NCBI GenBank assembly: GCA_000247545.1
Contig: CP003316.1
Location: 2,327,233-2,391,232 of the forward strand
Direction of reading: 5' to 3'
Length of the DNA: 64,000 nt
Source: Pyrobaculum oguniense TE7
GTDB lineage: Archaea; Thermoproteota; Thermoprotei; Thermoproteales; Thermoproteaceae
The notes under the pieces were generated by a model. The model had not been told where the DNA came from. It saw only the letters and a list, made by a program, of their open reading frames with translations, and searched no databases. Below are positions 1 to 64,000 of this stretch, in pieces. The stretch's first letter is position 1; each line of letters starts with the position of its first letter. Made by a program: the position numbers and the translations under genes.

Positions 1-67
1 AACTCACTTCGGAAATAGAAAGTCATTTGTTGGGTAAGCCTTTTAAAATACTCTAGTTCCGCCCTTT

Positions 68-760
68 GTGAACGCCGAATTGCTGGTGTGGTTTTATGCG
101 GGTATCTTTGCCGGCGTTCTGTCTACGGCGGTGGAGGAGCCCGCCTATGCGTCAATCATCGTCATGCCGCTGATGTTAGCCGTGGGGGAGCAACCGCAGG
201 TCGTCGTGTTGAGCTTTACGATCTCAACAGGTCTTTCAGGTTTGCTGAATTTAGTATACCAAAAATTCGGCGGACAGGGGGCGGTGATTCATTTTGACCG
301 TCTACAGAGTGTCCCAGTACTACTCGGCGTGGTGATCGGCGTAGTCGTATACATAGTGCTTTCCTGGGAACTTCTAAAGTTTTTGATAGCTACCAGCGCT
401 TTAGCGACTGCTGTTAAGATAGCCTCCCCTGAAATCTTCCCCATAAAGGCCCCGGCGCGGCTGAGGAGCGTTGTCAACTTCCTAGCAGGCTTCCTAGACT
501 CCATATTAGGCACGACACTGTCATTTGCCTTCGTCAGAGTCATATTCGGCGAAGTGGAGGCCCTTATCCCCCTTCTTCGCACGTTAGAGGCAACTGAGGC
601 CGTTGCGTTGAAGGGCAAGGTAATTATCGGCGGCATACTTGCAGGTCTGGGGATCTTCACAGGTCAGCGCCTAGTGTCCTGCACCCGCTCTAAACTAGCT
701 GAATACGCTGTCACTACCGCCCTAGCAGTATTCGCCATATGGATACTGATTTTGTCGTGA
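68..760 (+). CDS. TauE/SafE-like membrane permease
   Basis: The 230-residue protein is almost entirely hydrophobic, with about six to seven membrane segments. It opens with a glycine/alanine-rich helix and has a second similar segment after about residue 120, the two-half layout of the TauE/SafE (sulfite/sulfonate/anion exporter) family. No catalytic motif can be read, so the substrate is unknown. Start: GTG at 68, with a TTTTAAAATA element at 41-50, about 26 bases upstream, typical of a leaderless archaeal gene. It stands alone on this strand, and the convergent acyl-CoA synthetase ends 78 bases downstream. Family assignment is by overall pattern only; another small polytopic carrier family is possible. 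Confidence 0.6.
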   Translation: MNAELLVWFYAGIFAGVLSTAVEEPAYASIIVMPLMLAVGEQPQVVVLSFTISTGLSGLLNLVYQKFGGQGAVIHFDRLQSVPVLLGVVIGVVVYIVLSWELLKFLIATSALATAVKIASPEIFPIKAPARLRSVVNFLAGFLDSILGTTLSFAFVRVIFGEVEALIPLLRTLEATEAVALKGKVIIGGILAGLGIFTGQRLVSCTRSKLAEYAVTTALAVFAIWILILS

Positions 761-837
761 CTTCCATAGTCGCCGTAGGGTCTGAGATAAAAAAGACGGC
801 GTGAGCCAAAAAACTAAGGCTTTGTGCGGTTTAAGGC

Positions 838-2478
838 CTATTTCAGCGCGTTCTTGAACTGCTCCCTGAGTACTTTCTTGTCTATCTTGCCCGTTCCGGT
901 GAGCGGCAACTGGTTGACGAATATCACCTTGTCAGGTAGCCACCACTTGGGTATCTTCCCCGCGTCGACGAATTTCTGCAAGTGGTTTATTATGTCTTGC
1001 TCCGTGGCCGCAGCGCCCGGCTTGAGGATCACCACGGCGACTGGGCGCTCGCCCCACTTCTCGTGTGGGACTCCGATGACTGCGACTTGCGCGACGGCGG
1101 GGTGTGTGGCGATTAAGTCTTCTAGTTGCAGGGAGGATATCCACTCGCCCCCGGATTTGATAACGTCTTTGGCCCTGTCCACTATGCGGAGGCGGCCGTC
1201 TGGATACCACACGGCGACGTCGCCGGTTCTGAACCAGCCCCCTCGGAATGACTCTCTGGTCTTCTCGGGGTCTCCCAAGTATTCAGGCGTCACCCAAGGC
1301 GCCTTAACGATTATCTCTCCCATAGTCTTCCCGTCGCGCGGGACGGGGTTGAGATTCTCGTCGGCTACCACCAGGTCTACAAACGGTATGGGCAGACCCG
1401 TCGCTGTTAGGACGCTGTAGTACTCCTCGACGTCTTGAGGCAACTTCTCCGTGGGTCTGAAATACCCAAGCGTCAGGACCGGCGCTGTCTCCGTGAGCCC
1501 GTAGCCAACTCTCGGGATGAACCCGGCTTCGGCCGCTCTTTTCGCCAGCTCCTTCGGGAGGGCTGCGCCGCCTACGACAAATATTGGCTTCACCTCTCTA
1601 ATCTTGTTTACGTACTTGGGAAACTCGGGCGCCGTGAGCAACATATAGAGCATTGTCGGCACGCCTGCCAAGCTCTTCACCCTCTCTTCCGCTATTAGCT
1701 TAACCACGTGGTTGGGGTCAAACCGGCCGGGGTACACTTGCCTCCACCCCATAAGGGCGAAGGTCCAGGGCGTGCCCCAGCCGTGGACGTGGAACATGGG
1801 GACCAGCTGTAGGAAGGTGCACACCTCCTCAGCGCACTCAGGCCTCGCGAAGCCCCGAGCCACTGAAAACATCAAGGCGCTGGACATGGTGTGTAGCGTT
1901 AGCGCCCTGTGGGTGAAGTAGGCGCCCTTCGGCTTGCCGGTAGTCCCGCTGGTGTATCCAATTGTCGCGATGGTGTCCTCGCTGAGATCGGGGAAGGGCC
2001 TTGGCTCTCCGCTTTTTATCACGTCCTCGATTTCCGGGTCCTTGCCCACGGCGCCGGCCCCATCCGATATCTGTATGTATATCTGGACGGTCTTGAGGTG
2101 CGGCCTAATCTTCTCCACGAGGGGGGCGAAGTCCCTGTGGTATACCAAGGCCTTGTCGCCGGCGTGGTTGATTATGTACACCAAGTCCTCCGGAGCGAGA
2201 CGGACGTTTAGGGGGTGTAGTATGGCGCCCATCCCGGGGACCGCCCAGTAGAGGTCGAAGTGCCATATGGTATTCCAGTCCATAGTGGCTACCTTGTCCC
2301 TAGGCCCGATGCCCAAGCGCCTAAGCCCGTCGGCCAGCCGGAGAGTCCTCTCGTATTCCCTGGCATATGTCGATCTTATGTTATTGCCGTGCGGGGGGAG
2401 ATGCGCAACTTCTACATCGCCGTTTATCTCTTTTACATACTCCCAAATCTTATTTAATGTGAGATTGTACCTCTCCAT
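838..2478 (-). CDS. AMP-forming acyl-CoA synthetase
   Basis: This 546-residue member of the ANL superfamily activates a carboxylic (fatty) acid with ATP to an acyl-adenylate and then to the CoA thioester. The phosphate-binding motif TIGYTSGTTGKPKG lies near residue 175. The later core motifs are also present: GYGLTETAP, the WFRTGDVAVW hinge region with Asp, DRAKDVIKSGGEWIS, and the C-terminal catalytic lysine in the segment LTGTGKIDKKVLR. Length is normal for medium/long-chain ligases; the chain length used cannot be told from sequence. The gene is single, and an inverted repeat sits just upstream of its TATA-like stretch (see 2516-2550), so it is probably regulated. Confidence 0.88.
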   Translation of the reverse strand: MERYNLTLNKIWEYVKEINGDVEVAHLPPHGNNIRSTYAREYERTLRLADGLRRLGIGPRDKVATMDWNTIWHFDLYWAVPGMGAILHPLNVRLAPEDLVYIINHAGDKALVYHRDFAPLVEKIRPHLKTVQIYIQISDGAGAVGKDPEIEDVIKSGEPRPFPDLSEDTIATIGYTSGTTGKPKGAYFTHRALTLHTMSSALMFSVARGFARPECAEEVCTFLQLVPMFHVHGWGTPWTFALMGWRQVYPGRFDPNHVVKLIAEERVKSLAGVPTMLYMLLTAPEFPKYVNKIREVKPIFVVGGAALPKELAKRAAEAGFIPRVGYGLTETAPVLTLGYFRPTEKLPQDVEEYYSVLTATGLPIPFVDLVVADENLNPVPRDGKTMGEIIVKAPWVTPEYLGDPEKTRESFRGGWFRTGDVAVWYPDGRLRIVDRAKDVIKSGGEWISSLQLEDLIATHPAVAQVAVIGVPHEKWGERPVAVVILKPGAAATEQDIINHLQKFVDAGKIPKWWLPDKVIFVNQLPLTGTGKIDKKVLREQFKNALK

Positions 2479-2515
2479 TATAGGTTGATTTTTTAATATT
2501 TATAAGTTTTACCCT

Positions 2516-2550
2516 TTTCAAGATTTTAAGTTTGTCAAAGAATCTTGAAA
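2516..2550. promoter_or_regulatory. 10-bp perfect inverted repeat before acyl-CoA synthetase
   Basis: TTTCAAGATT at 2516-2525 and its exact complement AATCTTGAAA at 2541-2550 are separated by 15 bases. The element lies 38-72 bases before the acyl-CoA synthetase start (2478, minus strand), just outside its A/T-rich TATA region near 2490-2508, and 57 bases before the divergent methylase start. The position suits an operator for a dimeric regulator. A transcript hairpin is less likely, since it is upstream of both genes. The binding protein is unknown. Confidence 0.5.
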
Positions 2551-2606
2551 TGTGGGTCCCAGCCGCAGACAGCTTTTTGAAATATCGGTATTGCCGTATA
2601 ACATAG

Positions 2607-3221
2607 ATGTTCAGAAACAAAAAAGAGCTTGAGCTCTTCGTAGAGGAGCTCCCCGTCTTTGAGAAGCCTAAGCTGAGACTTGAGCAGTACCCCACCGACG
2701 CGGGGCTAGTCGCAACGGCGGTTTGGGATGCCCATATGCGGGGCTTACTGGTAGATGTCGTGGATCTCGGTTGCGGGACGGGGCGCTTTGCTCTCGCCGC
2801 CGCGGCGATGGGGGCGAGGCATGTGCTATGCATCGACGTGGATGTGGAGGCATTGAAGGTTGCCAGAAAAGCCGCCGAGGAGATGGGCGCATCTGCGGTG
2901 GACTTCCTCAACGCCGACGCCACAAAAATAGAGCTGAGGCGCCGGTTCCGCGCCGCGTTTCAAAACCCGCCATTTGGCATATGGACCCCGAGGGGGACCG
3001 ACATTGCATTTCTAATGGCGGCGCTTAGGCTAGCCGATGTGGTCTACACCATACACAAGCTCCCTACTCTAGAGTACGTTGTTGGTAAGGTTGCTGAGCT
3101 GGGCTTTGAGCTAAGGGTCTTGGAGAAGGCGGTTATTAACATCAAGCCGATGTATAGACACCACAGGAAGAGGTTGCACAAGGTGGAAGTCTTCCTAGCC
3201 TTCGTAAGCCGGAGAGCTTAA
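2607..3221 (+). CDS. METTL5-like RNA N6-adenine methyltransferase
   Basis: A 204-residue class I SAM-dependent methyltransferase. Motif I DLGCGTGRFALAAA is near residue 57, an acidic residue follows at the end of strand 2 (IDVDVEAL), and the catalytic NPPFGIWTPRGTD sits near residue 118. NPPF is the signature of enzymes that methylate an exocyclic amino group of adenine. The order and length match the archaeal METTL5 family, whose eukaryotic member methylates small-subunit rRNA. A Trm112-like protein, the usual partner of METTL5 in eukaryotes, is encoded at 37992-38417; whether the two pair here is inference. Confidence 0.78.
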   Translation: MFRNKKELELFVEELPVFEKPKLRLEQYPTDAGLVATAVWDAHMRGLLVDVVDLGCGTGRFALAAAAMGARHVLCIDVDVEALKVARKAAEEMGASAVDFLNADATKIELRRRFRAAFQNPPFGIWTPRGTDIAFLMAALRLADVVYTIHKLPTLEYVVGKVAELGFELRVLEKAVINIKPMYRHHRKRLHKVEVFLAFVSRRA

Positions 3222-3243
3222 AAATTGCTACAACTGTGCTGAC

Positions 3244-4245
3244 ATGTCGTATATACCGGTCCAGGTACGGGCTACTCGGGTGCCTCGGAGGACCGCCACG
3301 CTGTTCGTGGCCTTATTCCTAGCGCTAATCATAGCCGCGGTGGTCGCCGCGCTTTCTGTATACACCCTACCTGCAGGCGTTGTGGCTGTCGTGGTGGACC
3401 CAGTTTCTGGCACCATCAGCAAGCCTGTACTCGGACCTGCGCTAGGCTTAAAGGCGCCTTGGGCATACCTAATTGAGGACACCTACGCCATAGAGATCAT
3501 AGAATTCGCCCAAAAGGAGAGGGCGGCTGGGAGGTGGACCTTCTCGGCCCCCGAGGTGTTGACTAAGGATGGTGTCGTCGTCACGGTGGAGATGGTGGTC
3601 CGCTACAGGATAGTGCCGGAGCGCTTTGACGAGCTTATCAAGAGGTTCCCCCAGGTGGACTACGACGACAAGGTGCTGGTGCCGAAGGCTAGGCAACTTA
3701 TACGCGACATAATCTCGAAGGTCACGCTGGACGAGCTGATAGCAAACCGTGACGTAATTGCGAAACAGATCGAAGAGTCATACAGAACTGCTGTGGAGAA
3801 TGACCCCGCCGTGGCGGGACTTATAACAATTCTCGACGTCAACGTCCAGAACTTCGTCCTCCCGCAACAGATTACAGACGCCATAAACCGCAAAGTGGCG
3901 GCTCAGCAAGACGCCATCCGCGCCCAGTTTGAGAGGCAGAGGGTTGAGGAGCTCGCCCGCGCCAATTTTACCAGGACGGTCCTCGCCGCCATGGCTGAGG
4001 CCAATGCCACGATAACTAGGGCAAGGGCCCAGGCCATGCAAGTCATGTTGGTGGCCAACGCTACTAGGGCCGCCATTGAGATGATTATAAGAGCCGCCGG
4101 CGCCAATGCCACAGAGGCGGCTAGGCTGGCTGAGCTCTACGTATACTTAGCCGGGCTGAGGGAGGTGGCGCAGACGGGCAACGTCCAGATTGTGGCCGTC
4201 TCGGGAGGGGGGCAGGTGGTGCCGGTAATTCCGCTGACCCGATGA
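3244..4245 (+). CDS. SPFH/prohibitin (band 7) membrane protein
   Basis: A 333-residue protein with one strong N-terminal membrane segment (about residues 18-41, rich in Ala, Ile, Leu and Val). An SPFH domain follows from about residue 50 to 200, with the typical stretch LTKDGVVVTVEMVVRYRI. After it comes a long, charged, alanine-rich helical region (about 200-300) that probably forms a coiled coil. Family members assemble into ring-like membrane scaffolds and often partner with proteases. The next gene overlaps by 4 bases (ATGA) and a signal peptidase follows, so a role in membrane protein quality control is a reasonable inference. Start ATG is at 3244. Confidence 0.85.
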   Translation: MSYIPVQVRATRVPRRTATLFVALFLALIIAAVVAALSVYTLPAGVVAVVVDPVSGTISKPVLGPALGLKAPWAYLIEDTYAIEIIEFAQKERAAGRWTFSAPEVLTKDGVVVTVEMVVRYRIVPERFDELIKRFPQVDYDDKVLVPKARQLIRDIISKVTLDELIANRDVIAKQIEESYRTAVENDPAVAGLITILDVNVQNFVLPQQITDAINRKVAAQQDAIRAQFERQRVEELARANFTRTVLAAMAEANATITRARAQAMQVMLVANATRAAIEMIIRAAGANATEAARLAELYVYLAGLREVAQTGNVQIVAVSGGGQVVPVIPLTR

Positions 4246-4580
4246 ACAAGTACCTAGCGGCGGCGCTGGCGGTTGCAGTCTTCTCCGCCTCACTCTCCAT
4301 CCTCGCTCCGCGCCTCGCTCCCATAGTGCTTAGAATCGGTGCCGTCGCCCTCCTCGTCGTGGGGGCTCTGTGGCTTTACGAATACTTGACAGCTCGGCCT
4401 CCGCCGTTGGCAAGGCGTGTGTTGGACATAGTGAAGGCCCGCGGCCCCGTCGCCCTAAAGGAAATCGCTGTGGAGACGGGCGGAAGCTACGAGGAGGTCG
4501 TAGAGGCCGTGGAATACTTGGTCCAGAAAGGGCTGCTTAGGCGCATAAAAAAGGGCGACGAGGAGTATTACGACGTATGA
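4242..4580 (+). CDS. Two-TM protein with winged-helix domain
   Basis: A 112-residue protein: two membrane segments in residues 3-48, then a short linker and a compact helix-turn-helix domain (about 55-112) with the pattern RGPVALKEIAVETGGSYEEV and a wing ending KKGDEEYYDV. It overlaps the SPFH gene by ATGA and so is translationally coupled. In many genomes the SPFH partner is an NfeD protein; here that position is held by a membrane-anchored winged-helix protein. Whether the wing binds DNA or a protein cannot be told. No family name is assigned. Confidence 0.72.
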   Translation: MNKYLAAALAVAVFSASLSILAPRLAPIVLRIGAVALLVVGALWLYEYLTARPPPLARRVLDIVKARGPVALKEIAVETGGSYEEVVEAVEYLVQKGLLRRIKKGDEEYYDV

Positions 4581-4608
4581 TTTATAAAGGAGGAGAATTG
4601 CCGAAGGA

Positions 4609-5202
4609 GTGAAGGGCTGGGTCAAAGACCTGCTTTGGTTCGTGGCGATTGTCATTGCGCTCGTCGCCTACTCCGCCGCGTCGGGGGTGGCGTGGCCTAT
4701 CGCAGTAGTCTCATCGTACAGCATGGAGCCTACGATGAGAGTGGGAGACTTCGTGCTCCTCTCCGGCGCGTCTTGTGCATCAGTTACCCCCGGCGACGTG
4801 GTGGTCTACGTGGCGAAGAACCCCAGCTGGTACGGCAGCTGGATAATTCACAGAGTCTACGAGAAGCAACAAACTGGGGGCAACTGCGCCCTTGTGACGT
4901 GGGGCGACAACAACAACCTCCCCGACCAAGCAGTCGGCGAACCGCCAGTGTCGAAAAACATTGTGGGTAAGGTCGCCTTGACCGTGCCCTACATTGGCGT
5001 CTTCCCCCTCGTGGTTAGGCCCCAAGGCGTCGGCAACGAGGCCATGGCGGCGTGGATAGGCAGACTGGTCATATTCGGCGCCGCCGTCTACGCCTTCTAC
5101 TACTACTTCAAGGCCGGCGAAAGGGAGCTCAAGAGGAGAGGCGGCAAGCCCCGCGCGAAGGCGGTTAAAAGAAAGGCGACCTTCTGGCGTGAGGAGTATT
5201 AG
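4609..5202 (+). CDS. Signal peptidase I, archaeal/ER type
   Basis: A 197-residue membrane protease that removes signal peptides on the outer face of the membrane. It has an N-terminal membrane segment, the catalytic serine in SSYSMEPTMRVGDFVLL (about residue 36), the histidine replacing bacterial lysine in WIIHRVYE, and the WGDNNN box. Ser/His use places it in the S26B group shared with the eukaryotic SEC11. A second membrane segment near residue 150 and a basic C-terminal tail follow. Start is GTG 4609; a nearby TTG at 4598 runs into a stop after four codons. The gene shares four bases with the end of the convergent MFS gene. Confidence 0.88.
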   Translation: MKGWVKDLLWFVAIVIALVAYSAASGVAWPIAVVSSYSMEPTMRVGDFVLLSGASCASVTPGDVVVYVAKNPSWYGSWIIHRVYEKQQTGGNCALVTWGDNNNLPDQAVGEPPVSKNIVGKVALTVPYIGVFPLVVRPQGVGNEAMAAWIGRLVIFGAAVYAFYYYFKAGERELKRRGGKPRAKAVKRKATFWREEY

Positions 5203-6458
5203 GCGAGCTCCTCCAGCTCTCTCCCGGCGCTTTCCACGCCTCTCATCTGCCACCACAAGGCACTGGTTAGGCCCATTGACCACAGCGCAACGAGCAGGGC
5301 GAGGAAGAGGTGCACGCCTATGACCCCCTCCAGGAAGACGGCCCCTGCGTTGGCCAGCCACGCCCCGGCTGTGACTAGGCCAACTGCGGTCGACCTCACG
5401 GCGGTGGGGAACAACTCGCTTTCCAGCACGCTGATTGAGGCCCAAGCCCACTCCGAGAAGACCAAGTTGAGGAACAACACAGACGCGTATATCCACGCCG
5501 GCGAGCCGTGGACTGCCGCCAAGGCGATGGCTGTGGCAAGCCCGCCTGCGAAGGCCGCGGTGAAGGACAGCTTCCTGCTCTTGTCAATAAGAGGTAGCAA
5601 CAAGAAGGCGCCAACTGCCGCGCCGAGGTTGGCAACGGCGACGTTTATCGGGGCGAACTCGGCCCCGTATGCGAAGCCCGGAGCATAAGGCACGTAGTAC
5701 GCGGCGATGTTATAGGTAATGAGTTGGGCCGTGAAGGCTACGGCCAAGAGCGCTATGCGGCCCCAGTACCCCCTCAGCGAGCCTTTCTGAGGCTGAGGCG
5801 GAGGCAAAGAGACGCCGTACCTCTTGGCGAGGGCCTCGGCCTCCGCCAGTCTCCCACGTGCCGCAAGCCACCGAAGCGACTCGGGGACGTGGAGCCTCGC
5901 CACCAACACTAAGACGGCGAGGGCTATGGCTGTGTAGAAGGTGTAGAGCACTGCGGTTTTGGGATCCCCCGTCAGCTCGGCGTAGTAGAGCGACGCCGCG
6001 GCCAGAATAGCGGCGCCGACGTTCCAGAAGTTGGCCGCGAGCATTAACGCCGTCCCGCGGCGGCGCGGCGGCGTAAGCTCGGCAAGCGCCGAGTAGGCCG
6101 GCCCCACCTCGCCGCCAACGCCGAAGTTTATCACCGAGGTGGTGGCTAACGCAACGGGGAGGGTCAACGCCCCGGCCCAAAACGTGGCAGCGAAAGCTAC
6201 GGCGCCGGCTGTGTATATTAAGAGGGATGTTATCAGACCTAGCCTCCGTCCCAAGACGTCCCCCACCCACCCCAGCACCAAGGCCCCCAGCATGAAGAAG
6301 AGAGAGTTTACGGCAAAGATCAATGGGGCCTCCGAGACTAGCCCCTCGATTAAGTATATAGTGGCGGGCACCAACGTGAACAGAACTCCGTCGAGGAAAA
6401 AGCTGGCGCTCACAATGGCAAAGAGGCCCCAGTGGATCCTTTTCCAACTCTCAGGCAT
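5199..6458 (-). CDS. MFS transporter (sugar/organic acid porter type)
   Basis: The 419-residue protein has twelve predicted membrane helices in two halves. The major-facilitator loop signature GWVGDVLGRRLGLI lies between helices 2 and 3 (about residues 63-76), and the RRGTALM segment near residue 130 matches the sugar-porter branch. A hydrophilic central loop lies near 195-225. Substrate is unknown. The stop codon overlaps that of the convergent signal peptidase (5199-5202, TTAG). It is monocistronic, with about 620 gene-free bases before purC upstream. Confidence 0.82.
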   Translation of the reverse strand: MPESWKRIHWGLFAIVSASFFLDGVLFTLVPATIYLIEGLVSEAPLIFAVNSLFFMLGALVLGWVGDVLGRRLGLITSLLIYTAGAVAFAATFWAGALTLPVALATTSVINFGVGGEVGPAYSALAELTPPRRRGTALMLAANFWNVGAAILAAASLYYAELTGDPKTAVLYTFYTAIALAVLVLVARLHVPESLRWLAARGRLAEAEALAKRYGVSLPPPQPQKGSLRGYWGRIALLAVAFTAQLITYNIAAYYVPYAPGFAYGAEFAPINVAVANLGAAVGAFLLLPLIDKSRKLSFTAAFAGGLATAIALAAVHGSPAWIYASVLFLNLVFSEWAWASISVLESELFPTAVRSTAVGLVTAGAWLANAGAVFLEGVIGVHLFLALLVALWSMGLTSALWWQMRGVESAGRELEELA

Positions 6459-7040
6459 AATAAACTAATCCAAATTACTATTAATAATTTATCTGCGTAG
6501 ATAATGGCGTGGCCATCTTCGAGACTTAGTCACCTCAACAGGAGCGAGCAACAGACGTGGGCTATGTTGCGGATATTGCCATCGCGGCCGCTACAGAATC
6601 TTTGGTGCTGTGTTAGTTAATAGAACATTCAGAATATTGATCAGACGCGAAGAAATAACGCGCTGACAAACAGAGTAACCAAAGGATGGATAATACTATG
6701 GCAAGAATAGAGGCAGAGGTGTATAGCAGCCATATATACAAGACAGGAGTATAGACGCCGTGTTCGACATCATTTACAAAACAGAAGGCTCTTGAACGGC
6801 TGTGATATGCCTAAATCCCCGATATTTACGCCGCGGCATTAGTTACATGAAGTGGCGCAAAAGCCGCCTTATCACCCATGCCGAGAATTTGCAAGGCGGC
6901 TTGGTAGCACACCCGCGGCTCTGAGGCGCTTCTTTGCCAGATCGCACAGCTTGGCTGGCTAGATGCCAGCTGTATGGCTTTTCTTTTTATTTAGATGGTT
7001 AAACAGAGATATCGAATAGGCCTCTTAGAGATGGATTGCA
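6459..7040. other. Gene-free stretch
   Basis: About 580 bases between the divergent MFS gene and purC. Only short frames broken by stops are seen on either strand, no tRNA arms, and no repeat that I recognise. One short run on the + strand reads VGYVADIAIAAATESLVL and then stops, which could be the relic of a lost gene, but I cannot identify it. Confidence 0.5.
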
Positions 7041-7058
7041 TTTAAGTTAACATTTAAA
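7041..7058. promoter_or_regulatory. Candidate purine operator (Pur box), purC
   Basis: TTTAAGTTAACATTTAAA, 38 to 21 bases before the purC GTG. Its second half is also the likely TATA box (TTTAAA at -26), so a bound protein would block promoter recognition. It is one of seven copies of TTTAA-N8-TTAAA found before purine genes in this window. Confidence 0.65.
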
Positions 7059-7078
7059 ATGGGGGCTCATCTTCATAC

Positions 7079-7783
7079 GTGGAGCTGGTGTATGAGGGGA
7101 AGGCGAAGAGGGTATATAAATCAGGCGGTCTCTACGTAATGGAGTTTAAAGACGAGGTGACCGCGGGGGACGGAGCTGTGAGAGCTACGGCACCGGGAAA
7201 GGGTGCACTTGCCGCTGAGACGAGCTATCTGCTGTTCCGCTACGTCTCTCCAGCCGTGCAGACGCACCTAGTCGACTTCAAACCCCCAAACGCCCTGGTG
7301 GTGAAACCGGCTGAGGTCCTCCCCGTCGAGGTAATAGTCAGGTTCAAGGCATACGGCAGCATCTTGAAGAGGATGCCCAGGCTTAGGTCTCTCCAGCCCC
7401 TTTTTAGACCCATTGTGGAGTTCCACTACAAAGACGACGCCCTCCACGACCCGTTGATCTACCCGCAGGAGGTTGCAGAGGCAGGAATCGCCTCCGATGC
7501 CGAGGTGGCTGAGATAGAGCGCGCCGCCCTCGCCGCAGCCAAGGCGCTTAGGGATCTCTACGCAAGGGCAGGTTGCGACTTCGTAGACGTGAAGTTCGAA
7601 TTCGGCAAGGTCGGAGGCCGGCTTGTCCTTGTCGACGAGATCTCCGGCGACACCTTTAGGCTTCTGTGTAACGGCGAGCATTTAGACAAGGAGTACTTCC
7701 GCAAGACAAGAGACGCAACAGGGCTAGTGGAGCGCTATAAAAAGTTGCTAGAACTTACGAAAAGCCTATTGCAAAATTCATAG
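7079..7783 (+). CDS. purC: SAICAR synthase PurC
   Basis: The 234-residue enzyme joins aspartate to CAIR using ATP, giving SAICAR in purine synthesis. It starts MELVYEGKAKRVY, the standard PurC opening with the nucleotide-binding lysines. It also shows EVTAGDG, the VIVRFKAYGS segment, and the late VLVDEISGDTFRL motif (near residue 185) whose acidic residues bind metal. Length is normal. Start GTG 7079 is placed by the TTTAAA element at -26. It is transcribed alone ahead of the purN-folD-purM unit, with a Pur box directly on its promoter. Confidence 0.95.
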   Translation: MELVYEGKAKRVYKSGGLYVMEFKDEVTAGDGAVRATAPGKGALAAETSYLLFRYVSPAVQTHLVDFKPPNALVVKPAEVLPVEVIVRFKAYGSILKRMPRLRSLQPLFRPIVEFHYKDDALHDPLIYPQEVAEAGIASDAEVAEIERAALAAAKALRDLYARAGCDFVDVKFEFGKVGGRLVLVDEISGDTFRLLCNGEHLDKEYFRKTRDATGLVERYKKLLELTKSLLQNS

Positions 7784-7995
7784 CTTTCGCGTGTCCCATA
7801 ATACAACACCAACAATACGGAGCGACTCAACACGCGGCCAACGAGCCAAGCAAGCTATTTAATAAGGGGCGTAAACGCCTTTGACATAGGCGGAGGCTGT
7901 GCCATCAACGCGGTAGGGGCGCCCGGTGAGGGACGTAATCTCTCCGCAAAGCTGATGACGTCCCGTCTCTAGCTGTGGCAACAGGCGTTTATGTC

Positions 7996-8013
7996 TTTAG
8001 GTATTCACTTAAA
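7996..8013. promoter_or_regulatory. Candidate Pur box, purN operon
   Basis: TTTAGGTATTCACTTAAA, one mismatch from TTTAA-N8-TTAAA. On the other strand it reads TTTAAGTGAATACCTAAA, close to the purS copy. It lies 82 to 65 bases before the purN start and upstream of the TATA region. Confidence 0.55.
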
Positions 8014-8044
8014 TATCATAGGGTAAACTCTGTAGGCATATCCT

Positions 8045-8064
8045 CTGAAAAATTTATTTTTCAG
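8045..8064. promoter_or_regulatory. Perfect palindrome over the purN TATA box
   Basis: CTGAAAAAT-TT-ATTTTTCAG: two exactly complementary 9-base arms with a 2-base centre, spanning -33 to -14 relative to the purN GTG and covering the AATTTATTTT element. It may be a second operator or may only reflect an A/T-rich promoter with symmetric flanks. Confidence 0.45.
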
Positions 8065-8077
8065 CTTAAATGGAAAC

Positions 8078-8902
8078 GTGAAGTTGGGAGTCTTAGCCTC
8101 GTGGCGGGGGACTAACTTCAAGGCGATTCTTGACCACATACGGCTAGGCGTGTTGAAGGGCGTAGAGCCGGCTGTGTTGATCTACAGCGACGAGAAGGCG
8201 CCGGTGCGCGAGATCGCGGAGAAATACGGTGTAGAGGCTGTTTTCGTAAAACATCGCGGGGTGCCTAGGGGGGAGCGGGAGAGAGAAATGATAGAGGTGC
8301 TTGAAGGCCGGGGCGTAGACGTGGTGGCGTTGGCGGGCTACGACTACGTCTTAAGCAAGGAGTTCATAGAGAGCTTCAACTTAGTCCTCAACATCCACCC
8401 CTCCCTCCTCCCCTTCGCCGGGGGGAAGGGGATGTACGGGATGAGAGTCCACATGGAGATCTATCGCGCCGGGGTAAAGGTTACGGGGCCCACTGTACAC
8501 GTAGTGGACGAGTCGGTAGACGGCGGCCCCATTGTGGATCAATGGCCTGTCTACATAGCCGACGTTTACACTCTGCCGCTCAGCACTGAGGAGAAGGTGC
8601 AAATAATCGCAGATCGGGTTCTCATATTTGAGCACCGGCTCTACTCCAGAGTCCTCCAAGCCGTCGCCGACGGCTTGCTTGAGCTGAGAGAAGAGCGGGT
8701 GAAGGCACCAAGGGTGGTGGAGGAGGGCGGAAAGATTAAGGTGGAGGAGGTGGAAATCGTCGTGAAAAGGGCCTTACTCACGGTAGACGAGGCGTGGAGG
8801 AGGGCCTGGGAGGAAAGGCAGAGGATATACGTCGAGTATCAGCTCAAGGAGTGGGCCACCAAGCCACTCCACTTAATCCTGCCGCCATGGTTACGTGGAT
8901 AA
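8078..8902 (+). CDS. purN: GAR formyltransferase PurN, long form
   Basis: This enzyme transfers a formyl group from a folate-type carrier to glycinamide ribotide. The catalytic Asn-His-Asp set is visible: NIHPSLLPF (about residue 106) and the Asp in TVHVVDESVDGGPI (about 146). The usual PurN is about 200 residues; this protein has 274, with about 75 extra charged C-terminal residues, including a run of Val/Lys/Glu and an aromatic-rich end. The opening lacks the usual SGxG loop form, having VLASWRGTNF instead. It heads a tight purN-folD-purM operon (16-base and 4-base overlaps), coupling the enzyme to its cofactor supply. Confidence 0.9.
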   Translation: MKLGVLASWRGTNFKAILDHIRLGVLKGVEPAVLIYSDEKAPVREIAEKYGVEAVFVKHRGVPRGEREREMIEVLEGRGVDVVALAGYDYVLSKEFIESFNLVLNIHPSLLPFAGGKGMYGMRVHMEIYRAGVKVTGPTVHVVDESVDGGPIVDQWPVYIADVYTLPLSTEEKVQIIADRVLIFEHRLYSRVLQAVADGLLELREERVKAPRVVEEGGKIKVEEVEIVVKRALLTVDEAWRRAWEERQRIYVEYQLKEWATKPLHLILPPWLRG

Positions 8903-9822
8903 GAGGCGAGGGGCTTCACAGACAGGCCAAGGAGTGGGCCCGCGAACACGTTAAAAGACTTGAGGAGGTTGGGATAACTCCTAAGCTGGCCATTATCCTC
9001 CTCAACGACGACCCCGTAGAGCTGGCGACGCAGAGGCGCTTCGCCTCGCTCAAGGCGAGGGACGTTAGGGAGGTGGGGGGCGAGGCGGAGATCTACGAGC
9101 TCCACGACGTGCCTCCAGAGAGGAGGACGAAGGAGGCGCTTAGGCTCATAGAGAGCTTGAACAAAAGAGACGATGTAACTGGCGTGATAATCCAGAAGCC
9201 AGTACCGCCCTTTGTAGACGAGAGGGCCCTCTTCGCGGCGCTTTCGCCGGAGAAGGACGTTGACGCGTTGACGCCTGACAACAAGAAGAGGCTCCTAGAC
9301 CGCTTCGACTTGGACAACGACGTCCTTCCCTGCACGCCTGCGGGGATTCTGGAGCTGTTCCGCATGTATGGCATAGAGATTAGGGGGAAAGACGTCGTTG
9401 TCGTCGGCAAGGGGGAGCTTGTGGGTAAGCCCCTCTCGGTGATGCTTATGCAACTAGACGCCACGGTGACTGTACTCCACGCGTTGTCTAAAGAGAGGGA
9501 GCCATACGTCAAGAGGGCCGATATTGTGATCTCCGCTGTCGGGAGGCCGCCTGAGATATACAGGGACAACCCGTGGCGCCTCACCGGCGAGATGATAAAG
9601 GAGGGCGTTGTAGTGGTTGGCGTCGGGGGGAAGGTAGACCCCATCTCTGGCAAGTGGCACTTTGATGTGGACGAGAAGTCCGTGGCGGAGAAGGCATCGT
9701 ACCTAACGCCCAATATAGGCGGCGTCGGTCTGGCCACGAGGGCCAGAGTGTTGAAAAACCTCATAAGGACGTCGTATCAAGTAGCCAGATTAGTCGTGAG
9801 CTCTAGAATAGTGGGGCCATGA
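8887..9822 (+). CDS. folD: Methylene-THF dehydrogenase/cyclohydrolase FolD
   Basis: The 311-residue enzyme interconverts 5,10-methylene- and 10-formyl-tetrahydrofolate, supplying PurN. Visible FolD features are VIIQKPVPP, the PEKDVDALTP block, PCTPAGILELF, and the dinucleotide loop VVVGKGELVGKPLSVML near residue 175, followed by NIGGVG. The catalytic lysine is in RRFASLKARD; aligned to E. coli FolD the tyrosine four residues before it is phenylalanine. Start ATG 8887 lies inside the end of purN (16-base overlap). It overlaps purM by ATGA. The placement argues that this archaeon uses a folate-like carrier for purines. Confidence 0.92.
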   Translation: MVTWIRGEGLHRQAKEWAREHVKRLEEVGITPKLAIILLNDDPVELATQRRFASLKARDVREVGGEAEIYELHDVPPERRTKEALRLIESLNKRDDVTGVIIQKPVPPFVDERALFAALSPEKDVDALTPDNKKRLLDRFDLDNDVLPCTPAGILELFRMYGIEIRGKDVVVVGKGELVGKPLSVMLMQLDATVTVLHALSKEREPYVKRADIVISAVGRPPEIYRDNPWRLTGEMIKEGVVVVGVGGKVDPISGKWHFDVDEKSVAEKASYLTPNIGGVGLATRARVLKNLIRTSYQVARLVVSSRIVGP

Positions 9823-10748
9823 GGTATAAAGACGCAGGGGTTGACCTAGATAAACAAAAAACAATACACGCTGTTGCACGGCGACTTTTGTCAGGAGGCG
9901 AGGGGGCCTATGTCAGGTGGATAGAGATAGGTAGCCACGACTTGGCGCTCCATGTAGACGGCGTGGGCACCAAGACTGTGTGGCTACTCCAGGCAGGTAA
10001 GATAGAGGTGGCGGGCTGGGACTGCCTCGCCGTCAACATCAACGACGTAGTATGCGACGGGTTTAAGGCAGTTGCTGTTGTGGACTACATCGCTGTGTCC
10101 CCCGGCCTAGAAGACGCGGCGGCGAGGGTCCTTAAGGGGCTTGAAAGGGCCTCAGCCGAAGCAGATGTGGTGATACTAGGTGGCGAGACGGCGATAATGC
10201 CAGACGTCGTGAATGGGATTGACGTCGTGTGCACAGTCCTCGGAGTCCGGGAGGCAACTCCTAGGCCGCCTTCTATTGGCGACTACGTCGTGGGCGTCGA
10301 GTCGAGCGGCCCCCACGCAAATGGGTACTCTCTACTACGCCGTCTGTTTAGGCTTGATGAAGAGATATGCGGCGTCCCCGTAGCCGAGTCTTTATTACAG
10401 CCAGTGGTCATGTATCACAAGATACTCCCGCTATTTCAAGAGGGGCTGATCAAGGCGGCGGCTCACATAACAGGCGGCGGCTTCACTAAGTTGAAGAGGG
10501 CCCTGGGGAACTTAGGCGCTGAGTTGGAACTGGGACAACTGCCGTGTTGGGCAAGGGCCGTCCTGAAAAAGGGCGTGCCAAAAGATGAGGCGTACCGAGT
10601 TTTCAACATGGGCATTGGGATCGCCCTAGTTACGGACAAACCTGCCGATTTAGTCAGAAGGCTCGAAGACCTAGGTTACTCTGCAAGAGTAATAGGCAGA
10701 GTTAAGCCGGAGGGCTCTATCGCGGTAGACGGGGTGAGAGTTTCCTAG
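9819..10748 (+). CDS. purM: AIR synthetase PurM
   Basis: The 309-residue enzyme closes FGAM to AIR with ATP. The opening RYKDAGVDLDKQ is the standard PurM N-terminus. The metal/nucleotide segment HVDGVGTKT (near residue 47), the CLAVNINDVVCDGFKA block, GGETAIMP (near 120), SGPHANGYSLLR and the HITGGGF motif all follow in order. It is the third gene of purN-folD-purM and overlaps folD by ATGA. Its stop shares the four bases CTAG with the stop of the convergent purF paralog. AIR is also the substrate of ThiC, encoded at 59103-60407. Confidence 0.95.
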   Translation: MRYKDAGVDLDKQKTIHAVARRLLSGGEGAYVRWIEIGSHDLALHVDGVGTKTVWLLQAGKIEVAGWDCLAVNINDVVCDGFKAVAVVDYIAVSPGLEDAAARVLKGLERASAEADVVILGGETAIMPDVVNGIDVVCTVLGVREATPRPPSIGDYVVGVESSGPHANGYSLLRRLFRLDEEICGVPVAESLLQPVVMYHKILPLFQEGLIKAAAHITGGGFTKLKRALGNLGAELELGQLPCWARAVLKKGVPKDEAYRVFNMGIGIALVTDKPADLVRRLEDLGYSARVIGRVKPEGSIAVDGVRVS

Positions 10749-11881
10749 CGCCTCTTAAAACAAAGCGTACAGACCCTAACACCAATGGCTCTTTGGAACT
10801 CTTCCAGCGTTAAATAGTACAAGCCGTCTAGCTCCAGCGCTTTTGTGACCGTGTCTTGTTCGAGGTGGTTGAATACCATGTGGCTATCAGGCGGCATCTT
10901 GACGCCGTAGGGGCACTGCGATCTCAGCGGAGGCGCGGCCACTGCGGCGTGCACCTCCTTGGCGCCGGCCCTCAGGCGGAGGAGCTGGGCAATGTGGCGC
11001 AGGGTAAGGCCGCTGATTAGGCTGTCGTCTATTACGAGAACTCTCATTCCCCTAGCGGCGTGCTTCACCACATTGGCCTTGAGCTGAATTGCCGAGACCC
11101 GGTCTCTCACGTCGTCGAGAAGAGCACTTCTCTTGCGCACGGTTGAGACGAAGCCGGGAACGTGCCGCACGCCCAGCTTCTCGGCGACCCATGCGGCGTA
11201 GTAAAGCCCCGTGTCCGGAACGCCAACTATGACGTCTAAGCTGTTTTTCACCTTAGCGGCGAGGGCTTCCCCCAGCCTCGCCCGCACCTCGGCCACCTCC
11301 ACCCCGTCGATCTCGCTGTCTAGCCGCGACGAGTAGACGTACTCCATGGCGCAGACCTCCCCAGCCTGTTCGCCCCCCGTCGACACCACCCCAAGGCGGG
11401 ATATTTTCAGAAGCTCCCCGCCCCTCAAGCTCCTTCTCACCTCGCCGCCTAGCACCTCTATGGCGGCTGTCTCCGTGGCGATGAGCGCGAAGTCGAAGCC
11501 GTGGGCCCCCACCGCGAGGTGCCAAAGCCTCGGCGGGCGATACGCGTAGAGGACGCCGTCTGCCGTCAGCGCAACGTAGGCGGCGGCCTCTGACGGCGCT
11601 TCCGGCTTCACCTCCCCCCTCCCGAAGGCGCAGTACGCCACGTCCCCCTCAACGCGGCAGCAGTCCTCCGTGTAGACGCAGCCCACCGCCGCCACGCCCC
11701 GCACGTCGCGGGGCTCCTCCCGCGACAAGTCCACCTCCAGCCTCTCCAGCCCTCTGTGCCCGAGAAGGTATGCCACAGCGACTTCGCCCCTATTCGCCAT
11801 GGCCCTTAGGCCGTAGTACACCAAGGGATATAGGTTGATCTCGCCCGCAAAGCTGTAAATGGCTAAGAGGCCGGCGGACAT
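10745..11881 (-). CDS. PurF paralog lacking the glutaminase cysteine
   Basis: A 378-residue homologue of amidophosphoribosyltransferase. The PRPP-binding loop VLVIDDSLISGLTLRH (about residue 280) is intact. The four cysteines that bind the 4Fe-4S cluster in Bacillus-type PurF are also present: CAMEYVYSSRLDS, SQCPYG and CTLC near the end. The N-terminus, however, reads MSAGLLAIYSF where active enzymes have Met-Cys-Gly-Ile, and HRGQ is replaced by NRGE, so the Ntn glutaminase nucleophile is missing. It could use free ammonia, need another glutaminase, or be regulatory. It follows purD with a one-base gap (TGA-C-ATG). A complete PurF lies at 26322-27587. Confidence 0.85.
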   Translation of the reverse strand: MSAGLLAIYSFAGEINLYPLVYYGLRAMANRGEVAVAYLLGHRGLERLEVDLSREEPRDVRGVAAVGCVYTEDCCRVEGDVAYCAFGRGEVKPEAPSEAAAYVALTADGVLYAYRPPRLWHLAVGAHGFDFALIATETAAIEVLGGEVRRSLRGGELLKISRLGVVSTGGEQAGEVCAMEYVYSSRLDSEIDGVEVAEVRARLGEALAAKVKNSLDVIVGVPDTGLYYAAWVAEKLGVRHVPGFVSTVRKRSALLDDVRDRVSAIQLKANVVKHAARGMRVLVIDDSLISGLTLRHIAQLLRLRAGAKEVHAAVAAPPLRSQCPYGVKMPPDSHMVFNHLEQDTVTKALELDGLYYLTLEEFQRAIGVRVCTLCFKRR

Positions 11882-11882
11882 G

Positions 11883-13316
11883 TCACCCGAAGCGGATCAG
11901 CCCCTTGCCCGGCTCCCACACCAAGCGCTCCCCCCGCTCGCCGCGCCACTTGTAGACAGCTCTTACCTGTTCCGCTTTGCGTTTCATCGCCGCCATGTAC
12001 TCCGGCGAGCCGATGTCGCTCCGGTAGAAAAGGCCCTCCCCCTTCACGGCGGCGGCGCACCTCTCAGCCCTTTCGTAGGCCTCCTCTGGCGTCGCCCCAG
12101 CGCCGAGTATCTCGACGGCGCGGGAGCCCAGCGTCTTGTACCCACCGCCCTCAGCAGGCTCTGCCGAGCCGAAGAAGACTAGGCAGCCGGCACGCCTCAC
12201 CGCGTCCCAATCCACGTGGAAAACCCTACCCGCGGCCAGCCTCCTGTCGAGGGGGTAGCCCAGGGGGGCTATCGCCTTCACCACGGTGTACTCCGCCTTG
12301 AACCTGCGCTCAGCCTTGTGTAGCTTTTTAGTCGCCGCTTTTAGGAACAAGTCGTAGAGATCGCCGTCGTAGAGGTAGACGGCATTTAGGGCCTCTGGGT
12401 CGCCGAACCTGCTGTAGTACTCAATAACCACAGGCCCCATTGCCGTGAGCATCATCTGCCCGCTTAAGACGCCCACGTACTCCACGCCGAACTCGCGCCT
12501 CACGGCCTCAGCCGTCGCCTTAATCGCCTCAACAGCCGTGTGGAATTCCCCCTCTTCTATAAACGGCAGGGGAGAGACTGTGCCCATGCCCCCGCACTCC
12601 GGGCCTAGGCCTAGCTCGTAGGCATGCGGGTTGTCCTGTACGGGGAGAAACGCGAAGACCGATTCACCGTCTACTAGGGCCTGCACCGTGTACTCCACCC
12701 CCCACACCGCCTCCTCCACGAGCACTGCCTGGGGCACATCCCCATACGAGGCCAGCTGGGCCTTTGCCTCCTGCGCCCCCCTGGCAACGACCTCGTCAAG
12801 CGCGCTGTCTAGGTACTTGGCCTCCCCGTAGACCACCCTCACACCCTTCCCACCTGCCTGCCTAACCGGCTTGATGGCCACCGAGCCGAGGGCCTTGGCA
12901 AAGGAGTAGGCCTCGGCGACATCTGCGAATACGCCGTATACCAGCCGCCCGGGGACTCCGTACTTCCACTGGAGGCCCCTCGCCACGTCCTTCCTCTGTT
13001 CAATAATGGCCACCCTAGAAGACGCGCCTAGAGTTATGAAGCCTCTCTCCCTAAGCGCGTCGGAGACCCCAGCGAAGAGAGGCTCCTCCGGCCCAACCAC
13101 CACTAGGTCTGGGGAGAACTCCTCAGCCGCCTTAACCGCCTCCGCTGCGCTATTCGGGGAGCCAAGCCGGTACGACCCCCCGCTCTCCCTCACCAGCTGG
13201 GCAACGCCCGGGTTGAGGTGCCCCATCAAGGCGTAGAGCCTAACCCCGCTCCTCGCAAGCCCCCACGCCAACGCGTGCTCCCGCGCCCCATCGCCAATTA
13301 CAAGCACCCTATCCAT
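11883..13316 (-). CDS. purD: GAR synthetase PurD
   Basis: The 477-residue ATP-grasp ligase joins glycine to phosphoribosylamine. It opens MDRVLVIGDGAREHALAW, the glycine-rich PurD start, followed by VVVGPEEPLFAGVSD (near residue 75), the ATP-grasp segment VAIKPVRQAGGKGV (near 148) and the metal-binding IEYYSRFGDPEALN (near 320). The protein is longer than the usual 430 residues, with an insertion in the C-terminal half. A TATA-like TATTTAAAAT lies about 20-27 bases before the start, with a Pur box further up at 13391-13408. It is followed directly by the purF paralog in one transcript. Confidence 0.94.
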   Translation of the reverse strand: MDRVLVIGDGAREHALAWGLARSGVRLYALMGHLNPGVAQLVRESGGSYRLGSPNSAAEAVKAAEEFSPDLVVVGPEEPLFAGVSDALRERGFITLGASSRVAIIEQRKDVARGLQWKYGVPGRLVYGVFADVAEAYSFAKALGSVAIKPVRQAGGKGVRVVYGEAKYLDSALDEVVARGAQEAKAQLASYGDVPQAVLVEEAVWGVEYTVQALVDGESVFAFLPVQDNPHAYELGLGPECGGMGTVSPLPFIEEGEFHTAVEAIKATAEAVRREFGVEYVGVLSGQMMLTAMGPVVIEYYSRFGDPEALNAVYLYDGDLYDLFLKAATKKLHKAERRFKAEYTVVKAIAPLGYPLDRRLAAGRVFHVDWDAVRRAGCLVFFGSAEPAEGGGYKTLGSRAVEILGAGATPEEAYERAERCAAAVKGEGLFYRSDIGSPEYMAAMKRKAEQVRAVYKWRGERGERLVWEPGKGLIRFG

Positions 13317-13390
13317 AAACGCCCACTCTCCCCATTTTAAATAGTTATTTTATCAAAACAGCGAAGAGCCAAAAGACGTAACGGCACTTT

Positions 13391-13408
13391 TTTAAAGAAA
13401 CTCTTAAA
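13391..13408. promoter_or_regulatory. Candidate Pur box, purD operon
   Basis: TTTAAAGAAACTCTTAAA (TTTAAGAGTTTCTTTAAA on the purD strand), an exact TTTAA-N8-TTAAA, 75-92 bases before the purD start on the minus strand. Confidence 0.55.
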
Positions 13409-13481
13409 CGACGAGGGGCGGAGAGCGGGGTGGTAAACGAGGTATAGGATGAGTTTATAACAGGTCAATAAGACACGTACG

Positions 13482-13929
13482 TGGAAATAAGGCTTGAGGT
13501 GCCGGAAGGAGTCGTCAGAAAAATTGGAGAGCTTGCAAAAAAGAGGGTGGTACCCTAACTACGTCGAGGCGGATCCAGATGATAAGGTGGAACTTCACCT
13601 AAAGCTTTGCGAGAAGTACCTCCGCGAAGCCGAACAACTGACACAAAAAGGCGGATACGTTCAAGCCTCTGAGAAGGCGTGGGGGGCCGCCGCCCAGATA
13701 GTGGACGCAGTGGCGTCTAAGAGAGGCGAAGAGCTGAAGAGCCACGGCGATTTGTGGCGCTTCGTCACCAAGCTGAGGGAGAGACTGGAGATGCCGAGTT
13801 GGCCAGGCTGTGGCACGCGGCTGACAGCCTACACACCAACTTCTACGAGGCGTGGGCCACGCCGGAGCTTGTCAAAGACGCAGTTAAAGACGTCAAGCCT
13901 TCGTCGAGAAGTTGAAACGGCTCATATGA
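13482..13929 (+). pseudogene. PaREP1 family gene, frameshifted
   Basis: Joining three frames restores a PaREP1-like protein (a Pyrobaculum repeat family of unknown function). GTG 13482 begins VEIRLEVPEGVVRKIGELAK and hits a stop after the VVP codons near 13557. The next frame carries the body, including VELHLKLCEKYLREAEQL and VQASEKAWGAAAQ. At about 13795 the reading moves to DAELARLWHAADSLHTNFYE, and at about 13897 to AFVEKLKRLI and a TGA at 13927-13929. Three independent breaks make a dead copy the simplest reading; base errors could explain one. Nothing suggests it is mobile by itself. Confidence 0.72.
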
Positions 13930-14315
13930 CGTCGCCAGCGTCGATTTGATTTAATCTCGCCCGGATCTCTGTACATCACGAAGAGGCGACGCCGCCAGGA
14001 AGAACAGCAGAAAAGAGGCAATTAGCTTCAATTGTCATACTTAGACGTATTTTAGCCTCCGCTCGGGTCGGGTGGCCGCCGGCCTTCCGGACGCGGCCCT
14101 GTCTGCACGCGCCGTAGCGCCGGTAGGGTCCCCGCGTCCCGGGACCTCTGGATAGCAGAAGAGGACGCCGGCTTCCAACAACGGCGTTTATACGCCCAGC
14201 GAGAGGCGGCAGAATCGCCGGCGCCGTGGGGACGCCGCTGGGCCGAACGCCGATGCCAGAAAGTGTATTTAAGCCCGGCCCCGGGATCCCAGACGCCAGG
14301 CCGGCGGCCGGTTAT
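13930..14315. other. Gene-free, very GC-rich stretch
   Basis: Between the PaREP1 relic and the tenA-like pair, convergent ends on both sides. The stretch has many short GC-rich inverted repeats (for example around 14200-14225 and 14275-14315). I tested it by eye for RNase P RNA, SRP RNA and tRNA signatures and found none convincing. It could hold a structured transcript or transcription ends of both flanking genes. Confidence 0.4.
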
Positions 14316-14906
14316 CTAGCCCGACACCGAGCGCCAAAACTCCAGCTCGTAGCGCTGTATCGCCTTGGCCACAAACCTGTAGCGCCCCCAGTCGAGGTAC
14401 CTCTGGGCGATGGCCTCGGCGGCGGCTTCCAGCTGGTCGTAGGGGCCGGCGAACATCTCCAGAAAGCCCAGCCTTTTATAGCCCTGCTCCTTGGCCCACC
14501 TGGCCAGCGCCAAGCAGTTCTCCCCCCAGACGGGGAGGTTCACCGTCATAGCCACCGCCAAGTCGCCCATTGTGCCGTTCACCGCAAGCCACGAGAGGAA
14601 GTGGGTGTAGGCAACGGCCGACGGGTCCAGCGCGTCCCATGAAAAGGAGACCCCCACCTCCTCGGCGAGCTCCCACAAAAGCTGTAGGGCGTTGTAGTCG
14701 CCGTCGACAAGCGTCTTGACGAAGCGGTACTCGTCCGGCTCCCTCGCCTTGGCCATAGCCGCGGAGAGGGCCTTCAAGTCGTGCGGGACGATGTAGAGCT
14801 GGTTCGCCACGAACTTCACAAGCGCCTCTCTGCTCGGCCTCAGCGCGGCGCGTATCTCGGCGTTTAAAGGCTCCAGCTCCCTCCTAATCGCCTCAATGAC
14901 CCTCAT
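14316..14906 (-). CDS. TenA/PqqC-fold protein without catalytic Cys
   Basis: A 196-residue all-helical protein of the TenA/THI-4 superfamily. The C-terminal ELEFW motif, carrying the catalytic glutamate of TenA, is retained (YELEFWRSVSG). The LPCYW-type segment that bears the catalytic cysteine instead reads LPVWGENC, so the nucleophile position is valine. It is probably a divergent paralog of its neighbour, overlapped by 14 bases and cotranscribed. It may act as a partner subunit or on another aminopyrimidine-like substrate; function is not proven. Confidence 0.75.
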   Translation of the reverse strand: MRVIEAIRRELEPLNAEIRAALRPSREALVKFVANQLYIVPHDLKALSAAMAKAREPDEYRFVKTLVDGDYNALQLLWELAEEVGVSFSWDALDPSAVAYTHFLSWLAVNGTMGDLAVAMTVNLPVWGENCLALARWAKEQGYKRLGFLEMFAGPYDQLEAAAEAIAQRYLDWGRYRFVAKAIQRYELEFWRSVSG

Positions 14907-15531
14907 AAGCAGCCTGCCAGAACTCCAGCTCGTACATCGACGCCTCCTTGAAGTAGGGCCACAGCTCCTCTGCCGAAAGGCCAGACGCGTCTAGCACCCC
15001 CCTCAGCTCTGAGACCAATGCCCGGTACTCCGGGCTCAAGTAGACAGAGGCCCACTTCCTGTAAACCGCCACGGGGTTGGCGGCGAGCTTCTCCCGGTGC
15101 ACCTCGGCTATTTCCATATAGGACCAGAAGCAGGGGAGGAAGGCCGCCATGCAGTGGTAGAAGCCCTCAAGCGCACAGACCGACTTGAGATACGCCATGT
15201 ACGACACGTTTACCCGGTTAGGCTCAGCGGCCTCGGCGTCCTTGAGCGTCAGCCCCACCTCCCTCAGCAACGCCTCGTAGTTCGCCATCTCCCCCGTCAC
15301 CGTGCCGTAAGCCAGCTCCAGCGCCGTCTTCATGAGATCCACCCCGGGGGCCCGCGCCGCCGCCAGGGACAAGGCCTTGGCAAAGTTCACCAAGTAGTTG
15401 TAGTCCTGGAGGAGGTAGTACTTAAACTTCTCTATGGGGAGGCTCCCGGCGTAGAGCTCAACCACGAAGGGGTGGGCGAAAATCCTCTGCCAAATCTGAT
15501 CGGCGCGACTCCTCAACTCCTCCGTAGCCAT
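14893..15531 (-). CDS. tenA: TenA thiaminase II / aminopyrimidine aminohydrolase
   Basis: The 212-residue enzyme hydrolyses 4-amino-5-aminomethyl-2-methylpyrimidine (or thiamine) to the HMP moiety for thiamine salvage. The active-site set of TenA can be read in order: YLLQDYNYLVNF (Asp), NVSYMAYLKSV (Tyr), AFLPCFWSYMEIA (catalytic Cys, near residue 138) and YELEFW (Glu). Length is typical. A TATA-like TTTTTATAG at 15551-15558 lies about 25 bases before the ATG. It is the first gene of a two-gene unit with the Cys-less paralog. Thiamine genes reappear at 52-60 kb. Confidence 0.9.
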   Translation of the reverse strand: MATEELRSRADQIWQRIFAHPFVVELYAGSLPIEKFKYYLLQDYNYLVNFAKALSLAAARAPGVDLMKTALELAYGTVTGEMANYEALLREVGLTLKDAEAAEPNRVNVSYMAYLKSVCALEGFYHCMAAFLPCFWSYMEIAEVHREKLAANPVAVYRKWASVYLSPEYRALVSELRGVLDASGLSAEELWPYFKEASMYELEFWQAAYEGH

Positions 15532-15560
15532 AAGACAATTATCTAGGACCTATAAAAACT

Positions 15561-15960
15561 TTATGAAAAATCCTTTGCCGACATACAGAGGCGCAGAGGC
15601 GGCTTTATCAACAGCGGTCGCCACTTATCATAATCCAGCTTGTAAAGGCCCTCGACCCTAACGCCACGTGGAGAATCGGCGCCTTCACCAACCACGCGGT
15701 AAACCCTTTTTAGCAGATTAGCCGCGTCAACGCGGGCGCCCAGCCCCGAGCTTCGTCACGATGTCGTGGGCCCGATGCTTATGAAAGGGAGTCCTGATCG
15801 TCGGGCCCAGCGCCGCCTCTGCAATGGGCAACGCCGGTGACGGGGCCCCCGTTAAAAGGACGCACTACTCGGCCTCCCTACGAGGATCGCCACGTCATCC
15901 ACGGCAGATCTTACTTCGGCATATACGGCCCCATATAATCACCTCCACGCCGCTGTTTAT
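15561..15960 (-). pseudogene. Decayed gene of unknown family
   Basis: Protein-like sequence can be read on the minus strand across at least three frames. One frame reads AEVRSAVDDVAILVGRP, another VVRPFNGGPVTGVA, then PIAEAALGPTIRTPFHKHRA with HDIVTKLGA. The last frame reads VDAANLLKRVYRVVGEGADS and VRVEGLYKLDYDKWRPLL, ending at a TAA at 15561-15563, just inside the tenA promoter region. The even amino-acid composition and the joined frames suggest a lost gene. I do not recognise the family, and chance frames in GC-rich DNA remain possible. Confidence 0.42.
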
Positions 15961-16292
15961 ACCCTTAAACAAGTTACCAATAGGCGCCGCCTCGCAGAGG
16001 CCTCATGTCCCCCTATGCGAGTCCCTTTACCAGAGGCGCTTAAAAGAGCTAGCGGGCGGGAACACGGCGATGATGAGCCTCGACATATCCATCCCAGATA
16101 CACACGGCTGACTCCCTTTATATTTCCTGAAATTGCGCGACCACTACCCGACGACAAGCCTCGCGGGTTCCAGACACCGCCGATCTACGCACATACGTAC
16201 ACACGCCCAGCCGGTCAACGTCGTTTCTCTCTTTGCCGAAGTTTATTTGGTCGAGAAGCTAACGAAAAAAAAGACTCGACGAACTTTGGCCT
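15961..16292. other. Gene-free stretch before secreted-protein gene
   Basis: No supported gene. It holds an ATGATGA at 16070-16076 and CTGA at 16108-16111 that recall a C/D box sRNA, but the inner boxes are missing. An A-run near 16264-16271 lies upstream of the next start; no clear TATA element is seen at the usual distance. Confidence 0.4.
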
Positions 16293-18497
16293 ATGAGGTC
16301 GGGCTTGATGGCGTTGGCTGTGTTGCTGGCGGTGTTGGCGGTGGCCGCTCCCCCCGACGCGGCTATGGAAAACAGGCCTATTATCCCCCACGCCTACGTG
16401 TGCCTAAACGCGTCTGAGGTGGGCAACGTCTACAACGCGGCTTTCAGCGTCTACGTTGACGGGGAAGGCTTCCGCCCAGCCGCCGTCTACGTGGAGGGGG
16501 AGGTGGTGCCCGCCGTCTACCCCAACATCACTGACGTATTCTACACAGTGGTGGCGCCTAGAAAGCCGGCGAAGATATGCCTAGACATGCCCACCTCAAG
16601 AAAGGCTCTAGACGCCGTAGCGAGGGAGGCTGAAGAGAAGGCAAGGGCGAGGGGCGTGCTCTTAGCCATCCCCACGCCCAGAGGCGTGGGCTACCTCCTA
16701 GCTGAGAACAGAACCGGCGACGTACCGCCGATAGTCAAGTGGCCCAGCGACACCCCGGCAGAGAGACCGAAGGCCAAGAAGGATATCACGCCGAGACAGA
16801 AGCCCGAAGTAGCAACATCTGCCGCAACCGGAGAGGTGGTTGGCTATGTAAAAAGCGTCTTGTTCAACTTCACTAGGCATGGCAGTGGCTGTGTCTACCC
16901 CAGCAGTGGTAGGGAGGTAGTACTGCCAAACGGCACTCTCTGGGTAGAGCTCGTCCTCACCAACGCCACGTCAAGGGGCACATACAGCGTATACATAAAC
17001 CTATACGACGAAGCCGGCAACCTAATCTACTTTGACACGGGGGCTTCGGTAACTGTGGACAAAAAAGCCCCCGCCTACTTGGCTAGGCACGTCGACGTCC
17101 CGGCAAGCGGCCAAAACAAGGTGATCAGGGTAAGTGTCCGGATTTGCGGAGGCCCTACCGACAAGATCCTAGACGGCTACCTCCTGTTCAGGGTTAGGGC
17201 AAGCGACTACTACGCCTCCTACGTGAGATACCCCATACAGCCGGGGGCCATAATCGTCGTTAAAAACGCCTTGACTCAGCCCAGTTTAAACGACGTGTTT
17301 TCAAACGGCACATACGTCATTTTTGCAACTATGGAGATCCCGCCTGGCCACTGGGCCGGGACCGGGTCACTTGCGGCAGATCTTACAATAAAGCTCTGCA
17401 CTGCCAGCTCCTCGTCACCGCCACCCAGCTACTTCGGCCCACTAAACCTCTACTACGGCCCCCACTGGATAGGCTCTGCTTCCGCCGCGGCGCAGAGTTG
17501 CGGCTGGCAGAACATAGGCGGGTACAGCCTATACTGCTGCACTTACAGGATAAACAGCTGGAGCTGGATAAACGCCCCCGACAGCGTGGCAGTCCAGTAC
17601 GGCCTTAGAAACCCGGCGGGGTACCCCCTCATCATAGGTCCCATACCCACCTCCAGTGGAATCATATACGCCGATGTGGCCATCAACACGCTCAGCTACC
17701 GCGGACTTAGAAGGCCAGACATAGCGCCGCCCGACTCGCAGGTGTTCGCTTATTACGCCCACAATTTTGTTGATATAGTGCTAGAATATTGGAACGTGAG
17801 GGGGACTTCAGGTGTCGCTACCAGAATCGATATTAGAACCCAGTACGCAGGAGATACCAGATCTATTCCCTATATCCCGATTGTAATATCGCCGCATGTC
17901 CTCGGTAACGTAAAATACAGTGTTCCCGACAGGTTAGACGTGATTATTTACTCCCCGTATCAGATTTTTGACTCTCAGCCGCGTGGCGCGACTAAGACTC
18001 TGATTCCCAGCACCACTCTTAGAGACGCTATCGATGTTGTTTCTCCTGTACTCGACTTTCTAGGAATTCTCGGAAGGGCGTTGCAATATGTGAATGAGCC
18101 ACGTGTTAAAACTACCGGCCAAGCCCTAACCATAATCAGCACAGTGGGTCGATATATTGTTGAGTCAGCGGTTAGCACGTACTACACATCACTCGCTGGT
18201 AGCTATAGTTTCACTGTAATTGCAAACATCGGGTTGGCGGAGAAGCAGACACAACACGCGCTGAGGGTATACTCTATAATAAACACGGCGGTTAGCACAG
18301 AGATACAAATTGCCTCTATCATTGTTTGGGAGGGGAGCTCGGCGAGGACTTACAGGTTAGACGTGACGTCGCCGATGCCTACGAGAATCACAGCCGCAAC
18401 TCAGCCGGTTTACGCCTTCCGTAACTTCTTCTGTCTTTTCAACGAGCCAGTAGAGGGAAAATTCAAGTGGACGTGCAACTACGGGGGGTTTAGATAA
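16293..18497 (+). CDS. Large secreted beta-rich protein, copy A
   Basis: A 734-residue protein with a signal peptide (about residues 1-24, ending near PPDAA) and then a mainly beta, Ser/Thr/Tyr-rich extracellular chain with many N-x-S/T sites. A proline/lysine-rich linker lies near 150-175. A shared block follows near 215, VVLPNGTLWVELVLTNATSR, then YSVYINLYDEAGNLIYFD. The end has the pattern FFCLF-x-C-x-FR. The same blocks and ending recur in the paralog at 20204-22270. The last third is visibly richer in A/T than the rest. It is followed after 9 bases by a small membrane protein. No known family or enzymatic motif is recognised; a surface or adhesion role is inference. Confidence 0.78.
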   Translation: MRSGLMALAVLLAVLAVAAPPDAAMENRPIIPHAYVCLNASEVGNVYNAAFSVYVDGEGFRPAAVYVEGEVVPAVYPNITDVFYTVVAPRKPAKICLDMPTSRKALDAVAREAEEKARARGVLLAIPTPRGVGYLLAENRTGDVPPIVKWPSDTPAERPKAKKDITPRQKPEVATSAATGEVVGYVKSVLFNFTRHGSGCVYPSSGREVVLPNGTLWVELVLTNATSRGTYSVYINLYDEAGNLIYFDTGASVTVDKKAPAYLARHVDVPASGQNKVIRVSVRICGGPTDKILDGYLLFRVRASDYYASYVRYPIQPGAIIVVKNALTQPSLNDVFSNGTYVIFATMEIPPGHWAGTGSLAADLTIKLCTASSSSPPPSYFGPLNLYYGPHWIGSASAAAQSCGWQNIGGYSLYCCTYRINSWSWINAPDSVAVQYGLRNPAGYPLIIGPIPTSSGIIYADVAINTLSYRGLRRPDIAPPDSQVFAYYAHNFVDIVLEYWNVRGTSGVATRIDIRTQYAGDTRSIPYIPIVISPHVLGNVKYSVPDRLDVIIYSPYQIFDSQPRGATKTLIPSTTLRDAIDVVSPVLDFLGILGRALQYVNEPRVKTTGQALTIISTVGRYIVESAVSTYYTSLAGSYSFTVIANIGLAEKQTQHALRVYSIINTAVSTEIQIASIIVWEGSSARTYRLDVTSPMPTRITAATQPVYAFRNFFCLFNEPVEGKFKWTCNYGGFR

Positions 18498-18506
18498 GGC
18501 GGTTAT

Positions 18507-19037
18507 ATGAACTGCAAGTTTTTTCCCCTTTTTTCCACCGCTGTTCTCCTACTCCTTTTCTTCCCCTTGTATTTTCTAGACTGGTCTTTCCTTACCGCCT
18601 CCCCGCTCGGCTTCTCTCTTGCGTATTTTTCGGCTTTTAGGCCTCGGCTCTTGGCCTTGTGGCCGCTTGCCTTCGCAGTCCCGGCGCTTTACAAGGCGGG
18701 GGTGGTGGACGCCACCGCCGTGTTGTGGTACTTGGCCTTCGCCACAGCGGCGGCGTATGGCCTGGCGGCGTTGGTTGGGAGTGGGGTGTGTCGTCTTGTT
18801 TCTCTTGCCGTGTTTTGGGTTGTGGAGCAACTCGCGGCAATCGCCGTGAGCCTCCCCTTGTCGCTTCTGGGGTATACCTTCGGCGCGCCTCTACCCCACT
18901 TCTGGGAATACCCCCTATACATAGCCGTCTACTGGCTAATCTACCAGACACACGGCAGGGCCGTAAACTGGTGCCAAGGGCGATTAGAAAAGCCAGAGCT
19001 CACATGCTGGTGGGAACGCCGCGGGGAAGGCGTCTGA
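18507..19037 (+). CDS. Small polytopic membrane protein, copy A
   Basis: A 176-residue protein with about five membrane segments, starting MNCKFFPLFSTAVLLLLFF, and a short basic, tryptophan-containing tail. It follows the secreted-protein gene by 9 bases and probably shares its transcript. A protein of the same size and layout follows the paralogous secreted gene (22257-22778), so the pair behaves as a cassette. Sequence identity between the two membrane proteins is low by eye; the link rests on layout. Role unknown: membrane anchor, exporter or processing partner are possibilities. Confidence 0.7.
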   Translation: MNCKFFPLFSTAVLLLLFFPLYFLDWSFLTASPLGFSLAYFSAFRPRLLALWPLAFAVPALYKAGVVDATAVLWYLAFATAAAYGLAALVGSGVCRLVSLAVFWVVEQLAAIAVSLPLSLLGYTFGAPLPHFWEYPLYIAVYWLIYQTHGRAVNWCQGRLEKPELTCWWERRGEGV

Positions 19038-19212
19038 ACAAGCCGACGATCACCGCGCCACATGCCACTTTCTAAACCCAACATGCTCATTGCGCCTATA
19101 CGGCATTTTCTATATGCGGCGTAGGCGCCTGTAATGAGCTGGGAGGACTTGTGGTGTTTTTAGTGTTTTGTTAAAGAGATGGCCAATCCGCCGTGCGCCC
19201 CATCTAGCATTG

Positions 19213-19230
19213 TTTAAGTGTTTAGTTAAA
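19213..19230. promoter_or_regulatory. Candidate Pur box, purSQ
   Basis: TTTAAGTGTTTAGTTAAA, the best-formed copy, 47 to 30 bases before the purS start. It sits directly upstream of the TATA element TTTTATAT (19233-19240), in the region where the BRE and TFB bind, so binding should block initiation. Confidence 0.65.
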
Positions 19231-19259
19231 GGTTTTATATGGGTGTGTTTTGAACTGCC

Positions 19260-19514
19260 GTGAGGTACGCGGTGTACCTAAACGTCGCCTACAAACCCTC
19301 GATAAGGGACCCCGAGGGGGAGACTATCGCAAACGACTTGCTGGCGCGGCTGGGGTACAGCGTAGAGGTCCGCGCGGGGAAGTGCCTCGTGCTGTACATA
19401 GAGGCGCCCAGCCCCGAGGCGGCCCGGGCGGAGGCCTTGAAAATTGCGAAGGAGGCGAGGCTGGGCAACCCCAACGTCCACGTGGTGGAGGTCCTCAAGG
19501 TGGCCGAGGCATGA
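19260..19514 (+). CDS. purS: FGAM synthase subunit PurS
   Basis: The 84-residue small subunit of the three-part PurSQL complex that makes FGAM. It starts RYAVYLNVAYKPSIRDPEGETI, the typical PurS opening beta strand and DP-G segment, and ends with VHVVEVLKVAE. Start GTG 19260 fits the TATA element at 19233-19240. The longer frame beginning upstream is not needed. The stop overlaps the purQ start as ATGA. PurL, the large subunit, is separate at 24227-26320 with its own Pur box. Confidence 0.93.
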   Translation: MRYAVYLNVAYKPSIRDPEGETIANDLLARLGYSVEVRAGKCLVLYIEAPSPEAARAEALKIAKEARLGNPNVHVVEVLKVAEA

Positions 19515-20146
19515 TCGCTGTTTTGAAATTCCCCGGCACCAATGGGGACTACGACGTGTTGAGGGCGCTGGAGCTTGCGGGGCTGAGGGGGGAGATCGTG
19601 TGGTACAAGGACTACCGGCCGGGGGCGTACGACGCTGTGGTGCTGGCTGGGGGCTTCTCCTACGGCGACAGGCTGAGGGCCGGCGCCGTCGCAGCCGCCA
19701 CCAAGGCGGTAGAGCACGTGAGGGAGGACGCGGAGAGGGGCGTCCCCGTGCTGGGGATCTGCAACGGCTTCCAGATCTTGGTCGAGGCGGGGCTTTTGCC
19801 CGGCGCCCTCATCCCCAACGACCCGCCGGGCTTTATAAGCAGGTGGATCCCCATACGCGTCGTGGACAACGAAACCCCCTTCACCCTCCTCTACCAGAGG
19901 GGGGAGGTGGTCTACACGCCGGTGGCCCACGCAGAGGGGCGCTACATACCCGAGGGAAGCCCGAGGGCTGTCTTCAAATACGTGGAGAACCCCAACGGCT
20001 CCGTCGACGACATTGCCGGGGTAGCGCGGGGCAACGTCCTCGGCCTAATGCCCCACCCAGAAAGGGCGGTGGACCCCCACATCTCAAGAAACGGCGTAGG
20101 GGGGCTGAAGCTGTGGCTTAGCCTAAAGGAGTGGCTGAGAAGGTAG
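19511..20146 (+). CDS. purQ: FGAM synthase glutaminase PurQ
   Basis: The 211-residue class I glutamine amidotransferase supplies ammonia to PurL. The nucleophile elbow VLGICNGFQILVEAG (about residue 83) holds the catalytic cysteine; the histidine-glutamate pair is in GLMPHPERAV near residue 185. It opens MIAVLKFPGTNGDYD, the standard PurQ start. ATG 19511 overlaps the purS stop, so the two subunits are coupled. Length is typical for the small archaeal and Bacillus-type enzyme. Confidence 0.95.
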   Translation: MIAVLKFPGTNGDYDVLRALELAGLRGEIVWYKDYRPGAYDAVVLAGGFSYGDRLRAGAVAAATKAVEHVREDAERGVPVLGICNGFQILVEAGLLPGALIPNDPPGFISRWIPIRVVDNETPFTLLYQRGEVVYTPVAHAEGRYIPEGSPRAVFKYVENPNGSVDDIAGVARGNVLGLMPHPERAVDPHISRNGVGGLKLWLSLKEWLRR

Positions 20147-20203
20147 CCCGCCGCAGAGGCCGGCGCTGGCGGAGAAAAACTTAAAAAAAGAATTCCTTAT
20201 ACT

Positions 20204-22270
20204 ATGCGTGCGTTGCAGATAGTGTTTCCATTAGCCGCCTGGCTTGTGGTCCTGGCGGCTCTCGTATACGCGACTCCTGCGGTAGGCGTGGTGGAGTTCA
20301 GAGAGGTTTGCGTTAAGGCACATGCGCTGGGCCTTGTGGGGAGAGGCGTTTACGAAGTGGCGTTCTTGGCGCGGGTAGGCGATGGTTTTATCTATCTTCC
20401 CTACCGCGTGGGGGCTGAGGAGGTTTCTTTGTCGCCGTTGTTGATAAACATGACAGACGCTGGTAGGTACGTCTTTAATTCGCACGTCTTGCCGCCGCGT
20501 TTTAAAAACGACACTGTTATCTGCATATCGATACCTCTAAACACGGCGAGACCTCCGCCTAGGGCCCCCAGAGGGGGCGACCTCTACCAAATCGGCGAGG
20601 CCTACGTGGTGGTGTCCCCGAGGCAGCCCTACGACCCACCCCCCTCCCCCGTCATCGGCCCCAAGCCCAGTTCTGTGCCTATTAAAAAGGTAGGCGTGGT
20701 GGAGGCCGCGGGGCCCGACGCAGAGCCCCTCGCCGCCGCCTCTACGGCTGTGAGGACCATCTCCGGCGGCTTTAAAACAAGGGCGGCGTCTAACACCACA
20801 GTGGCGGCGTACGGAATGACGTTTACCACTACGCCTATTGACCTGCCCAACGGCACGAGGTATATATGGCTCGCCTTTACCAACGTCACACAGCCCGGGA
20901 GCTACTCCCTATACTACAAGATCTACGACGCCGAAAACAACGCCGTCTACTTCGAAGGCACTGTGACCACGTCGGTGGACGGGAGGAGCCCCTACTACTC
21001 CGTCATCCCAATACCAGTGTACCAAAAGGCGTATAACCGCCTCTTGAAGCTGTACCTAGCCGTTAAGAACAACAACCCCACCCCGAGGGCCGTGGACTTG
21101 GTAATCGTCGGCGTCTTCGACACGTCGCGCCACATGGACAACCGCTGGGCAGCCGGCATGGCCACTAGGTACCAATACGGCTTCCCCAGCTATGTCGTGC
21201 CCTACGACAAGGCCTACGCGGCCATACCAATCCACATACCGCCTGGAGGCGTCCACGGGACTGAGAGGGTTAGGGCTAAGCTGGGGCTGAGTATATGTTC
21301 GCCTAACGCGCCGAGCGCGGTGACAGCCGACGTGTATATAAGGCCCATATGGGTGGGCTCCATTACCTTCACCTACAGTTATAGGGACGCCGCTGGGTGC
21401 GCCGTCTACACCACGGCGGAGGGTACCTTCACGGGCTTCCTCCCAACGCCATATCTCCTACTAGGCACCACCGACCTCGCCGTAGGGCCCCTCCCCGCGG
21501 GCTCCCGCATAACCGTCTACGAGCTATACGTAGAGGGCTACAGACGCCCCGAATTCAACAGACCGTGGTCGCCGTACCTGTACAGCTCTACATGGCTGGA
21601 CGGCACCTTCGTAGTTAACAGCGTATTAAGAGTAGAGGCTTATCCTCTGACAACAGGTGCAAGCATTACCGGTATGGTAATAAGGATATCTCTTTCGCCC
21701 ATAGTGACTCCGAGTGGGGTTATTCCTCTATCGTCTGGCGAACATGTGATCACATATTCCATATATGCGCCGATCGTAAGGCTATCACCACCTCAGTATG
21801 CTGTTGAAGGCAGACAGACTACTCTAAGCGACCATCTACTTCCGATTGTCAAAAGACTGAATGCGATACTGTCCGCACTTGGCGTGATTATAGATCGGAC
21901 AGCGCGAGATCCGCGTGGTAAAATGGCGTATAAGGTGGTTACCTTCGCAGGGAAGGTGGCGGAAGGCGCCTTATCATCAGCAAAAACCACGGTATCCGTC
22001 TCTTCATCCAGCGTTAATATAAATGTGGGATGGGAGGAGACAAAAAACGTAGTAACCGTGTGGATAGATATCTTTACGGAGGGGAGGCCAGAGGTGCAGA
22101 CGGATGTATATAGCTTTAAGTCGCCTTATGCCACAATTCCAAGTGAACTACCTGTCTCGTCAACAATTCGTGGCCTACAACCTTTATCCATTGATAATTA
22201 TCGTACATGGTACTGTCTATATCAGCATGATTTACTCGGAGAGGCGTGTAGGGAAGATGCTTTTAGGTAG
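20204..22270 (+). CDS. Large secreted beta-rich protein, copy B
   Basis: A 688-residue paralog of the protein at 16293-18497. It has a signal peptide (residues 1-24) and a proline-rich segment near 125-165. The shared block near 210 reads IDLPNGTRYIWLAFTNVTQP followed by YSLYYKIYDAENNAVYFEG. Beta-rich repeats and a C-terminal WYCLY-x-C-x-FR ending follow. As in copy A, the last 200 residues are encoded by A/T-richer DNA with different codon use. Start ATG 20204 follows a TTAAAAAAAG stretch. It overlaps the next, membrane-protein gene by 14 bases. No family is recognised; a cell-surface role is inference. Confidence 0.78.
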   Translation: MRALQIVFPLAAWLVVLAALVYATPAVGVVEFREVCVKAHALGLVGRGVYEVAFLARVGDGFIYLPYRVGAEEVSLSPLLINMTDAGRYVFNSHVLPPRFKNDTVICISIPLNTARPPPRAPRGGDLYQIGEAYVVVSPRQPYDPPPSPVIGPKPSSVPIKKVGVVEAAGPDAEPLAAASTAVRTISGGFKTRAASNTTVAAYGMTFTTTPIDLPNGTRYIWLAFTNVTQPGSYSLYYKIYDAENNAVYFEGTVTTSVDGRSPYYSVIPIPVYQKAYNRLLKLYLAVKNNNPTPRAVDLVIVGVFDTSRHMDNRWAAGMATRYQYGFPSYVVPYDKAYAAIPIHIPPGGVHGTERVRAKLGLSICSPNAPSAVTADVYIRPIWVGSITFTYSYRDAAGCAVYTTAEGTFTGFLPTPYLLLGTTDLAVGPLPAGSRITVYELYVEGYRRPEFNRPWSPYLYSSTWLDGTFVVNSVLRVEAYPLTTGASITGMVIRISLSPIVTPSGVIPLSSGEHVITYSIYAPIVRLSPPQYAVEGRQTTLSDHLLPIVKRLNAILSALGVIIDRTARDPRGKMAYKVVTFAGKVAEGALSSAKTTVSVSSSSVNINVGWEETKNVVTVWIDIFTEGRPEVQTDVYSFKSPYATIPSELPVSSTIRGLQPLSIDNYRTWYCLYQHDLLGEACREDAFR

Positions 22271-22778
22271 GGCTGGATTGTCGACTGTTTTTTTGTATTT
22301 GTTGAATTTGCCGCTATACTTGTTTAACCCTCTTTTTTATCCTCCGCTCTTTTCTCTAGGCGTGGCTTCGTATCACGCGGCTTTTTTCGGCTTCTACACT
22401 CTGTGGGGGTGGGTGTTGCTTGTGGGGTCTTACGCGCTGGGGGCCTTGTTCCACCCGGCGGCTGGGGTGGCCTTGGCGTTTGTGGGGGGCTTCTTCGTGG
22501 CGCTGGCGTTGGGGAGGGGCGGCTGGAGGCTTCTCTCTCTTCTGCTCTACGTGGCCCTCTACGTTGTGTTGACGAACTTGTTGGCGCTGGCCTCTGTGCC
22601 CATGCCATATCTAGTGGAGAGGGAGGACGTCCCCGACCCGGCGCATGCCCCTCTCTACTTCGTTTACTACCTCGCCCTGCACTGGGCCTTTAACCGCCTG
22701 GTTAAGCCGGGGTCTGTTCTAGAGTCCGCGGCGCGGCTCTACAACACTTTTCTCAAGAAGGCCTTGAAAGACCTGTGA
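22257..22778 (+). CDS. Small polytopic membrane protein, copy B
   Basis: A 173-residue protein with about five membrane segments, starting MLLGRAGLSTVFLYLLNLPL. ATG 22257 lies inside the end of the secreted-protein gene (14-base overlap), so it is translated with it; the frame stays open further upstream but only inside the other gene. It ends with an amphipathic basic helix (LYNTFLKKALKDL). It matches the 176-residue protein after copy A in size, helix count and position. Function unknown. Confidence 0.7.
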   Translation: MLLGRAGLSTVFLYLLNLPLYLFNPLFYPPLFSLGVASYHAAFFGFYTLWGWVLLVGSYALGALFHPAAGVALAFVGGFFVALALGRGGWRLLSLLLYVALYVVLTNLLALASVPMPYLVEREDVPDPAHAPLYFVYYLALHWAFNRLVKPGSVLESAARLYNTFLKKALKDL

Positions 22779-23197
22779 CGGGTTAGGCGGGCGGCCCCGT
22801 GGTGGGTGTGAGGGGCTTTAGTTCTGCTAGCCCAGCCGCGTCGGCGCTAGAGCTGTGTGCGTAAGGGCTGGTGCCTGCCGGCCGGGGGTTGCCGAAGCTC
22901 GGTGGCGTATAGCGGTGGTATTGGGGGGCCGGGCTGTGGCTGAGGCCCCGTTGTGCACGGCTTAGAGCGCTGTGTATTCAAGTCGTATGTATCGCCGGGC
23001 TTAGAAGCGAGTAAGCCTTGAGATCAGTAGATCACTGCGTCGTGGAAATACGCATAGTGCAAAGACTTTTTTAGCTGTCGGTGTCTTTGGTGTGGCGTTG
23101 CGTCCTGTCGCCGCTTCTGCGGAGTTGAAGGGGGTATGGGAGAGCGGCGCTGTTTTTAGCTCGTCGATTTAAAAGCGCCTCTGTTTCCCTTCGACGG
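22779..23197. other. Gene-free GC-rich stretch
   Basis: About 420 bases between convergent genes. The first 200 are strongly G-rich on the + strand with short complementary runs, which could fold if transcribed. No TΨC arm, SRP or RNase P signature was found. A short direct/inverted GATC-containing element (23021-23036) is seen, and nothing else. Confidence 0.4.
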
Positions 23198-23803
23198 TTA
23201 GAGGCTTATCTCTAGCTCTATCGTGCGCTCTCCGCGTTTTGGATCAACTGCAGAGTTTAAGTGAGTGGATAATCCGGAGCTGGAGGCCTTTGCCGCTAGT
23301 GCGGACAGAAGTTCTAGGATGTCCTCAAAGAAGTCTGAGCGTCTAAACTCCACCTTTACTCGAAAACTTACTGAGGAGATGCCTCTTCCCATAAAGTTGG
23401 CAAGTTCGTAGTACGAATAGCTTCGCGCCACGTCGCCGGGGAGCAGCTCTTGGAAGATTCGGACTAGGAGATCGAGCCGCCTCTCCTTCAACAAGGCGCC
23501 TATTACGCCTATTAGGGGGTCGGCCACGTCCTCAATACTTATAAGCTCAATGCCCTCTCTTTTGGCAACCTCCACTGCTTCTGGAAGGAAGACGTTCGCG
23601 GCCAGCGCCGATGCGCCGGAGGCCTTCGCCTTAACCACGTCGTCGCCGGTAGCGACCGACCTTATCCTCAACTTAACCTCCGCGCCGCTCGTGACGTAGA
23701 GGAAAGAGCCGTCCTCCATCAACCTCATCAAGGCGACTGAGCGCATGGAGGCCATTAATACGGTTAATAAATCCACTAGCGTCTTGCAACGCTCTGGTGT
23801 CAA
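23198..23803 (-). CDS. Protein of unknown function
   Basis: A protein of up to 201 residues, not recognised. The middle part reads ASGASALAANVFLPEAVEVA followed by GIELISIEDV, a strand-helix-strand pattern recalling Mrr-like restriction-endonuclease-fold domains, but the metal-binding residues are not evident. The C-terminal half is amphipathic and ends with a beta strand pair. A TTTATTAA element near 23764-23771 suggests a leaderless start at ATG 23746 (M20) rather than at the far upstream codon. It is monocistronic. Whether it relates to the purine genes on either side is unknown. Confidence 0.6.
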   Translation of the reverse strand: MTPERCKTLVDLLTVLMASMRSVALMRLMEDGSFLYVTSGAEVKLRIRSVATGDDVVKAKASGASALAANVFLPEAVEVAKREGIELISIEDVADPLIGVIGALLKERRLDLLVRIFQELLPGDVARSYSYYELANFMGRGISSVSFRVKVEFRRSDFFEDILELLSALAAKASSSGLSTHLNSAVDPKRGERTIELEISL

Positions 23804-24124
23804 CCGACAAGGGCCCCTCGGACGAAGCGGGGTCGTTTAGCCGTGAAGCGACTTGGGACAGATCTGCAATCTCAGGTATATGTGACAGCTGGCTCGCGTT
23901 GAGGGGCCGAGTATTGCCCAGCGGCGCGGAGTTGATAGATCCTCCTGGCGCCGATGTTTGGCCGCTTGTCTATTCAGCAAAGGAGGGCTGGGTGAGGTCG
24001 CCGTTGGCGGCGTGTCGCGTCGTTGATCTTCACAGGCACTTCAAAGGGGCGCGGTGTGTAGCATTATTACATCTGCTGTATGCCTTATTTAAGCTAGTGG
24101 CGTGGTCCCGCTCGCCGAGGGATA
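23804..24124. other. Gene-free stretch before purL
   Basis: A 110-codon open frame runs through 23797-24129 on the + strand, but its amino-acid composition and lack of a promoter or ribosome site make it an unlikely gene. No other feature is seen until the Pur box at 24125. Confidence 0.45.
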
Positions 24125-24142
24125 TTTAACTATCTACTTAAA
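24125..24142. promoter_or_regulatory. Candidate Pur box, purL-purF
   Basis: TTTAACTATCTACTTAAA, an exact TTTAA-N8-TTAAA (TTTAAGTAGATAGTTAAA on the other strand), 102 to 85 bases before the purL start. Confidence 0.6.
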
Positions 24143-24191
24143 TGATTTAGGAGCAACCGTACGCTTATTTTCTGTGTATTTTAAGAGTGGC

Positions 24192-24207
24192 TTTAAAACG
24201 TTTTAAA
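24192..24207. promoter_or_regulatory. 16-bp perfect palindrome on the purL TATA box
   Basis: TTTAAAACGTTTTAAA, perfectly self-complementary, 35 to 20 bases before the purL ATG. Its right half supplies the TATA element TTTTAAATA. It uses the same TTTAA/TTAAA arms as the Pur box but with a 6-base rather than 8-base centre, so it may be a weaker second site. Confidence 0.5.
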
Positions 24208-24226
24208 TACCATACATTGTGGTTAT

Positions 24227-26320
24227 ATGGCCTTGAGTAGGGAGGAGCTTGAGGTTATTGAAAGGGGGCTGGGGAGGCCGCCGAGCGAGGTGGAGCTTGC
24301 GCTGTTTAGGTCTCATTGGTCTGAGCACTGTTCCTACAAGTCCACTAGGATGTGGCTTAGGCGCCTGCCGAGCAGGGCGCCTTGGGTGGTGAGGGGGCCG
24401 GGCACGGACGCCCCTCTTGTGGAGATAGCGGAGGGGCTCTTCGTCACTTTTAAGATTGAGAGCCACAACCACCCCAGCGCCATTGACCCCTACAACGGCG
24501 CGGCCACCGGGGTGGGGGGGATTATCCGCGACATCTTGACCGTGGAGGCCAGGCCCGTTGCTCTGCTGGTGAACCTGCACTTCGGCCCCCTGGACCACCC
24601 GCACGCCAGGTGGATCGCGTCGAACGTAGTGAGGGGGATATCGGACTACGGCAACAGGGTGGGGGTGCCGGTGGTGGGGGGCGAGACGTGGTTTGACGAG
24701 GATTTTACATATACGCCGATTGTCCTCGCCACGTGCGTCGGCGTAGTGGAGAAGGGCAAGGTGCCGCCGGGCGGGGTGGAGACAGGTGATTTGATAGTGG
24801 TTGCAGGCCTAGGCGCGGATAAAAGCGGGTTGGGAGGCTCGGCGTTTGCCAGCAAGACGCTGAGAGAGGAGAGCGAGGAAGACCTCGGCGCTGTCCAGGT
24901 TGCGGATCCCCTCATGGGTAAGAAGCTGATTGACCTGGTGCAGGAGGCGGTGGGGTGTGTGAAGTTTATCAAGGACCTGGGAGGCGGGGGGTTGGCGACG
25001 GCGCTGGCGGAGCTCGCCGAGTGGTTCGGCCTCGGGGTAGAGGCTGAGCTGGACAAGATCCACATGTCTGACCGGGAGATGGGCCCGGCAGAGGTGCTGT
25101 CCAGCGAGACCCAGGAGAGGCTGGTCTTCGTCGTCTCCCCCCAGGGGCTGGACTGCCTAAAGTCCCTGTTGGAGAAGTACGAGGTGCCCTACTCGGTGAT
25201 GGGTAGGTTTGTGAAGTCTGGGCGGGTGCGGCTTTTGTGGCGGGGCGAGGTTGTGGGGGACGTCCCCGTGTGGCTCGCCGCCAAGGCCCCGGAGATGGTG
25301 TGGCCCAGGGAGAGCTACGAGCCTCCGCCCCTCCCGGAGATCCCCGAGCCTCCTATAGACAAGGCGGTGGAGCTGGTCCTATCCTCGCCCAACGTGGCCG
25401 TTAAGGAGGCTATATACCGCAGGTTCGACTTCGACGTGGGGGTGAGGACCGCCGTGAAGCCCGGGGAGGGCGACGCCGCTGTTCTGAAGCTGTACGAGAG
25501 GGGAAACCTCGGCATTGTTGTAAAGGGCGACGCGAACCCCCGCTACGCCTACCTAGACCCGAGGCTGGGGGCGGCCAACGCCTTCGTTAAGGCGTATAGA
25601 AACGTGGCCGTGGCTGGCGGAGTGCCCAAGGCCGCAGTTGACAGCATAAACGTGGGTAGCCCCGCGAGGCCTGCTGTGTATTGGCAGTTTGTTGAGGCAG
25701 TGGAGGGGCTTAAGGAGGCGGCGGAGGCGCTTGGCGTGCCCATCGTGGGGGGCAAAGTCAGCCTGTACAACGAGTACGGGGATAGGCCGATTAAGCCCAC
25801 TGTGGCCGTGGTGGTGCTTGGGGTCATAGACGACGTGTCCACGGCGCTGAGGGCCCTGTGGCGCGACGGCGACGGGGTCTACCTCTGGGGCTTCACGAGG
25901 GGCGAGGTGGGCGGGAGCGAGTACTTGTACAGAGTCCACCGCCTTGTGGCTGGGAGGCCGCCCTCAGTGGACTACGCGGCTGAGAGGAGGATAGTGGAGG
26001 AGGTGCAGAGGTGGCGGGGGAGGCTAACCGGCGCCAAGGACGTGGGGGTGGGGGGCCTGGCGGCGGCTCTCGCCAAGATGGCTGTAGCTAGCGGCGTGGG
26101 GGCCGACGTCGACGTCTGCAAGGCTCCCACAGACGTGGGGAGGCTAGACTACCTCCTCTTCAGCGAGTCCAACGGCAGATTTGTAGCCGCCGGGGAGGAG
26201 GGCCCTGGGGTGAAGATAGGCGTGGCTGGCGGGGATAGGCTCGTGCTGAGGTGCGGCTCTACGCAGCTCTTTAGCAGGTCTGTGGATGGGCTTAAAGAAC
26301 TGATGTCGCTGGGCCTCTGA
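24227..26320 (+). CDS. purL: FGAM synthase large subunit PurL
   Basis: The 697-residue synthetase converts FGAR to FGAM with ATP and ammonia from PurQ. Small-type PurL features are present: the [11 protein letters not shown] segment (about residue 30) with the catalytic histidine, then [27 protein letters not shown], the [17 protein letters not shown] block and, in the second half, [10 protein letters not shown]. Length is that of the PurS/PurQ-dependent type. The downstream purF starts after a one-base gap (TGA-C-ATG), as in purD/purF paralog. Two A/T palindromes lie in its promoter. Confidence 0.95.
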
Positions 26321-26321
26321 C

Positions 26322-27587
26322 ATGTGCGGCATAGCTGGGGCCTGGGGGCGGAGCGCCGGGGAGGTGGCGAAGAGGATGGCACCGTGGCTTATGCACAGAG
26401 GCCACGAGGGTGTTGGCTACGCCTACATCTCCCAAGACGGCGTCAAGCTGGGGCCCCCGCCAGACGACGCAGAAGGGGCGCTGGTGCATACGAGGTACAG
26501 CACATCCGGGGCCTACGGCGTCCAGCTACAGCCCGTGTTGGCGAAGCACCGGGACCTGGAGCTGGCGCTGGTCTTCAACGGCACGGTGGTCAACTATAAG
26601 CAGCTGGCAGATGGCCGCTTTGACGGGGAGGCATTGGTAAGGGCCCTTGCAAGGGAGATTTGGGAGCGGGGGCTGGAGGAGGGGGTTATCCACGTCTACT
26701 CTAAGATCGTGGGCGCCGCCTCGCTTCTCGCCCTCACGCCGTGGGGGTTGCTGGCGGTGAGGGATCCCAGGGGGGTGAGGCCCCTGGCGTATCGCCACTA
26801 CGGCGGGGGGATGGCCTTCGCGTCGGAGACTGTGGCGCTGGGAGGGGGGCAGGAGCTCGCCCCTGGGCTGGCCGTCTTGTACGGCAAGAGGTTGGCCTTT
26901 TGGAAAATCCCTCCGGGCGAGAATAAGCTGTGTGCCATGGAGCTGGTCTACTTCGCTCACCACGCCTCCTCCATGGGTGGGTGGCTGGTGGCTGATGTGA
27001 GGAGGGCGCTGGGCAGGGCCCTCGCCGAGGTGGAGGATCGCGAATTCGACGTGGTGGCCTACGTCCCGGAGACGGCGAGGACAGCAGCCGAGGCCTTCGC
27101 CGAGGCGTTGGGCAAGCCGCTTGTGGACGCAGTTGTGAAAAACCGATTTGCGGGGAGGGTCTTCATTACGCCGCCCCACCTCCGAAATCCGGGCGATGCC
27201 TTTAGGGCCGTGCCCGAGCTGGTGGTGGGCAAAAGGGTAGCCCTCGTGGACGACTCGCTGATAAGGGGGACGAACATTAGGACTGTGGTGAGGTTGTTGA
27301 GGGACGCCGGGGCGAGGGAGGTGCACGTGAGGATAGCGTCGCCTCCTGTGATGTGGCCCTGCTTCTTCGGCTTGGACTTCCCGACGAGGAAGGAGCTGGC
27401 AGCTTACAAACGCGGCGTCGAGGCTATAAGGGCCTACATAGGCGCGGACAGCCTCATTTACCTCCCCCTTGAGAGGTTTAGACAAATCCTGGGAAGCGCT
27501 TGCTACGGGTGCTTTACAGGAGAGTACCCAATTGATGTAGATGTTGAGGAGGCAGAGGTCGCCCAGATCGACTCGCGCTATGCCTAG
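26322..27587 (+). CDS. purF: Amidophosphoribosyltransferase PurF
   Basis: The 421-residue first enzyme of purine synthesis makes phosphoribosylamine from PRPP and glutamine. It begins Met-Cys-Gly-Ile-Ala-Gly, so the Ntn nucleophile cysteine is present, with MHRGHEG, HTRYST and VFNGTVVN of the glutaminase domain. The PRPP loop is VALVDDSLIRGTNIRTV (about residue 305). Cysteines in CAMELVYF, WPCFFG and SACYGCF match the cluster ligands of Bacillus-type PurF. It is complete in all respects, in contrast to the paralog at 10745-11881. It is cotranscribed with purL. Confidence 0.95.
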   Translation: MCGIAGAWGRSAGEVAKRMAPWLMHRGHEGVGYAYISQDGVKLGPPPDDAEGALVHTRYSTSGAYGVQLQPVLAKHRDLELALVFNGTVVNYKQLADGRFDGEALVRALAREIWERGLEEGVIHVYSKIVGAASLLALTPWGLLAVRDPRGVRPLAYRHYGGGMAFASETVALGGGQELAPGLAVLYGKRLAFWKIPPGENKLCAMELVYFAHHASSMGGWLVADVRRALGRALAEVEDREFDVVAYVPETARTAAEAFAEALGKPLVDAVVKNRFAGRVFITPPHLRNPGDAFRAVPELVVGKRVALVDDSLIRGTNIRTVVRLLRDAGAREVHVRIASPPVMWPCFFGLDFPTRKELAAYKRGVEAIRAYIGADSLIYLPLERFRQILGSACYGCFTGEYPIDVDVEEAEVAQIDSRYA

Positions 27588-27619
27588 CGGGCCACAGCAA
27601 AGCTCAAATACTCGGTAAT

Positions 27620-28243
27620 ATGCTTACGTACGGCGAGAGTAGCAGTGATAGGCCTCGTCGTAGCGGTCTAGTGGCCGCCTTGATAGGCTGGCGTTGACAA
27701 GCGGCTCCACAGCGCCTTTCAGCAAGGGTGATTACGAAGCCAACTACACGATAAAGGGGGTGGTAATCGGCGGGGGCTACCGGCATGAGATCGCAGTGGG
27801 GTGGATAGTAGTGGGGAGCGGCCCCTCGGGCAACTATCCCTACGGAGAGATAATGGGCGCAGGGTTCAAGGCGACGTCGGAGAAGGACACGCTGTACGTG
27901 GTCTCATGCACTTTCGGCGTGTGCACCCGCATTACTCACAACCCCTCGTGGTTCCTCTTAATTCCCGCCAGGATGGACGCTCTTAAGCCGTCGGGTACAT
28001 GCCAGGCGCTTGGCTATACTGGGACGCTCTACACGGGAGTTGTGAGTCACACTGCAATCAGCCGGCAAAGTGACGGTAACGACGTGCGTGGTGAACGGGG
28101 TCCCCCTAACCATACGGATAACCCCCACTGCCGCCCTATCTGGCAAGACCCTCTACTAGTCGATCTTGGACATAAACGCCACGAGGGTGGGCTCCTTCAA
28201 CGGGGGCGCCTACCGCAAAACCCTGGCCGAGGTCAAGGGCTAG
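27620..28243 (+). pseudogene. Decayed secreted-protein gene
   Basis: A signal-peptide-like start (RVAVIGLVVAV, then another frame LVAALIGW) leads into an intact stretch, SGSTAPFSKGDYEANYTIKG and onward to ALGYTGTLYTGVVSH. At about 28058 the frame shifts to GKVTVTTCVVNGVPLTIRIT. An in-frame TAG at 28147-28149 interrupts it, after which SILDINATRVGSFNGGAYRK and TLAEVKG finish at TAG 28241-28243. At least two frameshifts and one nonsense codon indicate a dead gene for a small exported beta-rich protein. The family is unknown. Its end overlaps the convergent purK gene by 11 bases. Confidence 0.65.
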
Positions 28244-29321
28244 GCCTCGACCTCATCACGAGCTTCGGGAAATCCGCCCCATATATCAGCCTCAGCGCCT
28301 CCCTGGCCCTAGCGGCTGCCTCCTCCACTGACCCAGCCGTTATGTTGAGGTGGCCCATTTTCCGCCTCGGCCTAGCCTCGGCCTTGTAGTACCAGTACAC
28401 CCGCCCCAGCCGCTCCAGCTCCGCCAGCGGTAGCCTTCCCAGGCCGACGCCCAAGATGTTCACCATCGCCGTGGGGGCCATAGCGCGGGGCCTCCTCAGC
28501 GGGAGGCCTAAGACGGCGCGGACGTGGTTCTCGAACTGGCTGGCGTCTGTCTCCAGGGTCCAGTGCCCCGTGTTGTGGACCCTGGGGGCTATCTCGTTGA
28601 CCAAAACGCGGCCGTCCCTAGCCTCGAAGAACTCCACTGCTATGACCCCAACGTACTTTCCCCACTCCAATATGCGGTGGACGTGTTCATACACCTCCTC
28701 CGGCACTTTTGTCGGGGCGTAGTTCCAGACCAAGATGCCGTGTACGTAGAAGTTCTCGGCAGGTGGGTAGAAGTAGACATCGCCGTTCTCCGCCCTCGCG
28801 GCCACAATGGAGAACTCCCTCCTGATATCTACGTACTCCTCTACCAGGAGCTCCCCAGCCAACCCCCTTATCAACGCGGCCTCGTGGGGGTATATGTATT
28901 GCCCCTTCCCGTCGTAGCCGCCGGTGGGCACCTTTACATATGCCCTACCCATGGACTCCGCTATTTTAATAGCCTCCTCCCAATTAGCCGCCCGGCGCCA
29001 CGGCACAGTGGGCACGCCGATAGAGTCCATGAGGGCCCTCTCCTCGATCCTGCTCTTCTTAACTTTCAGGTAGGCCAGCGGGGGCCTAAGCTTGCCCAGC
29101 TTCTCAGCCCGCTCCGCCAGCGAGATGTCCACGTTCTCAAATTCGAAGGTGACGGCATCGGCCTTGTCCACCTCCTCAAGTGGGTCTGAGGGCCTCTTCG
29201 CGCATCTGTAGGCCGGGGCGGAGGGGTCGGGGTCGTACACCGAGAAGTGTACCGGGATCCTCTGCGACTCCCAGCACATCATAAGCGCCAGCTGACCCCC
29301 GCCGAGGACGTAGAGACGCAT
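28233..29321 (-). CDS. purK: N5-CAIR synthetase PurK
   Basis: The 362-residue ATP-grasp enzyme carboxylates AIR with bicarbonate and ATP to N5-CAIR, the substrate of PurE. It opens with the dinucleotide-like MRLYVLGGGQLALMM, followed by VTFEFENVDI, the ATP-grasp segment YVKVPTGGYDGKGQY (near residue 125) and VNEIAPRVHNTGHWTLE (near 255). Length is typical. The start ATG (29321) has CTTTTAAAT at about -26 that forms half of a Pur box. It lies 75 bases downstream of purE on the same strand but has its own promoter and two Pur boxes. Confidence 0.94.
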   Translation of the reverse strand: MRLYVLGGGQLALMMCWESQRIPVHFSVYDPDPSAPAYRCAKRPSDPLEEVDKADAVTFEFENVDISLAERAEKLGKLRPPLAYLKVKKSRIEERALMDSIGVPTVPWRRAANWEEAIKIAESMGRAYVKVPTGGYDGKGQYIYPHEAALIRGLAGELLVEEYVDIRREFSIVAARAENGDVYFYPPAENFYVHGILVWNYAPTKVPEEVYEHVHRILEWGKYVGVIAVEFFEARDGRVLVNEIAPRVHNTGHWTLETDASQFENHVRAVLGLPLRRPRAMAPTAMVNILGVGLGRLPLAELERLGRVYWYYKAEARPRRKMGHLNITAGSVEEAAARAREALRLIYGADFPKLVMRSRPSP

Positions 29322-29341
29322 AGCAGTGAGGAAAAGCTAGA

Positions 29342-29359
29342 TTTAAAAGTTTAGTTAAA
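29342..29359. promoter_or_regulatory. Candidate Pur box 1, purK
   Basis: TTTAAAAGTTTAGTTAAA, exact TTTAA-N8-TTAAA, 21-38 bases before the purK start, overlapping its TATA element exactly as at purC. Confidence 0.65.
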
Positions 29360-29395
29360 TCAAAGAGAGGGTCGGCTTTTGTAATGCGGCGATTG

Positions 29396-29413
29396 TTTAA
29401 GTGTTTATTGAAA
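29396..29413. promoter_or_regulatory. Candidate Pur box 2, purK
   Basis: TTTAAGTGTTTATTGAAA, identical to the purS box at 16 of 18 positions. It overlaps the purE stop codon, 54 bases from box 1 centre to centre, so two bound dimers could cooperate on the purK promoter. Confidence 0.6.
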
Positions 29414-29885
29414 AAGACTTTATGAAGGACTTGGACAGAACTTCTTCACGCATCTTTTTCATGTGTTCGCGTACTTTCTCCCGGATGTGGGGGTACTTCA
29501 CGCCGAGGATCCTCGCGGCGAGGTAGGCGGCGTTGGCGGCGTTGCCGATGGCCACCGTAGCGACGGGGGTTCCCCTTGGCATCTGTACAATGGAGAGGAG
29601 AGAGTCGAGCCCTCCGAGGTGCCTTGTGGGTATAGGCACGCCGATTACTGGTAACGGCGTTAGCGACGCCGTCATGCCGGGTAGGTGGGCCGCGCCGCCT
29701 GCCCCCGCGATGATTACGTCGAACTCCCTTTCGGCCTCCTGGGCGAATTGGAACATGTAGTCGGGCGTCCTGTGGGCGCTGACGACCCGCGCCTCGTAGG
29801 GGATGCCCAGCGCCTCCAGCACATCCAAAGCCTCTTTCATGACATCTAAGTCGTTTATGGACCCCATTATGACTGCGACTTTCAT
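29397..29885 (-). CDS. purE: N5-CAIR mutase PurE
   Basis: The 162-residue class I PurE moves the carboxyl group of N5-CAIR to give CAIR. The phosphate-binding loop is [10 protein letters not shown] (residues 6-15), followed by VVSAHRTPD (His near 40), [13 protein letters not shown] and the [13 protein letters not shown] block. Length and the presence of PurK indicate the bacterial-type two-step route rather than the class II enzyme. No Pur box is seen in its own upstream region (29886-30000), unlike the other purine transcripts. Confidence 0.94.
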
Positions 29886-30194
29886 GACTAAGATACGCGC
29901 AGACCTATATGAGTGCGGCGTATAATTATAGCGTAATACTAGGACTTTTCATCAGCCTTAGCGGCCACCAGCGCGGGGACTAACAGCGTAGTTTCCCAAC
30001 GTAAGGCCTTCTATGGGCGCGACTTAAATAACAGGAAATTCGATAAGGGCATCTGAAATGGAGGCCGCAAGAAACTCTGCTGATGCAAAAGGTGAAGAGT
30101 CGGGGACCTAGTGGGATCCTCCCCGCGTCCGGTGAAGTCGTGCGTATGTGGCCGCAGTTAAGCAGAGGCGTTGGTAGATCTTCCCTTCGTTGCG
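29886..30194. other. Gene-free stretch upstream of purE
   Basis: About 310 bases with no supported gene. An A/T-rich TATAATTATAG at 29921-29931 lies 36-46 bases before the purE start. A GCTGATGAAAAG run on the minus strand (near 29950) recalls a C box, but no matching D box follows. Confidence 0.45.
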
Positions 30195-30557
30195 TTACTC
30201 AAGCTTTTCGATTGTCCCGTGGGCGAGAATCAGCATTATTCCTGGTATCAGCCCGGCGAATAGTAAGGCCACTATGGCCCAGCCCAGCGAATTGAGGGAT
30301 TTTAAAGTTGTCACATCGCCGATGTCTGCCGCCTTGTACATCCTGTATATCCGGGCTATGACTAGCACGTCGAGTAGGGCCAGGGCTATTAAAAGGCCTG
30401 CAATGCCTGCCCAAGATGGGGCGTAGGGGACCGCCGCTGTGAAGACCCAGGCAAATGCGAGGACAATTGCTGTGAAGAGGGCGGCAAATATAAACGCGAG
30501 GAGCAGAAACGTCTTGACGTTGCTAAGGAGGTGGCCCCTAAGCCCGTCTCCCGGCAT
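30195..30557 (-). CDS. Four-TM membrane protein, unknown
   Basis: A 120-residue protein with four hydrophobic segments and a short charged loop (RIYRMYKAADIGDVTTL) between the second and third. The frame stays open to 30596, but the TATA element TTTTATAAT at 30577-30585 would then lie inside the gene; ATG 30557 is about 26 bases from it and is preferred. It ends with a charged HGTIEKLE tail. It resembles small crenarchaeal membrane families of unknown function; no name is given. Confidence 0.65.
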   Translation of the reverse strand: MPGDGLRGHLLSNVKTFLLLAFIFAALFTAIVLAFAWVFTAAVPYAPSWAGIAGLLIALALLDVLVIARIYRMYKAADIGDVTTLKSLNSLGWAIVALLFAGLIPGIMLILAHGTIEKLE

Positions 30558-30640
30558 GAAGCAGTACGCTACTGTATTATAAAACCTTAACGGCATGCGT
30601 TTACTCCAATAAGCTTATATATACCGATCTATCGGCTTTT

Positions 30641-31594
30641 GTGAACTCAATTGTTGTGCAGAATTTAGTCAAGCGTTACGGAGAGGTGGAGGCGTTGAGA
30701 GGCATTTCGTTCGAGGTGGCCAGGGGCGAGGTCTTCGGCCTTTTGGGCCCTAACGGGGCTGGGAAGACCACCACCATCAAGATCCTCACAGGCCTCACAA
30801 AGCCGACGTCGGGTAGGGCCTTGGTGGCGGGCTTCGACGTGGTGGAGGAGCCCATGGAGGTGAAGAAGAGGATTGGTTGGGTAGCCTCGGAGGTGATTGT
30901 AGACGACGAGCTGACGGGGTGGGAGAACTTGGAGATCCAGGCGAGGCTGGCGGGGGTCAAGAACTGGCGCGAGAGGGCGGCTGAGCTTCTCAAATACTTC
31001 GGCTTATCGGAGGCGGCGAATCGCCCCTTGGGGAAGTATAGCACTGGGATGAGGAAGAGGCTGGAGGTGGCTATGGCCATACTCCACGCTCCTGAGATCC
31101 TCTTTATGGACGAGCCGACGGTGGGCCTCGACGTCGGCGCTCGGGTTGGGCTCTGGGAGGTGGTTCGGCAGATTAACAAAGACTTCGGCGTGACGGTGCT
31201 CCTCACGACACACTACATGGAGGAGGCGGAGCAGCTGTGCAACCGCATCGCCATAATAAACAAGGGCGTTTTAGTGGCCACCGGCACGCCTGACGAGCTC
31301 AAGGCCAAATACGGCGTCGACGTGATTGAGCTCGAGGTGGATCGCCCCGTGGACACAGCCAAGCTTGCCGCCTTCGGCGAGGTTGCCATGAGCAACGGGA
31401 AAGTTCTTATAAAGACGGGAAATGCGGAGGAGAAGGTGGCCGAGGTGGTCAAGGCGGTGGAGGGCATCAAGAGCGTGAGGGTTAAGAAGGCGAGTCTTGA
31501 CACGGTGTTTCTCAACCTCACCGGTGCAACGTTCGAGGGGGAGCAGGCCGATATTAAGCGGCTCTACATGAAGGTTAGGATGGCGAGGCGATGA
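30641..31594 (+). CDS. ABC transporter ATPase (ABC-2 exporter type)
   Basis: A 317-residue ATP-binding subunit: Walker A GLLGPNGAGKTTTIKIL (residue about 33), signature KYSTGMRKRLEVAMAI (near 135), Walker B EILFMDEPTVGLD, and switch histidine in LLTTHYMEEAEQL. The 100-residue C-terminal extension is like that of DrrA-type exporters for drugs or lipids. GTG 30641 follows a TTATATATACC element. The permease overlaps by ATGA. Substrate unknown. Confidence 0.9.
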   Translation: MNSIVVQNLVKRYGEVEALRGISFEVARGEVFGLLGPNGAGKTTTIKILTGLTKPTSGRALVAGFDVVEEPMEVKKRIGWVASEVIVDDELTGWENLEIQARLAGVKNWRERAAELLKYFGLSEAANRPLGKYSTGMRKRLEVAMAILHAPEILFMDEPTVGLDVGARVGLWEVVRQINKDFGVTVLLTTHYMEEAEQLCNRIAIINKGVLVATGTPDELKAKYGVDVIELEVDRPVDTAKLAAFGEVAMSNGKVLIKTGNAEEKVAEVVKAVEGIKSVRVKKASLDTVFLNLTGATFEGEQADIKRLYMKVRMARR

Positions 31595-32361
31595 TTGACC
31601 AGCTCTACGCCTTGTACAAGAGGGAGGTGCTTAAGCTCTTCCGTAGCCGTTTTATGTGGGCTATGATACTGGCGCAACCGTTAATGTGGATTATCTTCTT
31701 CGGCAACAGCCTCGCTGGTCTGCCCAAGGGCTTCTTGGCCCAGTACTTCGGCGTCGACAACTACTTAGCCTACATGCTACCCGGGATGGTCACCATATCT
31801 ATGATGACCGCGGGCACCTTCGCCTCCATTAGTATTGTAATAGACCGACGTTTAGGCTACCTTAAAAGAGTATTGACTACTCCCACGCCCCGCTCTGCGG
31901 TCTTTTTGGCCAAGGCCCTCGGGGGGATGACTAGGGGATTGTTGATGGTGCCGGTTATCCTAGCGCTGGGAGCCCTCCTGGGGGTGCACTACAAAATTGA
32001 CTGGGGCGCCCTAGTTGCGTGGCTTGCTGGCCTCTTGGCCTTGGGGATAGGCTTCTCTTCCCTCTTCGCCGTCTTCACATCCAACACCTCTGATGTGCAC
32101 GCGCCAGGGGTTATCGCCAATTTCATCACGATGCCCCTCATGTTTACCTCTACGGCGATATTCCCGCGTGAGTTCTTCCCAACATGGCTCAAGGCGCTGA
32201 GCGAGGTGAACCCACTCACCTACGCCACTGAGCTGGGCAGAGAGGCGTTGATATACGGCTCCGCGCCGAGCACCACCGCGCTTGCCGCACTTGCCCTCTT
32301 CGCTGTGACCACCACAGCCATTGGCATTGTCATGGTGGAAACCCAGCTGTCGCCAGACTAA
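31591..32361 (+). CDS. ABC-2 type permease
   Basis: A 256-residue membrane protein with six segments, partner of the preceding ATPase (4-base overlap). It has the ABC-2 family pattern: an N-terminal charged KREVLKLFRSRF before the first helix, the MMTAGTFASISIVIDRRLGYLKR region, and a conserved NPLTYATELGREAL near the last helix. Together the two genes make a simple exporter. A second pair of the same type is at 45943-47545. Confidence 0.87.
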   Translation: MIDQLYALYKREVLKLFRSRFMWAMILAQPLMWIIFFGNSLAGLPKGFLAQYFGVDNYLAYMLPGMVTISMMTAGTFASISIVIDRRLGYLKRVLTTPTPRSAVFLAKALGGMTRGLLMVPVILALGALLGVHYKIDWGALVAWLAGLLALGIGFSSLFAVFTSNTSDVHAPGVIANFITMPLMFTSTAIFPREFFPTWLKALSEVNPLTYATELGREALIYGSAPSTTALAALALFAVTTTAIGIVMVETQLSPD

Positions 32362-32574
32362 TCAGTAAAATTTCCAAACACCGCCTAGAGGCCCTTCAGA
32401 GCTCCGCACAGGTAGCCAATAGGTATCTTTTTCTTTTCATGGAGTGAGGCGGAGATAGTTAAGGTGAGGTCTCGAAGTAGCTTGCGGAAAATATGCCACC
32501 AAAACTTGGGCAGGTCGCTGTCATGGCTATGGTGAAGTCCGGATTTAACCGCCCAAGTGATTCAGTACCTGTGT

Positions 32575-33436
32575 TCAAAAACGGCGGCTCTTTTTCTGCT
32601 CGGCACAGAGGATGTGCGGCGTTATATTGACTCCTCTCTCTAATAGCCTGGGGACAGCGACTAGGACATCCACTTCTCCGAAGGGCTCAACCTCCTTTCC
32701 ACCGGCTTTCTCCACAAGGATAGCGCATAGGGGGGTACGACTTCCCATCTTTCCATAGGCACTAGGCCGGTTGCCTCGAGATAACTGTGGATATGTTCCT
32801 TTGTATGAAAACGGCGGCTCCGAGGTATATTAACGAGGTGGCGTAGGCCGGCGCCGCTGAGATGTCAGGCTCCGCTACCAGGACGTAGCCGCCTTGCTTT
32901 AAGTTTTTTGCAAGACAACGGATCTCCCCGTAGGGGTCTAAAAACCACTGGGCCTTTTCCAGAAGGAGAACTACATCTACCTCGTCTCTCAGCTCGCACG
33001 CACTAAAGGCCTTGACTAGCTTCGCACCTGGCGCTATTTTAGCGGCCAGGGAGATGTCTGGTGCATAGCCCAAGTACTTAACGCCGCGCTCCCACGCCAT
33101 GCTGGCCAAAACTCCGCCGCCTGGTTGGGGCTCAAGAAGGACTCCATTTCCTACAATGCCGAAGGCCGCCTCTGCGACCATTAGCCTTAGCCTGAGCAAC
33201 TGCCACGCGGAGTACAACGACTCAATTATAAACCTATCGGCGCCTCGTGGGACGGCATCTGCCGAAATAGCCCCGTCAATAAATTCCAAAAACTCCACCA
33301 CTTCCAGTAAGTAGGGGTTGGATGGCAAGGGGGGCATATTCACAGTCAGATTACCTCTGACGAGCCTCTCCGCGACTGCTAGGTGCCGAGCTATGGACGA
33401 CTGCTTGTTTAGCATCTTCTTCCACTTAGCAAACAT
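32575..33436 (-). pseudogene. Class I methyltransferase-like gene, two frameshifts
   Basis: The first 224 codons (from ATG 33436) form a SAM-methyltransferase-like protein with LEPQPGGGVLASMAWERG in the motif I position and VDVVLLLEKAQWFLDPYGEI later. After YATSLIYLGAAVF (about 32810) the natural continuation lies in another frame, KEHIHSYLEATGLVPMERWE. After a second shift near 32715 it reads AILVEKAGGKEVEPFGEVDV, then LVAVPRLLERGVNITPHILC and a TGA at 32575-32577. In the present sequence the first shift gives an early stop at about 32762. It is either a recent pseudogene or contains base errors; the first 210 residues could still fold. Substrate unknown. Confidence 0.66.
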
Positions 33437-33497
33437 GATAAAGACTCCTTTAAGGCTTTCAGCTCTTTATCTCCTCATAGGATTAGTCTAAGTTGCC

Positions 33498-33764
33498 TCA
33501 GTTGCACACTACTACTCCGTAGTCTCTAAGCCTTAACAAAATGGGGAGAAGCCGCCCCTCAGCTTCGCCGGCCTCGATGCTTGTTAGGACAAGCTGTTGG
33601 ACAAAAGGCGGTAGTGAGGCAAATCTCTCGAATTCCCTCACTTCGCAGTCCCTAAGCTTAACTCTGAGCGCGTAGGACGGTGGGTGACCGTTTGGACAAC
33701 TCTCACTCAGCTCAAACATAGACCCGCATTTAGTGCATCGAGCAACGAGGATATAAACACTAAC
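33498..33764 (-). CDS. Small zinc-ribbon-like protein
   Basis: About 88 residues with CTKCGSMFELSESCPNGH near the start, a likely metal site made of a CxxC pair with Cys and His further on, then a helical region ending GVVVCN. No ATG, GTG or TTG is found in frame between the divergent neighbour and the first cysteines; the first in-frame ATG (33719) would remove the CxxC. So either a rare start codon is used or a base change has hit the 5' end. A TATATA element near 33777-33793 is shared with the divergent gene. The start given is approximate. Confidence 0.5.
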   Translation of the reverse strand, partial: VSVYILVARCTKCGSMFELSESCPNGHPPSYALRVKLRDCEVREFERFASLPPFVQQLVLTSIEAGEAEGRLLPILLRLRDYGVVVCN

Positions 33765-33807
33765 TTCTACGACGCAACTAGTATATATCTCTAATTGAGA
33801 AATATAC

Positions 33808-34128
33808 GTGATTGAAGTTGTGGCCTTTCTCCCCGTCGAGGTGGGGGTGTGCAAGACATGCGACTTGGCAAAAAATGTGGGGATAAGGGCCACAGTGTTG
33901 CTTGAGGGAAACGAGCTGTCTCAGCTGTTAGGAATTCCGTCCAAACTAGGAGAGAGGGCAGTGAGGTTTACTAACCCCATGTCTCTTAGAGGGCTTTACC
34001 TCATGCTGAAATATCGCACGGGGAAGCTACCGCTGGTTATTTACAACGGTAAGCTAATACACAGCGGCCCCATAAACGCTGTGGATCGAGACAAAATTCT
34101 CGAAATACTTGGCACAGAGACGGATTAG
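33808..34128 (+). CDS. Thioredoxin-fold-like protein with CxxC
   Basis: A 106-residue protein with a first beta strand, then VCKTCDLAKN (CxxC near residue 15) at the start of a helix, and a later LPLVIYNGKLIHSG strand whose proline could be the cis-proline of the thioredoxin fold. Between them a helix-rich segment is longer than in glutaredoxin. It precedes superoxide dismutase by 38 bases, suggesting a redox role. The family is not certain. Confidence 0.58.
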   Translation: MIEVVAFLPVEVGVCKTCDLAKNVGIRATVLLEGNELSQLLGIPSKLGERAVRFTNPMSLRGLYLMLKYRTGKLPLVIYNGKLIHSGPINAVDRDKILEILGTETD

Positions 34129-34166
34129 GCTTGTTTATTTTTAAAAAGTCAAAACGAGGAGGGGGC

Positions 34167-34802
34167 ATGGTAACAACGAAAAGGTACACCCTACCACAAC
34201 TCCCATACGCCTACAACGCCCTAGAGCCGTACATTGCCGAGGAGATTATGAGACTTCACCACCAGAAGCACCACCAGGGCTACGTAAACGGGGCGAACGC
34301 CGCCTTGGAGAAGCTGGAGAAGTTCAGGAAGGGCGAGGCGCAGATCGACATTAGGGCGGTGCTGAGGGATCTCTCCTTCCACCTAAACGGTCACATACTG
34401 CACTCCATCTTCTGGCCCAACATGGCGCCGCCGGGAAAGGGCGGCGGCAAGCCGGGAGGGAGGACCGCCGACTTGATAAACAAGTTCTTCGGCTCCTTCG
34501 AAAAGTTCAAGGAGGAGTTCTCCCAAGCGGCGAAAAACGTTGAAGGCGTTGGCTGGGCCATATTGGTGTACGAACCTCTCGAGGAGCAACTCCTAGTACT
34601 CCAGGTGGAGAAGCACAACCTAATGCACGCCGCAGACGCCCAGGTGCTACTTGCGTTAGATGTCTGGGAGCACGCCTACTACCTACAGTACAAAAACGAC
34701 AGGGGGAGCTACGTCGATAACTGGTGGAACGTGGTCAACTGGGACGACGTGGAGCGCCGGCTAGAAAAAGCGCTGAACGGCCAGATAGCGTTGAAAATAT
34801 AA
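34167..34802 (+). CDS. sod: Superoxide dismutase (Fe/Mn type)
   Basis: A 211-residue enzyme that dismutates superoxide. The metal ligands of the Fe/Mn family are seen: His in EIMRLHHQKHHQGYV (about residue 30), His in LNGHILHSIFW (near 83), and Asp/His in LALDVWEHAYYLQYKN (near 168/172). Start ATG 34167 has both a TATA-like TTTATTTTTAAAAAG centred about 26 bases upstream and an AGGAGGGGG stretch; the frame continues upstream to 34131 but that part encodes only the promoter. Length equals other Pyrobaculum-type enzymes. Whether iron or manganese is used cannot be told. Confidence 0.94.
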   Translation: MVTTKRYTLPQLPYAYNALEPYIAEEIMRLHHQKHHQGYVNGANAALEKLEKFRKGEAQIDIRAVLRDLSFHLNGHILHSIFWPNMAPPGKGGGKPGGRTADLINKFFGSFEKFKEEFSQAAKNVEGVGWAILVYEPLEEQLLVLQVEKHNLMHAADAQVLLALDVWEHAYYLQYKNDRGSYVDNWWNVVNWDDVERRLEKALNGQIALKI

Positions 34803-34812
34803 GCCAACCGGT

Positions 34813-35500
34813 TTACGCGTTTTTCCTAGACTCCCGCATTTCCACAATTAATGTTAATAAGCCGCACTTCAGCACCAAGGCGCCGCCTAAAGCACGTTGG
34901 TGGTAGTGCTTGTCCCAGAAACATAAAGGCGAATAGAGGCGCGAAAACTAGGTCGAGGTAGCTCAGGACAAGTGTGTGCTTATCCTCATGAGGGTGTCAT
35001 CAAGCCGTCGAGGCTATAGCCGATTGGTAGAGGACTATGCGCGCCGGCTTAACTGACCTAATCGAGGGCTTGTATGCGGCTATTAGAAGGCCGTAGAGGA
35101 AGCCGCTTGCCAACGTAGCCAAGGCGCCGGGCCCGCCGCTGAGGTCCAGGGCTTTATCACAACGGCGGCTCCGACGAAGGTACCCGTTAAGCCGAGCCTA
35201 ATTTATCTTTTTCTCCGAGAATGCGCATAACGATCACGGCGAAGAGATGATCTGTGTAGTAGAGAACTACGCCTTCGGTGACCGATATTAATGACACGGC
35301 GTGGAAAAGCAGTATCCAGTTCAGCGTGAGAATGCCGGAGAGAAAGACGTTCCTGTCCAGGCCGTTGAGCTCCCTTCTTTAAGAAGAGTATAGCAAAAGG
35401 ACCACGGCCTTTGTTTAGCCTCCCACTGCCATATAGATGTGGTCAACGCCGCCGTCAAACCTGGCTGTTTTGCTGCTCCATAGTAGGAGCGGGCTTTCTA
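34813..35500 (-). pseudogene. Decayed EamA/DMT-type transporter
   Basis: On the minus strand, pieces of a ten-helix drug/metabolite transporter can be read in several frames. They are: LNGLDRNVFLSGILTLNWIL then HAVSLISVTEGVVLYY and DHLFAVIVMRILGEK; LGLTGTFVGAAVVIKPW; GALATLASGFLYGLLIAAYK; LSYLDLVFAPLFAFMFLGQA; and, after another shift, ALGGALVLKCGLLTLIVEMR ending in TAA at 34813-34815. The order is that of an EamA protein (two repeated halves, each ending in a Glu/Gly-containing helix). At least three shifts and stops separate the pieces, so it is dead. Confidence 0.72.
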
Positions 35501-35573
35501 AGGTCCAGCTATTAATGCGCCTTTAACCACCTATACTATTTCGGTGAGCAACTTAGAATAGCCAGCAGAACGC

Positions 35574-35687
35574 TTAACTGCGCCTCATGATATAGACCTC
35601 TCCATCCTCATCGCTTACTATAAGCCGAACCACGACGTCTTCCTCTTTTATCTCTATGTCATATGAGACTAAGTCGCCAAATGCCAC
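35574..35687 (-). CDS. Possible small acidic protein
   Basis: A short frame from GTG 35687 encodes about 37 residues, MAFGDLVSYDIEIKEEDVVV, then RLIVSDEDGEVYIMRRS and TAA. The pattern of alternating charged and beta-branched residues looks protein-like. In-frame codons upstream (THIANALG) extend to the divergent TATA element CTTAAAAAC (35728-35736), so the true start may be a non-standard codon near 35705. Low confidence because of its length. Confidence 0.35.
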   Translation of the reverse strand: MAFGDLVSYDIEIKEEDVVVRLIVSDEDGEVYIMRRS

Positions 35688-35753
35688 GCCCAGCGCGTTT
35701 GCAATATGAGTTCCGCACCGGTGCGGTTTTTAAGTATGAAAAGTGTCACGGAT

Positions 35754-36086
35754 ATGACCATTCACCCTAAGTGGCTTGAGCGGCACTACCGTCACTTCCA
35801 TGAAGCCCTAAGAGGGGCTGAAAGGGGGGACGATCAGTGGGCCTGCTATAATTCTTATGTTGCAGTTAGAACCTTATTGTTGGGCATTTTGGGCGAGGAT
35901 CCCTACGCACCTAAGATGGGCTTGTACTCACTGCCATCCTTGGCCAGAAAGGCTATGCCTGTGTTAAACCCAGAGGCCGAGAAATGCGCTTCCTGTCTCG
36001 AGGACTGGTTTGGGAAGCCGGCGGTTCGGTGTCTTCGTTGTGCCGAGTTGCTGACCGAGGCCTTACAGGCAACGCTTAGGAGTTAG
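35754..36086 (+). CDS. HEPN-like helical protein
   Basis: A 110-residue all-helical protein beginning MTIHPKWLERHYRHFHEALR, with NSYVAVRTLLLGILG and a C-terminal CASCLEDW-x-CLRC region whose four cysteines might bind metal. The layout is that of small HEPN-domain proteins common next to nucleotidyltransferases, but no nucleotidyltransferase is adjacent. Start ATG 35754 fits the TTTTTAAG element at 35726-35733; earlier in-frame ATGs would overlap the TATA. Its stop shares TTAG with the convergent gene. Confidence 0.55.
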   Translation: MTIHPKWLERHYRHFHEALRGAERGDDQWACYNSYVAVRTLLLGILGEDPYAPKMGLYSLPSLARKAMPVLNPEAEKCASCLEDWFGKPAVRCLRCAELLTEALQATLRS

Positions 36087-36505
36087 AAGTCGGCTGAGAC
36101 GTAGGCGCGGCACCTCAGCTCCAAGTGGAGGATATCGCTGAGGGTCTTGCAGAGGGCTGATGAGGCGATCTTCGCCACGTAGTTCCAGTAGAGCCCCCTC
36201 TCGAGGGGGACCAGCTCTGCATCTTGGGAATTGTGCCTCGCCACGGAGTTGACCAATATATAGAGGGACTTCCCCACCAACACCGCCCTTGTCTTCACGT
36301 CGTAGTGCGGCCAGAAGTCGTCACACTTATACACCACAACAAGGGCCTTGGCAAAGATGCGAGGCCACGTAAACATCAAGCTGTCCACTCTGACATTCGC
36401 CGACACCTTACACGGCCTCCCGAAATTGACGGTGTACTCCGCCGGCCCAGAGGCCGAGAGGGAAACGCTCTCGAAATCCACATCAGCCAGTTCGGGAAGC
36501 TCCAT
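36083..36505 (-). CDS. Conserved-looking hypothetical protein
   Basis: A 140-residue soluble protein of mixed strand and helix, starting MELPELADVDFESVSLSASG, with an aromatic DDFWPHYD segment near the middle and two cysteines toward the C-terminus. Start ATG 36505 is placed by TATA element CTTATAAATT near 36526-36535; the frame opens 12 bases earlier. Function unknown; it could bind lipid or RNA, but nothing in the sequence decides. It is monocistronic. Confidence 0.6.
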   Translation of the reverse strand: MELPELADVDFESVSLSASGPAEYTVNFGRPCKVSANVRVDSLMFTWPRIFAKALVVVYKCDDFWPHYDVKTRAVLVGKSLYILVNSVARHNSQDAELVPLERGLYWNYVAKIASSALCKTLSDILHLELRCRAYVSADF

Positions 36506-36950
36506 GTAGAAGCACACGGGGGAATTTATAAGCCTAGACGTCGGCTCTTACTTCACTTTAAGCCTTTATAAATGACAAACCTCGCACGCATGCACCTTAA
36601 CCAACAAGAATAATCTGGGGCTCTCCTGCGCGTATAGTGGCAAGGTTTCTGGGCAAACGTTTTTTCAAAATATCATTGCGGATAGGCGGTGACAACATGT
36701 ACAGCGTCTTAGGCCGAGTAGCGATATTGGGATATTTAGATTTCTTCTGTAGTGGTTTAGTTGCTGTTTTTCGGAACATCTAGGCACTTCTGTGAACATA
36801 TAGCTGGACTCCTGCCTGTGGCTGAACGTCAGACTGCAAAACAGGTGGCTGATAATGACGCCTGCGGAGATTCTCCTATTTGAGTGGGTTGTGGTCCTCT
36901 TTGGAGTAGTGTTCTTGCCCGTGCGGAGCTGTCAGTTACTGAAGCTGTCT
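36506..36950. other. Gene-free stretch with protein-like fragments
   Basis: No complete gene is supported. On the + strand, VARFLGKRFFKISLRIGGDN with SVLGRVAILGYLDFF (36628-36780, then stop) and MTPAEILLFEWVVVLFGVVF (from 36854) look like membrane-protein pieces, perhaps a decayed gene. I cannot name a family. Confidence 0.4.
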
Positions 36951-37919
36951 CTATGAAAGCGTTTTTACGACCTTGTTTGCCCATGTGTCGTATAGGCCTT
37001 TTAGGTGGATTAAAGGCGTCCCACTGGTCATCCTATAGGTAAGCCAATTTTTGAATTTTTCAGGATCGGACATGGAGCTCCATATGTCTGGCTCCACTTC
37101 TATATAGCCCCTTGTAATTTCGGATGCCACAGCTTGTGCGACAAGAGATGCCTGCCAGAGGGCTCCCCATCCTATCGGCGGGAGGCCAAGTTTCAGCAAC
37201 GCCGCATCGCCTATTAGGTAGACCCTCTCCAGTTGGGTTTCCATTGTTGCCGGATCTGGCTCTAAATCTGCAACTAGAGGGTGAGGTCTAACCGAGGGTA
37301 CTGAGATGTATAAATCACCGGGCCTATGTTGAGGCGGGTCCTCACTAATTTCTATACCCTTGCCCTCAGCCCACGTCATCCACGGGTTGAGAAGGAACCG
37401 GTAATCATCAGCGACATATACGAGGTGTATTGACACCCTCTTTTCTGGAAACCTCGTCTTTATTGCATACGCGATTTCCTGGAACCCTATTACTGGATTA
37501 AGCTCGTTAACGATGAAGTGTATAGATTGCGCTTTTTCCACATTGTTCCACAACTTTTTAGCTCCTTCTACGTTCCAATACTCCACGCTCCCTAATTTGT
37601 ACGCCCCTGGGGCTAAGACTACGTAATCCCCGCAGACGCTTGGCATAGAGGCAAGTCTTACACACTTTCCGTCTAATGCCTTTGCATTATCCCTTACATG
37701 AATCACCCTTCTAAGCTGAGAAAGGGGGAATAGGAGTTGGTCGAAGTCTATTAAGCCGCCAAAAGCCATTGGGATTCCTATCACAAACTCGTGATTTTCC
37801 TTAGGCTCAATTAAAACAACTCTTGCATCCACCAATTGCAGTAGCCTATAGGCGAAGTATATACCTGCAATCCCGCCGCCAACTACAACGACTTTAGTCA
37901 CATCATTATTTTTCGACAA
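36951..37919 (-). CDS. FAD-dependent NADH/sulfide-quinone oxidoreductase-like
   Basis: A 322-residue flavoprotein: FAD-binding VVVVGGGIAGIYFAYRLL at the N-terminus, a VVLAPGAYKLG strand closing the FAD domain (near 105), and VYLIGDAALLKLGLPPIGWG (near 235), the second FAD contact of type II NADH dehydrogenases and sulfide:quinone reductases. The chain is short (usual 380-430 residues), and paired redox cysteines of SQR are not evident. Membrane-peripheral quinone reduction is likely, but the donor is uncertain. Confidence 0.75.
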   Translation of the reverse strand: MSKNNDVTKVVVVGGGIAGIYFAYRLLQLVDARVVLIEPKENHEFVIGIPMAFGGLIDFDQLLFPLSQLRRVIHVRDNAKALDGKCVRLASMPSVCGDYVVLAPGAYKLGSVEYWNVEGAKKLWNNVEKAQSIHFIVNELNPVIGFQEIAYAIKTRFPEKRVSIHLVYVADDYRFLLNPWMTWAEGKGIEISEDPPQHRPGDLYISVPSVRPHPLVADLEPDPATMETQLERVYLIGDAALLKLGLPPIGWGALWQASLVAQAVASEITRGYIEVEPDIWSSMSDPEKFKNWLTYRMTSGTPLIHLKGLYDTWANKVVKTLS

Positions 37920-37991
37920 ACTTTTATCTCTTATGAGTATTATGTTGCGCGTCGTGTCTTAATATATAGTGGGTCTCGCGGTTGCTAGTAA

Positions 37992-38417
37992 CTAGATCTT
38001 CTTGGAAAGATTGAAAGGCCTTCCCTCTTGCAGTATTTTTTCGGCGATGTCTGGGGCGTATGTTTTTAACTGCTCCGAGATGGACTCGAGAAATTGTAGC
38101 TCTTCCTTTTCGTTTCTCAGTTCGTCGGGGAGCATCCTGGGTATCTCCTCGATTATTGGGTACCAGCGGCCGCATGAGGGGCAGTAGATGACCCCCGTCT
38201 CGATCTCCCACTTGTGGCACTCCTCGCAGGGCAGGGAGTCTGGCTTGGGGTGGTCCTTAATTCTAAGATCGCGGTAGGCGCAATACTCCTCGCAGAAGGG
38301 CTTCCTAGGCCACGTGTACTGCCGCTCGGGGTGCTCCGTGCGTTTTAGGACAACAAGGCGGAGGGGGAAAGTCTTGTCGTAAGGGCAGGCCAAGACGTCC
38401 ATCAGCCTGTACTTCAT
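37992..38417 (-). CDS. Trm112-like zinc protein
   Basis: A 141-residue protein opening MKYRLMDVLACPYDKTFPLRL, the Trm112 start, with a first cysteine at CP, extra cysteines in CEEYCAYR and CEECHKW, and YCPSCGRWYPIIEEIPRMLP. The last segment is the zinc-knuckle and strand shared with Trm112/UPF0434 proteins. In eukaryotes and archaea such proteins activate several methyltransferases, including METTL5-type and TRMT11-type enzymes. Here it is longer than usual, with an inserted Cys-rich loop. The METTL5-like gene at 2607 is a possible client. Confidence 0.78.
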   Translation of the reverse strand: MKYRLMDVLACPYDKTFPLRLVVLKRTEHPERQYTWPRKPFCEEYCAYRDLRIKDHPKPDSLPCEECHKWEIETGVIYCPSCGRWYPIIEEIPRMLPDELRNEKEELQFLESISEQLKTYAPDIAEKILQEGRPFNLSKKI

Positions 38418-38466
38418 TGGAGTCGGAGATAGACGACTTAATAAATTTTAAGCGCCGCTTGGGGCT

Positions 38467-38838
38467 CTACTGCGGAGAAACCGCTACGGCTTGTTGGCAC
38501 GGGCTTAGGGATAGCCCGTCGTGTATAGTGACGCAGCTTTCCAGCATCTTCGCCACGATGCCGTCTAAGACGAATTCGTCCTTGGCAAATAGCACTACAT
38601 CCACTGGCACGCCTCTGCACAGCCTCCTGATCTGCGCCATCTCGTCGAAGTAGTCGGCGTAGCTGGGGACAACGACCATTATGTCGTAGTCGCTGGAGGC
38701 GCTGTGCCTCCCCGCAGCCCTCGAGCCGAAGAGGATAACCGTCACCTTCCCCCCGTACCTCTGGATTATAGACGAGACGCAGCGGGCGAACTCCTCCGGA
38801 TACCTCCTCACTCTCTCGGCAAGGGCCTCCCAGACCAT
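38467..38838 (-). CDS. MNT-type nucleotidyltransferase
   Basis: A 123-residue minimal nucleotidyltransferase. VILFGSRAAGRHSASSDYDI holds the GSx10DxD-like catalytic motif, with a further aspartate in VPVDVVLF. It forms a pair with the HEPN gene just upstream (30-base overlap from ATG 38838; the frame runs on to 38880). MNT/HEPN pairs act as toxin-antitoxin modules in which the MNT protein adenylylates and silences the HEPN RNase. A GGAG a few bases before ATG 38838 supports that start. Confidence 0.78.
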   Translation of the reverse strand: MVWEALAERVRRYPEEFARCVSSIIQRYGGKVTVILFGSRAAGRHSASSDYDIMVVVPSYADYFDEMAQIRRLCRGVPVDVVLFAKDEFVLDGIVAKMLESCVTIHDGLSLSPCQQAVAVSPQ

Positions 38839-39200
38839 TTCTCCACAAGCCCGACAATCAGCTCCATAGCCGATATGCACCTCTTAGCCGTCGCCTCGGT
38901 GTACGGCTTTACGCCGCGGGCTGGATACCTCGCCAAGATGTAGTGGGGCTCCAGCCACTCTGCCTCCCTAAACGCCTCCTCAGGCACTGACTTGCCCACC
39001 TTTTTCAACACCTCTAGTAGCTCTACTAGGCTGTGGGTGAAGGGGTGGGAGCCAGTGGCCTCTACAATCAGCCCCTTTAGCAACATCTCGACTGCTTGGT
39101 GTGCGTTGAAACAGGCTTGGTTGTATATGCCAGACCTCATAGCCATGTAGGCCATTTTCATGAAGGAAGCCGCCCTCTCAATCCAATCGTCAAGTCCCAC
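38808..39200 (-). CDS. HEPN domain protein (MNT partner)
   Basis: A 130-residue helical protein: WIERAASFMKMAYMAMRSGI, YNQACFNAHQAVEMLLKGLI, then HPFTHSLVELLEVL. The second stretch is the hallmark AxQAxE-K helix of HEPN proteins. The candidate RNase motif is weak (ARYPARGVKPY near residue 93 lacks the classical R-x4-6-H spacing), so it may be of the inactive or substrate-binding type. It is the first gene of the MNT/HEPN pair. Confidence 0.78.
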   Translation of the reverse strand: MGLDDWIERAASFMKMAYMAMRSGIYNQACFNAHQAVEMLLKGLIVEATGSHPFTHSLVELLEVLKKVGKSVPEEAFREAEWLEPHYILARYPARGVKPYTEATAKRCISAMELIVGLVEKWSGRPLPRE

Positions 39201-39221
39201 AAGTCGATAATCTGCCTAATA

Positions 39222-40178
39222 TTAATGTGATACCGCCAGTTGGTACAACGTCTTGAAGGACTTGGGGCGCGGCGGCTCTGCCCATGACTTCAACACCACC
39301 CATGCGTTTACCAGAGCCCGGTACTCGAAGCTGATCTTAATCCTGGAGTAGAAGTCGTCGAGCACCGGGAATCCCGTGGCCTGGAGAAAGTTGTAAAGCT
39401 CCTCCAGCTCCCCATCCTTGGGCTTAGCCCGGCCAAAGTTCACCGATCTGCTTGTAACGTGCCTCTCGCCGCCGCCAGGCAGCACCACCTTGCCGTATGC
39501 CGCCTTTAGCCGCCACGTGGCGCTGTCTGTGCTGTCTATTCGCATTACTGCTAGGATGGGCGTCACCGAGGGGCTCCCCATGCCTAAGATGTGGATTGGG
39601 CCCTTGTACTGGGCCCGCACCTCTGCTATCAGCTTCAGCGCCAGCCCCCTCGAACCCTTGGGCGCGCCTTTCGTTATAAGCACATAGGGCACCGCCGCCC
39701 CAATTGCTAGAGCCGGCGCGTCTAGGTACCTGGCCAGGTAGCGCCGGAATAGCCCCACGTCTTTGTAGACGTGGAGCACTGGTATGACAGAATCTCCTAC
39801 CATTTTCCTAAGCTTCTCCCAGTTGCTGTAGCTCTTTTCAAACTTCTTCTCCGCCACGTCGGGGGGGTCCTGCGGCGAGGGGGGCACGTCTAGGGAGAGG
39901 TAGAGCTGGGCGTCGACTCTTCGGTATATCTCGGCTATTTTCTCCAAGTCCACTGAGAGTCCCTTTTTCAATATCTGGTAGCCTCCCGAGTCTATCCACA
40001 GCTCCCCCTCGTACTGCAACACGGCCCTGGGATCCCCCCTAATCTCCAGGGCGTTGACCATCACCGCGGGAACGTCGAAGTAGAGCCAGGGCTTGGGGAT
40101 GGCGTTTAACGGGCTACCCAATACTATCTTCACTTTATTTTGTCTAATGGATTTATAAAAAAGTCCCTGAGACTTCAC
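39222..40178 (-). CDS. tRNA-guanine transglycosylase-like protein
   Basis: A 318-residue TIM-barrel protein related to TGT base-exchange enzymes. LWIDSGGYQIL (about residue 62) matches the DSGGFQ active-site loop, GMGSPSVTPILAVM corresponds to the GxG substrate loop, and MRIDSTDSATW holds the aspartate in the nucleophile position. It lacks the C-terminal PUA part of archaeosine TGT (usually over 480 residues). It may be a stand-alone catalytic paralog, as in DpdA-type DNA deazaguanine enzymes, or modify another RNA. QueF-L for archaeosine is at 47542. The start has a clear TATA-like TTTATAAA stretch in the N-terminal region, so a shorter start is possible. Confidence 0.68.
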   Translation of the reverse strand: MKSQGLFYKSIRQNKVKIVLGSPLNAIPKPWLYFDVPAVMVNALEIRGDPRAVLQYEGELWIDSGGYQILKKGLSVDLEKIAEIYRRVDAQLYLSLDVPPSPQDPPDVAEKKFEKSYSNWEKLRKMVGDSVIPVLHVYKDVGLFRRYLARYLDAPALAIGAAVPYVLITKGAPKGSRGLALKLIAEVRAQYKGPIHILGMGSPSVTPILAVMRIDSTDSATWRLKAAYGKVVLPGGGERHVTSRSVNFGRAKPKDGELEELYNFLQATGFPVLDDFYSRIKISFEYRALVNAWVVLKSWAEPPRPKSFKTLYQLAVSH

Positions 40179-40319
40179 TAAAAGTTTCGGCCAAGTCAGG
40201 TGGTGTAATATTTCTGTATCATCAGTTAGGGCTAAGTGCTTTCACCGCTCAACTCCTGCCGAAGTCATCACGCCAATTTACATGTACGTGGGTATATAAA
40301 GCTGGCCGTGCGGGGGCTT

Positions 40320-40805
40320 GTGTATTTGGTAATTATTAAAAGCGACCGCGAAGAGGTAGTAAAAAGGGTAGGGAGGTCGGTAGAGGGAATTGAGCTGATG
40401 CCCGGCCTATACCTCACATGGACGCCGCGGGAAAAGGTATTGAAGGTCCTAGACGGAGCTAAGAGACAGGCTGTGAGGGAGTGGGAAGAGAGGGGGGAGG
40501 GCCCTGTTTTGGAGACCGCTGTTTTGGAACTCACAGAGGATCAATACAAAGAGATAAGGCCCATGGCGAGGTCGGAGCTGGAGAGAGCTGCGTCGGCGTT
40601 GTTAGAAGAGATGGGTAGGCTTTTGGAAAAAATGCGATCCGGCAAAGGAGGTAAGAACCTACTCGGCTGGTACCGCAACTTAGCGCGGAGATATGAGAAG
40701 CTAGTCAATGCATCTCTAGCCCTAGACATCGAGCCCACTGTTATGGGGCGGCTACGGGATAGGTGGAAAGAGCTGTCTTTGGAGGCGGGCAAGATGAAGT
40801 CATGA
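40320..40805 (+). CDS. Hypothetical coiled-coil protein
   Basis: About 161 residues starting MYLVIIKSDREEVVKRVGRS, a strand and helix, then a long charged helical region (ELERAASALLEEMGRLLEKM) likely to form a coiled coil. GTG 40320 is placed by TATATAAA at 40293-40300; the frame opens further upstream but before the promoter. Its stop overlaps the amidohydrolase start (ATGA), so the two are coupled. No family recognised. Confidence 0.62.
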   Translation: MYLVIIKSDREEVVKRVGRSVEGIELMPGLYLTWTPREKVLKVLDGAKRQAVREWEERGEGPVLETAVLELTEDQYKEIRPMARSELERAASALLEEMGRLLEKMRSGKGGKNLLGWYRNLARRYEKLVNASLALDIEPTVMGRLRDRWKELSLEAGKMKS

Positions 40806-41857
40806 AAGCGAGGTTTAAGGCCCGGTTTGTACTAGCTGGTGAGCTGGAGGTGTTGCAAGACGGCGTGGTTGAGGTAGACGACGGCGGGGTGGTGGTAGGT
40901 GTTGGGAAGTACACTGGAGGGACTGTGGCTGACTTGGGCAATGTGGTGTTGATGCCACAGCTGGTCAACGCCCACGTACATGTCCTCGACGCGGCAATTA
41001 TCGACAGAGACGACATGTACATCGACGACCTTGTGGGATGGCCGTACGGGGTTAAATACCGCCTGGTTAAGGAACATGTTAGTAGGGGGCGCCACATACC
41101 ACTACTCAGGAAAGTGGCTGAGAGGATGAGGCGCTACGGCATTGGGTGCGCCTTGATATACGCAGAATACGCCGCCCGTGACGTGGAGTCGGTGTACAGG
41201 GAGTACGGCGTCGAGGCGATCGTATTTCAAGAAGCGCACGGCGATTTTCCAGACTACCCAAATGTCCAAGTGGCTTCGCCCCTCGACCACCCCGTGGAGT
41301 ACCTCCGGGAGCTGAGGAGGCGCTACAGACTCGTCTCTACCCACGTTTCCGAGACTGAAGACTGCCACGAGGGGGGCGATCTTGAGCTGGCCCTAAAGGA
41401 GCTGGGCGCCGACGTGTTGGTGCACCTCGTCCACGTCACCGACGAGGAGATATCTTCTATACCGCCGGAGAAAACCATCGTGGTTAACCCAAGGGCAAAC
41501 GCCTACTTCGTGGGTAGGGTGGCGCCGGTGCATAAGCTGTTGAGCCTAAAGCCCCTCCTGGGGACAGACAACGTGTTCATGAACGAGCCTGACCCCTGGG
41601 CCGAGATGAAATTCCTACACGCCTACTCAGCAACAGCCGGGTGGAGTATAGGCGAGAGGGAAATACTGGCAATGGCAACTGTGTGGGCGTGGGAAAAAAT
41701 ACGATGTATACCGCCTATTGAGCCAGGTAGGCCTCTAAGGGCTCTCGCCGTGGTTGCGCCCTACGCGGGGGACAAAGTTCTGAAATACCTCGTAAAACGT
41801 GTTGCCCACAGCGACCTTATAGCCTTTGTGGAGGGGAGCCGCATCACCCCCACATAG
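40802..41857 (+). CDS. Metal-dependent amidohydrolase (deaminase-like)
   Basis: A 351-residue amidohydrolase-superfamily enzyme. Metal ligands are seen in VNAHVHVLDAA (HxH near residue 61), STHVSETEDCHEG (near 180), VHLVHVTDEE (near 207) and LGTDNV (Asp near 255), the pattern of the SAH/MTA deaminase and chlorohydrolase group. Length is at the short end of that group. ATG 40802 overlaps the previous stop. Substrate unknown: an aminated purine derivative is plausible by family, but no residue decides it. Confidence 0.76.
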   Translation: MKARFKARFVLAGELEVLQDGVVEVDDGGVVVGVGKYTGGTVADLGNVVLMPQLVNAHVHVLDAAIIDRDDMYIDDLVGWPYGVKYRLVKEHVSRGRHIPLLRKVAERMRRYGIGCALIYAEYAARDVESVYREYGVEAIVFQEAHGDFPDYPNVQVASPLDHPVEYLRELRRRYRLVSTHVSETEDCHEGGDLELALKELGADVLVHLVHVTDEEISSIPPEKTIVVNPRANAYFVGRVAPVHKLLSLKPLLGTDNVFMNEPDPWAEMKFLHAYSATAGWSIGEREILAMATVWAWEKIRCIPPIEPGRPLRALAVVAPYAGDKVLKYLVKRVAHSDLIAFVEGSRITPT

Positions 41858-41911
41858 CGGCTTGAGGCGTGAGGCGGCGAACCGCGGCGCCTCCCGGCTA
41901 CAGCGCGCTTC

Positions 41912-42226
41912 TCACCCTAACACTTCGTAGACTAGGTTGCCCTCGTCGTCCAGCTTCTTCCTGAGCTTGCGCTCTCCCAGTAGCTTTTCCAGCGCCTTAT
42001 ACAGCTCAGATGGGGTTACCCCCCGCCCCTTGGCCCATTTAGTAACGTCGTCTTTTGACGCCCGACCTACCTTCTTGATAAATGCATATAACTCATCTGA
42101 CACGTCCCTAGCCTGACGTACAGGCGGCTCCGTTGCTGTTGGCTTCTTTTCCTCGTCTTTTTTCTCTCCAGCGGCGATGAAGTCGAAAAGCGTGGGGCTT
42201 CTCTTCTCCTCCTTTCTCTTAGCCAT
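41912..42226 (-). CDS. Winged-helix protein with PIP-box-like N-terminus
   Basis: A 104-residue protein: a basic N-terminus with SPTLFDFIAAG (residues 10-20), a charged linker, then a winged helix (RDVSDELYAFIKKVGRASKD, ending LDDEGNLVYEVLG). SPTLFDFI resembles the PCNA-interacting motif (Q-x-x-hydrophobic-x-x-aromatic-aromatic), with Ser for Gln and Ile for the last aromatic. It lies 3 bases after the 42230-42904 gene and near the XPB helicase, hinting at a DNA repair or replication context. This is inference. Confidence 0.6.
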   Translation of the reverse strand: MAKRKEEKRSPTLFDFIAAGEKKDEEKKPTATEPPVRQARDVSDELYAFIKKVGRASKDDVTKWAKGRGVTPSELYKALEKLLGERKLRKKLDDEGNLVYEVLG

Positions 42227-42229
42227 CGA

Positions 42230-42904
42230 CTACATTTGAAACGCCTTATATATGCTTTCTAAGACGCACAGTATTTCAACTCTATACAGACTATTGGGCG
42301 GTTCTGGCTTGCCGCAATTTGGCACGATCAACTTGTCAGCCGGGACGTAGTAGTAGTATCCGATCTTGACTCCGCTCTTCTCGTGATATTCGACCAGAGC
42401 TCTTTCCACTGGGTCTCCGAGATAGCGGTAGAGGCTACCCTGTTTCTCAAGCACGCCCACGTCTTCGCCGATTTGGATAAGAGTCTTGAATGCCACCTTG
42501 TTGATCCACACGCTGGGCGATATCGCAGATAACTTGGTATTAACCGTCTTAAACAAAGTTTCGAGATCTCCTTCGCGCCCCTCGGCAACGGCCTCCACCA
42601 TCACTCTGTACTGCGGGAGCCGTTGAAAGAAGAGGGCGTGGTATACCGCCACCCCCAGTGCCTCTCTCAGCGAGGCCAACTGGCGGCCTAAGGGGGTGAG
42701 GGCGACACGGCCCTGCGCCTGTTCGACTACGCCTAGGCGCTCCAAGAAGCGGGTAATGTCGCCTCTTCCGCGGCCTATTTCAATACCCACCTCTCTCAGC
42801 TCCGAGGGCGTGGGTTGGCGTGTTGCGACGAATTTAATGTATTCGTCGATTCTCTTCAGCTTGATGGGCGGGAATGTAACCGACCGCTGTACCACGATCA
42901 CCAC
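42230..42904 (-). CDS. Tandem winged-helix-like protein, unknown
   Basis: A 224-residue protein with an N-terminal helix-turn-helix region (TRQPTPSELREVGIEIGRGR and a following RVALTPLGRQLASLREALG wing-like segment) and a second one around LIQIGEDVGVLEKQGSLYRYL. The C-terminal part contains GYYYYVPADKLIVPN. GTG 42904 fits a CATTTAAG element near 42923-42930. It is the first gene of a two-gene operon with the PIP-like protein. Function unknown; DNA or complex-bridging role is inferred from fold only. Confidence 0.58.
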   Translation of the reverse strand: MVIVVQRSVTFPPIKLKRIDEYIKFVATRQPTPSELREVGIEIGRGRGDITRFLERLGVVEQAQGRVALTPLGRQLASLREALGVAVYHALFFQRLPQYRVMVEAVAEGREGDLETLFKTVNTKLSAISPSVWINKVAFKTLIQIGEDVGVLEKQGSLYRYLGDPVERALVEYHEKSGVKIGYYYYVPADKLIVPNCGKPEPPNSLYRVEILCVLESIYKAFQM

Positions 42905-43007
42905 ACGTAAACTGATGAACGGGCTTAAATGGGGGGTGTAGGCACTAAAATAGCATGCTGGTAATACTCAACATAAAAAATTTATATAATACATTCCAGG
43001 ACATTAT

Positions 43008-43592
43008 GTGGATGTTAGAGAAGAGATTTTGAAGCTACTGAAGCAGAGGGGGGATCTCACTACTACAGAAATTGCTGAGTTGCTGAGACTACCGCGACAC
43101 AAAGTTCTCAAGACGCTAAACCGCCTCTATTTTGAGGGAGTGGTGGAGCCGTACAAGAAAAACAGGAAGTACTACTGGCGCCTTTCTTCAGGATACGTCG
43201 CAGTTGCCCCCCTCCACTTCTCCATTGACCCGGTGTTGTATATAGAGGGTGTAATAGAGCCGATATATAGGAAAGTACAAGACAGAGTAGACACGTTCAT
43301 ATTTACCCATGTGAAGAACAAGGAGTACTGGCTATGTGAGTGCGATACAGGCTTCTTAATACTTACCGATCAGCCGATAGAGGGGTGCAGTTGTAAGTTA
43401 AGGCACGCCTTTGGCGAGAGAAAACTTGCAATGATATACCTCCCTAAGGAGTTGAGATTTAGGTTTTGGAAAAGCTACAGATACTCAGAGGGGGATGTAG
43501 AATTCGTAATCCTTATGCCCGACGAGCGCGACTCTCCCGAGCTACAACAAAAATACCTTCACTACGCAGGTGAGGCTACTTCATCCATTTAG
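43008..43592 (+). CDS. Winged-helix protein with Cys-containing C-domain
   Basis: A 194-residue protein with an N-terminal winged helix, REEILKLLKQRGDLTTTEIA followed by LPRHKVLKTLNRLYFEGVVE, like MarR/ArsR-type regulators. A C-terminal domain contains WLCECDTGFLILTD and EGCSCKLRHAF; the four cysteines could bind zinc or sense redox state. GTG 43008 follows TTTATATAAT at 42981-42990. The 3' end overlaps the convergent XPB gene by 17 bases. Targets unknown. Confidence 0.65.
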   Translation: MDVREEILKLLKQRGDLTTTEIAELLRLPRHKVLKTLNRLYFEGVVEPYKKNRKYYWRLSSGYVAVAPLHFSIDPVLYIEGVIEPIYRKVQDRVDTFIFTHVKNKEYWLCECDTGFLILTDQPIEGCSCKLRHAFGERKLAMIYLPKELRFRFWKSYRYSEGDVEFVILMPDERDSPELQQKYLHYAGEATSSI

Positions 43593-45528
43593 ACAGCGGC
43601 GGGGCGCGGGACAGTAGCGCGTCTAGGTCGGATTCGGGGATTCTCTTACACACGAGCTCCTCCACGACGTCGTCGAAGTGCCTCGCCTCTGAAAGCGCCT
43701 CCTCAATAGTGTTGCGGGTTATGATTTCGTATACCCTCGCCGCTTTTTTGCCTTGTGTGGCCCTCACGACGCGCCCAACTCTTTGTATCATCTGCCTCCT
43801 AGAACCTGTCCCGCTGACAACCACCGCCACATCCGCGTCAGGCACGTCAACCCCCTCGTCTAGCACTGTAGTCGTCACCACAACTCTGCTCAGCCCGTTG
43901 CTAAAACGCCTGAACGCGGCGTCGCGGCCGCCCTCTTCTGAAGTAATAAGCTCTGCCGAGATGCCGCTCTTCCTAAGCGCGTCGTGGAGCTCCTCCGCCT
44001 GTTCGATAAACTGGGTAAATACCAGTACTTTCGACCCCAGCTTTACTTCGTGTGCAATTATGCGTACCGCCACGGGGATCTTCCTAGAGGCCTTCGCCGC
44101 GGCGTTCCTCAACATAATTGCGTTGTCGCTACGAAGAGAAGAGTACGCCGCCTCCTCCTCTTTCGTCATGCGGACGTAGATTCTATAGTGTTCTACCGGC
44201 ACCACGAGCCCGGACTCGATCATAGACCGGTAAGAGGCCCTGTATACGGGGGGGCCCACCGCCTCGTATATTAGGTGCTCGTTTTTATCCTCCCTCTCCG
44301 GCGTTGCCGAAAGCGCTAACCTATACGGCGAGTCTAGGCTCAGAGCCACCTCCTTAAAAGTCTCTGCCGGCACGTGATGGGCCTCGTCAAAAACCACGAG
44401 GCCGAATTTACCGATCAAATCCTCCACGTACTTAACCGCCGAATTGTAAATCGCCACTGTGACGTTGCGCACATCCCTCTCCCCGCCCCCCAGCATCCCA
44501 GGGTATACGCCGAGGAATCTCCTAATCCTCTCCCGCCATTGGGAGGCAAGCTCTTTTGTCACCACAAGCACCAATGCGGAGACCCCAGCTCTGTACATGG
44601 CCTCTAGACCCACGAAGGTCTTCCCACCGCCTGTCGGTATAATCACAGTGCCCCTCATCCCGTGCGCCGCCCAATTGTCCACAGCCTCGGACTGGAAGGG
44701 AAAGAGGCTGAAATCCTTCTTGAAGGCGACTTTCGGGTATTCTACTTGTTTGTGCTCTACTACATAGCCCAGCTCCTCCAGCGTTTTAACCACTCTATCC
44801 CTGAGAAATACTGGAAAGCGTAGGACGTAGCCGCTGTCTCCCTCCTTTACCTCCACAAGGCGTATGCTACGCTCCACCAACTCGCCATCTTTATTCACTA
44901 TGTTGTACCGCAGTTTAAACTCGCTCACCTTCCTCAACAAGCCTGAAGCGAGGAAATTCAACCTCGCCTCGTTGCTCCCAACCAAGGCCCTTCTCCAGCT
45001 ACGCCTCTTCTCAAAAACGGACCTCAACTTCTCAGAGGCCAAAACAAACTCCTTGGCCTCCTCAAGCGCCTTTCCTAAATCCCCCCAGACCTCCGCCCCC
45101 CTCAGCAACTCTCGCAACCTCTCTACTCCCAGACTGATAAACTCCTCGAATGTCGAGATGCGGGATATGGACTTGTCCTCTGCTACGAATCTCCTTAAAA
45201 AGCCGGTTAGGGAAACCAAATGCGTATTCCCGTCTGATGCTAAGACGTGGGGCTTTAGGTCTTCTGGCAGTTTGCCAACTACGACCACAGCGCCTCCGTA
45301 GGAGGCTCGGGCAATTGCAGACACGACAGCCACATACTCCTCGTGGCTAAGCTCTAAGAGTTGCCGCAGTCTGCTAATAACTGCAAGGTCTTGTGTCCTC
45401 CCTCTCCAGCCCGCGCCGTCCCACTTAAAACCCATCTTCTTCAACTCCTCTTTCACAACGTATATGCGCTCCCACGGCCACTCTCTTGTAATCTCAACGC
45501 CGTTAACCACTACAACGAAGCGCGCCAC
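43576..45528 (-). CDS. XPB/Rad25-type superfamily 2 DNA helicase
   Basis: A 650-residue helicase with an N-terminal extension of about 270 residues, then a helicase core: VIIPTGGGKTFVGLEA (Walker A), LVVFDEAHHVPAET (motif II), LALSATPERED (III), VLVFTQFIEQAEEL (IV) and RQMIQRVGRVVR (VI). The extension, with a repeat-like tryptophan/charged start (WDGAGWRGRTQDL), makes it longer than most archaeal XPB proteins (about 450-500). Bax1, the nuclease usually next to it, is not adjacent. The frame opens at 45546, but TATATAAAA at 45547-45555 favours GTG 45528. Confidence 0.86.
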   Translation of the reverse strand: MARFVVVVNGVEITREWPWERIYVVKEELKKMGFKWDGAGWRGRTQDLAVISRLRQLLELSHEEYVAVVSAIARASYGGAVVVVGKLPEDLKPHVLASDGNTHLVSLTGFLRRFVAEDKSISRISTFEEFISLGVERLRELLRGAEVWGDLGKALEEAKEFVLASEKLRSVFEKRRSWRRALVGSNEARLNFLASGLLRKVSEFKLRYNIVNKDGELVERSIRLVEVKEGDSGYVLRFPVFLRDRVVKTLEELGYVVEHKQVEYPKVAFKKDFSLFPFQSEAVDNWAAHGMRGTVIIPTGGGKTFVGLEAMYRAGVSALVLVVTKELASQWRERIRRFLGVYPGMLGGGERDVRNVTVAIYNSAVKYVEDLIGKFGLVVFDEAHHVPAETFKEVALSLDSPYRLALSATPEREDKNEHLIYEAVGPPVYRASYRSMIESGLVVPVEHYRIYVRMTKEEEAAYSSLRSDNAIMLRNAAAKASRKIPVAVRIIAHEVKLGSKVLVFTQFIEQAEELHDALRKSGISAELITSEEGGRDAAFRRFSNGLSRVVVTTTVLDEGVDVPDADVAVVVSGTGSRRQMIQRVGRVVRATQGKKAARVYEIITRNTIEEALSEARHFDDVVEELVCKRIPESDLDALLSRAPPLSKWMK

Positions 45529-45642
45529 ATTATTCATCCCAGACATTTTATATAACTGACAGTATCAGAAATCCGGTTTATCCGCCAGCGCGGGCCCTAG
45601 CAGTATGAGGCGAGAGACAGATGGGGGTACTAAGGAGATTTT

Positions 45643-45867
45643 CTAAGGCGGGATCTGCCCATGTGAGGAGTTGTCTGCTGGCTGTGAAAACTTTCTTGTA
45701 AGCAACGGGGCAACCACGCCGACTGCTATGGCGATGGCGGATAATGCGATGTTCCTCGTAAATATGAAGCCGTCGGTTGAGGGGAGGGTAATCTCGCTTA
45801 TTAATAGTAGGGTTCCGAAAAGGAGGGACACGGCGCTTAATATGTGGAGAATTATTCTAGTGTTCAC
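45643..45867 (-). CDS. Small two-TM membrane protein
   Basis: A 74-residue protein with two hydrophobic segments (about 5-24 and 36-60) and a polar C-terminus. GTG 45867 lies about 25 bases from a TTTATATAGC element, supporting expression. It is divergent from the ABC exporter at 45943. No family recognised; it may be a membrane accessory. Confidence 0.55.
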   Translation of the reverse strand: MNTRIILHILSAVSLLFGTLLLISEITLPSTDGFIFTRNIALSAIAIAVGVVAPLLTRKFSQPADNSSHGQIPP

Positions 45868-45942
45868 GGCATCTGGCGGGAGGCGCTATATAAACGTTGC
45901 GTGCTCTAAAGCTTATATTCCCCAGTCGTATATTTTATAAGC

Positions 45943-46833
45943 GTGATTATTTGCGAAAGGCTCGGTAGGCGTTACGGGGAATATTGGGCGTTGAGAGATG
46001 TGTCTTTTGAAGTGGGAAGAGGCGTGGTGCTCGGCGTGCTGGGGCCCAACGGGGCAGGGAAAACTACCATGGTCAGGATCTTGACGACGGAGCTCATGCC
46101 CTCCGAGGGCAGGGCGTTTGTAGCCGGCTTCGACGTGGTAAAGGAGGCTGAAAAAGTGAGGAAAGCGGTGGCGGCGGTGCCTCAGGAGAGCAGACCTATA
46201 GACTTCCTGACGCCGTACGAGTTCGTGCTCAGCTACCTCCTCCTACGCGGCTACTCGCTGAGAGAGGCCAGAAGGAGGACTGCGGAGGCATTGAAGGAAT
46301 TTGGCCTATGGGAAACAAGGAATAAAGAAGTCGATGCGCTGTCAGGTGGGATGAAGAGGAGGGTACTCGTCGCCGCCGTCTTTGCCTCAGACGCCGACGT
46401 CGTTTTCCTCGATGAACCTACCACAGGTCTAGACGTCTATTCCAGAAGGCTAGTTTGGAACGCTGTGTCGGAGCTGAAGAGGAGGGGCTCTACTGTTGTC
46501 CTTACGACGCATTACGTAGAGGAGGCCGCGGCGCTGAGCGACGTGGTCCTCGTCATAAACAAGGGCCGCGTAGTGGATCTCGCCCCGCCCGATAGGCTCG
46601 TGGAGAAGGTGCCCGGCAAGTACGTAGTCGAGGTTTACGGCAAAGACGGCTTGGCGGTAGAGGGGGGAGCGGTGTTGAAAATAGGCGACCGGCTCCTCTA
46701 TTATGTCGACGTGCCGCCTAAACTGGGCGAGCCTTCAAAAGACGGGGCCAAGATCGTGATTAGGCCAAAATCGCTGGAAGATTTTGTATTGTTCAACATA
46801 GGCCTCATAGAGGGGGACCATGAAGACGATTAA
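45943..46833 (+). CDS. ABC transporter ATPase (second exporter)
   Basis: A 296-residue ATP-binding subunit with GVLGPNGAGKTTMVRIL (Walker A), DALSGGMKRRVLVAAVFA (signature), DVVFLDEPTTGLD (Walker B) and VLTTHYVEEAAAL (switch His). Q-loop region VPQESRPID is present. GTG 45943 follows a TATTTTATAAG stretch. It overlaps its permease by 14 bases. DrrA/CcmA-like exporter subunit; the substrate is unknown. Confidence 0.9.
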   Translation: MIICERLGRRYGEYWALRDVSFEVGRGVVLGVLGPNGAGKTTMVRILTTELMPSEGRAFVAGFDVVKEAEKVRKAVAAVPQESRPIDFLTPYEFVLSYLLLRGYSLREARRRTAEALKEFGLWETRNKEVDALSGGMKRRVLVAAVFASDADVVFLDEPTTGLDVYSRRLVWNAVSELKRRGSTVVLTTHYVEEAAALSDVVLVINKGRVVDLAPPDRLVEKVPGKYVVEVYGKDGLAVEGGAVLKIGDRLLYYVDVPPKLGEPSKDGAKIVIRPKSLEDFVLFNIGLIEGDHEDD

Positions 46834-47545
46834 AGACGCGTTGGTGATTGCGTGGATCAACGGCTGGATTGCCGCGACCAGAGGCTGGGTGTGGGTAGTG
46901 GCGAGCTCTGTGAGCCCCGCGGCTTTTTTAGTCTTGCTCGCCATATACGGCGGCGTTGAGGGCTTGAAGTGGGGCCTAGTGGGCGGTTTTATTTGGACTA
47001 TCGCCTCTAACGGCATCTCGCTGATAGGAGACGCCACTTACTACCGGCTAGGCATAAAGTACCAGAGCATGCTCACAGCGGCGCCCGTCTCCCCCGCCGG
47101 CTACGCCCTCGGCCTCGCCCTAAGCTCGTTTATCTTCGCCCTGCCCACCCTGTCTGTGTACCTCGTGGCCATGTACCTCCTCGGCGTCCCGTTCCTATCC
47201 ATAGAGACGGTATACGCCTTGACAGCTCTCTGGCTGGCGTCTGCCGGCATCGGCTTCACGCTGTCAGGCTTCATAAAACACATGAGATACGCATGGGCCC
47301 TCCCCCAGATACTCTCTGCCGTCTTCACCATTGGTGCTCCGGTGTACTACCCAGCAGACCTACTCCCCAGCCCCTACCTCGCCGTGGTGTTGCCCACCGG
47401 CGCCGCGGCCGTGGTAGTACAACGCTTCACAGGCCTACGCGCCTACGATTTGGAGCTAGTGGCCGTCGCGGCCCTGGCGCTGGCGCTTCAGAGCGTAGTT
47501 GGGCTGTACTTCTTGTTTAAGCTCGCTCGGTGGAGACAACCCTAA
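46820..47545 (+). CDS. ABC-2 type permease (second exporter)
   Basis: A 241-residue membrane protein with six hydrophobic segments, cotranscribed with the ATPase at 45943. It has the DATYYRLGIKYQSMLTAAPVS region that aligns with the cytoplasmic loop of ABC-2 permeases and the short GAPVYYPADLLP loop before the last helices. Its stop codon shares four bases (CTAA) with the stop of the convergent queF-L gene. Confidence 0.83.
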   Translation: MKTIKDALVIAWINGWIAATRGWVWVVASSVSPAAFLVLLAIYGGVEGLKWGLVGGFIWTIASNGISLIGDATYYRLGIKYQSMLTAAPVSPAGYALGLALSSFIFALPTLSVYLVAMYLLGVPFLSIETVYALTALWLASAGIGFTLSGFIKHMRYAWALPQILSAVFTIGAPVYYPADLLPSPYLAVVLPTGAAAVVVQRFTGLRAYDLELVAVAALALALQSVVGLYFLFKLARWRQP

Positions 47546-47871
47546 ATATAAAGTGGTTGTGTCCCGCCAGACTCCGCTACCACCTCTACCTCCACACCGG
47601 CGTAAAAAGACTTTAACACTACTTTTACATAGGGCGGATTCACCGCGCTCTTCACCTTCTCCAACAAGTCCACCGCCAGCTCCTCGTGCAGTATCTCCCT
47701 CCCCCTGTAGCTATCGACCATTTTCTTAAACTCCTCTATGGCCAGCGCCACGCCCCTTGGAATGTACTCAAGCGTAACTTCAAAGCTGTCCACCGTCTTG
47801 CTTATCGGGCATACTGACTCCCCCCTCGTCTTCAGCCTCACTAGTTGAGGGTTTTTCGACAACTTGAGCAT
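47542..47871 (-). CDS. QueF-L archaeosine amidinotransferase
   Basis: A 109-residue member of the QueF/T-fold family. ESVCPISKTVDSFEVTLEYI contains the nucleophilic cysteine (about residue 21) that forms a thioimide with preQ0, and EILHEELAVDLLEKVKSAV follows. In Pyrobaculum, QueF-L converts preQ0 at position 15 of tRNA to archaeosine with ammonia, replacing ArcS. The NADPH-binding residues of QueF are reduced in this short form. It is divergent from the GH13 gene, with overlapping TATA elements near 47886-47897. Confidence 0.88.
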   Translation of the reverse strand: MLKLSKNPQLVRLKTRGESVCPISKTVDSFEVTLEYIPRGVALAIEEFKKMVDSYRGREILHEELAVDLLEKVKSAVNPPYVKVVLKSFYAGVEVEVVAESGGTQPLYI

Positions 47872-47925
47872 GGGGGGCGGTCAACACAAATTTTAATCAG
47901 TTGCACCAACCCCGTGGCTTGCTCT

Positions 47926-49512
47926 GTGGTGAAGTGGCGGAGCGACTCCTTCTACGGCCGCGTGGCGGTCGTCAAGGCGGGTAACGGATACGTCGTGGGA
48001 GACTTCACCGGCTGGATACACGGGGCCTTTAAAGAGGTGGTGGAGCTACCGCCCGGCAGATACGCCGTTGCCTCCAGCGACGGCGCCGAGGAGTGCCTAG
48101 TAGAGCCGCCGGAGTATCCATGGCACTTCTCCGTGCCCTATATGGGGGTGGACTGGGGGGACGTGGCCGAGATTAGGATATACGCCCCGGAGCCCCCCGA
48201 GGTAAGCCGGGGTCATGTCGTGAAGCTGTTAGAGGGGGACCCCTTTTCAATATATATGGCAGTTATAAAAAGTAGAAGGTATGAAGTGAGGTGTTGCGGC
48301 AAGGTCAAGAGGTATAGACGACCTCCTCTAGTTGAGGGGCATGGCATCTACGCCATGTACGAGGTACTACCCGATAGAGCCGCCAATAGAACGGGGTGTG
48401 GGGATCTTAGGCGCCAGTTCTGCGGCGGGACTTTAAAGGATGTTGCCGAGATCGCCTTGTCCGCTTCTGAATTTGCAGATACGCTGTATCTTCATCCAAT
48501 ATACCCCGCAATGAGCTACCACAGGTACGACGTGGTGAACCACTTGGATGTGGACGAGAGGCTTGGGGGCTGGGCGGCTTTCGCCGCACTTAAGGAGGCA
48601 CTCAATGGGCGGGGGATGAAGCTTGTTCTTGACTTGGTACTATACCACGTTGGCCTCCGCAACCCGCTCTTCCCCAACGGCCCCTTCATCATAAGAGACC
48701 AATCCTTCACAACGCTTGTCAAGTCTCTGGCTGACATTATGCCTAGGAACGCCTTGACGGGACTCCTGCTTGGAGAACCCCCGTATGATACGTTTCTAAA
48801 AGCTTGGCTTATGCCTCGGCTAGACTACTCAGACCGCCGTGCGGTCCAATACGCGAGGAGCGTTGTGGAGTTCTGGACGCCTAAAGTCGACGGGTTTAGG
48901 CTTGACGTTGCCCACGGCGTGCCCCCATCTGCGTGGGACGAGATACTAGAACCGGCGCGGCATCGGTACATTTTGGGAGAACATGTGGGCAACCCCGCTC
49001 CCTTTTACAAGTCAATTAAGGGCTTCACTGCCTATATCTTATATGGAGAATTGGCGAAGTCCGGTTCTTTTTCCACAATCTCGGAGGCGATTAATAGGTA
49101 CCTTGCACTGACGCCGCCAGGCGCCTTGCCTTATATGAACACGTTTATTGAAAACCACGACACTGATAGGGCAGTCACTACTATGGGGGGCTTGGTGACT
49201 GTGGGATATGCTGTGATTTTCACGCTACCTGGGGTCCCCTCCGTGTACGCAGGTGGCGAGTGCGGCGTAGGTGGTAGGGCCAGTGACCACACTAACCGGG
49301 CCCCTTATAAGCCATGTCCCGGGTCTCCCATTGCCGACACGCTCCGTGCGCTGTACTCGGCGAGAAGAGAGTTTGGCCTATGGCGTGGGCCTGCGTGGGC
49401 AGAGCAGAAAAGAGGGCGTATTATCATAAACAGGCCAGGCACTAGAGCGGAGATAGCCTTAAATAAAATTACCATACTCAGCGCGGGGCAACAACAAGAG
49501 ATTACTTTATAA
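47926..49512 (+). CDS. GH13-family alpha-glycosidase
   Basis: A 528-residue alpha-amylase-superfamily enzyme without a signal peptide, so intracellular. GH13 conserved regions are DLVLYHVG (I), GFRLDVAHG (II, nucleophile Asp), ILGEHVG (III, acid/base Glu) and FIENHDTDR (IV, His-Asp). Region I has tyrosine where asparagine is usual. A beta-type N-terminal domain of about 150 residues precedes the barrel, as in maltogenic or pullulan-acting enzymes. The frame opens at 47845, but the promoter element AATTTTAATC at 47888-47897 favours GTG 47926 or 47929. Substrate (malto-oligosaccharide, glycogen) not decided. Confidence 0.85.
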   Translation: MVKWRSDSFYGRVAVVKAGNGYVVGDFTGWIHGAFKEVVELPPGRYAVASSDGAEECLVEPPEYPWHFSVPYMGVDWGDVAEIRIYAPEPPEVSRGHVVKLLEGDPFSIYMAVIKSRRYEVRCCGKVKRYRRPPLVEGHGIYAMYEVLPDRAANRTGCGDLRRQFCGGTLKDVAEIALSASEFADTLYLHPIYPAMSYHRYDVVNHLDVDERLGGWAAFAALKEALNGRGMKLVLDLVLYHVGLRNPLFPNGPFIIRDQSFTTLVKSLADIMPRNALTGLLLGEPPYDTFLKAWLMPRLDYSDRRAVQYARSVVEFWTPKVDGFRLDVAHGVPPSAWDEILEPARHRYILGEHVGNPAPFYKSIKGFTAYILYGELAKSGSFSTISEAINRYLALTPPGALPYMNTFIENHDTDRAVTTMGGLVTVGYAVIFTLPGVPSVYAGGECGVGGRASDHTNRAPYKPCPGSPIADTLRALYSARREFGLWRGPAWAEQKRGRIIINRPGTRAEIALNKITILSAGQQQEITL

Positions 49513-49532
49513 GAAAATTAAAAATCTTCAGC

Positions 49533-50675
49533 GTGGAGCTTGACTTCCGCGGAGTTACTGCCATATTTGGAAGGCCTGGAGTGGGGAAAACTAGCCTATC
49601 CATGAGAATCGCCCACGAGAGGCTTTCCAAGGGCGACAGAGTTCTCTGGGTATCACTCTACGAGGACCGAGAAGCCCTTATACAAAACGCCTCGTCTTTA
49701 GGCTACGATTTATCAAAGGCAGAGATCTGGGATATGATATTTATAAAAACAGATGCAATACTTAACCAAATAGTCTCGACAGTAAGCCAGAGCGACTACG
49801 GTTTGGTGGTTGTGGACTCCATATCATCTATTGTAGAGGGCTCTCAGTCTAGGGAGTACCTAATAAATGCCGTATACCGCGTCTTCAGGCCGGCGGGCAT
49901 CGACATTATCGGCATATCGGAGGAGGAGGCGGTAACGCCTCTTGACTATATAGCTGACAACCTAATCCGCCTAGAGTTGAAGTTCTTCAACAGCGCCGCT
50001 GAGAGGAGGATGTATGTGCTCAAGGCCAGGGGGCGCCGCGCTGGCTACTACGTCGAATTCGACATCATAGAGAGAAGAGGTGTCGTGTTTTTAGACGAAC
50101 TCCCGAGACCCCAGACCAAGGGCGGCTGGGAGAAGTACGCGGAGGCCGTATCCAGGGCCGTGGGTCCCGTGCGGGGGGGCAACATATATCTCTTCGCCGG
50201 ATGGGGGCTGACGCCCCTCTTGGCGAAAACCGCGGCTGATCTCTCCAAGGACGGGGCCAAGGTTTTATACCGCGTTTTTGAGCGCGACGCCTCGCTTGTG
50301 GCCGCTTTGGTGGAGAGATACGGCGGAAGAGTGGAGGTTCAACGAGTGGAACCCAAGCCAGTAAACTACCTGACTCATGCCGCAGAGTTTTTCGAGACGC
50401 TGACAAAAACAAGCGCCGACGTGGTTATCTCAGATGGACTAGACGCCGAGTTTCACCTATACGGCGATAAGGCTCTGGAACTAAACCGTAAGGAAATTAA
50501 CGAGCTTAGGAGGTTGGGCATAGCGCTCTTGGCTTCTGTCTCCAAAGACCGGGGGCTTAGGCACATTTCCGACGTGGCGGTCTATGTGAGAAACAGAAAC
50601 GCCGTGGTATACTCGGCGCAGGGAAGGCGGGAGTGTCGCCTAGAGTACGAGCCGGCGCCCCATCTACACTGCTAG
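49533..50675 (+). CDS. KaiC/RadA-like ATPase, degenerate second half
   Basis: A 380-residue protein with a first RecA-fold domain: AIFGRPGVGKTSLSMRIA (Walker A), and GLVVVDSISSIVEGS (Walker B). The second half (about 215-370) repeats the fold, but the P-loop is replaced by YLFAGWGLTPLLAK, while a VVISDGLDAEF strand remains. Such KaiC-like proteins are widespread in archaea with few known roles. Its stop is directly followed by the pyrC ATG, so the two probably share a transcript. Confidence 0.74.
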   Translation: MELDFRGVTAIFGRPGVGKTSLSMRIAHERLSKGDRVLWVSLYEDREALIQNASSLGYDLSKAEIWDMIFIKTDAILNQIVSTVSQSDYGLVVVDSISSIVEGSQSREYLINAVYRVFRPAGIDIIGISEEEAVTPLDYIADNLIRLELKFFNSAAERRMYVLKARGRRAGYYVEFDIIERRGVVFLDELPRPQTKGGWEKYAEAVSRAVGPVRGGNIYLFAGWGLTPLLAKTAADLSKDGAKVLYRVFERDASLVAALVERYGGRVEVQRVEPKPVNYLTHAAEFFETLTKTSADVVISDGLDAEFHLYGDKALELNRKEINELRRLGIALLASVSKDRGLRHISDVAVYVRNRNAVVYSAQGRRECRLEYEPAPHLHC

Positions 50676-51827
50676 ATGGATTGCATAAGATTAGAGGGCA
50701 GGGCCTACATAGGGGGCCGTTTTGTCAGAGTAAAAATCGGAGGGGGGGACTGCCGCCTCGTGCAGCTCTCTAACAAGTACCTAATACTGCCCGGCATGGT
50801 TGACCTCCACGTCCACTTCAGAGACTGGGGGCTCTCGCACAAGGAAACTCTGGAAGGCGGGGCGAGGGCCGCCTTGGCAGGAGGGGTCGTCGCGGTGGGG
50901 GATATGCCGAATACCTCTCCCCATATAAGAACAGCTGAGCTTTACAGAAAGCGGGTAGAACAAGGGAGTGGCCTACCTATTTTGTACAGGTTGCACATGG
51001 GAGTACCGGAGGAGGTGGCCGAGCTAGACCGAGCGAGGCCGCGGTCGGTTAAGATATACCCAGAAGACGTGGCCTCATTCGGCTGGCAACATGTGGAGAG
51101 GCTGGCCGAGCGCTGTGCCTCACTTGGGTGTTTTCTCATTTTCCACTGTGAAGATCCCTCTTATTTCAAGAATAGCGAGAGGCCGCCAGAGGCCGAAGTT
51201 GCTTGTGTGGAGAGAGTGCGCCAGATAGCGCACAGGACCGGGGTGAGGGTACACCTGACGCACATAACTCTGCCGTACACCGCAGAAGCTACCAGAGGGT
51301 GGGCCTCTGTCGACGTTACTCCGCACCACCTCCTGCTAGACATGGACAACTGCAAAGACCCTGCACTGTGCCTAGTAAACCCCAGGCTAAGGACTCCGGA
51401 GATTAGGAGAGGGCTTTTAGCCGCCTTGGCGTCGGGGCTTATTGATATGTACGCCACGGATCACGCCCCGCATACGTTAGAAGAAAAACGGTCTGGAAAC
51501 CCGCCCCCTGGCATTTGTAGCCTAGACATTGCGCTGAGTCTTCTGCTCAGCCTCTGGAAGCGGGGGATTGTGTCTCTTGATGATGTAGTTAGGCTGTACT
51601 CTTTTAGACCTTCTCGCCTACTCGGAGTCGATATTGACACGGCCAGAGGCTCCTTCGCAGTAGTGAAACTTGAGGAGTTCGAAATAAGAGGTGGAAATTT
51701 TGCAGGCAGTTGTAAATTTACACCCTTTGAAAAATTTAAGGCTTTCGGCATGGTCGAGGCAACTGCCGTGCGGGGGAAGATATATTTCAAAAACGGCGAG
51801 GTATACAGCCTACAGCTTGCACTATAG
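50676..51827 (+). CDS. pyrC: Dihydroorotase
   Basis: The 383-residue cyclic amidohydrolase forms dihydroorotate in pyrimidine synthesis. It shows VDLHVHFRDWG (HxH near residue 45), the lysine in RSVKIYPED that is carbamylated to bridge the metals, FHCEDPSY, VHLTHITLP and the ATDHAPH aspartate near 265. It is a class I-type pattern of normal length. It directly follows the KaiC-like gene. Start ATG 50676 is immediately after the previous TAG. Confidence 0.9.
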   Translation: MDCIRLEGRAYIGGRFVRVKIGGGDCRLVQLSNKYLILPGMVDLHVHFRDWGLSHKETLEGGARAALAGGVVAVGDMPNTSPHIRTAELYRKRVEQGSGLPILYRLHMGVPEEVAELDRARPRSVKIYPEDVASFGWQHVERLAERCASLGCFLIFHCEDPSYFKNSERPPEAEVACVERVRQIAHRTGVRVHLTHITLPYTAEATRGWASVDVTPHHLLLDMDNCKDPALCLVNPRLRTPEIRRGLLAALASGLIDMYATDHAPHTLEEKRSGNPPPGICSLDIALSLLLSLWKRGIVSLDDVVRLYSFRPSRLLGVDIDTARGSFAVVKLEEFEIRGGNFAGSCKFTPFEKFKAFGMVEATAVRGKIYFKNGEVYSLQLAL

Positions 51828-52079
51828 TCACTTAAAAATCTCGGCGTCAGAATTTCAATGGCATCGTCGCCGATTATGGAGCTGGCCATGTCGTATTACA
51901 CAAAATCTGCAATTTTTTACCCACATGTGATTGCGGGGTAATTCTGCGGTTGGTTTTTGGGGAATTACGTGTTTTGCCGCTCCGTATTTTATCACCAGTA
52001 GTGCTATATCTATAGTCTTGTGTCCTGGTTGGCGCTTACGTTCTTTTGGTACATATTTTTAAATTCCTGATGTTTATAG

Positions 52080-52664
52080 ATGTGTATGAGTGTGAAAAAA
52101 GACAGAGTTAATATCGCTGTATCTAAAGATATCGCGGAAAGACTTGCCAGAATTGCCGAGGGGCAAGGCATGACGCAGTTCGCCCTAGCTAATCAAATAC
52201 TCTCTCTAGGGCTTGATCTCATTGAACAAGGCTACACGCTCCAGCAGATTAGAGAAGTGGCGCTGTTTTTCCGCGTAATGATAGAGCTGGAGTCTGTACC
52301 TATCCCAGGAAGGTTGCTGGACAAATTAATAGCAGATATGTACAAGGCAAATCCCGAAGTGGTGCATAGGGCATGGTGCGAGGCGGGCAGGATGCTGGCA
52401 AGCTATGTCAAGGCGGTATTCGGCTCCATCGAGGTGGCGGCGTCGCTTGTTCCCTACATATCTAAAATAGTGCCCGCAAAGCGGTTTGAGGTGAAGGCGG
52501 AGGGCGATGTGTTCGTCATGGAGACGCTCGGCGTAGGATACAGTACTGAGAGCGTCGAGGCTACGGCTAAGGCTGTACATTGCTTTCTAGATGAGCTGGG
52601 GTACGAGGTTAAGGAGTCTATTACAGCACCTGGCATACTGAAAGTCAAGGCGCTTAAAAAATAG
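52080..52664 (+). CDS. RHH-type regulator with unknown C-terminal domain
   Basis: A 194-residue protein. Its first 50 residues (VKKDRVNIAVSKDIAERLAR, then AEGQGMTQFALANQILSLGL) look like a ribbon-helix-helix DNA-binding domain. The remaining 140 residues form a mixed domain with a VFVMETLGVGYSTESVEATA segment that might bind a ligand. It is joined directly to an ABC ATPase gene (TAG then ATG), whose partners face it on the other strand. A role in controlling thiamine-type uptake is plausible. ATG 52080 fits TTTTTAAAT at 52049-52057. Confidence 0.66.
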   Translation: MCMSVKKDRVNIAVSKDIAERLARIAEGQGMTQFALANQILSLGLDLIEQGYTLQQIREVALFFRVMIELESVPIPGRLLDKLIADMYKANPEVVHRAWCEAGRMLASYVKAVFGSIEVAASLVPYISKIVPAKRFEVKAEGDVFVMETLGVGYSTESVEATAKAVHCFLDELGYEVKESITAPGILKVKALKK

Positions 52665-53582
52665 ATGTCGATAGAGCTGAGGGGAGTCTGGAAAAAACAG
52701 GGTAGTTTTATCCTCGGCCCCGTTGACCTGACAATAAGGAAAGGCGAGAGAATTGCCGTAGTGGGGCCCTCAGGGTCGGGTAAGTCAACGCTTCTGCGTA
52801 TCGTCGCCGGCCTCATGACCCCCGACCGCGGGCGCGTATATATAGACGGGAGAGATGCAACCTACGAAGAGCCTTGGAAACGGGGCGTAGCGGTGGTTTT
52901 CCAAAGCCCTGCCCTCTTCCCATCACTTACCGTCTTGGAAAACGTAGTAGAGCCCCTCCTCTCCAAGGGAGTTGCCAAAAGCGTGGCAGTTCAACGGGCG
53001 CGGGAAGTCCTACAGCGGCTTGGAATTTTGCACCTATCGGCCAGATATCCCGCCCAGCTCAGCAGAGGCCAGCAACAGAGAGTTTCGCTGGCAAGAGCCT
53101 TGGTTTTAGATCCGCCTGTTTTGCTATTTGACGAGCCGCTCACGGCGCTTGACCCACCGCTGAGAGGCGAGGTTTTGCCTTACATTTATGAGGCGTCGCG
53201 GGGCAGAACTGTAGTCTACGTCACACACGATTTTGAAGAAGCTACATTCATAGCGGACAGGTTGGTTGTGCTTATGGAGGGCAAAGTCGCCGCCGAGGGG
53301 AGGGTCGCGGAGGTGTTCGAAAACCCGCCGACACCGCAAGTGGCCCAGTTTCTGGGCTATGTGAATAGGCTAGGCGCCACTTGCGGTAGCTTATACTTCA
53401 GGCCGTGGGACGTCAAGCCGGGGTCTTCGTATAGGGGAAAAATCCTGGCTGTCTGGTACAAAGCCGGCAAATACGAGGTGCTGGCAGAGGTGGGAGACTC
53501 CCATGTGAGACTTCTTTGGCACGAAATGCCGAAAAGCGGGTTCATCGAGTTTGACGTCTCTAGAGGAATGTGCTTCCACTAG
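52665..53582 (+). CDS. ABC importer ATPase (thiamine/iron type)
   Basis: A 305-residue importer ATPase: Walker A VVGPSGSGKSTLLRIV, signature QLSRGQQQRVSLARAL, Walker B LLFDEPLTALD, and switch VYVTHDFEEATF. A C-terminal TOBE-like domain (about 230-305) is typical of ThiQ/PotA/FbpC subunits. It belongs with the fused permease and binding protein encoded convergently at 53579-56007, and shares CTAG with the permease stop. Confidence 0.88.
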   Translation: MSIELRGVWKKQGSFILGPVDLTIRKGERIAVVGPSGSGKSTLLRIVAGLMTPDRGRVYIDGRDATYEEPWKRGVAVVFQSPALFPSLTVLENVVEPLLSKGVAKSVAVQRAREVLQRLGILHLSARYPAQLSRGQQQRVSLARALVLDPPVLLFDEPLTALDPPLRGEVLPYIYEASRGRTVVYVTHDFEEATFIADRLVVLMEGKVAAEGRVAEVFENPPTPQVAQFLGYVNRLGATCGSLYFRPWDVKPGSSYRGKILAVWYKAGKYEVLAEVGDSHVRLLWHEMPKSGFIEFDVSRGMCFH

Positions 53583-55030
53583 AAGGAGAACGGCCTCGTC
53601 TTTACGAGACGTGACAGGGCCACAGTAACTAGAACCAGCAATGCGAGAAGTGACGAGTAGAAGTGCCCAGTTTCAACCAGTTCGGGCCCTCTTGACGTGA
53701 GGAGGTGTGCCGTCACTGCGGAAAGAGTTGTAGACGCCCCGGTGGTAAGCATAAGGGCCAGGGTTGTCTCGGACAGAGATGAGGCGAGAGCTATCAGCCA
53801 AGCCTGGACAATGGTGGGGCCCAGGAGCTCCGCAACTATCCTAAAAACGCACTTCGCTGGTCCGAGGTACAAGGTACACGACTCCCTCACGTCTTGTCTA
53901 ATTTTATCCCAAGCCGGCTTAGCAAGGGAGTAGGCCAGTGGGGAGATCACCAGTATATGCGCCGCGGCGAGGATGAGAAGGGTGCCGTAGAGAGGCTGAG
54001 CCAGGTAGAAAAAGCCCAATGCGAAGACGCTTTTAGAAAGAGAAAGCGCCACGGCGTATGCAACGCCAGGCAACCTGGACCCCGCCCCCTCAGCCATGAG
54101 GAATAGCAAGACCAAGACCAGCGACCCAGTAGCCGCCACCGCGGCTACGAGGATGCTATTCAACACGTACGGCCACACCTCGGCGACGCCCCTCGGCGCA
54201 AGCAAAGGCGAAAAGATGTAGAAAGCCACTGCGGCGTAGTACCCGGCTGCGGCCAGCCCCACGGCCGTGGGCAGAAGCCCCATTTTGGGGGGCCTGGAGG
54301 CGGGATCCGCGGGAGGGGGGCTCCTCATTCTGAAAAGCGGTACAGCCAGCGCCAAGGTGGTTGCCAAGTTAAGCGCCACAAGCGCCGAGGCCAGCGCAGT
54401 AGAGGCGTAGGAGGTTGCGTATATGTATATCAAAAGCTCCAGGGTGGGGTACCTCCCTCCGAGGAGGAGAGGCGTGGTGAAGCTGAGGAAACTGAAGACG
54501 AACACTGTGTAGAGCGAGTAGAGAATTGAGGGCCTTAGCTCCCACAACACGATCTTAAGCCTAGTCCCGAGCCGCCTGACGTATAGATCAAGAGCCTCCG
54601 TCATGTCTGCCGGCATAGAGCGCATGTTAGACTCTAGGAGCAACGCCACATAGGGGGCGTAGTAGACTCCGTGGGCTATGACAATTCCCCACGGGCTGTA
54701 CATCACGTCGCCGTGTAGCCTAATAAGGGCATCTACAGTGGATAGGGCCGGCGCAAAGAAGGGGATGAGGGCCAGGGGCTTAACCCAGGGCGTCTTGAGA
54801 TAGGCTGGCAGGAGGGCAAACCCCCCTACCAGAGACAACAACGCAGAGAGAGCCGCCTGCCACGAAGTGAACCACAAAACTCGCAACGTATATTCGTCCA
54901 GCCCAGAGGAGAATCCGTAGCGGCTTAACAAAAACAAGTACGGCGTCCAAAAAACAAAAAGGTATAAGAGGGCCGGCGCCTGGTATACTGTTAACCTGAA
55001 GCGACCTCCCTCTGCCACCTCAGCCTCCAC
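53579..55030 (-). CDS. ABC importer permease, two fused modules
   Basis: A 483-residue membrane protein with about twelve segments, made of two permease halves like ThiP and FbpB. The first half has an EAA-like loop TEALDLYVRRLGTRLKIV with RPSILYSLY. The second half has VRESCTLYLGPAKCVFRIVA with LLGPTIVQAWLIAL. It overlaps the end of the binding-protein gene by 40 bases (GTG 55030; GTG 55018 is an alternative). Transports the ligand delivered by the thiB-like protein. Confidence 0.84.
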   Translation of the reverse strand: MEAEVAEGGRFRLTVYQAPALLYLFVFWTPYLFLLSRYGFSSGLDEYTLRVLWFTSWQAALSALLSLVGGFALLPAYLKTPWVKPLALIPFFAPALSTVDALIRLHGDVMYSPWGIVIAHGVYYAPYVALLLESNMRSMPADMTEALDLYVRRLGTRLKIVLWELRPSILYSLYTVFVFSFLSFTTPLLLGGRYPTLELLIYIYATSYASTALASALVALNLATTLALAVPLFRMRSPPPADPASRPPKMGLLPTAVGLAAAGYYAAVAFYIFSPLLAPRGVAEVWPYVLNSILVAAVAATGSLVLVLLFLMAEGAGSRLPGVAYAVALSLSKSVFALGFFYLAQPLYGTLLILAAAHILVISPLAYSLAKPAWDKIRQDVRESCTLYLGPAKCVFRIVAELLGPTIVQAWLIALASSLSETTLALMLTTGASTTLSAVTAHLLTSRGPELVETGHFYSSLLALLVLVTVALSRLVKTRPFSF

Positions 55031-56007
55031 TCGTCTGCCTTGGAGCCCAGGGCAGGGTTGTAGACCACCACCGACCGCGGCTGGGGAAGGCCCACGTTGT
55101 TCTTCACCACGGCGTCGGCCCTGACGGGGAGCATGTAGTTGTAAGGATCTACTAGGTCCTGCCCCTCTTTGCTTAGGGCGAATTTAACAAACTCCACGGC
55201 TAAGTCGCGGTTTTTGGCATTTTTAAGCACTGCCACGCCCTCTCTATACAAAAAGGCGCTGTAAGTAGCGGCCCTCATGTGGGGGGTTCCAGGATCAATC
55301 GCGTGGCTGTACCACGAAAGCGCTATAACCACATCGCCGCGCTTGAGGGCGCTTCTCAAAGCCGTAAAGCCGCTGGGATAACCCACCTTGGCTATTTGGC
55401 CGCTGAGCTGTTTCAAATATGCCCACCCGGCCTCCTCTCCTTTCACGGACATTATCCACGAGAGGACGGCAAGCCCGGTGCCCGACTGGACTGGGTTGGG
55501 ATATGTGACTAGCCCCTTGTACTCCGGCTTAAGTAAGTCGTCCAGCGTCTCTGGAGGCCTTAGCCCAAGCCTCTCGAGGGCAGTGGCGTTGTATACAATG
55601 CCAATGTAGGACTTATCCAGTGGGTACACGCAACCGTTGGGATCCCAAAACTCCTCGGGGGGCACCCCCTCCACAGACAACTTGGGACAGTGTAAAACAC
55701 CCCTTTCCACTAACACAGTGTAGTAAAACTCCGGAATCCCAATGGCGACATCCCATGGTGGGTTGTCCTTGTTCCTCACCAGCTCGTTCACCATCTCTAC
55801 CGCCCCACCAAGTGGGATAAACGTGGCGTTCACCCCATACTTCTCACTGAACTTTTTCGCCAACGCCTGCCCTAAGTCGCTTATGCCCGCGGGGCCGACA
55901 ATAACGAGCTTCTTTGTCTGCGGTTGCTGAAAAGCGGACGTAGCCAGGAAGGCCACTATCACCCCAGCGACCGCTATGAGCACAATCAATAAATTTCTTA
56001 TGGACAT
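54991..56007 (-). CDS. ABC solute-binding protein, ThiB-like
   Basis: A 338-residue extracellular lipoprotein-like or anchored binding protein: N-terminal hydrophobic segment (about 4-25), then the two-lobe fold of family 1 binding proteins. The late region YNYMLPVRADAV and the final WRLRWQREV match the end of bacterial ThiB (NWMYPV and W-x3-WQRAV). Also seen are VGYPSGFTALRSALKRGDVVIA and YNATALERLGLRPPE. Thiamine or a precursor is therefore the favoured ligand; iron is an alternative. ATG 56007 has a TATAAATTAT element about 20-26 bases upstream. Confidence 0.8.
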   Translation of the reverse strand: MSIRNLLIVLIAVAGVIVAFLATSAFQQPQTKKLVIVGPAGISDLGQALAKKFSEKYGVNATFIPLGGAVEMVNELVRNKDNPPWDVAIGIPEFYYTVLVERGVLHCPKLSVEGVPPEEFWDPNGCVYPLDKSYIGIVYNATALERLGLRPPETLDDLLKPEYKGLVTYPNPVQSGTGLAVLSWIMSVKGEEAGWAYLKQLSGQIAKVGYPSGFTALRSALKRGDVVIALSWYSHAIDPGTPHMRAATYSAFLYREGVAVLKNAKNRDLAVEFVKFALSKEGQDLVDPYNYMLPVRADAVVKNNVGLPQPRSVVVYNPALGSKADEWRLRWQREVASG

Positions 56008-56048
56008 GCCATCAGAAATAATTTATACATAAAAACATTAACGCTTAC

Positions 56049-56096
56049 GTGATGACACGGCCGTGCGTGAGGGGTGAAGAAGTGTTTCTAGGCTGA
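56049..56096 (+). ncRNA. C/D box sRNA (2'-O-methylation guide)
   Basis: All four boxes are present with canonical spacing: C box GTGATGA (56049-56055), an 11-base guide (CACGGCCGTGC), D' box GTGA (56067-56070), 3 bases, C' box GTGAAGA (56074-56080), a 12-base guide (AGTGTTTCTAGG) and D box CTGA (56093-56096). A TTTATACATAAAAA element at 56019-56032 could serve as promoter. By the box-plus-five rule the D guide would direct methylation of G in target CCUAGAAACACU, and the D' guide of G in GCACGGCCGUG. The latter resembles a conserved small-subunit rRNA stretch, but this was not verified. Confidence 0.72.
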
Positions 56097-56321
56097 TCCA
56101 TACGCCCACAAAGAAGCAGCATCCGCCCTTCTTCTAAAACGCGCATAGCTTCGGTATTTCAAGTCGCAACGGTAGACTTTTTATCACGCCCCAAGACTGC
56201 AGATTTGAAGACATCAGCAACGCGGCGTGTGCCAAAGCCCCGCATCTTTAACCTGCAGTAGGCGTAATGCTATGCAGAGTAAGCGCTAAATGAGGTAAAA
56301 TTGCCCTATGTTTAGTTGGTC

Positions 56322-58544
56322 TTAAAAGACCTCGACGAAGTCTGTCGGCTTTGGTATATCCTCCTTGAGCCCCTTCTTCTTCCGCAACTGCTTCACGAAG
56401 TCGACAAGCATAGATTCTGGGTAAGGAGCCCACCTCGCGAACTGCATAGACCAGAAGATCTTGCCCGCTGCGGCGGCGCGGAGCTCATCGCTGATTGTGA
56501 AAGACTCCAGCACCGGCAACTCAGCCCTAAGGTAGGCCATGTACTCCTGCTGAGTCATGTCGAGGATCTTCCCCCTGTGCTTATTCAGCACGGAGGTAAC
56601 AGATCCGATGTAGTCAGGAGCCACCTTTATGTCTAGCCTCACTAATGGCTCAAGAAGTGTCGGCCTCGCTGAAAGCACGGCGGCGAAGATGGCGTTTTTA
56701 GTCGCAGGCATTATCTGCGCAGGTCCGCGGTGGGCAGGGTCCTCGTGGACGACGGCATCGACGAGAACTACCTTAACCCCTCTCATAGGCTCCTGGGCCA
56801 GCGGCCCAGCCTCCATTGCCCAGCGGAAGCCCTGGACAATGTAGTCCCTAATCTCGCGGAGGTACTGGATACCTGTTGTCTTGTCCACAATGACGTTGAA
56901 GTAGCGGTCGTCGATCGCCCAGATGCCCCTTGCCTCGTCGGTGTCCCAGCCCGCCTTCTCCCTCAGAATCTTGGCCCTCTCCCTCGGGTCCTGCTCCTCT
57001 GTAATCTCCTTCGTGGCGATTAGCTCCACCGTAGTCTCGTCGAGAGGCTCCACGTAGAAGTAGAGCTTGTTGTGCTTATTCGGCGACTTGCCCTCCCACA
57101 CCTGGGACCTCTCCCTGACAGTCTCCCTAAACCTTATCAACGGCGGGGATACCGTAAACTCTGTCTTAGCCCTCTCCTTAAGTAACCACGTTGCGATCTC
57201 CAAGTGGAGCGTGCCGACGCCTGAGAGGAGGATCTGCCCAGTCTCCTGGTCAATCTTCAAGTCGAGAGTTGGGTCCTCAATCACCAAGTCCTTTAAGGCC
57301 TCCACCAGCTTTGCCAGCTCCGCCGGGTTCTTCGGCTCAATTGCGACCGTCACCACGGGCTCCGCAATGTACCTCATCTTCTCGAAAGGCGGTACCTCGG
57401 TCAGCCTTGGGTCCACCAGTGTGTCCCCTGCCCTTGCCTCGTCTACGCCCATCAGTGCCACTATGTTGCCGGCGGGCATGTAAGGCACGATTATCCTCGT
57501 GGGACCCATGTAGATGTACGTCTGGAGAACCTTCTTCTTCATCTTTCTCCCAATGATGTAGATCTCGTCGCCCTCCCTGATAGTCCCCGAGAAGACGCGG
57601 CCTGTGGCGATCAAACCGGCGTGGGGGTCCTTGTTTACCTTAGATACAGCTATCACAGTCGGGCCGTTGGGATCTGCCTCCAGCATCGCCTTGCCCACCT
57701 CGCTGTTTAAGTCGCCGCGCCAAAGCCTCGGAATTCTGTACTTCTGGGCAACGTTCGGCGGCGGGACGTGCTCTATGATCATAGTGAGGAGGGTCTTGTA
57801 CAGGGGGAACTCCTCCGCTAGCTTGTCCACATACCCTTTCTCGTAGGCATCTACTATGTTGCTGAACTTCAAACCGGCCTTCTGGGCCATGGGTATGGTT
57901 ATGCCCCACTTATGCAAAGCAGAGCCCAGAGCTATCTGTCCCTTGGCAGGATCGACCTTCCACTTATCCTTAAACTCCGGTGGGGCGAACATGTCGATCA
58001 GCGCGTTGAAGTCCTTGACAATTGTGAGGATTCTCTGCTGTATCTCCTGCGGCGATAGCCTCAGCTCCTTTATCAGCCTATCAATCTTATTAATGAATAG
58101 GACTGGGCGGACGTACTCCTCAAGCGCCTGCCTGACCACGGTCTCGGTCTGCGTCATGACTCCCTCGACGCTGTCTACAACGACGAGGCCGCCGTCCATA
58201 ACTCTAAGCGAGCGTGTGACGTGGCCTGTGAAGTCGACGTGTCCCGGCGTGTCGACAAAGTTCACCAAGTAGGGCTTCCCACCGTACTCGAAGTAGAGCG
58301 ATATGTTGGCAGCCTTCACGGTCATCTGGCGGAGCTGCTCAATAGCGACGAAGTCCATCGCCAGCGCCTTGCCTGCCACCTTCGGCGAGAGCAACCCCGC
58401 GCCCATGAGGAGCGAGTCCGTGGTGGTGGTCTTGCCGTGGTCCACATGCGCTAGAGTGCCGGCGTTTCGTATCTGCGCCGGGTTCTTAGCAATGGCCAGA
58501 ATTTCATCCAGTTGCTTCTCCACAATCCTGACCGCGGACGACAT
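56322..58544 (-). CDS. fusA: Translation elongation factor EF-2
   Basis: The 740-residue GTPase drives ribosomal translocation. G motifs are AHVDHGKTTTTDSLL (G1, about residue 30), DTPGHVDFTGH (G3) and FINKIDRLI (G4). The diphthamide site is in DPAHRGPAQIMPATK (about residue 604), the archaeal/eukaryal form. Length is normal for archaea. No other translation gene is adjacent, unlike the str operon of other archaea. ATG 58544. Confidence 0.97.
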   Translation of the reverse strand: MSSAVRIVEKQLDEILAIAKNPAQIRNAGTLAHVDHGKTTTTDSLLMGAGLLSPKVAGKALAMDFVAIEQLRQMTVKAANISLYFEYGGKPYLVNFVDTPGHVDFTGHVTRSLRVMDGGLVVVDSVEGVMTQTETVVRQALEEYVRPVLFINKIDRLIKELRLSPQEIQQRILTIVKDFNALIDMFAPPEFKDKWKVDPAKGQIALGSALHKWGITIPMAQKAGLKFSNIVDAYEKGYVDKLAEEFPLYKTLLTMIIEHVPPPNVAQKYRIPRLWRGDLNSEVGKAMLEADPNGPTVIAVSKVNKDPHAGLIATGRVFSGTIREGDEIYIIGRKMKKKVLQTYIYMGPTRIIVPYMPAGNIVALMGVDEARAGDTLVDPRLTEVPPFEKMRYIAEPVVTVAIEPKNPAELAKLVEALKDLVIEDPTLDLKIDQETGQILLSGVGTLHLEIATWLLKERAKTEFTVSPPLIRFRETVRERSQVWEGKSPNKHNKLYFYVEPLDETTVELIATKEITEEQDPRERAKILREKAGWDTDEARGIWAIDDRYFNVIVDKTTGIQYLREIRDYIVQGFRWAMEAGPLAQEPMRGVKVVLVDAVVHEDPAHRGPAQIMPATKNAIFAAVLSARPTLLEPLVRLDIKVAPDYIGSVTSVLNKHRGKILDMTQQEYMAYLRAELPVLESFTISDELRAAAAGKIFWSMQFARWAPYPESMLVDFVKQLRKKKGLKEDIPKPTDFVEVF

Positions 58545-59102
58545 GAGTCACCCCGGAGGGGCAAGTATATATCTTTTTCTATAAGCGCCACTGTCTAAAC
58601 TGCGAAAACCCTTCTATGATAGATGATCTCGGGGATCACAGAGGCAACTTGCGGACTCAGTCACGCACGGCGTGGGATTAACCACCCACACTTGCTATTT
58701 CCTCCATACCCTTCGTGCTGAACAACCTACCTGACGCCGTAGCCCACCCCCAGTCCAGCCCCATCACATCGCCAACGCAGGAGCAGGAGCTCAGGAACTG
58801 GCGTGCTCCCGTTTACGTAGATGTGAGCCGCATTTGGCGTGTAGCCGGCATGGTCGACACCCCCACCTCCTTGCCGGAGTTGTTCCGAACATGACGTACG
58901 CAGCGGCTCGCCTTTTGGCCTAACGTAAGAGAACGAGCCCCCTAATTGCGGTACCAGACACGGCAACAGCCACGGCCGCCGCTGGTATTACAACTTTCTA
59001 GAAACATGGAAGAGAGTATAGCGCATCTTGAAAAAGGCAGAAGCGGCCAGGGGCTTAGCCGCCTAGAAATTGTCAGTATATAGCCCGCCAGTCGGAAACT
59101 GT
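58545..59102. other. Gene-free stretch, possible relic
   Basis: About 560 bases. On the minus strand the pieces VIPAAAVAVAVSGTAIRGLV (near 58940-59000) and NAAHIYVNGSTPVPELLL (near 58790-58840) look like parts of an exported protein in different frames, but no single frame is convincing. No RNA gene is recognised. Confidence 0.4.
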
Positions 59103-60407
59103 TTATGCGATCTCCTTGGGTAGCCTAGATGCTTGTGCCATTACCATGTTCATTGGGCAGTAGCCGCCGCACATGGTGCACCCCTTGACCTTGGGTTGCC
59201 CGAACTGGGTGTACACCTTGTAAGCCCTTTCCGGATCAATGAGCCGCTTGATCATCTCGCCCCATTCCAGCTTGCCGCGGTGTCTGCTCACCTCGTCGTC
59301 CCATCGCCTCGCCCTTCTGCCCAGCTTAACTATGTCCCCCACGTGGGCGGCAATGCGGTAGGCGACGGCGCCCTGCTCCACCTGCTCTACGGTGGGTAGG
59401 GATAGGTGCTCGGCCGGGGTTATATAGCAGAGGAGGTCCGCCCCCGCAGCGGCGGCTAGGGCCGCGCCAATTGCAGAGGCTATGTGGTCGTAGGGAGCGG
59501 CGACGTCTGTAGGCAGGGGGCCCAGGACGTAATATGGCACCCCTCCCGTCAGCCTCTTCTCCAGCTTTATGCTCCACATAATGTCGTTGAGCGGGACGTG
59601 CCCCGGCCCCTCTATCATCACTTGCACGCCCGCCCTAACAGCGCGCTTGGCGAGCCTAGCAGCCTGCACTAGCTCCGCCACGTGGAACTCGTCGTGTGCG
59701 TCTGCTACGGCGCCGGGGCGTAGGGCGTCGCCTATTGAAATCACGGCGTCGTACTCGGCGAATAGTTCCAGGAGGTATTCCCAGTTCTTAAGGTAGGGGT
59801 TCTCCGCCTTGTTGTGTAGCATCCAGCCGATTAACATGTCGCCCCCTCTAGAAACGACGGGGATTACCCTCTCGCTTTTCAACACCTTGACGGCGAGGTC
59901 GTACGTCACGGCGGCGTGTATTGTCATGAACGCCACGCCGTCCTTTAAATGCCTCTCCACCGTCTTCAAGAGATCATCCTCGGTGAAGTAAGCGCCGCCG
60001 CTCCTCTTGGAGAACGATTCTATGAACGCTTGGTACACCGGCACGGTGCCCACGGGGAGCTTCGACTTGGCGATAACGGCCCCTCTTATCTCGTCCAGGT
60101 TCCCCCCCACGCTGAGGTCCATAAGGGTGTCGCCCCACTTGTTGGCCACCTCGACCTTTTTCAGCTCCATGTCGAGGTCAACGACTTCGCTGGATGTGCC
60201 CAAGTTGATGTTGATCTTGGTGGTTAGGCCATGGCCTATTCCCACAAGCCTCTCGCTGGGCCTTTTCACGTTCCTAATAACCACCACGCGCCCCGTAGCC
60301 AGCCTTGCCCTTAGCTTCTCCTTAGAGATCCCCTCTAGCTTGGAGAGGACTTCCAACTCGGGGGGCGCCCTCCCCTCCCTCGCCTCCCTAATAATCGTCT
60401 TATTCAT
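59103..60407 (-). CDS. thiC: Phosphomethylpyrimidine synthase ThiC
   Basis: The 434-residue radical-SAM-type enzyme rearranges AIR, a purine intermediate, to HMP-phosphate for thiamine. Seen are [36 protein letters not shown], the [11 protein letters not shown] block (about residue 265), [14 protein letters not shown] and the C-terminal CTMCGGYC that binds the catalytic 4Fe-4S cluster. Length fits the short archaeal form. ATG 60407 fits the ATTATATATTTAAA element at 60420-60433; the frame opens two codons earlier. It lies between EF-2 and a BtuCDF-type importer. Confidence 0.95.
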
Positions 60408-60429
60408 GTGCAATAAATGAATTATATAT

Positions 60430-61077
60430 TTAAACTTTACACCTCCCCTCCATAGGCCATGTGAACTCGCTTGGCGACCCCCGCCACGCCAGCTTGCCGT
60501 CTCTCATTGCCAGCACTTCGTCGCAACAACCAAGCACGTCCGCGTGGTGTACGCTAATGGCTACAATTCGCCCCTTCGCGTAATCCCTCAAGATCTCCAT
60601 TACCCTACTCCGCCAGTCGCCGTGGAGGTGGGCGAGGGGTTCGTCGAGTATCAGGAGATCCGCCTCAGAGGCGAGGGCCGCGGCTATTATTAACCTCTGC
60701 CTCTCCCCGCCGCTTAGGGTTCCCCACCGCCGCCTCGCCAAATGTGCCGCCTCTAACAACTCGGCATAGTTCAAGAGGTCTTTCTCCTCGTCCCGTGTGA
60801 TGGGCGTCTTGGAAAACCTCGTCAGCCCCGCGGCCAATACGTCGAGACCCAGCGCGTCTGGGGGTGCCGGCAGGTCGGCGACATATACGGCGAATTTAAC
60901 GCCGTGTCTCGTCACGTAGCCCCTGTCTGGCTTTAAAAGCCCTGCGAGGATCTTCATCAACGTAGTCTTGCCTGACCCGTTGGGCCCCACGATGCAACGG
61001 AGCCCCTCGGCCAGCTCTCCTGCAGCGCTGAGAAGGAAGTCCCCTAGCCTCTTCTCAACCTCGAATTTTACCAACAT
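60430..61077 (-). CDS. ABC importer ATPase (BtuD/FecE type)
   Basis: A 215-residue ATPase, short for the family: Walker [18 protein letters not shown], signature [17 protein letters not shown], Walker [12 protein letters not shown], and switch ISVHHADV with His-His. It overlaps the permease gene by 23 bases and is the last gene of the binding protein-permease-ATPase operon. Imports a metal chelate such as cobalamin, heme or siderophore. Confidence 0.87.
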
Positions 61078-61978
61078 GGCGCCACATCAAGTAGGCCGCC
61101 GCGGGGGCCCCCACCAGCGTCAGCACAGTCCCCACCGGAGTTTCCCTGGGTAGCGCCTTTATCGCTAGGTCGGCAACTAGGGCGAGGATAGGCCCCAGGC
61201 TAGCCGCTGTCCACATAACTTTATCGAACCGGTATCTCCCGGCGAGCCAGCGGGCCATGTGGGGGGCTAGCAAGCCTATGAAGCCTACGGGGCCTACAGA
61301 TGCCACGGTAAGGCCCACGGCTATTGAGGAGACGAGGAGCGCTATTAGACTTGCCCTCTTCACGTCTGCGCCGAGTCCTGCCGCTACGTCTTCGCCATGT
61401 GCCAACACGGCTATGTGTCTGGCATTTAGGTATGCGATTAACCAGAGGGTCAAGGCTGCGGCAAGTATCCCGTAGCCTAATATCCCGGCGGGGTATGCGG
61501 CGAAGGAGCCTTGAAGCCCTACGTATATGAAGCCGAGCTCCTCTGGGGGGAGGGCCAGGACGAGTAGCTGTGTAGCTGAGTATGAAACGAAGGCCATTAG
61601 GACGCCTGTCATCACGACGACTAGGGGTTCCGCCCTCCTGGCCAAATATGCCAAGAGCGCCGTGGCTACTGTAGCACCTGCAAGGGACCCTGCGAAGTAG
61701 CCTACGTAGGGAACCCCAGCCAGCCGCCAACCCACGTAGGAGGCCAAGGCGGCGAGCTGAGCTACGCCGCTTACCCCTAACACATACGGATCCGCTAGCG
61801 GGTTCCTAATGGCTGTCTGGAGGAGGAGCCCCGCTAGGGCCAGCATAAGCCCCGTCGCGACTGCCCCCATGGCTCTGGGAAGTCTCACCTCTTGGATTAC
61901 GTAGGGGTCAAGGCCGGCGGGTCCAGTGAATAATTCAAGTAAAAAAAGAAGGGCCGCAAGAGCTACGAGAAGCTTCAC
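61055..61978 (-). CDS. FecCD-type ABC permease
   Basis: A 307-residue membrane protein with about nine to ten segments, shorter than the usual 330. The start LPRAMGAVATGLMLALAGLLLQ, the NPLADPYVLGVSGVAQLAAL block and GPVGFIGLLAPHMARWLAG are the family's hallmark segments. The start overlaps the end of the binding-protein gene (ATGA at 61975-61978). Works with the flanking genes. Confidence 0.9.
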   Translation of the reverse strand: MKLLVALAALLFLLELFTGPAGLDPYVIQEVRLPRAMGAVATGLMLALAGLLLQTAIRNPLADPYVLGVSGVAQLAALASYVGWRLAGVPYVGYFAGSLAGATVATALLAYLARRAEPLVVVMTGVLMAFVSYSATQLLVLALPPEELGFIYVGLQGSFAAYPAGILGYGILAAALTLWLIAYLNARHIAVLAHGEDVAAGLGADVKRASLIALLVSSIAVGLTVASVGPVGFIGLLAPHMARWLAGRYRFDKVMWTAASLGPILALVADLAIKALPRETPVGTVLTLVGAPAAAYLMWRHVGKIRG

Positions 61979-63303
61979 TGCAACTGTATGAAGAGCGTTA
62001 GCCTACCCGGCGGAGAGACCTCGGGGTGAATTATCGACACGAGCTCTTCAAGGACGCGCTCTGGGTAGGCGTTGGACAGCTGGTAGAAGGCGGGGCTGTA
62101 TGCGTACACCCTGCCAGCCACGACTGGCTTAAGTTCCTTGAGTCTCGGCTCTATTTTCGCTATGTCCTCTATCTTTGACACGCCGTAGCCCGACCATATG
62201 ATAACATCAACGTCGTTTCTGTGCTTCAGCACGACTTCGAGGTCAACCCGGCTGTAGTTGGCATAGGCGTATCTGCCCCCCGCCAGTCTTATTAGCTCCC
62301 TTACCGCCGGACCTGCGGGGTATAGAATGCCTTGGTATATGATAAACCACGCCACTCTCGGCCTGTCTAGATCGGTGGCCAGCGCCGCCAGCTGATCCCA
62401 CTTAGCCTCTACCTCATTGAAAATCGCGACGGCCTTGTCGGTGGCGTTGAAAAACGCGGCTAGTGCTTTGATCAACTCAAACCTCCCTAGGGGGCTTTTC
62501 TCGTTGAACTCATTCACGACGACGTAGGGGACGCCCAGCTGTTGTAGCCTTTGAATTACGGCCTCTGTGCCGTAGGGGCCGGGGTAGAAGTATACGAAGA
62601 CAACATCAGGCTTAAGGGCCAATATAGCCTCGTAGTTTGGAGAATAGGCAGATCCGACGTCTTTTATAGTGCCGTTTTGGAGCATGGCCTTAACCTCGGG
62701 GAGATACCACTCGTAGTCCCTGCCCCACATAATGCCGGCGATTGACCTCAAGAAGCGCGGGTCCCCAGTCTCGTTGTACAGCCGGTAGACCATGGCAACA
62801 TGGGTAGCGGCCATAAAAACAGCCCTCTCTACTGGGTAGATCACAACGAGGTCGGGTCTGTACTTCGCTTCTAGATACGAGGCAAGAGATGCGTCAATCC
62901 CCCGTGGCAGTAGCAAAACTCTCCGTCCTATGGAGTCCCTAAGAAGGTAGGCTCCGCCCTCGTAAGCCAGGTAAAAGCTGGCGTATTTGACAGAGACTTG
63001 GCCAGAGGGCATAGACGCCACACGCCTAAGAAACGCCACTTCCTGCCTAAGCTCAGACAAGGTTTTGTTAACGCCGGAGATTTCGCTCTGAAGAGAACCT
63101 CTGAGCTCGCTCGTGGATGTGCTTAACTGTTGCTGAAGCTCTCCCACCTTTTTCTCCAGGATATTTAACTTGTCGGTGACGTCTGTCTTGAGAGAGATTA
63201 GCGACGATGATAACTGCCCCAAGGCCTGTACCGCTATTACCAAAGCAATAATCGAAAGCGCAAATGCCGCCGACGCTACCAGGAACTCTTTTGACAGCCG
63301 CAT
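61975..63303 (-). CDS. Metal-chelate binding protein with coiled-coil stalk
   Basis: A 442-residue exported binding protein. A membrane anchor (about residues 5-30) is followed by a heptad-rich coiled coil (about 33-85, KLNILEKKVGELQQQLSTST) and then a BtuF/FecB-type two-lobe domain with YEAILALKPDVVFVYFYPG and VDVIIWSGYGVSKIEDIAKI. The stalk would hold the binding domain away from the membrane, perhaps to span the S-layer space. The frame opens at 63369, but TTTATATAAT near 63320-63330 favours ATG 63303. Confidence 0.84.
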   Translation of the reverse strand: MRLSKEFLVASAAFALSIIALVIAVQALGQLSSSLISLKTDVTDKLNILEKKVGELQQQLSTSTSELRGSLQSEISGVNKTLSELRQEVAFLRRVASMPSGQVSVKYASFYLAYEGGAYLLRDSIGRRVLLLPRGIDASLASYLEAKYRPDLVVIYPVERAVFMAATHVAMVYRLYNETGDPRFLRSIAGIMWGRDYEWYLPEVKAMLQNGTIKDVGSAYSPNYEAILALKPDVVFVYFYPGPYGTEAVIQRLQQLGVPYVVVNEFNEKSPLGRFELIKALAAFFNATDKAVAIFNEVEAKWDQLAALATDLDRPRVAWFIIYQGILYPAGPAVRELIRLAGGRYAYANYSRVDLEVVLKHRNDVDVIIWSGYGVSKIEDIAKIEPRLKELKPVVAGRVYAYSPAFYQLSNAYPERVLEELVSIIHPEVSPPGRLTLFIQLQ

Positions 63304-63688
63304 AAAAGCTGGAGAAAAAACCATTATATAAATATTACACTCCCTACGAAGCCCAATCGAATACCTCAACCGCTAAGCGCGACAGCGGCTTCTTTGAACT
63401 ACAGACAACAAGACGCTAAAACAAGTTATCAAAGCAACTCAACAATCTCAGAAACCATCCCAGTACTGAAAAATACCTGGCAATTTACTATAACTCTAGA
63501 TACGTACATGTACTTTGATTATCTAACCAGGCTAATTCCTTGGCTTTCCTCCGTCGCCATGACGGAGTGCTTAGCAACTTCGTTGGATTTGCTATTACGT
63601 TTTCCTGTTATCTGGATGTCCTGGTTTGTCAACATCGTAGTCGTACAGGGGCAAAAAGTTTTTATATACGCAATTTTTGTCAAAAACC
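63304..63688. other. Gene-free stretch before thermosome gene
   Basis: Holds the divergent promoter of the binding-protein operon and, at 63657-63666, the TTTTTATATA element of the thermosome gene. A short CCGTCGCCATGACGG hairpin-forming repeat lies at 63549-63563. No gene is supported. Confidence 0.5.
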
Positions 63689-64000
63689 ATGAGTCAGGCG
63701 GTGCTAACCCAGATCGGCGGCGTTCCCGTGTTGGTACTTAAGGAGGGGACGCAGAGGGCGTTTGGTAAAGAGGCGCTTAGGCTTAACATAATGATTGCCC
63801 GTGCTATTGCTGAGGTAATGCGCACGACGCTTGGGCCTAAGGGTATGGACAAGATGCTTATTGACAGCTTGGGCGACATCACTATTACAAACGACGGAGC
63901 TACTATTTTGGACGAGATGGACGTGCAGCATCCCATTGCGAAGCTACTTGTCGAGATTAGCAAGTCTCAGGAGGAGGAGGCTGGAGACGGCACTACCACT
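63689..64000 (+). CDS. Thermosome (group II chaperonin) subunit, partial
   Basis: The first 104 codons of a Cpn60/TCP-1-type chaperonin, cut by the window end. The sequence starts [20 protein letters not shown], then [20 protein letters not shown] and [20 protein letters not shown], and ends in [10 protein letters not shown], the ATP-binding GDGTT box. A double-ring folding machine of archaea. ATG 63689 is about 27 bases from the TATA element. Alpha or beta subunit type cannot be told from this part. Confidence 0.96.

Follow-up and report, generated by a model that had tools for sequence, protein, structure and literature searches.

The described systems closest in organization and variability to the gene pair reported here are the VARTIG modules of Thermococcales (arCOG07710), whose authors did not find a close counterpart beyond this order (PMC8416519). 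The pair consists of a gene for a large, predicted exported protein and a gene for a small polytopic membrane protein, and two such units (A and B) lie in a 64,000-nucleotide stretch of the Pyrobaculum oguniense TE7 genome (contig CP003316.1, hereafter the window). As in VARTIG modules, a large exported multi-domain beta protein heads the operon (the beta domains being predicted here), the membrane genes correspond to the subfamily of their large protein (five concordant subfamilies), and a variable C-terminal region, apparently made by recombination, lies next to a conserved cysteine-containing end. Shared features also include recent gains and losses and restriction to one lineage. However, the VARTIG end motif D[ND]NxxxG[GD] is absent from all 20 large proteins, the Pyrobaculum unit has one membrane gene and no downstream stand-alone C-terminal homologues, and no significant Ig family match was obtained for the Pyrobaculum large proteins, the best being weak (E=0.23 and 0.78 only). 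Since the end motif and the stand-alone homologues are missing, the cassette was not filed as VARTIG.

Sortase, archaeosortase, rhombosortase and exosortase pairs resemble the unit in combining a C-terminal recognition tail with an adjacent polytopic membrane protein. Similarly, polymorphic toxin/immunity systems couple a secreted protein to a small partner that co-diversifies with it. Both the sortase-type and the toxin-type reading fail on tested features, as detailed below. The Ted DNA-import locus of Thermoproteales (PMC9905601) is related by position, as one unit lies inside a Ted-like locus, but neither cassette gene is a known Ted component and the other copies looked at sit elsewhere. 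The cassette is undescribed so far, and no known family has this pairing of a large and a membrane protein. Large and small proteins gave no match in Pfam, NCBIfam, PHROGs or PDB sequences, and global fold searches were also negative, in agreement with an earlier sequence-only reading of the window that knew of no such family.

Units A and B around purS-purQ

The features of the two units are, in window coordinates:

16293..18497, + strand: large exported protein A, 734 aa (ORF; homology to B; family alignment)
18414..18494, + strand: conserved C-terminal tail of A, AFRNFFCLFNEPVEGKFKWTCNYGGFR (family alignment; conservation profile)
18507..19037, + strand: polytopic membrane partner A, 176 aa (ORF; family alignment; hydropathy)
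19260..20146, + strand: purS-purQ, housekeeping genes between units A and B, outside the cassette (ORFs)
20178..20190, + strand: TATA-like A/T-rich box of unit B, ~25 nt 5' of the ATG (assigned by inspection)
20204..22270, + strand: large exported protein B, 688 aa (ORF; AlphaFold2)
22199..22267, + strand: conserved C-terminal tail of B, YRTWYCLYQHDLLGEACREDAFR (family alignment; conservation profile)
22257..22778, + strand: polytopic membrane partner B, 174 aa (ORF; AlphaFold2, all-helical)

The two large ORFs and the two membrane genes of about 175 residues named in the sequence-only reading were confirmed, as was the close spacing within each pair. The small gene of unit A starts 9 nt after the stop of large A; that of unit B begins at an in-frame ATG at 22257, so that its first 14 nt are shared with the end of large B. 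By inspection, large A has a signal peptide at its N-terminus, and it carries the Cys tail at its C-terminus. Its body is expected to be all-beta, judged from the homologue B.

The large proteins were found to be homologous over their full length (BLASTP E=4e-22, 24% identity), and the alignment takes in both the LPNGT...TNxT...YS block and the Cys tail that had first suggested a relationship. No similarity between the small proteins A and B was detected by BLASTP (E=2.4); they form one family once relatives are aligned, and a family profile search finds both. The five helices originally counted in the small protein are all strongly hydrophobic, but hydropathy and AlphaFold2 place a sixth, weaker one beside them, and the count has to be amended.

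Most of 20 family units have an A/T-rich TATA-like box ~25 nt 5' of the start codon. Therefore, each unit looks like its own transcription unit of two coupled genes. A bacterial promoter scan is not meaningful for P. oguniense, an archaeon. Orthologues of purQ are present in 13 of 19 related genomes. As the gene order around purS-purQ-purL is rearranged from species to species, the insertion boundaries of units A and B are not definable there.

The window falls in a 2,300-2,385 kb stretch that P. oguniense has and P. arsenaticum lacks (PMC3558965). Upstream of the units, positions 13494-13949 hold a PaREP1/PaREP8-family gene (Pfam E=3e-16, part of the profile only); in P. oguniense, PaREP families have been connected with expansion of the genome. 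At 14316-15531 on the - strand, two TenA-family genes adjoin and overlap each other, and the one at 14316-14906 is far more divergent from the family profile than its neighbour.

Range and pairing of the family

Members of the family to which A and B belong (family I) were gathered by profile searches and then inspected. This gave 23 large genes: five Pyrobaculum genomes contribute 21, and a draft genome (G299) from another family of the same class contributes two. P. oguniense has six copies, G001 (which we take to be P. aerophilum) five, G003 and G009 (taken as two near Pyrobaculum species) six and three, and G002 (presumably P. calidifontis) one. In profile searches of 397 genomes of the phylum, the large and the small genes were confined to the same six genomes. 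No relatives were found among viral contigs, phages and plasmids, nor in a wider genome-contig collection from which near genomes may be left out.

The Cys tail ends 19 of the 21 Pyrobaculum large genes. In all 20 complete tailed copies (these 19 and one from G299), one small membrane gene alone follows directly downstream, its start lying between ~23 nt upstream and 9 nt downstream of the large stop. All intact small genes sit beside a large gene, with no intact orphan found. The constant pairing suspected from the two window units is thus borne out by the profile searches, in which partnerless homologues are uncommon; large A and large B are also clearly related. G299 was left out of profile building and served as an out-of-sample test of tail and partner. 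The complete one of its two copies has the C-terminus DRYRTLYCGYQED...C...R, and the membrane protein encoded directly downstream carries the conserved LPEP..APIY loop; in the other copy, the contig breaks off inside the tail. The neighbour genes of the units differ from site to site.

The 150-kb copy of G003 (L101:9115-9654) has its membrane gene in frame after the stop with no ATG, GTG or TTG near the apparent start, which could reflect a non-standard start, readthrough or a sequencing error. Decayed remnants of small and large genes were seen at L039:5975-6400 (P. oguniense, ~1725 kb) and in L033, L035 ~5880-6170.

Two copies depart from the usual arrangement. The P. oguniense copy at 713 kb is a large gene without the tail, and its membrane gene lies upstream in the same direction. 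In G002, the large and small genes are fused in frame into one ORF of 786 aa, of which, in BLAST alignments, residues 23-634 match the large protein and residues 617-767 the small one. At the junction, the tail is missing and the start (half) of the first membrane helix, TM1, is gone. As the TM1 remnant looks too short to span the membrane, hydropathy suggests that the large part could stay outside while the rest of the small protein keeps its usual orientation. With the two parts joined covalently, a docking tail would no longer be needed, and it is the tail that is absent from the fusion. Alternatively, the fusion could be decay by deletion. Tail and partner arrangement would be lost at once by a deletion spanning the gene junction, which makes the coincidence of tail loss with an odd arrangement, seen in two cases, weak.

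Co-diversification, mosaic genes and changing locations

The trees of the large and the small protein contain the same five subfamilies. Their distance matrices are strongly correlated (Mantel r=0.956, permutation p=0.0001), and the nearest neighbours agree in 14 of 17 cases. The view that the cassette had been duplicated across purSQ had to be abandoned, as the trees place A and B in different, fully supported subfamilies and rule out local duplication. The closest unit to each belongs to another species: for A it is one of G003/G009 (57%), for B one of G001 (69%).

Identity averages 27.4% across the large protein; it falls to 17-21% in the final quarter of the body and rises to 38.7% over the last 28 columns. 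The tail is therefore an island of conservation beside the least conserved region. Its two cysteines (C671/C682), already singled out from the two window sequences, are kept in all 19 tailed Pyrobaculum rows. Furthermore, an N-terminal cysteine pair (C36/C107) is conserved in 20 of 20 large proteins, and S94, P126, P132 and Y134 are invariant in the small family. Where dS was estimable, dN/dS was 0.11-0.67 for the large genes and 0.16-0.26 for the small genes; neighbours had 0.08-0.15. Both are thus real genes under purifying selection that mostly evolve faster than their neighbours.

Sharp breaks in identity were observed within the large genes, with variable middle and C-terminal parts. Units of G003 and G009 at different sites share ~90% protein identity over the first 300 residues and ~45% thereafter, and the end of the small gene is identical again after the divergent part. 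A paralogue pair within G003 showed the same high-then-low pattern. Such breaks point to recombination. Additionally, P. oguniense and G001 share a ~7 kb block (L094:894-7740, L098:1-6850) with 95-100% DNA identity where profiled, which breaks inside a large gene and is flanked by orthologues of ~71-76%. This block appears to be a recent transfer.

One unit lies inside a 4,066-base stretch absent from G009. This presence/absence insertion, either a gain or a loss, is flanked by an imperfect ~11-base repeat; its ends showed no convincing inverted repeats, and it has no recognisable recombinase. Another position is the cargo slot of a Ted-like DNA-transfer island (L034:1-13001, L036:1-13001), which holds a large and small unit in G003 and a trypsin-like protein with a 231-aa membrane-type protein in G009. 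A general tie of the cassette to Ted loci was rejected, since the cargo of the slot varies and a single copy of the cassette sits in it. Among the fetched loci, the TedA/TedC-like genes of L034 match only L034, L036 and L044, and not the window. RadA-like loci related to the island occur several times per genome.

Predicted structure and possible roles

The AlphaFold2 model of large B (20 sequences; mean pLDDT 74, pTM 0.73) consists of multiple beta domains and a helical hairpin (541-591), and its tail (657-688) has pLDDT <50, which suggests that the tail is disordered. Foldseek gave no global match for the large protein (whole-chain TM at most 0.3), and neither Pfam nor the fold search recognised a ligand, adhesion or toxin domain; one domain of large B matches the carbohydrate-binding module 4d3l with a TM-score of 0.49 on the target. 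The model of small B is all helical (pLDDT 77), and its fold matched no solved structure. According to the positive-inside rule, the conserved Pro-rich loop of the small protein would lie outside.

The best reading of these data is surface display by the small protein, which the sequence-only reading had also considered. We give about even credence to a reading of the unit as a self-contained cassette for surface display, with the tail docking on a dedicated membrane partner. The large protein would be exported through its signal peptide, fold into several beta domains outside the membrane and end in a flexible tail with the two conserved cysteines. The downstream gene, apparently translationally coupled, would supply the polytopic membrane protein, whose conserved outer loop (P-x-P-x-D-x-P-x-Y) may receive the tail, and the small protein may thereby hold or assemble the large one at the cell surface. 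Contact between the two proteins is suggested by the genetics, and the tail could instead merely close the last domain of the large protein. Recombination among copies and across species diversifies the fast-changing, presumably exposed middle and C-terminal domains, and the cassettes move about the genome. Within this picture, the sequences themselves show the pairing, the joint diversification, the conservation of the tail, the mosaic genes and the shifting locations, and docking, anchoring and a recognition role are inferred. Variable exposed domains on moving cassettes would fit a role in recognition, be it cell-cell contact, self/non-self discrimination or virus avoidance.

A toxin-immunity pair, in which the large protein, secreted or bound to the surface, would act against related cells and the small protein would confer immunity, is unlikely. 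The strict 1:1 coupling, the co-diversified subfamilies, the several copies per genome, the mosaic variation and the narrow taxonomic range would all suit it. Immunity families usually show orphan genes, but none that is intact was found for the small gene. Moreover, the extreme C-terminus is conserved rather than a variable toxin domain, neither Pfam nor fold comparison revealed a toxin domain, and the G002 fusion would link a toxin to its own immunity protein. The same idea was put forward for Thermococcales by the VARTIG authors (PMC8416519).

We consider it quite improbable that the small protein is a sorting or processing enzyme that cleaves the large protein at the tail or attaches it covalently, in the manner of single-target archaeosortases or rhombosortases. 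A conserved tail next to a polytopic membrane protein is indeed the arrangement of dedicated sortase pairs. However, the conserved catalytic Cys (with Arg/His) of such enzymes is missing: the 20 aligned small proteins have no invariant Cys and no recognisable catalytic set, and matched no Pfam or NCBIfam entry. Likewise, the tail has no hydrophobic segment, and the tripartite signal of motif, transmembrane helix and basic end is absent. Processing by the small protein, as proposed from the window sequence, is accordingly not supported, as neither protease or sortase residues nor a transmembrane sorting signal are conserved.

A binding protein that captures a nutrient or signal and a membrane protein that passes it on, as transporter or sensor, would agree with the 4d3l-like domain and the polytopic partner; we regard this as highly improbable, since the unit has no ATPase or other energising gene, the fold of the partner is unlike any solved transporter and the neighbours vary between sites. 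The least credible reading is a selfish or passenger pair of mobile islands with no set surface role, to which the unit in the variable cargo slot of a Ted-like island, the 4-kb insertion and the decayed remnants lend some colour, but purifying selection acts on both genes, most copies lie outside such islands and the unit has no recombinase.

If the docking of tail on partner is real, tail-docked display would be a route of surface anchoring without a sortase, lipid or transmembrane anchor, and would offer a direct handle on how Thermoproteales tell each other or viruses apart. With one variable exported protein, one membrane partner and one conserved tail, the cassette is a more simply built counterpart, in a separate lineage, to the variable modules of Thermococcales. 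Hypothetical genes present in several copies per genome thereby receive a first annotation.

Two more families of large exported beta proteins, of ~770 and ~710 aa (families II and III), were found in Pyrobaculum and show weak similarity to family I in a single domain (hhalign 95%). Wherever the downstream sequence of an intact or nearly intact copy was available, an overlapping membrane gene of 170-200 aa (4-5 helices) follows it. As the order of large and membrane gene is shared, this gene plan seems general in Pyrobaculum. It is conceivable, though rather doubtful, that the two-Cys tail folding on a polytopic receptor is a new, non-enzymatic form of archaeal surface anchoring within a two-gene plan by which at least three large Pyrobaculum families display rapidly recombining recognition proteins, as a self/non-self or mate-choice coat. 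Families II and III have their own conserved C-terminal ends without the Cys tail, and their membrane partners showed no detectable homology to those of family I. Their copies lie at L098:689-3518, L098:9761-12398 and L095 ~6738-9068, and in L141, L154, L143, L140 and L147.
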